A DNA stretch of 22,687 nucleotides from positions 1-22,687 of the IMG/VR virus record IMGVR_UViG_3300050821_001103; one strand, given 5' to 3'. A program made the translations under genes and the position numbers. The stretch comes from a virus. Within the stretch, counting starts at the first letter, position 1. Every line of letters starts with the position of its first letter. The notes below the pieces were generated by a model, which saw nothing but the letters and a program-made list of their open reading frames with translations, was not told the origin of the DNA and did not search any database. Of this stretch, positions 1 to 22,687 are shown one piece after another.

Positions 1-1
1 C

Positions 2-169
2 ATCTATGTCGAGACATTGTTGCGCGACACTGAGAGCAATCTCGCCATTTTCCTCGAGACGATCGGCGCGTCGGCGATCGCCGAAATGCGCATGTCCCAA
101 TTCAAGCGCGCGGTCGCCCTCCTCAACGAGAAAAAGCGGAGAGCCGCCAGTGGAACAGCGGTCGGATGA
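2..169 (+). CDS. C-terminal fragment of a phage protein, possibly a recombination (annealing) protein
   Basis: An open frame enters from the left edge and runs 55 residues to a TGA at 167-169. The readable tail contains NLAIFLETIGASAIAEM and then QFKRAVALLNEKKRR. This is a short helical ending in which an acidic/hydrophobic helix is followed by a basic one. Similar endings occur on single-strand annealing proteins of the ERF/RecT kind in phages. That, and the exonuclease directly downstream, is the only reason to suspect an annealing protein. The exonuclease start (GTG at 150) lies inside this frame, giving a 20-bp overlap that suggests translational coupling. The N-terminal part is outside the window, so function is unproven. 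Confidence 0.55.
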   Translation: MYVETLLRDTESNLAIFLETIGASAIAEMRMSQFKRAVALLNEKKRRAASGTAVG

Positions 170-773
170 ATGGTTTGAAGCGCGCTGCGGTTCGCTCGGC
201 GCGTCCAAGATCGGCGTCGCGCTATCCCGCCTCAAGCGCTCGGGCGAGCGCACAGCGGCCGCCGAAGATTACCTCTATGAGCTCGCCGCCGAGCGCATTA
301 CCGGCGTACCGGCCAAGCGCTCCAATCCGATGTATTGGGGCCGCGATCATGAGGACGAGGCGCGCGCGTCCTACGCCTTCCTGACCAACCTTCCGGTCAT
401 CAAGATCGGCTTAATCCCGCACCCGACTATCGAACGCGCGCACGCCTCCCCCGATAGCCTGGTCGGCGACGAGGGCGGCCTCGAGCTCAAATGCCCGACG
501 TCGGCAACGCATCTGCGCACGCTCCTCTCAGGCCAAGTACCCGAGGATCACTTGCCGCAAGTCCATTGGTCCTTGGCGTGCTCGGGGCGCGCCTGGTGGG
601 ATTTCGTCAGCTACGACCCGCGCTTTCCCGACCCGCTGCAATTCTTCCAAAAGCGCGTCATGCGCGACGAGACAATCATCGCCGGCATGGAAGCCGACGC
701 GCGCGAATTTCTCGCCGAGCTCGAGGACAAGCTCAAGGCGCTCGACGGGCGATATTCGGTGGAGGCGGCATAA
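150..773 (+). CDS. YqaJ/lambda-exonuclease-like phage recombination nuclease
   Basis: Predicted 5'-3' double-strand DNA exonuclease of the YqaJ viral recombinase family, which prepares single-stranded ends for a partner annealing protein. The start is GTG at 150, preceded by a CGGAGA ribosome site. The frame stays open upstream to position 6, but that stretch overlaps another reading frame and is poorly protein-like. From this start it is 207 residues, a normal family length. Family landmarks visible: an N-terminal RSDEWFEARCGSLGASKIG block (about 4-22), WGRDHEDEARASY (63-75), the metal-binding core SPDSLVGDEGGLELKCP (100-116) with Asp102, Glu112 and Lys114 in the ExK signature, and HLPQVHWSLACSG with Gln137. 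It overlaps the preceding gene and is followed within one base by the next, so it is part of an operon. Family assignment is confident; processivity and partner are inferred. Confidence 0.88.
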   Translation: MEQRSDEWFEARCGSLGASKIGVALSRLKRSGERTAAAEDYLYELAAERITGVPAKRSNPMYWGRDHEDEARASYAFLTNLPVIKIGLIPHPTIERAHASPDSLVGDEGGLELKCPTSATHLRTLLSGQVPEDHLPQVHWSLACSGRAWWDFVSYDPRFPDPLQFFQKRVMRDETIIAGMEADAREFLAELEDKLKALDGRYSVEAA

Positions 774-774
774 G

Positions 775-993
775 ATGCACGCCATGACCGGCGGAACGCC
801 TTACGCCATCGGCAGGGAGCGCAACGGCCGCTTCCACGTTCGTTGCATCCGGTTTGGCAAGCTCTCCGCTTCCTACGAGCGGCGCGACGGCGAGCATATC
901 TATGCCGTGATGCTCACGCTGGCCGAATTGCCCAGCAAGCCGCTGTCGAGAGAGATCGACGCCGAGCGAGCCGCCCTCTCGGAGGCCGAATGA
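775..993 (+). CDS. Small phage protein of unknown function
   Basis: 72-residue protein starting at ATG 775, with GGAGG at 761-765 nine bases upstream; a second ATG at 784 is less well placed. It begins one base after the exonuclease stop codon and its own stop overlaps the ATG of the next gene (ATGATGA at 988-994). The sequence has a central strand-rich stretch (GRFHVRCIRFGKLSASYERR) and an acidic tail, with no membrane segment or recognised motif. I do not recognise the family. Operon position suggests a role connected with recombination or early phage DNA metabolism. Confidence 0.6.
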   Translation: MHAMTGGTPYAIGRERNGRFHVRCIRFGKLSASYERRDGEHIYAVMLTLAELPSKPLSREIDAERAALSEAE

Positions 994-1205
994 TGGGCCT
1001 CTACACGCTCCTCGTCATGTGGTGGCGCCATCGCCAGCGCGCGATCGACATGGACATGCTCTGGCCGGTCTGCTGCGCCCATGAGCCTGACCTCGATCAC
1101 GCCAAGACTGCGTTTGCGAGATACGCCATGCGCGACCCGGCGTGGCTGGCGTTGGGCGACGAGGAAGTCCTGCGGTTCATCGACCGGCTGGAGCCCTATC
1201 GGTGA
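990..1205 (+). CDS. Small conserved phage protein, unknown
   Basis: 71-residue protein starting at ATG 990, which overlaps the stop of the preceding gene by 4 bp. The frame is open further upstream, but the overlap-coupled start fits this operon. The N-terminus (GLYTLLVMWWRHRQRAID) is hydrophobic then basic, followed by a helical stretch ending PAWLALGDEEVLRFIDRLE. Proteins with a similar MWWRHR...DLDHA...DPAW layout occur in alphaproteobacterial prophages, to my recollection as hypotheticals. It contains two adjacent cysteines (PVCCAHEP) but no complete metal-binding pattern. Function unknown. Confidence 0.6.
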   Translation: MMGLYTLLVMWWRHRQRAIDMDMLWPVCCAHEPDLDHAKTAFARYAMRDPAWLALGDEEVLRFIDRLEPYR

Positions 1206-1242
1206 AATAAAGCGGCAAAGGCTCAACCAAGGAGGCGCAAAC

Positions 1243-1860
1243 ATGAATAAGCAAGTCAATGCGGAGCAAGTGACCAACGCGGCGCGCGACATTATTGAAA
1301 TGGAGTTCCCCTATATCGTCGATGTCACGATCGAGGGCGCCGCCGACATGCTCTTGCACGCGTGGAACAATGAGGCCGTGCTCGTCAAATCCAAATCGCG
1401 CAAAGGCTCGAAGGCGAAGAAAAGCGACGATATCGAGAGCTACGTGCGCCGCAACGACAAGGGCCAAGTCTGCGTCACGGGCGACTATTTGCGTGGCTCG
1501 ATCATCAACGCGGCGAAGTTCCGCCAGGACCCGCGAAGCCCACGCAAGAGCGCGATGGACCTTTACAAGGCGGCGATCATTTCGCTGACCCCGCTCGCGA
1601 GCTTCGGCAAAGACAAATGGGACTATGAGGACGCGCGGCGCGTCATCGTGCACGGCAGCGCCATCACCCGCGTACGCCCGGCGATGCTCGCGGGCTGGCG
1701 GCTCACGTTCGCGTTCCTCTGCAATCTCCCCGAATACGTCACGCCGCTCGAATTGCGCGAGACGATCGAGCAAGCGGGCCGTTTGGTCGGCGTCGGCGAC
1801 CACCGCCCGACTTACGGGAGATTTGGCATCGTCGCTTATGCGGCGCGGCCGGCGACTTAG
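1243..1860 (+). CDS. Conserved phage protein of the recombination cluster, unknown function
   Basis: 205-residue protein. ATG 1243 is preceded by a strong AAGGAGG eight bases upstream, which decides the start over the longer open frame beginning at 1081. It opens with a beta-rich segment (YIVDVTIEGAADMLLHAWN), then a basic linker (SKSRKGSKAKKSDD), a strongly conserved-looking block (GDYLRGSIINAAKFRQDPRS), and ends GVGDHRPTYGRFGIVAY. A hydrophobic strand near the start plus a Gly-rich GxGxxRxxxGRF-like ending is reminiscent of RAMP/Cas7-type folds, but this is only a visual resemblance. I recall homologues annotated as hypothetical phage proteins. Its place between an exonuclease and ninB suggests binding or processing of single-stranded nucleic acid. 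A 187-bp repeat-filled gap follows its stop. Confidence 0.75.
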   Translation: MNKQVNAEQVTNAARDIIEMEFPYIVDVTIEGAADMLLHAWNNEAVLVKSKSRKGSKAKKSDDIESYVRRNDKGQVCVTGDYLRGSIINAAKFRQDPRSPRKSAMDLYKAAIISLTPLASFGKDKWDYEDARRVIVHGSAITRVRPAMLAGWRLTFAFLCNLPEYVTPLELRETIEQAGRLVGVGDHRPTYGRFGIVAYAARPAT

Positions 1861-1880
1861 GTGTGGCGTGGCAGGGCTCG

Positions 1881-2040
1881 TCTGGTGGGGCGCGGTAGGC
1901 GGCGGTTAGGCTTGGCAAGCTCTGGCATGGCCGGGTGAGGTAAGGCCGGGCCTGGCTAGGTTGGCCGGGGTCTGGCGTGGCCGGGCACGGTGGGGCAAGG
2001 CATGGCAAGGCCGGGTGTTCTAGGGCCTGGCAAGGTGAGG
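1881..2040 (+). repeat. Array of degenerate YNNGG pentamers (period 5) in an intergenic region
   Basis: 32 consecutive 5-bp units in one phase fill 1881-2040. I count GG at unit positions 4-5 in 28 of 32, and a pyrimidine at position 1 in 31 of 32. Two further units (CGTGG, CAGGG at 1867-1876) continue the pattern upstream after a 1-bp phase slip. Examples in order are CATGG, CCGGG, TGAGG, TAAGG, CCGGG, CCTGG, CTAGG. Because the period is not a multiple of three, the array cannot encode a simple peptide repeat, and it lies wholly between two genes. The last unit, TGAGG, serves as a ribosome site for ninB, seven bases before its ATG. The function of the array is unknown to me. Confidence 0.9.
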
Positions 2041-2047
2041 CGCGATT

Positions 2048-2422
2048 ATGCGGTTGAGTAGAACCGTAACGTCGTCGAATAGGGGCGAGCTCATCAAAGC
2101 CCTCGAGCTCGCCCCGATCGGCGCTCAATTCGAGCTTGTCGACGATCCGCGCACGCTCGCGCAAAATCGCCTCATGTGGGCATTGTTGAATGAAGTCTCG
2201 GCGCAACTGGAATGGGGCGGCGAGCACCGCGAGCCCGAAGACTGGAAATGCGCCTTCATGAAAGCCGCCGGCCACAAGCCGCGCTTCATGCCGGCGCTCG
2301 ACGGCAATGGCGTGGTCGCGTTGGGCTATTCCTCACGCCGGCTCAACAAGGACGAATTCGCCGACTTGATTGAGACGATCTATTCGCAAGGCCTGCAGAG
2401 AGGGGTCGTGTTTCCCGCATGA
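2048..2422 (+). CDS. ninB: NinB-like phage recombination protein
   Basis: 124-residue protein matching the NinB/Orf family, recombination mediators that in lambda bind single-stranded DNA and help the phage Red pathway. Family landmarks are DDPRTLAQNRLMWALLNEVS (about 37-56), the PEDWKCAFMKAAGHKPRF block in the middle, and the C-terminal RRLNKDEFADLIETIYSQG. The length is normal for the family. ATG 2048 follows GAGG at 2037-2040, the last unit of the pentamer array. The stop overlaps the start of the next gene by 4 bp (ATGA at 2419). The neighbouring exonuclease and HNH gene fit a lambdoid-like recombination module. Confidence 0.9.
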   Translation: MRLSRTVTSSNRGELIKALELAPIGAQFELVDDPRTLAQNRLMWALLNEVSAQLEWGGEHREPEDWKCAFMKAAGHKPRFMPALDGNGVVALGYSSRRLNKDEFADLIETIYSQGLQRGVVFPA

Positions 2423-3087
2423 GCATCAAACTGCCTTCCCCCCCGATCCGCATTGCCAGGTTGCCGAAGGACGATCGCGGCTATCCGGTCCCGTGGTTCG
2501 TGGGCTGGTTCAAGGACGGCGAGGAATGTCCGCGCCGCACGCCTGGCGCCAAGCCTGACTTTCGTATCCTCGGAGCGGGCACGCGCGAAATCGCGGTCAA
2601 GAAGCGGCTCTGTTGGGTTTGCGGCGAGCCGCTCGGCGTCCATCAAGTGTTTGCGATCGGGCCTATGTGCGCCGTCAACCGCACGACGATGGAGCCGCCG
2701 TCGCACCGCGCTTGCGTCGAATATTCGGCCACCGCCTGCCCGTTCCTGACCGTTCCCGCCCGCCGGCGCAACGAGGCCGGCCTTGAGGAAATCGAGCACA
2801 AGGTCGCCGGCATTATGATCGCCCGCAATCCTGGCGTGACAGCGCTTTGGGAAAGCGCCTTCCGGGCGTTCAAGGTCGACAACGGTTGGCTTATCCATCT
2901 GAGCGAACCGACCCGCGTCGATTGGTGGACGCAAGGGCGTCAGGCGACGCGGGCGGAAATCGAGGCGGCGCTCGAGGCCGGCTATCCCGCGCTCATGAAC
3001 GTCGCCAAGGATGATGGCCCCGAGGCGGTCGCCGAGCTCACGCACATGCGCAACGACGCGATGCGCTTTTTGCCGGCGGCCGCATGA
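2419..3087 (+). CDS. Cysteine-rich, probably zinc-binding conserved phage protein
   Basis: 222-residue protein whose ATG overlaps the ninB stop. The centre carries a clear metal-binding layout: Cys65 and Cys68 in RLCWVCGEPLG, Cys84 in GPMCAVN, His96 and Cys99 in PSHRACVEY, and Cys107 in TACPFL. The N-terminus is rich in Pro and Trp (YPVPWFVGWFKDG). The C-terminal half is a helical domain ending ELTHMRNDAMRFLP. I recall this arrangement from hypothetical proteins of alphaproteobacterial prophages, next to ninB-like and HNH genes. A zinc-dependent nucleic-acid-binding role is inferred from cysteines and context; no catalytic signature is visible. It ends in a 4-bp overlap with the HNH gene. Confidence 0.75.
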   Translation: MSIKLPSPPIRIARLPKDDRGYPVPWFVGWFKDGEECPRRTPGAKPDFRILGAGTREIAVKKRLCWVCGEPLGVHQVFAIGPMCAVNRTTMEPPSHRACVEYSATACPFLTVPARRRNEAGLEEIEHKVAGIMIARNPGVTALWESAFRAFKVDNGWLIHLSEPTRVDWWTQGRQATRAEIEAALEAGYPALMNVAKDDGPEAVAELTHMRNDAMRFLPAAA

Positions 3088-3494
3088 ACCGGGCGCGCCG
3101 CGAATTCACGCTCACCGATCGGATCGCCATTCGCGGGCGCGCCACCGATGGCCAAGGCCGCGTCCATTGCGAGCGTTGCGGCCGATGGTGTTCGAAGAAA
3201 GCCGACTATCAAATCGACCATGTCATCGCCGAGGGCTTGCGGCCGGCCGCCGATCTTCAGCGCAAGCTCACGCCGGCCGACGGGCAATTGCTTTGCGCCG
3301 CGGTCTGTCACCCTGAAAAGACGAAGGCCGACAAGGGCCATATCGGCAAGGCGGCGCGGCTCGAAGCCGCGCATGTCAGCGTCACGAAGCCGCCGGCGCG
3401 CAAGATCAATTGGGGCGCCCGCAAAGAGCCCAAGCCCAAGCTCGAAAAGATTGCCGCCGGCAAGTCACGCATCGCACGGGAGTATGGATTATGA
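3084..3494 (+). CDS. Phage HNH endonuclease
   Basis: 136-residue HNH-family nuclease. The zinc/ββα-metal layout is visible: Cys29-x-x-Cys32 (HCERCGRWC), the catalytic DH pair in YQIDHVIAEG (Asp45-His46), then LLCAAVCHPEKTKAD with Cys71, Cys75, His76 and Lys79, the usual end of the fold. The C-terminal 50 residues are Lys/Ala-rich and probably bind DNA. Such nucleases in phages process DNA during recombination or packaging, but here the gene sits in the recombination cluster, away from the terminase. The start ATG at 3084 overlaps the previous stop and the gene overlaps the next by 4 bp. Substrate unknown. Confidence 0.85.
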   Translation: MNRARREFTLTDRIAIRGRATDGQGRVHCERCGRWCSKKADYQIDHVIAEGLRPAADLQRKLTPADGQLLCAAVCHPEKTKADKGHIGKAARLEAAHVSVTKPPARKINWGARKEPKPKLEKIAAGKSRIAREYGL

Positions 3495-3841
3495 ACGAAC
3501 GGCCCGCCGTCGATCGCCTTCGCCAGGCGATGCGCAATATCACCGTTGATGAGCTCGAGGAGGCGGCCGACGAGCTCGGCCGCCAGGCGGTCGCCGTCGC
3601 TCTGGCTGAGCCCGAGAGGCCGCCGCCGAAGCGCTTCGATCCGACCGAGGAGGAGGAGCGTCAGCGGTTGCTTGACGCGGCGCTCGCCGACGCAATCGAA
3701 ACCGTCGCGCGCCATCGCATGCGGCTCGGCCGCCGGGTCTGCTCGCGGCCCGACGCGACCGTGACGCGACAAGTCTATGAGCTCTTGCGCGGCATGGCCG
3801 ACGCCTCAGGCGGCAACGACAACGATCCGAGTTTTCAATGA
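3491..3841 (+). CDS. Conserved phage protein, unknown; helical and charged
   Basis: 116 residues from ATG 3491, which overlaps the HNH stop (ATGA); the longer open frame upstream lies in the HNH gene and is a shadow. The sequence is mostly helical and charged: NITVDELEEAADELGRQA, then a Pro/Glu-rich linker (PERPPPKRFDPTEEEE), then a basic helix (ETVARHRMRLGRRVCSRP) and a short C-terminal helix. No signal peptide, membrane segment or enzyme motif is seen. It lies directly upstream of the HTH gene with a 4-bp overlap. Function unknown; a small DNA-associated or regulatory protein would fit but is not shown. Confidence 0.65.
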   Translation: MNERPAVDRLRQAMRNITVDELEEAADELGRQAVAVALAEPERPPPKRFDPTEEEERQRLLDAALADAIETVARHRMRLGRRVCSRPDATVTRQVYELLRGMADASGGNDNDPSFQ

Positions 3842-4146
3842 CCCGCGCGGCATACACGATCGGCGAGGTTGCGGCGATGCTAGGGCGTGACCGCACGACC
3901 ATTTGGCGTTGGCTTGAGCGCGGCGCGCTGCAATCCTTCACGCCGCCGAACGGCCATCGCATGGTCAGCGCCGCCTCGTTGGCGCGCCTAATTGGCGAAG
4001 AACCGCCCGAACCGGAGGAGACGGCGGCGCCTGCGAAGCGCGGCCGCCCTCCGCTCGCCGATCGGCCTTGGGAGGCCGCGGGAATTTCGCGGCGGACGTG
4101 GAAGCGCCGCCACGCTCGGGTGGACCAGCTGGGTGGGCCGACCTAA
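3838..4146 (+). CDS. MerR/excisionase-type HTH DNA-binding protein
   Basis: 102-residue protein with a winged helix-turn-helix at the N-terminus: YTIGEVAAMLGRDRTTIWRW (about 6-25) followed by the wing (RGALQSFTPPNGHRM) and a Leu-rich helix (SAASLARLIGEE). This is the MerR/excisionase-like HTH found in Xis proteins and small phage regulators. The C-terminal half is Pro/Arg-rich, containing a KRGRPPLADRPWEAAGISRR stretch resembling an AT-hook-like basic element. It is the last gene before the spacer in front of the integrase. That position suggests a recombination directionality factor or an integrase regulator. Which of the two cannot be decided from sequence. Confidence 0.75.
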   Translation: MTRAAYTIGEVAAMLGRDRTTIWRWLERGALQSFTPPNGHRMVSAASLARLIGEEPPEPEETAAPAKRGRPPLADRPWEAAGISRRTWKRRHARVDQLGGPT

Positions 4147-4180
4147 CTACTTAGCGGTCATAACGGGGCACTGTCAGCGA

Positions 4181-4193
4181 TATCAAACGCTTA
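4181..4193 (+). promoter_or_regulatory. Consensus IHF binding site
   Basis: TATCAAACGCTTA matches the IHF consensus WATCAANNNNTTR at every defined position. It lies between the HTH gene and integrase, where IHF normally bends attP DNA for tyrosine integrases. It begins immediately after one arm of the inverted repeat at 4168-4180. Confidence 0.6.
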
Positions 4194-4231
4194 GCTTCCG
4201 ACTGTAACCTGGTTGGAGACCAGATTATTAG

Positions 4232-4244
4232 TTCATATTATGAA
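4232..4244. promoter_or_regulatory. 13-bp palindrome TTCATA-T-TATGAA, candidate operator
   Basis: A perfect 6-bp inverted repeat around one central base, in the int upstream spacer and 10 bp before the TTGACG element. The size and AT-rich content suit a dimeric repressor or HTH-protein site. The neighbouring MerR/Xis-like protein is one candidate binder. Confidence 0.4.
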
Positions 4245-4377
4245 ACTGATATTATTGACGAATTGCAGTTAAGTCGCTGATAGTGCGCAAAAAAGTGTTG
4301 CGCGAGTTTGCATTTCGCGTTACCACGGTGCGCCCGCTTGGGTTGGCTGAGTGGGTGGACAAGTGGAGTTTTGAAAC

Positions 4378-5613
4378 GTGACTGGCAATCTAAAGCCGAG
4401 CGATATTGCAAGCCTCGGCGACGGTATGCACGGCGATGGCGGCTATCTGTGGCTAAGGGTTAGGGGCGCGGCGCGGTCATGGATCGTGCGCGGCCCGCGC
4501 ATCAACGGCAAGAAACCGGAAGCCGGCCTCGGCTCGGTCGACCGCGTCTCGCTCGCTCTCGCCCGCAAAGAACGCGACAAGCTCGTTGAGCAATGGCGCA
4601 ACGGTAAGGACCCGGTCGCCGAGCGCCGCGCCGCGCGCGAGGCGGCGGCCAACCGTAAGACGTTCGCTGAGGTCGCGACGCTCAAGATCGCCGCCAAGCA
4701 ATCGGGTTGGCGGACGTCATTCGAGGGCCGCACGTCGACACTCGACACATGGACGAAAAACATGGAGGTCGATTGCGCCCCGATTGCCGCCAAGGCGATC
4801 GATGAAATCACGGTCGACGACATCAAACGCGTCGTCTCGCCTCATTGGGACAAAAACCACCACAAGACCGCGCGCGAGCTAATCTCGCGGATCGGCCAGG
4901 TTTTTGATTACGCAATCGCGCACGGCTGGCGCTCGGCCGCCAACCCCGCCGGATGGTCGGTGTTCAAACACCTATCGCCGACGGCTCCCGCCAAGCAGCA
5001 TCATGCCGCATTGCCCTGGCAAGACGTCCCGGCCTTCCTTCGTGAGTTGCGCACTTCCCCCGCCGTCGGGGTGGGCGTCGTCGAGTTCGCCATCTTGACC
5101 GCCACGCGCAGCGGCGAAACGCGCGGCGCCCAATGGTCGGAAATCGACTTCGTCGAACGCACTTGGACAATCCCGGCGTCGCGCATGAAGATGGGCAAGA
5201 AGCGCGCCGAACCGCATGTTGTCCCGCTGAGCGACCAAGCGATCGCGCTTCTTGAGCGCCTAAGAGCCGAAGGCCTCGCCGGCGATTGCATCTTCCCCGG
5301 CTACGTTGGAAGCCGCCAGCAACGCGCCACGAGCCCGGTCCCGAACGCCAGAGTTTGGCGACTGGTCAAGCGGCTCGGGGTCGACATCACCACGCACGGC
5401 TTTCGGTCGACGTTCCGCGTTTGGTGCGGCGAGCACGGGTTAGACCGCGAGTTGGCCGAGCGCTCGCTCGCGCACAAATTCGGATCGGAGATTGAGGAGG
5501 CTTACCAACGGTCGCGGCTCATCGCCCGGCGCGCGCCGCTTATGCAGCAATGGGCCGATTATTGCTGCGGCGCGCCGTCGACCGTTGTCTTGCCATTCAA
5601 GCGGAGCGCCTAA
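4378..5613 (+). CDS. int: P4-type tyrosine integrase
   Basis: 411-residue site-specific recombinase that would integrate and excise the phage. It starts at GTG 4378 with GGAG at 4365-4368 upstream. Layout: an N-terminal DUF4102-type domain (roughly 1-90; GGYLWLRVRG...LGSVDRVSLALARKERDKL), a SAM-like core-binding domain (about 95-200), and the catalytic domain (about 210-390). Visible active-site residues are Arg244 (TATRSGETRG), Lys271 in the beta-hairpin (SRMKMGKK), His340 and Arg343 (THGFRSTFRVWC), His366 (LAHK) and the nucleophile Tyr376 (EEAYQRS). All are intact, so the enzyme should be active. The preceding HTH gene is a likely Xis. Two bases separate its stop from the next gene. Confidence 0.95.
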   Translation: MTGNLKPSDIASLGDGMHGDGGYLWLRVRGAARSWIVRGPRINGKKPEAGLGSVDRVSLALARKERDKLVEQWRNGKDPVAERRAAREAAANRKTFAEVATLKIAAKQSGWRTSFEGRTSTLDTWTKNMEVDCAPIAAKAIDEITVDDIKRVVSPHWDKNHHKTARELISRIGQVFDYAIAHGWRSAANPAGWSVFKHLSPTAPAKQHHAALPWQDVPAFLRELRTSPAVGVGVVEFAILTATRSGETRGAQWSEIDFVERTWTIPASRMKMGKKRAEPHVVPLSDQAIALLERLRAEGLAGDCIFPGYVGSRQQRATSPVPNARVWRLVKRLGVDITTHGFRSTFRVWCGEHGLDRELAERSLAHKFGSEIEEAYQRSRLIARRAPLMQQWADYCCGAPSTVVLPFKRSA

Positions 5614-5615
5614 AG

Positions 5616-6083
5616 ATGGCGCGCGCCAAGTTCCGCCAGGTCGACGTCACCCGCGCGATACGCGCGGCAAAAGCATCGGGCCTTGACGTTGCCCGCGTCG
5701 AAATCGACGCCGAGGGCAAGATCACAATAGTTACGGGCTCGGCCGAGCCCGTGCTTCCGACGGCCGAGAGCGCTTTGGAAAGGTTCGAAAAAGAACGGGG
5801 AGCTATCGAGGAGGAACGCGCTCTCAGACTGAGGCAATGGCTAGCCGTCGCCCGTAAGTGTGGCTTTAGCGGCGCCTGGTGGGAGCGCACAAGCGGATGG
5901 GCCAACCTCAAAGCCGCCACAAGCGGCGTGTCCGTCGATTGTCATTGGGAAAACGCTCAAATGGGAGCTTTTGGAGGCGGTCCAAGCGGAGAAAAAGGCT
6001 CAATGAGGCAATGCGGCGACAGGCCCGTGAAAGCAGCAAGATGGCCTGGAGAAACACTTGCTGCAGGCGGCGCCGCTATATAG
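5616..6083 (+). CDS. Hypothetical protein downstream of integrase
   Basis: 155 residues from ATG 5616, 2 bp after the integrase stop. The first about 45 residues (MARAKFRQVDVTRAIRAAKA, then a LDVARVEIDAEGKITIV strand) look like a family of small proteins common next to phage integrases in Hyphomicrobiales, a basic helix followed by a short beta-hairpin. From about residue 60 on (acidic helix EKERGAIEEERALRLRQW, then a Gly/Trp/Cys-containing tail) I do not recognise it. The tail is less protein-like, so a frameshift or a degenerated C-terminus is possible; another frame covers 5860-6006. Function unknown. Confidence 0.55.
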   Translation: MARAKFRQVDVTRAIRAAKASGLDVARVEIDAEGKITIVTGSAEPVLPTAESALERFEKERGAIEEERALRLRQWLAVARKCGFSGAWWERTSGWANLKAATSGVSVDCHWENAQMGAFGGGPSGEKGSMRQCGDRPVKAARWPGETLAAGGAAI

Positions 6084-6084
6084 T
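6058..6084 (+). promoter_or_regulatory. Weak sigma70-like promoter candidate before the DUF1640-like gene
   Basis: TATAGT (6079-6084) matches the -10 consensus at 5 of 6 positions. TTGCTG (6058-6063) is a poor -35 at 15-bp spacing. It overlaps the end of the preceding gene and lies 28 bp before the ATG at 6112. It could give the two small membrane genes their own transcription in the lysogen, but this is a weak match. Confidence 0.3.
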
Positions 6085-6111
6085 TTCTCTGAAGGAAACC
6101 ACGTTACGGCT

Positions 6112-6348
6112 ATGACTGACCTGCTGTTCGACAAGCTTGCCTACACGGACAAACTGATTGCTTCCGGCATTCCCGAGACGCAGGCGCGGGCGCACGCCGC
6201 CGCTATGGATGAAGCGCTGCGCGAAAGCGTGGCGACAAAATCGTTCGTTACGGGCGAGCTCGCCAAGCTCAAACTTGACCTTACCGTCCGCATGGGCGTG
6301 ATCGCCGCCGCGACGATCGCAATCCTCGCCAGCCTCAAGTTTTTCTAA
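6112..6348 (+). CDS. DUF1640-like small coiled-coil protein with C-terminal membrane helix
   Basis: 78 residues from ATG 6112; GAAGGA at 6091-6096 lies rather far (15 bp) upstream. Layout: LFDKLAYTDKLIASGIPETQ at the start, an Ala/Glu-rich helix (ARAHAAAMDEALRESVATK), a short coil (GELAKLKLDL), and a final hydrophobic helix (MGVIAAATIAILASLKFF) that likely anchors it in the inner membrane. This is the layout of bacterial DUF1640 proteins (related to the CCDC90/MCU-regulator coiled-coil family), which are frequent in alphaproteobacterial genomes and prophages. Exact role unknown. It sits between int and the end of the late operon, a place where cargo genes are common. Confidence 0.7.
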   Translation: MTDLLFDKLAYTDKLIASGIPETQARAHAAAMDEALRESVATKSFVTGELAKLKLDLTVRMGVIAAATIAILASLKFF

Positions 6349-6378
6349 CCGAATACACCGCTCACTTTAGGAGAAGAA

Positions 6379-6579
6379 ATGAGCCACTTTTTTTTCATCC
6401 TCGCCGGCGCATTTCTAGGGATTGCGCTGGGCAGCGCCACGCCTCCACTGCCTGCTTGGAAGCGAGGGCCGCCGACGCCTCTTCACTGGTCCGACATGCG
6501 AAGGATCGTCATTGGCGTAGCGGGCTGTCTCGGCGCCATATACGCCGTGGCGCTCATACTCGATGCGATTGGCGTCTAG
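6379..6579 (+). CDS. Small two-helix membrane protein, unknown
   Basis: 66 residues starting at ATG 6379 with a strong AGGAGA ribosome site seven bases upstream. Two hydrophobic helices are visible: FFFILAGAFLGIALGSA (about 4-20) and IVIGVAGCLGAIYAVALILD (about 43-62), joined by a Pro-rich loop (PPLPAWKRGPPTPLHW). I recognise no family. It is co-directional with the DUF1640-like gene 30 bp upstream, and its TAG stop overlaps the stop of the oppositely transcribed late operon (shared CTAG, 6576-6579). Position and membrane nature would suit a superinfection-exclusion or other cargo protein; this is speculation. Confidence 0.6.
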   Translation: MSHFFFILAGAFLGIALGSATPPLPAWKRGPPTPLHWSDMRRIVIGVAGCLGAIYAVALILDAIGV

Positions 6580-8144
6580 AACTGACCGCCCGCCCCCTGA
6601 CCGAACCACAATGACCGTAAGGCGTTTCTAAACTTGGGATCGGCCAAATACTCTTGAGGGTAAAACCGCTGCCCGGTCGCGGCGGTGGCGCTCGCAGCGT
6701 TGAAGGCGCGCTGCTGCGCAGCAGCGTCCAGCCGCGCCCTAATGGCGGGCGCAATTACATGAGGGCCATAGCCTGTCGCCGCCCCGATTAGCATTTCGGC
6801 GGCAAGATGTTGCGGATTGAGTTCGCGCTCGCTCGCGACGCCAATGCCGCCAGCAATTCCCGCGCCAACCAGAGGGTGCAAAATGTGCCGCAAATCGAAC
6901 GCCGAGGGCGTCAGGTTCGCCTGTGTCGGCTTGGCGGTCGCCGCAAGCGCATCGAATGCATCGCCGGTCGGCGTTCCTTGGCGGGCGAAGTTCGCGCTTT
7001 CCGGGCTTTGCAAATACGATCTCATCTGGCTTCCGACGTCGGGACCGCCGCTGCGACCAGCCCTCCCCTGCATCTCGGCCAGGCGCTCCATGTCCATCTC
7101 GGTTCCGTGCGCCGCATTCAACCGCTCGACGGCGATCGCTCCGGCGCCGAGCGGACCGGGCGTCATGCCGCCAGCCGAAACGGGCTGCGAATTTTGCAGC
7201 ATGTCGTTTAAATGCCTTTGGGCGATCTGGCCCGCGTCGGGCACAGCGTCGCGGGTCTTGCCGACATAGAGGTCGCGTAGCGCGTCCTTGACGTCCTCGG
7301 CGCTCGTCACGCCCCGGCCCAAGGCTTTCATTTCGATATTGCCGATCGCGCCAAGCGCGCCCGCGCCCTTTTGCGTCACCCGCGCGGGTTGCTGCCCGAT
7401 TTCGTTCCTGGCGTTCATCATCTTCTGGCGCAGGTCCGCGTTGTCATAGAGGACGTTGCTGGCGTCTTTCGCCGCTGCGTCGGTCTGGCCGGCAAAATAG
7501 CTCTGCGGCGGCAAATCGCTTGCCAATGGCCCCGTTGGCGGGCCACGCACGCCGCCAAGAATTCCGCCCGCGAGCGCGCCGCCGCCGCCGCCGATCAATG
7601 CCGCCTTGGCGATGTCGCTGGCGTCGCCGCCCGCCCCGGCGGTGCCGAGCGCGCTCGAGGCGGCGCCCTCAGCACCAGCGCCCGCCGCCCCGGCGGCGGC
7701 GGTCCGCAATGCGCCGCTGCCGAGCGGCGCCAGGCGGCCGGCGATCTTTGTCGCAAGGCCGAGCTTGCCCGGCCCGACAATATAGCCGGCGCCCTGCAGA
7801 GCGATGCGGGTCTGCGGGTCCATTTCCGCTTCGGCTTGCGCGGTCCGCTCGCGAACGCCGGGGATGAAACCGGATAAGCCACCGCTGAGGCCAGAGCCCG
7901 CAACTAACGCTTCGTTGGCGTTGATGTGCGGGTCGAAGGGATTGTTCGGCAGCACTTGCGCCAAGTGGGCGAGCATGTAGTCGCCCCAACCCACATTGGC
8001 CGGCTTGTTCCAAATCGGCGTCGTGCCGAGGTCCTGCCCGGCCGACTGCGCGGGCGGCGGGGGCGGTTGGTCTAAGGGGGTCGCGCCTTTCCATCCCTGC
8101 GACGGAGCGGGCGGATCAAGCGGCGTCGCGTCTCGCCATCCCAT
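6576..8144 (-). CDS. Large phage virion protein, probable internal/ejection protein
   Basis: 522 residues, the last gene of the leftward late operon, starting at ATG 8144 three bases after the preceding stop. The N-terminus is Pro-rich with a repeated GW(R/K)xATPLD motif (about 2-10 and 18-25). Residues about 120-200 are Gly/Ala-rich and hydrophobic (e.g. KAALIGGGGGALAGGILGG), as is a second stretch near 425-470 (GAGIAGGIGVASER); both could form membrane-active helices. The long Gln/Ala-rich remainder lacks enzyme motifs. Large proteins of this composition at the end of podovirus late operons are commonly internal virion proteins that enter the host envelope with the DNA. No direct homologue is recognised. 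Confidence 0.7.
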   Translation of the reverse strand: MGWRDATPLDPPAPSQGWKGATPLDQPPPPPAQSAGQDLGTTPIWNKPANVGWGDYMLAHLAQVLPNNPFDPHINANEALVAGSGLSGGLSGFIPGVRERTAQAEAEMDPQTRIALQGAGYIVGPGKLGLATKIAGRLAPLGSGALRTAAAGAAGAGAEGAASSALGTAGAGGDASDIAKAALIGGGGGALAGGILGGVRGPPTGPLASDLPPQSYFAGQTDAAAKDASNVLYDNADLRQKMMNARNEIGQQPARVTQKGAGALGAIGNIEMKALGRGVTSAEDVKDALRDLYVGKTRDAVPDAGQIAQRHLNDMLQNSQPVSAGGMTPGPLGAGAIAVERLNAAHGTEMDMERLAEMQGRAGRSGGPDVGSQMRSYLQSPESANFARQGTPTGDAFDALAATAKPTQANLTPSAFDLRHILHPLVGAGIAGGIGVASERELNPQHLAAEMLIGAATGYGPHVIAPAIRARLDAAAQQRAFNAASATAATGQRFYPQEYLADPKFRNALRSLWFGQGAGGQF

Positions 8145-8147
8145 GGG

Positions 8148-9578
8148 TCATTTCCGGTAGCGTTTGCCGTCGGGGCCGATGAATTCGGCCCCCTTCGGGA
8201 GCTTCGCATAATCGGCGTCGGGGTCTTTAGAGTTCCGCAAATCCGTCGACCCATTGGCGGGCGTCGGGCCGCTGTCGTCGTCGACCGGCTTTGCGCCGGT
8301 GAACAGGTCGCCCTTGTCCTTGTAGATTTTATTGACGAGGTTCCACTTGGATTGCGGGACCGTCTGACCGGCGGCGGCGGCCGCGTTGACGCGCGCCGTC
8401 GCTTCCTGATTGGTGAGGTCGCCTAGCTGGTTCTTGATTTCGTCGGCGCTGAGCGCGGGGTTCGACAGATTGTCGAATGAACTCCCGATACGCGCGGCCT
8501 CAGTTTGCGACAGGCGCGTGCCCTTGCCCTTCCAGCCTTCCGAATAAAGGATGTTGTGCAGCAAGACGAGTTGGCCAGCGGCGTCTCGCGTAGCCTGGTC
8601 GAGCCCGCCAAAACTGGCCGGGAGATTGCCTCGGATCGCGCCGCCCCAACCGCTCGTCGGCCCAAGATTTTGCACCGCCTTGACCACCGCGTCGGGATTG
8701 GCCTTGAGCTTGGTGAGAAGGTCCTCAACCTTCTTGTGTTGCGCGTCGATGTCGACGAAGTCGGTTTTCGCCGCGTCCATCTGCGTCTGGCGATCCTTGG
8801 CTTCGGTCGCCGCCGTCGTGGCCGCGCCTGTCCGAAAGGCGGTGAGCGAAATCGCGTCGGCGAGCTCGGGATGCGCTCCCAACATGTCGGCGTCCGTCTT
8901 GCCTGGATTTTGCCGGTGCCAGTCGGCGCGGGCGGCCTGCACCGCCCGCTCGCCAGGGTCGCCGGTGAGGCCCATTTGCGCCTCTTGGATTTTGGCAATC
9001 TCCTGCCCGAAGCCTTCGGGGTTGGAGTTGAACATCGTCGTCAGGGTCTCAAGCGGAATGTTCATGCTCTGCGCCAGGGCCGGCAGGTTCTTTTGCATGT
9101 CGGCAAGGCGTTGCTGCTGCTGATTGTATTGCGTCAGCTTCATCACGTTGCCCATGAGAGAAGCCGGGTCGCCGCTCTGACCGCTCATCGCGTCGATCAT
9201 CATGGCGCGATCGCGCGGCTGAGCGAAGCCGGCCGCCAGCATGCCCAAGCTTCGGTTAAAGCCCTCGTTTGCCTGTTGGCGCTGCATGAGTTGCACGAAC
9301 ATGGAGCCGAGGTCTTGCGGCGTTTGATAGGCCATGGGCTGCGGCGCTTGTTGCGGTTGCTGCCCGCCAGGCGGCCCGTCGGGCGGCGTGACGACGCGGA
9401 TGCCTGGGGTGCTGCCCGTAGGCGCCGCCGGCCCCCCCGAGGCGCCAGGAGGACCGGCAGGCCCTGTCGGCGCGCCTGCGGAAGGTACGCCGGCAAGAGG
9501 ATTGAGGGCCGCGCGGAGTTGCATCGACGGGTCGGGGCGGCCCATCGCGCCTTGGATCAAGTCGAAGAGGCCAGGCAT
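8148..9578 (-). CDS. Phage structural protein with collagen-like Gly/Pro stretch, unknown
   Basis: 476 residues from ATG 9578. After a short helix (GLFDLIQGAMG), residues about 30-80 form a Gly/Pro/Ala linker including TGPAGPPGASGGPAAPTG, which is collagen-like in places. Then comes a long helical region (LGSMFVQLMQRQQANEGFNR, LTQYNQQQQRLADMQKNL) with coiled-coil character, and a charged C-terminus ending EFIGPDGKRYRK. It lies between two other large late proteins with 3-bp gaps, so it is surely co-expressed with them. A virion-internal or ejection role is inferred from position, length and composition. No catalytic signature seen. Confidence 0.65.
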   Translation of the reverse strand: MPGLFDLIQGAMGRPDPSMQLRAALNPLAGVPSAGAPTGPAGPPGASGGPAAPTGSTPGIRVVTPPDGPPGGQQPQQAPQPMAYQTPQDLGSMFVQLMQRQQANEGFNRSLGMLAAGFAQPRDRAMMIDAMSGQSGDPASLMGNVMKLTQYNQQQQRLADMQKNLPALAQSMNIPLETLTTMFNSNPEGFGQEIAKIQEAQMGLTGDPGERAVQAARADWHRQNPGKTDADMLGAHPELADAISLTAFRTGAATTAATEAKDRQTQMDAAKTDFVDIDAQHKKVEDLLTKLKANPDAVVKAVQNLGPTSGWGGAIRGNLPASFGGLDQATRDAAGQLVLLHNILYSEGWKGKGTRLSQTEAARIGSSFDNLSNPALSADEIKNQLGDLTNQEATARVNAAAAAGQTVPQSKWNLVNKIYKDKGDLFTGAKPVDDDSGPTPANGSTDLRNSKDPDADYAKLPKGAEFIGPDGKRYRK

Positions 9579-9581
9579 GGC

Positions 9582-10232
9582 TCAACTCCCCTTCGCCTGC
9601 AGGCCGCGCAAAATCGTGTTGAAATTTTGCGTGAAGCCCGAGCCTGGGCCGCTTTGCTGCGGTTGCCAATTGGCGAGGAAGTTTTGCAGTACGCCCGGCG
9701 ACGCCTGCGCGGCGTTGGGCGCCGCTTGCGGCACGGTCGCGCCTGGCGTGGTCACATGGCCGGGGTTGGCGAGCATGGCGAGCGCGGTTTGCCAATTGTT
9801 GCCGGCCGGCGCGGCGCCCTGCTGCGGCCCGGCGGCTTGGGCCGCGGCGGCTTGCTGCCCTGGCGAGGAGCCCGGCTGCGCGAATTGCTGGTTGCGATAG
9901 AGCTCATTGGCTTGGGGCGACATCATGCCGCCCCAATTGGCCATGCCGAAAGCTTGGTTGCCGGTCGGGTTGAGCGCGCTCGGTGCGGCAAGCTGGCTCG
10001 GCTGTAGGCCGAATGTCTGTGCGGCGGCCGGCGCTTGCGGCTGCGCCGGCGTCTGGTTGAGCGTCATACCCTGCGGCGTGGCGATCGGCTGGCCGAGCGC
10101 GTTGGTCGGCGTGCCGGAATATGAGCTTGGCCAAGGAAGCGCTCGACCGAAGAATTGCGAATATGGATTTGACCATTGGGTCGGGTCGAAGCTGCCGTAA
10201 GGGTTCGACTGAAAGGTTGGCGTATCAGCCAT
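9582..10232 (-). CDS. Pro/Gln/Ala-rich phage virion-associated protein, unknown
   Basis: 216 residues from ATG 10232, overlapping the end of the hydrolase gene by 8 bp. It has low-complexity composition: repeated Pro, Gln, Ala and Asn (TPAQPQAPAAAQTFGLQPSQ, and GPQQGAAPAGNNWQTALAML), without charged helices or membrane segments. The C-terminus (VLQNFLANWQPQQSGPGSGF) resembles the ends of neighbouring virion proteins in composition. Likely a flexible internal or decoration-type virion component. Position between the hydrolase and two large proteins suggests the ejection machinery, but the sequence alone does not prove it. Confidence 0.6.
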   Translation of the reverse strand: MADTPTFQSNPYGSFDPTQWSNPYSQFFGRALPWPSSYSGTPTNALGQPIATPQGMTLNQTPAQPQAPAAAQTFGLQPSQLAAPSALNPTGNQAFGMANWGGMMSPQANELYRNQQFAQPGSSPGQQAAAAQAAGPQQGAAPAGNNWQTALAMLANPGHVTTPGATVPQAAPNAAQASPGVLQNFLANWQPQQSGPGSGFTQNFNTILRGLQAKGS

Positions 10233-11601
10233 AGCCTTGGTCTCCGTAAGGATTGCCCATCATTGCCATCATTTGCTGCAGCTGTTGCATAGACCCCAGT
10301 TGAGTGCCGAATTGCTGGCCGATCGGCGCGCCGCCGGCGTTGGCGTAAGGGTTTTGCCCGGGCGATTGCGCGCTCCACTGTGGCGGCGTTTGAATGCTGT
10401 TCAAGGTGTTGCCCCAAAGCGCCGGCGCGAAGGCGGCCGGATTGGACATATTGTGGATCGGCGGGGCCGGGCCCATTTGCGCCGGTTGCGGCTCGTCGCC
10501 GCCGCCGGTTCCGCCCGCGCCGCCGAGGCCCTTGCCGCCCAAGCTCTTGTCGAGTTGCGACAAGTCGCCCATCAAGGCCTTCGATTGATCGGGCGTTATC
10601 CCGGCGATGCTCGTGCCGGGGATGAGGGGCGTCGCGGGTGTAGCGCCGCGCGCGATGCCCGGCGCGCCTGACCCTCCATTGAGCACCGCCGACTGAACTT
10701 GACCGAGGGTTTGGCCGGTATCAATTCCCGGAAATTTGGCCTTTAGCGCCGCGACAGTGTTCGGCCCCCACTGATTGACTGGGATCGCGCTCGCGACTTG
10801 CGCTTGAATGTTGCGCGGCGCGCTCATCGCGGTTGGGTATTGCTTGACGTCGACGCCGGCCGCGCCCGCGTAGCGCTGCCAGGTTGGATCGATGATCTGG
10901 AAATAGCCGCCCGCCGGCGTGCCGCGATCGGTGTTTACGTCGTGGATGGCTTGCGGAATGTTGCGGTTGCCGCTCTCGACTTGCGCGACGAGGTCCATCG
11001 GCGAGTTGAGCGTGGCGCCTGGCGTCGCCGTCCCGGGACGGGACGGCGGCGAGCTCGTTGTCGGCGCAGACGCTGTCCTGTCGGATGAGGGAGCGCCTTT
11101 GTTGTAATAACTTATAAAATCCTGGCCTTCATACCCACCCGCCGCGTTGAGCTTGTTGCCCGCCTCGCGATCGGTCTGAATTTGCCCATGCCCCGCGACA
11201 CGGTTCGCTGGAATATTGTACTGATTACGCAATCCATCGACTAACGTCTTGCCCGCCGCCAGCTGGGCCGAGCTAAAGGCTGGGGGCTCGTCGCCGGGCG
11301 TGCCGCCAGCAACCATCGCAACGCCCAAGGAATTATTGTTGTTATATGACTTGTCCAGATCAGGCAGGACCTGGTTCATCCGTTTGTCTAGCGGGGCGGT
11401 CTGGTATATCGTGCCATCACGATCAATAATATAATGATAGCCTAGGCCTTGACCATTGGTTTTCATCCAATTGAGTTCATCAGCAAGTGTCTGCTTGCCA
11501 GTTACATGCACAACAATCCCAGAATACGGCTTAGCGTTCGCATTAGCCGTTCTGGCGTAATTGTTAACTAAACTTGGAATAACGTTGTCGTTCCAAGCCA
11601 A
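10225..11601 (-). CDS. Two-domain peptidoglycan hydrolase: amidase plus lysozyme-like domain
   Basis: 458 residues. It starts at a TTG (11599-11601) chosen because a perfect AAGGAGG lies seven bases upstream (11609-11615). Domain 1 (about 25-168) is an amidase_2/PGRP-type N-acetylmuramoyl-L-alanine amidase: IVVHVTG with His32, GYHYIIDRDGTIYQ (54-67), and VAGHGQIQTDREAG with His138 and an acidic third-ligand candidate (Asp144 or Glu146). A Pro/Ser/Thr linker (170-200) leads to a lysozyme/transglycosylase-like domain (about 200-310) with LVAQVESGNRN (Glu209 candidate catalyst) and GGYFQIIDPTWQRYA. A Gly/Pro-rich tail follows. It probably cuts cell wall during DNA entry, as it sits among virion genes; an endolysin role is also possible. 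The amidase part is markedly AT-richer than the rest. Confidence 0.85.
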   Translation of the reverse strand: MAWNDNVIPSLVNNYARTANANAKPYSGIVVHVTGKQTLADELNWMKTNGQGLGYHYIIDRDGTIYQTAPLDKRMNQVLPDLDKSYNNNNSLGVAMVAGGTPGDEPPAFSSAQLAAGKTLVDGLRNQYNIPANRVAGHGQIQTDREAGNKLNAAGGYEGQDFISYYNKGAPSSDRTASAPTTSSPPSRPGTATPGATLNSPMDLVAQVESGNRNIPQAIHDVNTDRGTPAGGYFQIIDPTWQRYAGAAGVDVKQYPTAMSAPRNIQAQVASAIPVNQWGPNTVAALKAKFPGIDTGQTLGQVQSAVLNGGSGAPGIARGATPATPLIPGTSIAGITPDQSKALMGDLSQLDKSLGGKGLGGAGGTGGGDEPQPAQMGPAPPIHNMSNPAAFAPALWGNTLNSIQTPPQWSAQSPGQNPYANAGGAPIGQQFGTQLGSMQQLQQMMAMMGNPYGDQGYG

Positions 11602-11616
11602 CTTAAAGCCTCCTTC

Positions 11617-13002
11617 TCAGCCACCGAGCGCCCCTCGGATTTGCGGCATGCGCGGCCGGCGAGCCGATGGCCCACGCGCGACGCCCATATTGGCGCCGAG
11701 CGCGCCGATGCCATTCATCGGGACCGGCGGGCTAAGCGGACCGCTGGCGACCGCGCCGAGGTTCGGGGTCGGCAGGCTCACGCCGCGCGGCATGCCCATG
11801 CCGGCGCCTGGCGTCATACCGCCCCCTGGCGTCGCGCCGCTGCCGGCCATGCCGAGCGCGTGCATGACGGCCGGGTGAACCGCCATCTTGCCGCCCGAGC
11901 CGGGGATCGGCGCGATCGCGCCCGGGCCGAACGTCTTGCCGACGTCCTCGGCCATCGGCCCGACGACTTTGGGATAGCTCTTCGGGTCGCCCTTGTAGCG
12001 GTAGGCGTAGACCGGAAGCTTGGTCGGCTTGTGCACGCCGACTTTGGTGATGTCGGTTTTCATGCGCCGATCGGAGAACAGGTTGCCGAGCGCGCCTAAG
12101 CCGCCGAGCGCGGCCATCGCATAGTCAGGCGAGGTTTGCGTTTGCGTCGTCGACTGCCCTTGCGTCGCCGAGCCGTAAGGCGTCATTCCGAGCGCCGACT
12201 GTAGAACGCCAAATTGCTGGCTTGGGTAAGCCCAAGCCTGTTGGAACTTCTGCATCTGCGCGTTGATTTGGTTTTGCGCTTGCTGTTGCTCGAGCGAGCC
12301 GGCGGTCACTTGCTCGCCGAAATTCTTGATCTGGTTCGCCTGCGCGGCGTTGCCGAGCCCGGTCAAGCCGCCCGCCGCCTGCAGGTTGAGCCCGGCCTGG
12401 TTTTGCTGCGCCGATTGGTTGGCCAACTGGCCTTGTAGGTTGGTGGCGATATCGCTTTGCGCCGCCGTTTGCGCCTGGCCATAGTTGGCTTGGTTCAACT
12501 GCGCCGCCATTTGCGCCATGCCCTGCGCGCCTTGCGCTTGCGTGACGCCCTGTTGAACGGCCTGGCGCGAGCCGCCGAAGGCGTTGGCTGCGTTCGCCGC
12601 GTTCTGATTTTGGTTCTGAGAGAGCGCGAGATTTTGCTGCATCACGGGCAGCGTCTTGTCGATGACGTTTTGCGTGTACTCGTTCATGTACGGCTGCAGA
12701 TTGGTCGAGCTCAATTGCCCGGCCGTCACGTTCTGCGGCGTCTGCCCCATGACCCCGAGGTAGCCTGCTTGCGCGGCGTTATATTGATCCTGGCCGGCAT
12801 TGCCGCCGGCGGCCGCGGTGTTCCAAGCTTGCTGCATCTGGGCGCCAGGATCGGCGACCATTTGCCCCTGGTATTGCTGTAGCGGTTGGTTGGCGACGTT
12901 TTGCGCAAACGCATAGTTCTGTTGGGCCGCATCGTTGATCCACGGCGGCAACTGCGTCGTTTGTTGCGTTTGTTGCGTTTGTTGCGAACCGCCCTGGCTC
13001 AT
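11617..13002 (-). CDS. Gln-rich virion/tail protein with C-terminal peptidase S74 (intramolecular chaperone) domain
   Basis: 461 residues from ATG 13002; GAGG stands 8-10 bases upstream, and the longer frame to 13110 lies in the preceding gene. Residues 1-20 hold a QQT tandem repeat. About 20-290 is a long Gln/Asn/Ala-rich helical region (e.g. QQNLALSQNQNQNAANAANA). About 309-385 is an S74/endosialidase-chaperone domain: LFSDRRMKTDITKVG with the Ser310-Asp311 pair, then LPVYAYRYKGDP and GPMAEDVGK. In this family the domain helps a trimeric fibre to fold and then cuts itself off before the Ser. Here about 80 residues follow the domain, rich in Gly, Pro and Met, which is unusual because S74 domains are normally at the very end. 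The gene overlaps its upstream neighbour by 4 bp. Confidence 0.82.
   Translation of the reverse strand: MSQGGSQQTQQTQQTTQLPPWINDAAQQNYAFAQNVANQPLQQYQGQMVADPGAQMQQAWNTAAAGGNAGQDQYNAAQAGYLGVMGQTPQNVTAGQLSSTNLQPYMNEYTQNVIDKTLPVMQQNLALSQNQNQNAANAANAFGGSRQAVQQGVTQAQGAQGMAQMAAQLNQANYGQAQTAAQSDIATNLQGQLANQSAQQNQAGLNLQAAGGLTGLGNAAQANQIKNFGEQVTAGSLEQQQAQNQINAQMQKFQQAWAYPSQQFGVLQSALGMTPYGSATQGQSTTQTQTSPDYAMAALGGLGALGNLFSDRRMKTDITKVGVHKPTKLPVYAYRYKGDPKSYPKVVGPMAEDVGKTFGPGAIAPIPGSGGKMAVHPAVMHALGMAGSGATPGGGMTPGAGMGMPRGVSLPTPNLGAVASGPLSPPVPMNGIGALGANMGVARGPSARRPRMPQIRGALGG
12960..12986 (-). repeat. Three perfect 9-bp tandem repeats encoding QQT
   Basis: TTTGTTGCG is repeated exactly three times on the plus strand at 12960-12968, 12969-12977 and 12978-12986. 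On the minus strand this encodes the Gln-Gln-Thr repeats at residues about 7-15 of the S74-domain protein, just after its start. The unit keeps frame, so copy-number change would lengthen the N-terminus without a frameshift. Confidence 0.85.
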
Positions 13003-13379
13003 GGGGAAACCTCTTTGCGGAACACCATGTTTGTCGACACGGTGTTCCAACCATGGGATTTCGCCAGGCGCGCCCACCCGACACGACCTTGAGTGACGAT
13101 CGCGTCGCAATCCATTTTGCGCGCGAAGTCGAGAACTTGCGCATGCAAATTCTCGCCATCCTCCAAGTCGCCAACGAGGATGATGATAGTGAGAACGCGC
13201 CTTCTAGGGTAGACGCTGATTTCAGTTACGGCGATTGTTTCACGTGAAACATGAGCTTGCATGCGGCCGTCGGCGATGCGCTCGAGGAGGTCGCTGAGCG
13301 TGTAGAGGCCGCCGGCGCGCTCGAGCGCCTTCGCGAGCTTGGCGCGGTAGATGGCGCCCTTGTCGACGGCCGCGTTCAC
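12999..13379 (-). CDS. Small conserved phage protein, possibly GNAT-like; carries an internal parS
   Basis: 126 residues starting at GTG 13379, which overlaps the previous stop (GTGA), and ending in a 4-bp overlap with the S74 gene. The core reads as alternating strands and helices: a helix (GLYTLSDLLERIADG), strands (ETIAVTEISVYPRRRVLTII), an acidic turn (GDLEDGENLHAQVLDFARKM), then a strand (CDAIVTQGR), a helix (VGWARLAKSHGW) and a final strand. The order and the GW...HGW...NMVFRKE ending resemble small acetyltransferase-fold (GNAT-like) proteins found among podovirus tail genes. I give that only as a resemblance. Residues 43-48 (HVSRET) are encoded by the 16-bp parS site described separately. 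Confidence 0.7.
   Translation of the reverse strand: MNAAVDKGAIYRAKLAKALERAGGLYTLSDLLERIADGRMQAHVSRETIAVTEISVYPRRRVLTIIILVGDLEDGENLHAQVLDFARKMDCDAIVTQGRVGWARLAKSHGWNTVSTNMVFRKEVSP
13019..13048 (-). repeat. 8-bp inverted repeat (hairpin) just upstream of the S74 gene
   Basis: GGAACACC (13019-13026) and GGTGTTCC (13041-13048) are perfect reverse complements with a 14-bp loop. In the minus-strand transcript the hairpin would end a few bases before the ribosome site of the S74-domain gene. It lies in the coding end of the preceding gene. It may tune translation of the abundant downstream product, or be chance. Confidence 0.4.
13236..13251. promoter_or_regulatory. Perfect 16-bp parS (ParB-binding centromere) sequence
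   Basis: TGTTTCACGTGAAACA is a perfect palindrome identical to the widely conserved bacterial chromosomal parS consensus recognised by the ParB/Spo0J CTPase clamp. It lies inside the 126-residue late gene, read on the minus strand as CAT GTT TCA CGT GAA ACA (HVSRET). All six codons touching it end in A or T, in a GC-rich genome. No parA or parB gene is visible in the window, so it would have to use a host ParB or one encoded elsewhere on the phage. I saw no second copy. Confidence 0.8.
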
Positions 13380-13651
13380 GGCTTGCCGCCGCCAAGGGCA
13401 ATCTGCGTCGCCGTGACCACGCCGGCCGAGTTGACGCGGATAATGAAAACTTTCGGGATTGTGCCGGCGGGCGCGTCATAAGCCGAAACCATGAAGCCCG
13501 GCTGCGCCACCGTGCCGCTGATTTTGTCGGCGAAGCCGTGCCGGCACCACAAAGAGAAATTGCGCAAGTAGCCCGAGAGCGTCGTCGACACGTCGGGCAT
13601 GTTCGGAAGGTCGGGCGGCGGCTGGAGGGTGCGCGGCGTCGGCGTCGCCAT
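13376..13651 (-). CDS. Small phage tail-region protein, unknown
   Basis: 91 residues from ATG 13651, which overlaps the preceding stop by one base (TGATG); a TTG directly before it (13654) is an alternative start. The N-terminus is Pro-rich (TPTPRTLQPPPDLPNMPD), followed by a helix containing YLRNFSLWCRHGF and two strands near the end (KVFIIRVNSAGVVTATQIAL). The pattern of a Pro-rich arm plus small beta-structure is common in phage baseplate or tail-associated proteins, but I do not recognise the family. Its stop overlaps the next gene. Probably a minor virion component. Confidence 0.65.
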   Translation of the reverse strand: MATPTPRTLQPPPDLPNMPDVSTTLSGYLRNFSLWCRHGFADKISGTVAQPGFMVSAYDAPAGTIPKVFIIRVNSAGVVTATQIALGGGKP

Positions 13652-15201
13652 CAACGGTCTCCTCTCGCAACACTATCAACAAGGTGTTGTCCGACCGTCA
13701 CCGGCAGGACTTGCGGGCCGGCGAGCGCAATGCGCAGCCGAATGTCGCGGCCGGTCGTTCTAAGATCGACATAGCCGTCTGAGCGGACCGGCTTGGGCGT
13801 GGTTTGGAGCTCTGGCGTGCCGGTCGAGCGCGAATTGCGATAGAAGATCGAATATAACAAATTTGTTATATCGCCCTCGACGTCGGGCAGCATTTGCTTG
13901 ACCGTCGTGAGCTTGGCGCCGGAATTGAGGTTCAAGTCGAATGTCTCGGCCCACGGCAATTCGACGTCAGCCGGATAGACGTTGCCCGCCTCGTGCTCAT
14001 AGGCGACGAGGCCGTCGGCCATGATGGTGTGGGTCGAATAGCTCGCCGTGATCCCGGCCGAGCGCGCCATTCTGGCCTGGCCCCACCAACCCTCTTTGTA
14101 ACAGTAGATTACAGCGCGGGTGTTTCCAGGCTGGCCGGCTTGAGGGAAAAACCACCAAAACTCGCTGAAATTGGCGACGTGCACCGCGCACGCCTGATAA
14201 CGCACGTTAAGGAGGTCGACGTCGTCATCGATCCACGGCCGCACATTGCAGGCGACGGGCATGACTGACGTGCCGTCGAATGAGAATACGCCTTGCTGCG
14301 AAAACCACAGCGCGAGGCCGCCCGTATTGACGGCCGATTGCGGCGACCATGGCGTGCACGCCTCGGCCAATTCGACATAATTGTAGATGTACGGCGCGCC
14401 GAGGAATTGGCTGACATAGGTCTTTTTGCCCGTCCAAAAGAGCACGCCCGAGCGTGTCGCTAGCGCCGCGATGATCGGGCTCGCGGGCTCGATATCGAGA
14501 AAGCCGGCTTGGCTCGTGACGTTGGCATAGTCCCACGCGCCCGGGTTCTCTTGATCGCACCAGGCAAAGCGCCGGAACGAGCCGCCGCCGGCCGTGCCGT
14601 CGGACGTCGAGCCGAAAATGATCAAAAATCTTTCTTGGGTGACGACGAACAGCCGGCCGGTCGGAACGGGCCCCCGCCCCGAGCTCGCCGGCTGCACCAC
14701 GGCGTGGCCGCCGACGGCGGGGTCCCACATGAGCAAGCGCCCGTCGGGCGACGTCATCGCATAGAGGATGGAGCCGAAATTCGCGAGGCTGAAAGCGTCG
14801 GGTGTTTTGTCGAGCGCCTCGATCGTCGAAATGATGCGCGGCGTGCCGAAGGTGTCAGCGCCAAAGGGACCGTCGCCAAAGCCGCCGGTCGCCGGCGGGG
14901 CGGGCATGACAATCGGCGGGGTCGGGGAAATGTCGGTAAGCGTGCCGCCGGTGTCGACGTAAAGGTGGCCTTCGCACAAATATGCGATGTGGAGCACCTG
15001 ATCCAGGCCGTACCACGAATGAACGCGTTTGCAGCGCGAGGCGAAGGCGTAATTGTATTGCGCCTGGCCGCCAATCGGGGCCATTTGCTGCTCGACCCAC
15101 CGCATGCAATTGACTTCCGCCCAATTGCTCGAGCGCATCTTTTTGGTCGGCTTGGCGATGACGCCAGGCGGGATTTCGAGGGGCTGGAATTGCGAGCTCA
15201 T
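13651..15201 (-). CDS. Large tail / packaged-DNA stabilisation protein (P22 gp10-like role)
   Basis: 516 residues from ATG 15201 (ATGA overlap with the collar gene). It begins QFQPLEIPPGVIAKPTKKMR, then NWAEVNCMRWVEQQMAPIGG, an opening I associate with large podovirus proteins that build the tail hub. The rest is beta-rich with repeated aromatic strand pairs (GRLLMWDPAVG, GRLFVVTQERFLIIFGSTSD, ALWFSQQGVFSFDGTSV, EFWWFFPQAG), consistent with a beta-propeller. P22 gp10 and similar plug proteins close the portal channel after packaging. The assignment rests on fold impression and position after the adaptor and fibre genes, not on a sequence motif. It contains the 20-bp palindrome at 13852-13871. 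Confidence 0.65.
   Translation of the reverse strand: MSSQFQPLEIPPGVIAKPTKKMRSSNWAEVNCMRWVEQQMAPIGGQAQYNYAFASRCKRVHSWYGLDQVLHIAYLCEGHLYVDTGGTLTDISPTPPIVMPAPPATGGFGDGPFGADTFGTPRIISTIEALDKTPDAFSLANFGSILYAMTSPDGRLLMWDPAVGGHAVVQPASSGRGPVPTGRLFVVTQERFLIIFGSTSDGTAGGGSFRRFAWCDQENPGAWDYANVTSQAGFLDIEPASPIIAALATRSGVLFWTGKKTYVSQFLGAPYIYNYVELAEACTPWSPQSAVNTGGLALWFSQQGVFSFDGTSVMPVACNVRPWIDDDVDLLNVRYQACAVHVANFSEFWWFFPQAGQPGNTRAVIYCYKEGWWGQARMARSAGITASYSTHTIMADGLVAYEHEAGNVYPADVELPWAETFDLNLNSGAKLTTVKQMLPDVEGDITNLLYSIFYRNSRSTGTPELQTTPKPVRSDGYVDLRTTGRDIRLRIALAGPQVLPVTVGQHLVDSVARGDR
13852..13871. repeat. Perfect 20-bp AT-rich palindrome inside the tail-hub gene
   Basis: ATATAACAAATTTGTTATAT equals its own reverse complement over all 20 bases. 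Only two of the 20 positions are G or C, in a gene that is otherwise GC-rich. On the minus strand it encodes residues 444-450 with codons that include ATA and TTA, both rare in such genomes. The flanking bases do not extend the symmetry. It has the form of a dimeric regulator site. Confidence 0.85.
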
Positions 15202-15977
15202 TGATACTTGATGATGAAGTTGATTGAGACGTAGGGCGGTATGTTGGGATGCGCCGCGCCGCCGCCCGTGTTGGCGACAGTGATTGCCGGTTGCGCGCTG
15301 GGAACGGTGATCGCTGGGGCCTGAGCGTCGGTGTTGCCGCCAAGGTTTCCGGCCGTATCGGTATTGCCGCCGAGATTGCCCGCCGTGTCGGTGCGAACAC
15401 CGGTGCTAAACGCCCAGCCCGCTCCCGCCGTCGCATTGCCACCGCCGGCAGCCGTCAAGATTTGCGTAGGGATGCCGTGCGAGTGGCTTCCCGTTGTAAT
15501 GCCATGCGAGTGCCCGCCGGTCGCGATGCCATGCGAGTGCGCAGCCTGAGAGGCGGCGTGGCCATGTGCGGCTTGCGTCGCCGTATGGCTGTGCGCCGGG
15601 ATCATCGTCGCATCGAGCGTGACGGTCGCCGCCCCGCCGGTCGCCGCGAGCGTGCCCGCGCCCATCGGAAACCGGTTGGTGAGATTGGGCAGATTGAAAT
15701 TAGGTCCGCTGCCGCCGTAGGCGTAGCCGAGGAGCGCGAACAGCGTCGCATAAGCCGTGGTGTCGCGCGAGGAGCCGTCGCAAATTAGCCAATTGGTCGG
15801 CGGCGCGGCGGCCGCCCACATGGCCATGGCGCCGACGGGCACGCCGGCGACTTGGTTGGCGTGTACTTGCGCGTCGATTTGGTCGAACACGGCGTTTTGC
15901 TTCGCGCCCCAAGTCGCGGCGCTCGCCCCGACTTCCGGCTTAACCCATGAATAGTTGGGCGTGAGGGTGTCAGCCAT
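15198..15977 (-). CDS. Tail-collar domain protein with HxH metal-binding repeats (fibre tip)
   Basis: 259 residues from ATG 15977. The middle (about 48-106) is a phage tail-collar domain: VPVGAMAMWAAAAPPTNWLI, CDGSSRDTTAYATLFALLG, and GPNFNLPNLTNRFPMGAG. After it, residues 129-168 carry five HxH motifs, the last three in a 9-residue repeat (HSHGIATGG, HSHGITTGS, HSHGIPTQI). In T4 gp37-type fibre tips such HxH motifs bind iron along a trimeric needle. A second repeat DTAGNLGGN occurs twice nearby. The C-terminus (NIPPYVSINFIIKY) is the usual ending of this family. It probably trimerises as a receptor-binding tip. The gene overlaps both neighbours. Confidence 0.85.
   Translation of the reverse strand: MADTLTPNYSWVKPEVGASAATWGAKQNAVFDQIDAQVHANQVAGVPVGAMAMWAAAAPPTNWLICDGSSRDTTAYATLFALLGYAYGGSGPNFNLPNLTNRFPMGAGTLAATGGAATVTLDATMIPAHSHTATQAAHGHAASQAAHSHGIATGGHSHGITTGSHSHGIPTQILTAAGGGNATAGAGWAFSTGVRTDTAGNLGGNTDTAGNLGGNTDAQAPAITVPSAQPAITVANTGGGAAHPNIPPYVSINFIIKYQ
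15472..15539 (-). repeat. 27-bp-period tandem repeat encoding HSHG motifs
   Basis: The 14-bp core ATGCC(G/A)TGCGAGTG starts at 15472, 15499 and 15526, exactly 27 bp apart. On the minus strand each unit encodes a 9-residue HSHGI-type repeat in the collar protein. In-frame expansion or contraction would change the length of the metal-binding shaft. Confidence 0.85.
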
Positions 15978-16146
15978 TGCGTTTCGCCTCGGGCGCTGGC
16001 GGCGGCGTGTAGGGCGTCGGCTCGTTGCCCTCTTCGAGCCACCAGAGATACTCCTGATAGTCGACGTTGTCGGGATCGAACGGAATGAAGGCCTGATCCT
16101 CGTCGCGGATGATAATGTTGGGTTCAGCGGTGAGGGTATAGGTCAT
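15970..16146 (-). CDS. Small tail-fibre-associated protein
   Basis: 58 residues from ATG 16146, with GGAG eight bases upstream; an earlier in-frame TTG at 16152 is too close to that site. The centre reads IPFDPDNVDYQEYLWWLEEG followed by a Pro-rich tail (NEPTPYTPPPAPEAKRNG). The D.DN.DYQ.YL.WL.EGN.P pattern recurs in small proteins next to phage fibre genes, where they may assist fibre assembly. It lies between a fibre gene and the collar protein and overlaps the latter by 8 bp. Function inferred from context only. Confidence 0.7.
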   Translation of the reverse strand: MTYTLTAEPNIIIRDEDQAFIPFDPDNVDYQEYLWWLEEGNEPTPYTPPPAPEAKRNG

Positions 16147-16148
16147 GG

Positions 16149-16973
16149 TCAAAGCTCCGTGCTCGCAGTCATAGTACCACTAACCCGCGCTGTTCCTGTT
16201 GCCGTTGCTGTAAAAACAAAAGATGGAGACGTCCAACTGCCGTTCGCTAACGCAATGCTGCTACCGTTTATGTATGTCGGTGAGGGAAACGTACAGGTTG
16301 CCGATGATCGCATCGGCACTGGAAGGAATATCGTATGAATAAGAGTAGCACCACCGATCTGATAATTTTGAAACATATAGTCCTGTTGCGAATAATACCT
16401 CTGGCAATCGGCCAAGCTCTTAGCTAGCGACTGCCGGTTGTAGGGCGTTGCTACGCTGCCGATCTCAAGCTTGACCCGCGCCACGGTCCCGGTGTTGAAC
16501 TCAACTATGGTGTTCGCGCCCGCGGGCAACGACGCCGTAACAACCGGACTGGCCGCATAGCTGCCCGAAGGCGAACCCTGATAGACGCGCGCTTGGGCCG
16601 TCCCGGTCCATGACAGGGTGTAGACGCCGCCCTCGATCATGCCCGCCTCGATGATCTGGGTCAGCGTGCCTGCGGTGATCGTGATCGTCGTATCTGGAAC
16701 AGCGGCGGTGAAAGTGTAAGTGCAGCCGCCCGATCCAGCCTTCCAGCGATCATGGCCGTAACCATTCGCCACCGTCGGGCTTGCCGGAAGCGCCGTGCCG
16801 GAAGCATAGCCGCGCTGATTGACGGCGAAGTTTCCGTTGATGATGCGGTTGTCGCCCATCGCCACTACTGGCGTGCCGTTCGCCGTCCACTTGACGCCGT
16901 CCCACGTCCAAGTCGCATTAGAGACAGTGAAAACCTGACCGATGGTGGGGGAGTTAGGGAAGTCCAGGGCCAT
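16149..16973 (-). CDS. Tail fibre / receptor-binding protein
   Basis: 274 residues. ATG 16973 is chosen because it overlaps the preceding stop (ATGA) and gives MALDFPNSPTIGQVFTV, a frequent fibre start; the ATG at 16988 is a less likely alternative. Landmarks are ATWTWDGVKWTA (short beta-repeat), then DNRIINGNFAVNQRGYASGT and NGYGHDRWKAG, which in many phages introduce a carbohydrate-binding-like beta-sandwich (about 45-185). The C-terminal ~90 residues are encoded by conspicuously AT-richer DNA, suggesting a swapped receptor-binding tip. It follows the larger fibre gene and precedes the small assembly-type protein. Confidence 0.78.
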   Translation of the reverse strand: MALDFPNSPTIGQVFTVSNATWTWDGVKWTANGTPVVAMGDNRIINGNFAVNQRGYASGTALPASPTVANGYGHDRWKAGSGGCTYTFTAAVPDTTITITAGTLTQIIEAGMIEGGVYTLSWTGTAQARVYQGSPSGSYAASPVVTASLPAGANTIVEFNTGTVARVKLEIGSVATPYNRQSLAKSLADCQRYYSQQDYMFQNYQIGGATLIHTIFLPVPMRSSATCTFPSPTYINGSSIALANGSWTSPSFVFTATATGTARVSGTMTASTEL

Positions 16974-18733
16974 CAGTGAACCCGCCATGATTGGAGGGTC
17001 ATAAATTCAGAGCCGCCGTTGTTTAGGGCTGTTCCCGCTAGCCAAACACCAACGTTGCTGTATCCGCCAGACCCTAAATACCCTGATGCCTTTGCTATCG
17101 AATAGATCGTTGAGAAGGTAATTCCATCATAACCAATCGCATAGGATATGTTAGTTCCATCATCGGCAATTCGCAGCCACAAACTAGCTAAGGTCCCTGC
17201 TGTGTAATAACTTGTGCCTGAAACAATTACGGCGCCGGTAGCAAATGTCGCATAATTAGCTACTTGAAGGAAATTCTGCGGCACAGTAGCAGAACCAAAG
17301 AGAAGCGGTGTGGCGACTTGTGCTTTCGTGCCGTCGGTCCATCCCATCCCCGCCGAGAGATACCCGTTCGCAGTCACCAGACCAACGACAGAAAGGTTGG
17401 CGTCAATGGTGTAAGGCGCAGAAGGCGCGGAAAGAGTGATGCCACGAACAGTGTTTGTGACCGTCGCCACGCTACTGTCGAATATCCGCACGCCATTGGC
17501 GATATCCGCCAGGGCCGTCGTTCCGCCGAAATTACGCTGTGTCCAACTGGCGGCGGCAGGCGGGCGCACAATCAGGGGGGCCGATGAGGCCGCGTAACCC
17601 TGATTGACCACAGGCACCCATTGAGACGAATTGCCGTCGTTGTACCAGACGTACATCTGGCCGCCGTTGGTATCGAACCACAGCGAGCCCTGAACTGGGC
17701 TGGATGGCGCTATCGCGCTGACCGCCACCGCGCCCGCCGCCGAAATGACGCCGCCCGCAATATTGACGGTCGTCCCGTCGACCATGACGCCGCCTAAAAC
17801 CGTCGTGGAGGCGGTCGGCAGGACGTAGGGCGCAGGGATAGCCGCCGCCGTGATGTAGCCTGCCGGATTGCTCACCGCGTATCGCGAAGTGTCGGTCGGG
17901 TGAATATGATCGGCGCGAGCCCAAGTCGTTCCCGTCCCAACCGCCGCCGTCCCATCCATGATCGGCGTGGCGGACGAAGCGACCGGGACGTTGGCGGTCA
18001 GCGCGTAAGGCGCGAGCGTCGCCGTCCAATCGGTGATGTCGGTATGCGTCAGATGCGCCCAACCGGCGCTCTTGCGCCCGTACAACGTGCTGTCGTTGGG
18101 CGCCTCAGCAATGCCGCCGCCGCTGCCGCCAGTCGAGGAAATCACGCCGCCCGCGATGGTGATCGTCGAGCCGTCGACCTTGACGCCGCCCAAGACCGTC
18201 GTGGAGGCCGTAGGAAGCACGTAGGGAGCCGGGACGCTCGTCGCCCAATCGGTGATGTCAAAATGGGTTAGATGCGCCCAGGCGAGATTTTTACGCCCGT
18301 AGGCCGTGCCATCGTTGGGCGCGTCGGTAATCCCGCCCGCATTGGCGAGAACGAACTGCCTGGTCGCCGCCTCCATCGGCTCGACCGGGTCGCGCGACAG
18401 CATGACCGGATCGTGGAAGGTGACAACGCCGGTCGCCCGTACAATGGTCATTGGGCTGTCGGCGAGCGCGCCCGTGTCGCCGAACCGATCGATGCGGAAA
18501 TCGGCCGCCGGCGTGCCGTCGTTGAGAACGAGCGACCATAGAGATTTGTCGCCCACGACTGACGTGATCGAACCTGGCGAGCCGGTGATGGTGATGCTGT
18601 CGGCGATCGACGCGCCGCTAGGCGGCGCGCAGCCGCAAGTCGACGCCCAATCGCCGGCCGGCGTCAAAGGAACGCCAGGCGTCCAATCGCTCGGGACGTT
18701 GTCGCCGTTGCTGTCGGTCCAGCTGTCCGTCAT
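16973..18733 (-). CDS. Long modular tail fibre protein with duplicated modules
   Basis: 586 residues from ATG 18733, 9 bp after the adaptor stop. The shaft contains repeated modules: APND(G/S)T(A/L)YGRK...WAHLTH.DITDW at about 137-163 and 211-236, and PAPYVLPTASTTVLGGV.VDG at about 168-188 and 300-320. Between them is ATPIMDGTAAVGTGTTWARA, then DHIHPTDTSR, a module common in phage fibres, and later GSLWFDTNGGQMYVWYNDGN. The last about 160 residues form a beta-rich domain (DANLSVVGLVTANGYLSAGM ... NNGGSEFMTLQSWRVH) resembling a lectin-like jelly roll, coded by AT-richer DNA. It probably recognises host surface glycans. The two proteins after it complete the fibre set. Confidence 0.8.
   Translation of the reverse strand: MTDSWTDSNGDNVPSDWTPGVPLTPAGDWASTCGCAPPSGASIADSITITGSPGSITSVVGDKSLWSLVLNDGTPAADFRIDRFGDTGALADSPMTIVRATGVVTFHDPVMLSRDPVEPMEAATRQFVLANAGGITDAPNDGTAYGRKNLAWAHLTHFDITDWATSVPAPYVLPTASTTVLGGVKVDGSTITIAGGVISSTGGSGGGIAEAPNDSTLYGRKSAGWAHLTHTDITDWTATLAPYALTANVPVASSATPIMDGTAAVGTGTTWARADHIHPTDTSRYAVSNPAGYITAAAIPAPYVLPTASTTVLGGVMVDGTTVNIAGGVISAAGAVAVSAIAPSSPVQGSLWFDTNGGQMYVWYNDGNSSQWVPVVNQGYAASSAPLIVRPPAAASWTQRNFGGTTALADIANGVRIFDSSVATVTNTVRGITLSAPSAPYTIDANLSVVGLVTANGYLSAGMGWTDGTKAQVATPLLFGSATVPQNFLQVANYATFATGAVIVSGTSYYTAGTLASLWLRIADDGTNISYAIGYDGITFSTIYSIAKASGYLGSGGYSNVGVWLAGTALNNGGSEFMTLQSWRVH
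17742..17839 (-). repeat. Fibre-gene direct repeat, copy 1
   Basis: This 98-bp stretch is closely similar to 18138-18235, offset exactly 396 bp (132 codons). It encodes the PAPYVLPTASTTVLGGV module and the following IAGGVIS strand of the long tail fibre. Confidence 0.8.
18138..18235 (-). repeat. Fibre-gene direct repeat, copy 2
   Basis: Partner of the repeat at 17742-17839. Strings such as ACCGTCGTGGAGG and GACGCCGCC are shared exactly. The matching offset keeps the reading frame, so recombination between copies would remove 132 residues of shaft without a frameshift. Confidence 0.8.
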
Positions 18734-18742
18734 CCCGCCGTC

Positions 18743-19369
18743 CTAACCGAACGATCTCACCCTCGAGCGGGTGACGCGCGAGCCGCTCGCCTTTGAGCGC
18801 AGATAAAGCGCGTTGAGCTTCTGAATTGCGTCCTCGGCCAGCGCCTTCATGTTCGCCGCCGCTTGCTCTTCGCCGACGGCGTGCAAGTCGGCGTGCATGA
18901 GCGCGGCATGCAAATAGAGGCTCGGATATTTGGTGTAGAGCCAACTCTGCTGAGCATCGGAAAGGATCGGCACTTCGCCGAAATAGGCGATCGTGAATTC
19001 GACGCCCTCGGTGTCGTCGGGCGCGCCGCCGAAGAAAATCGAGCGGCCTTCGATCGTGTAATAGCCGTAAGCCCACTTGTCGGTCAGGTTGAAAAACTCG
19101 TCGCGCGCCAAGTAGCGAATGGGCAAAAAGCCGTTTGCCCCGTTGGCGTTCTCAATCTGTACGAAATCCATCGCCAGCCAATTGTCGGGCAGCGTGGCGC
19201 AGCGTTGCGTGACGGTGTTTTGCGCGTTGCAAATCATCCGGTCGACGCGGAGCTCGGCGTTGAATTTTTGCTCGGCCATGCGGATGAAAGACGTGACGAG
19301 CGCCGGGGCCCAATCCTGGCGGTTGGCCCACTCGGCGATCGACGTCTGGAGGTCGCTAAAGTCGGTCAT
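18743..19369 (-). CDS. Head-to-tail adaptor protein (P22 gp4-like)
   Basis: 208 residues. ATG 19369 overlaps the preceding stop (ATGA); an ATG at 19378 would add three residues. The N-terminus (FSDLQTSIAEWANRQDWAPA, then LVTSFIRMAEQKFNAELRVDRM) is the characteristic opening of podovirus adaptor proteins, which attach beneath the portal and link head to tail. Downstream come ATLPDNWLAMDFVQIEN, GYYTIEGRSIFFGGAPDDTE and FTIAYFGEVPILSD, then a helical end (YPSLYLHAALMHADLHAVGE) and a basic tail. The presence of this gene, with no tube or tape-measure gene, supports a short-tailed virion. It follows the capsid genes and precedes the fibres. Confidence 0.82.
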   Translation of the reverse strand: MTDFSDLQTSIAEWANRQDWAPALVTSFIRMAEQKFNAELRVDRMICNAQNTVTQRCATLPDNWLAMDFVQIENANGANGFLPIRYLARDEFFNLTDKWAYGYYTIEGRSIFFGGAPDDTEGVEFTIAYFGEVPILSDAQQSWLYTKYPSLYLHAALMHADLHAVGEEQAAANMKALAEDAIQKLNALYLRSKASGSRVTRSRVRSFG

Positions 19370-19998
19370 TGACCCCATCCCTGCCAGTTTTGAAGGGCGC
19401 TCATGAGTTGCTGGGGCGAAAATCGAGATGTGAAATCCATCGGCATAGGAGGCTGATCATAACCAGGGCGGGCGGGATCGCCGCCGGGATTGTGCGGCCC
19501 TGACAGCGATGGCGGCGTCGTCCAGCCGGGATCGCCTGGCGAAATCGGCAAATGCGGACCCATGTAGGGCATCTGAGGATCGACGCTCGTGCCGGTGGGT
19601 CTAGCGGGCAGATTAGGCCCCATCGGAAAGCGTTTATAAGGCGCTTGACCCGAATATCGAGGCCGCCAGTTTTGCTGGAATGAAGGATTGTAAGGCCCAG
19701 GATCATTATTCCCTGCAGCCAGTGGCGCAACCGACTGCGTCGGGTCCCAAGGGGTCACCTGTGCGGAACCTGGCTTAACGTCACTCAGCGACGGTGTATA
19801 ATTTCCCCTGTTTGACTGATCATAAAAATTCTTCATCCAGAAAGCTTGATCAGCCGGTTGTCCACGTTCGTCGGTGACGCTCGCCCTCGGATCAGGCATC
19901 TGCTGATAAGGCTGCAATCCAGGCATCGCCCCGCGCGAGGCTGGGCGCGCCGGCATTGGCGGCAGATTGCCGAATATCCAATCGGACCAGCCGCTCAT
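19366..19998 (-). CDS. Pro/Gly-rich phage virion-associated protein, unknown
   Basis: 210 residues from ATG 19998, which overlaps the preceding stop; the frame open upstream is a shadow of the membrane peptides. It begins MSGWSDWIFGNLPPMPARPA and continues as a low-complexity Pro/Gly/Asn/Tyr-rich chain (YNPSFQQNWRPRYSGQAPYK, and PYMGPHLPISPGDPGWTTPP), ending in a short helix (FSPQQLMSALQNWQGWGQ). No enzyme motif or membrane segment. The ending resembles in style the Gln-rich virion proteins at the far end of the operon. Probably a flexible minor virion protein; function unknown. DNA at 19680-19870 is somewhat AT-richer than flanking genes. Confidence 0.62.
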   Translation of the reverse strand: MSGWSDWIFGNLPPMPARPASRGAMPGLQPYQQMPDPRASVTDERGQPADQAFWMKNFYDQSNRGNYTPSLSDVKPGSAQVTPWDPTQSVAPLAAGNNDPGPYNPSFQQNWRPRYSGQAPYKRFPMGPNLPARPTGTSVDPQMPYMGPHLPISPGDPGWTTPPSLSGPHNPGGDPARPGYDQPPMPMDFTSRFSPQQLMSALQNWQGWGQ

Positions 19999-20174
19999 AA
20001 GCGCCCCGTCAGGAGCAGGATGAGGACGACGATCAGGATGATCCCGACAAGCCCGACGCCGCCGTGGCCGAAGCCGTAGCCGTACTGCCAGGGCGCGCCG
20101 AAGTTGGGCCCCCCGACGCCGCCGAGCAGAACGAGGATCAGGATGACGATGAGGACGATGCCGAGCGTGCTCAT
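19995..20174 (-). CDS. DUF3309-like small membrane peptide
   Basis: 59 residues from ATG 20174 (overlapping the previous stop; the track of codons upstream to 20195 is inside that gene). Two strongly hydrophobic segments, STLGIVLIVILILVLLGGVG and GLVGIILIVVLILLLTGRL, flank a Gly/Tyr/Trp loop (APWQYGYGFGHGG). This is the layout of the DUF3309 family, tiny inner-membrane proteins common in alpha- and gammaproteobacterial chromosomes. Its presence in a late operon next to a holin-like gene suggests a membrane role at lysis or entry, such as an accessory holin. That role is inference; the family match is by layout. Confidence 0.7.
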   Translation of the reverse strand: MSTLGIVLIVILILVLLGGVGGPNFGAPWQYGYGFGHGGVGLVGIILIVVLILLLTGRL

Positions 20175-20401
20175 GGCTTTGGTCCTTGGCGGCAATCGCG
20201 GATGTCATTTACGAGGTTGTTGACCAGCTGCAGTTGCGCCTGGTTGCGCTCACGGGCGTTCTCGGCGACCTCGCCCAGGATGTAGCCGCTGAAGCCGAGA
20301 AAGCCGACATTGACGACGAGCAAGGCGATCGCCAGCGGCGCGCCGCTCATCGCGGTGACGGCGGTGTTGGCGACCTTTCCGGCTTCTTCGGTCAGGCCCA
20401 T
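20171..20401 (-). CDS. Holin-like one-helix membrane protein
   Basis: 76 residues from ATG 20401 (overlaps the preceding stop by one base; GTG at 20404 is an alternative). An amphipathic N-terminus (GLTEEAGKVANTAVTAMSGA) is followed by one transmembrane helix (PLAIALLVVNVGFLGFSGYI) and a charged helical tail (GEVAENARERNQAQLQLVNN) ending in a basic Pro-rich end. Small late phage proteins of this shape are often holins or holin-associated. It lies beside another small membrane protein, which fits a lysis pair. No spanin or dedicated endolysin gene is adjacent, so the lysis role is unproven. Confidence 0.6.
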   Translation of the reverse strand: MGLTEEAGKVANTAVTAMSGAPLAIALLVVNVGFLGFSGYILGEVAENARERNQAQLQLVNNLVNDIRDCRQGPKP

Positions 20402-20721
20402 CACACCGTCCCGCCGGGTTTCCAGATGCGGAAGGCGCGGCCGTTCGGGAGGTCGTCAGGCCCCGCGCCGTTCCACCATTTCCGCCAATCGCCCTCGTCC
20501 CATTGCTCATGGACGGCGCGCTCGTAGACTTCGACGGGAACGCGGCCGAGCACGACGTTGTCGCCGTTGTTCGCCATGAGCTCGCGATCGCGCGCGACGC
20601 TGTCGAGGATCGGCTCAATGTCCTGTTCGGTTTTGACGACGAATTGATCGGGCCGCTCGTCGTCGGCGATCAGGGTCCGCCGCACGCCGTTGGCGTCTGC
20701 ATAGACAAAGGCGCGCTGCAT
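20401..20721 (-). CDS. Conserved small phage protein following the capsid gene
   Basis: 106 residues from ATG 20721, with GAGGA nine bases upstream. Reads DDERPDQFVVKTEQDIEPIL, then DSVARDRELMANNGDNVVLG, then RVPVEVYERAVHEQWDEGDW and RKWWNGAGPDD. This Trp-rich, acid/base-alternating pattern is found in small proteins placed after the major capsid gene in many podoviruses; they are usually annotated as hypothetical. No catalytic residues recognised. An 79-bp spacer with a hairpin separates it from the capsid gene. Likely a head-associated or chaperone function, inferred from location. Confidence 0.7.
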   Translation of the reverse strand: MQRAFVYADANGVRRTLIADDERPDQFVVKTEQDIEPILDSVARDRELMANNGDNVVLGRVPVEVYERAVHEQWDEGDWRKWWNGAGPDDLPNGRAFRIWKPGGTV

Positions 20722-20774
20722 CGCTTATGATCCTCGCGTGCAATGCCTCCTTTGAGCGGGAAGAGCAGAAGTTG

Positions 20775-20802
20775 GGGCGGCCGTAACGGGCCGCCCTTTT
20801 TT
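20775..20802 (+). terminator. Terminator-like hairpin, oriented for plus-strand transcription
   Basis: Stem GGGCGGCC (20775-20782) with GGCCGCCC (20789-20796), loop GTAACG, followed on the plus strand by six T residues (20797-20802). It lies right after the capsid stop in the only sizeable spacer of the late operon. As a classic intrinsic terminator it would stop plus-strand (antisense) transcripts. For the minus-strand late mRNA it would be a hairpin preceded by an A run, so it might instead protect or pace the capsid message. Confidence 0.65.
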
Positions 20803-21787
20803 ATTTCTTGATGCCGTTGAAGATGACGTGCGCCAGGCTGTTGCGCATCTCCAAGCCCCATTCGACGACGATCATGCGGGTTTCGGCGTCGCCGGTGCGC
20901 GCCATCAAATACTGCCTAAAGGCCCTGAAAAAAGCCACCGCGGCGTAGTCAGGATCGATCAGCAAAGCAACGTCTACAGGAACCCACCGTGAAGGCGCGA
21001 CTTTGATGCGGCCAAAATCCGTCGCGATGACGTCAATAGTTGACACAACTTCAGTTTTGCCAACTAAGACTTGCGTTGTGCTTCGGCCGACGAATGTGCT
21101 GATTGTGCGCTTGGGCCCTGGCGGCACGATCCACAATGTCGGGCTCGCGCCGTTGGTGTAAGCCTGTTGCATCGCGTCGCCGAGCATGGCCTCGGTAATC
21201 GACACTTGCGAGCCGCCGGCGACGGCGGCGAACGCGTCGGTCGCCAGGACCGGAACGCCGGCGGTGACGGTGCCGGGCGCGATCGCCGCATTGACGGCGC
21301 CGGTCTTGTCCTTGGCGCGGGCCACCCAATGGCTGAACGCTTCCGTAGTTCTCGCCGTCGGGCCGGTGTCGTTGCCATCGTTGCGCGCCTGGCGGCCGCA
21401 CAAGATGGTTTCCATGTCCGACTTGAGCACCTTGCTGGCGAGCGCCATCTGGTGCGCCATTTCCGACCCTTTGCCGGCGGCGTCGCTCTCCTCCTGAGTG
21501 CCCGACACCGTCGCGTCGCGCTCGGAAATCTGAGTGACGTTGTTTTGGCGAATGGTCGGCTGCGCCGGGGCGTTGGCGAGCACAAAGCCTTCGAGTTGGG
21601 CGTTGTTCGGGTTGACGATCGGCAAATTCTCAGTCTGCCAATCGAAAATCCGGTTCTTTACATTGCGTCGACGAATAGCCGACATAACCGGCGTGTCGAA
21701 CGGGTCAATGTTATAGATGGCGTTAGATAAATCTTCTCTATTGCCGACGGCTTGATAAGTCGTGAAGGCGTTCGTAACCTTGGGCAT
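20801..21787 (-). CDS. Major capsid protein, SU10/DUF5309 family
   Basis: 328 residues from ATG 21787, with GAGG upstream. Landmarks: TYQAVGNREDLSNAIYNIDP then FDTPVMSAIRRRN near the N-terminus, the DWQTENLP strand, and NNVTQISERDATVSGTQEES; then a spine-helix-like stretch (GSEMAHQMALASKVLKSDME) and the late segment STFVGRSTTQVLVGKTEVVS. The order matches SU10-type major capsid proteins (HK97 fold) of podoviruses. It would form the icosahedral shell with the scaffold protein encoded immediately upstream (9 bp gap). The next gene is separated by a hairpin spacer, compatible with higher expression of capsid protein than of later genes. Confidence 0.9.
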   Translation of the reverse strand: MPKVTNAFTTYQAVGNREDLSNAIYNIDPFDTPVMSAIRRRNVKNRIFDWQTENLPIVNPNNAQLEGFVLANAPAQPTIRQNNVTQISERDATVSGTQEESDAAGKGSEMAHQMALASKVLKSDMETILCGRQARNDGNDTGPTARTTEAFSHWVARAKDKTGAVNAAIAPGTVTAGVPVLATDAFAAVAGGSQVSITEAMLGDAMQQAYTNGASPTLWIVPPGPKRTISTFVGRSTTQVLVGKTEVVSTIDVIATDFGRIKVAPSRWVPVDVALLIDPDYAAVAFFRAFRQYLMARTGDAETRMIVVEWGLEMRNSLAHVIFNGIKK

Positions 21788-21796
21788 GATGGAACC

Positions 21797-22687
21797 TCAT
21801 CGAATAAGCCTAGCCATGACTTGAGCCGCGTCGTCTAAGCGGCCCGTTTTTGCCAATTTGCTTTGGGCTTCGTCGATGTGTCGGCGTGTTCCATTCCCGC
21901 TCGACGCGGGGGTAGCAACTCCGGGTATCAACGTCCTGCCTTTTCCAGGCTGGACAGGCTTTGGCGTGTGCGCCTGTCCCTGGTCGTACATAGCCGCCTT
22001 GTGCAACACGCGGAGCATCCGCTTGTCATAGGTTTGGGCGAGCTCGGCCTCGCTGAACCCTTCCTTGCGGCCGTAGGCGCGCATCAGGGTGAGGGTTTCG
22101 GTGAGGGCTTTTTCGTCGGGGATTTTTGCTTCCGCGACGAAATCGGTGAATTGCCTGACGGCGTAGTCCTTTGACCTCTTGTCGTATTCCGCCTGGGTTT
22201 CGTGAGAGGTGCGTTGAAGCTCGCTATCGATCCAATGGCGCTTTTGGTAGATTTCCGCGTAGGTCTTTTGCTTCATGTGCGCGGCGTGCGGATCGGCCGC
22301 GAATTCCTTGTCCCAATCCGGCTCGGGCGGCGTCATCTGCGCAATCAGGGTGTCGAGGTAGCGGAGCTTTTGCCCGTAAACGTCGCGCGCCTGGCCGACA
22401 TTGCCGGCCTCTTGCTCGATCGCCTGGCGGGCGATATCGACTTGGTTCATCCGCTGTTGGAATGTGGCGTGGCGGATATAACCGTTGAGCGCCTCCTCGA
22501 GCGGCACAATTTCGGTTTTGCCGTCGACCGTTACTTCATACGCTGGCCCCTCGTCGGCGGCGTCATCTTCCCCTTCGCCTTCGGGCTTTTCTTGCTTGTC
22601 GGGGTCGTGTCCGTCGTCGGCGGCGGCATCACCGCGCTCCTTGCTCCCCCGCTGTAAAGGTCGTTCGCCACCCTCCCCTTGAGTTTC
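21797..22687 (-). CDS. Phage scaffolding-like protein, 5' end outside the window
   Basis: The frame is open to the right edge, giving 296 residues without a seen start; an internal GTG at 22507 is probably not the start, since the frame upstream reads on as an acidic Asp/Glu/Pro/Gly-rich arm ending YEVTVDGKTEIVPLEEALNG. That phrase, followed by YIRHATFQQRMNQVD, is typical of scaffold-type proteins of podoviruses. The centre is a long charged coiled coil (IARQAIEQEAGNVGQARDVY, TLIAQMTPPEPDWDKEFAAD), and the C-terminus is a basic helix-rich tail (RRHIDEAQSKLAKTGRLDDA) that could bind the capsid protein. Immediately upstream of the capsid gene, as expected. Confidence 0.8.
   Translation of the reverse strand, partial: ETQGEGGERPLQRGSKERGDAAADDGHDPDKQEKPEGEGEDDAADEGPAYEVTVDGKTEIVPLEEALNGYIRHATFQQRMNQVDIARQAIEQEAGNVGQARDVYGQKLRYLDTLIAQMTPPEPDWDKEFAADPHAAHMKQKTYAEIYQKRHWIDSELQRTSHETQAEYDKRSKDYAVRQFTDFVAEAKIPDEKALTETLTLMRAYGRKEGFSEAELAQTYDKRMLRVLHKAAMYDQGQAHTPKPVQPGKGRTLIPGVATPASSGNGTRRHIDEAQSKLAKTGRLDDAAQVMARLIR

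Follow-up and report, generated by a model that had tools for sequence, protein, structure and literature searches.

The window, i.e. the whole stretch of DNA analysed here, is a 22.7-kb virus record and constitutes a fragment of a temperate phage. The minus strand encodes an SU10-type capsid, an ejection protein and other structural proteins, and the plus strand carries early genes including a tyrosine integrase (4378..5613, assigned with PHROGs/Pfam). The 16-bp palindrome TGTTTCACGTGAAACA, which has the sequence of a chromosomal ParB-binding site (parS), is located ~7.6 kb from the integrase gene at 13236..13251, with no strand assigned. It lies within a minus-strand gene (12999..13379, phrog_22172) for a GNAT-fold (acetyltransferase-like) protein of 126 aa. 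The AlphaFold model of this protein has a pLDDT of 86, and its top fold matches in the PDB are GNAT enzymes (acetyltransferases), with E ~3e-4. The site codons CAT GTT TCA CGT GAA ACA encode H43 to T48, which form the turn of a beta hairpin in the model (strands 40-45 and 48-56). All neighbouring genes are on the same strand. Upstream are a conserved late-region protein of 92 aa without family match (13376..13654) and a virion structural protein (13651..15201, phrog_3287), and a DNA ejection protein with a Peptidase_S74 chaperone domain (phrog_4287) is encoded at 11617..13020. The gene for the major capsid protein (SU10_MCP, phrog_1328) is found at 20801..21787, again on the minus strand, and the palindrome is thus situated in the structural block.

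The exact parS-type match proposed by the sequence-only reading was confirmed: TGTTTCACGTGAAACA is a perfect 16-bp palindrome, fits the 16-bp palindromic chromosomal-type consensus TGTTNCACGTGAAACA and is the sole match in the window, since no second parS-like word was found there even when three mismatches were allowed. The chromosomal parS consensus is said to be that of Livny et al. from 2007. A chance of roughly 5 in a million had been given for the occurrence of the 16-mer, which is correct for random DNA. Dinucleotide shuffles of the window gave 0.02 expected matches at a laxity of three mismatches; on this result and on the frozen rare codons described below, a chance match was rejected. 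The phage site is present as a single copy in a late gene, neither clustered nor near parAB or oriC. Hence, it is not a chromosomal centromere, just the same kind of site.

Codon statistics were computed for five late genes in nine related sequences, using the window as reference and only codons with conserved residues. All six site codons end in A or T, as had been noticed from the sequence, whereas 79% of the codons in these genes have G or C as the third base. The synonymous identity of the six site codons was 45/46. The same six codons elsewhere in the five genes were identical in 104 of 256 cases (41%), A/T-ending codons of any kind outside the site in 940 of 1797 cases (52%), and 73% of all conserved-residue codons matched the window. 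Six randomly sampled A/T-ending columns were as unchanged as the site with P ~1e-4, and nowhere else in the five genes do at least four fully conserved A/T-ending codons follow one another. For a window of 15 codons over the site, synonymous identity reached 0.966, the mean of the gene being 0.80 and the values of the other late genes 0.63-0.75. Purifying selection on the DNA word itself, not on the protein, was shown by this comparison. The strongest synonymous conservation spans codons 41-58 (13206..13259, minus strand) and thus runs gene-downstream for ~30 bp past the palindrome (13206-13235, codons 49-58, ATC GCC GTA ACT GAA ATC AGC GTC TAC CCT). This extension is not explained by parS alone.

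The palindrome might have no role as DNA and be kept merely for the residues HVSRETI, whether by constraint on the protein, biased codon use or an overlapping antisense ORF. These residues are nearly invariant in the clade and the antisense frame is open over the region in all relatives, but homologues outside the clade vary the HVSRETI positions freely, and protein constraint does not account for rare A/T-ending codons which are frozen here and mostly exchanged elsewhere. The antisense frame covers most of the gene, yet the synonymous freezing peaks at codons 41-58. Protein-only constraint and an antisense overlapping gene were rejected on the codon freezing and the variable residues in homologues, and this explanation is hardly tenable.

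Eight close relatives with a protein identity of 76-89% were taken from viral contigs. Each of these records has one copy of the site. The exact 16-mer is present in five of the eight, one relative (L124) has a single change at the outermost position (last base T instead of A), and in two (L122 and L127) the site reads TGTTTCACATGAAACA (CACATG), due to a change of Arg46 to His. TGTTTCACATGAAACA is a natural alphaproteobacterial parS found beside the canonical copy (see below), so the change in the latter two is not a loss. Each of the nine phages carries a putative parS in a form used by hosts, or one altered at the outermost base alone. Homologous phages encoding the same residues with different codons, such that the palindrome is lost, would have spoken against the sequence-only reading. 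This check was performed and the reading withstood it, the parS form being kept in 8/8 relatives. Distant homologues (36-54% identity) have no site, and their residues differ exactly there (SWVEGNSW, LWPAPKGC). Because the site is absent from them, it was most simply gained within the clade of the window phage, in a segment which is variable across the family and in which the protein tolerates change. The distant homologues manage without the site, thus, the phage family at large does not need parS. A search of genome contigs for prophage homologues gave a single distant locus in Paracoccus, without the site. By kinship of its proteins only, the host of the window phage would be alphaproteobacterial.

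The exact 16-mer was found in 108 of 144 alphaproteobacterial genomes, often as a pair ~2 kb apart, and TGTTTCACATGAAACA in 12 of the 144; the reversed control gave no genome in either case. In three genomes, TGTTTCACATGAAACA has an exact parS as its neighbour, at distances of 66 bp, 1.95 kb and 2.1 kb, and thus resembles a second copy of the centromere. The ParB of Hyphomonas neptunium, an alphaproteobacterium, binds exactly the oligonucleotide TGTTTCACGTGAAACA in a gel shift, and a mutation of two bases (TGCCTC) abolishes binding (PMC6650430). In Corynebacterium glutamicum, a single ectopic parS suffices for ParB to accumulate over ~9 kb to either side, and SMC is recruited there as well (PMC7083940). 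In the alphaproteobacterial genomes G092, G174 and G072 (L260-L266), exact parS words were also observed far from the usual pair, on other contigs or many kb off. The seven loci were inspected by eye, without a family search, as candidate prophage sites; they resembled ordinary host genes and were rejected.

That no parAB is visible had also been stated by the sequence-only reading, and this holds beyond the window, for the eight relatives. No partition protein was detected among those window ORFs which were selected for PHROGs/Pfam (the window was not scanned separately for ParB_N), and ParA-type AAA_31 (PF13614) was absent from the window and the eight clade records. Likewise, ParB_N (PF02195) was not detected in any of the eight records, which include G002 and G004 of ~44-45 kb. 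The window is a 22.7-kb fragment, so the absence of parAB there alone proves little. G004 (44.9 kb) has an exact terminal repeat of 127 bp, and in G002 (44.2 kb) the initial 100 bp are found again 412 bp before the end; judged by such features, both genomes look complete. Both contain integrase-like ORFs (by ORF and similarity). An own partition system was rejected as far as searched (ParB_N and AAA_31). The further suggestion, a phage-plasmid that uses the palindrome for its partition, is not preferred: the tyrosine integrase in the window and the integrase-like ORFs of G002 and G004 speak for integration, and no replication or partition module was seen.

The exact 16-mer occurs in at least 120 stretches of viral contigs in one scan, and the 16-mer and a flanked 18-mer together in at least 186 distinct viral contigs. 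Three control palindromes of the same base composition were found in 1, 20 and 15 contigs of the whole viral collection. The 18-mer with C/G flanks was present in 69 viral contigs, yet only 3 of the 120 listed stretches with the 16-mer are flanked in this way; these three counts lead to the rough estimate that probably on the order of 1,000 contigs, if not more, contain the 16-mer. The 16-mer is strongly over-represented in viral contigs compared to the control palindromes, whereby the total enrichment is an estimate. Among the ORFs bearing the site are many with matches to phage families, such as terminase, primase, head-tail adaptor, endolysin and tail fibre. According to shared neighbouring proteins, 189 loci fell into 82 neighbourhood groups, so phages probably evolved or picked up parS on many separate occasions. 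ParB_N was found in two of 50 site-bearing viral records, one of them above the cut-off. Viral collections include some host, plasmid or misassigned DNA. Misbinned host DNA is unlikely to be the main source of the sites, due to the ORFs of phage families and the 48 of 50 records without a ParB_N match. An intergenic bias of the viral sites is not claimed, as the coding fractions of the control palindromes were just slightly higher. In two records, five exact parS words each are clustered within ~0.8-0.9 kb (L017, 2657-3444; L044, 10535-11462), and neither record has a ParB_N match.

Two of the site-bearing contigs are Arthrobacter Korraviruses. The 14-bp core GTTTCACGTGAAAC is unchanged in 12/12 Korravirus isolates, whose identity in the region of DNA polymerase I and the PurA-like gene, between which the core is located, is ~70-100%. 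At the edges of the site, a symmetric change from T..A to C..G was observed. Three whole Korravirus genomes have two, two and three parS-type sites (L282: 25122 and 36349; L299: 23670 and 35039; L300: 23611, 34933 and 41968). Besides the pol I/purA site, another one near 24-25 kb is conserved in position, at a similar gene boundary in each of these genomes. Neither ParB nor an integrase is annotated in these three genomes; Korraviruses do encode several helix-turn-helix proteins. Among named isolates, the capsid protein of Ochrobactrum phage OH is closest to that of the window phage (66%), and CGTTCCACGTGAAACA is contained in the 55-bp terminal repeat of this phage (MT028492, L280, 14-29). For phage phiM5, 36 of 44 kb were searched without a convincing site, the best match having three mismatches.

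Hijacking of the host ParB, one of the roles suggested from the sequence alone, stays the best reading in view of the codon freezing, the variants in parS form, the missing parAB, the enrichment in contigs and the Korravirus sites. We consider it likely that the 16-mer is a functional parS kept to load the host's chromosomal ParB, whereby binding on this phage and a benefit are inferred. Points against this reading are the three of eight relatives without the exact 16-mer, the conservation that runs ~30 bp past the palindrome and the distant homologues in which the site is missing. Host ParB, a CTP-dependent DNA clamp, would load at the site after entry of the phage, and also in the prophage, and may spread from there across much of the late region. 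Loaded ParB could couple the phage DNA to the ParA, SMC or origin-positioning machinery of the host, which in turn might aid the positioning, organisation or retention of the phage genome inside the cell. Of all steps, this benefit is the least certain, and positioning or organisation of the phage genome is put forward only tentatively. In a wider sense, it seems fairly likely that many unrelated phages without ParB, whose hosts do have ParB, carry the host centromere word to recruit the ParB clamp of the host in the course of infection, perhaps along with SMC or ParA; parS would then be a widespread and repeatedly evolved cis-element enabling piracy without a phage protein.

Silencing of the late genes in the lysogen had been suggested as well, i.e. 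ParB loaded at the site would spread over the neighbouring late genes and shut them off. The palindrome belongs to the late structural block, an integrase is encoded in the window, a spread of the clamp as seen in C. glutamicum (PMC7083940) would cover much of this block, and in Pseudomonas aeruginosa ParB represses promoters adjoining parS (PMC5521831). However, a spo0J mutant of B. subtilis showed no significant change of expression (noted in PMC5521831), and the Korraviruses keep the same kind of site beside genes of DNA metabolism without an annotated integrase. Silencing is therefore not excluded, but misfits the Korraviruses and appears unlikely. Positioning or organisation of the incoming or replicating genome fits all cases, whereas late-gene silencing fits just the temperate ones.

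A decoy function, in which the many copies of the replicating phage titrate ParB (and SMC) away from the origin of the chromosome and impair segregation in the infected host, would be workable for temperate as well as lytic phages, requires no phage ParB and is consistent with the differing positions of the site in unrelated phages. We regard it as rather improbable, as there are just one or few sites per genome and direct evidence is lacking. An operator of a non-ParB regulator of phage or host, which shares the sequence by coincidence, would equally explain the symmetric edge changes in Korraviruses, these being expected for any homodimer site, and helix-turn-helix proteins are available there. 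But precisely the host parS word recurs in independent phages, with alphaproteobacteria as hosts in some cases and actinobacteria in others, the variant in the clade of the window phage switches to another host parS form, and the position deep in the GNAT coding sequence is unusual for an operator (no promoter scan was made). Such a coincidence is very unlikely.

Compared with chromosomal parS (Hyphomonas neptunium, Caulobacter, Bacillus), the phage site has the identical 16-bp word and even the natural variant form coincides, but it is single, located in a late gene and not beside parAB or oriC. P1, N15 and mycobacterial extrachromosomal prophages encode their own parA and parB with cognate sites and have a plasmid lifestyle. 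In these ParABS systems, mycobacterial examples of which are given in PMC7157519, a centromere site on the phage genome is likewise read by a ParB-type protein; in contrast, the window phage has an integrase, no parA/parB was found in it and its site is that of the host. Engineered reporters provide another parallel. For P22, a parS label was reportedly placed on the phage (PMC4697819), as for lambda-parS. In lambda-parS and P22-parS, an artificial parS in the phage genome gathers ParB given in trans, and foci are formed in infection (PMC13190303 for lambda). These reporters are man-made labels with an imaging ParB, whereas the site in the window is natural and matches chromosomal ParB. An earlier report of host-type parS in phages was not found in the open-access literature, to which the search was confined; it did not extend to any bioRxiv preprints or to most of the subscription literature. 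If the preferred reading, i.e. recruitment of host ParB, is true, phages exploit bacterial chromosome segregation with a DNA tag alone and ParB joins the host factors commandeered by phages. The site may then serve as a simple sequence signature by which uncultivated phages are connected with hosts possessing ParB, and experiments on ParB, SMC and the loading of the CTP clamp for or against invading DNA would be opened up. With Korraviruses on Arthrobacter sp. ATCC 21022, named phages are at hand in which the idea can already be tested.

Only four perfect palindromes of at least 16 bp exist in the window, one of which is the parS 16-mer. The virion protein gene contains a 20-bp perfect AT-rich palindrome, ATATAACAAATTTGTTATAT (13852-13871), ~600 bp from parS, which is identical in 4/8 relatives, whereas the remaining four have it disrupted. 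On the integrase side, GC-rich perfect palindromes of 20 and 18 bp were observed at 5733-5752 and 6709-6726, respectively.
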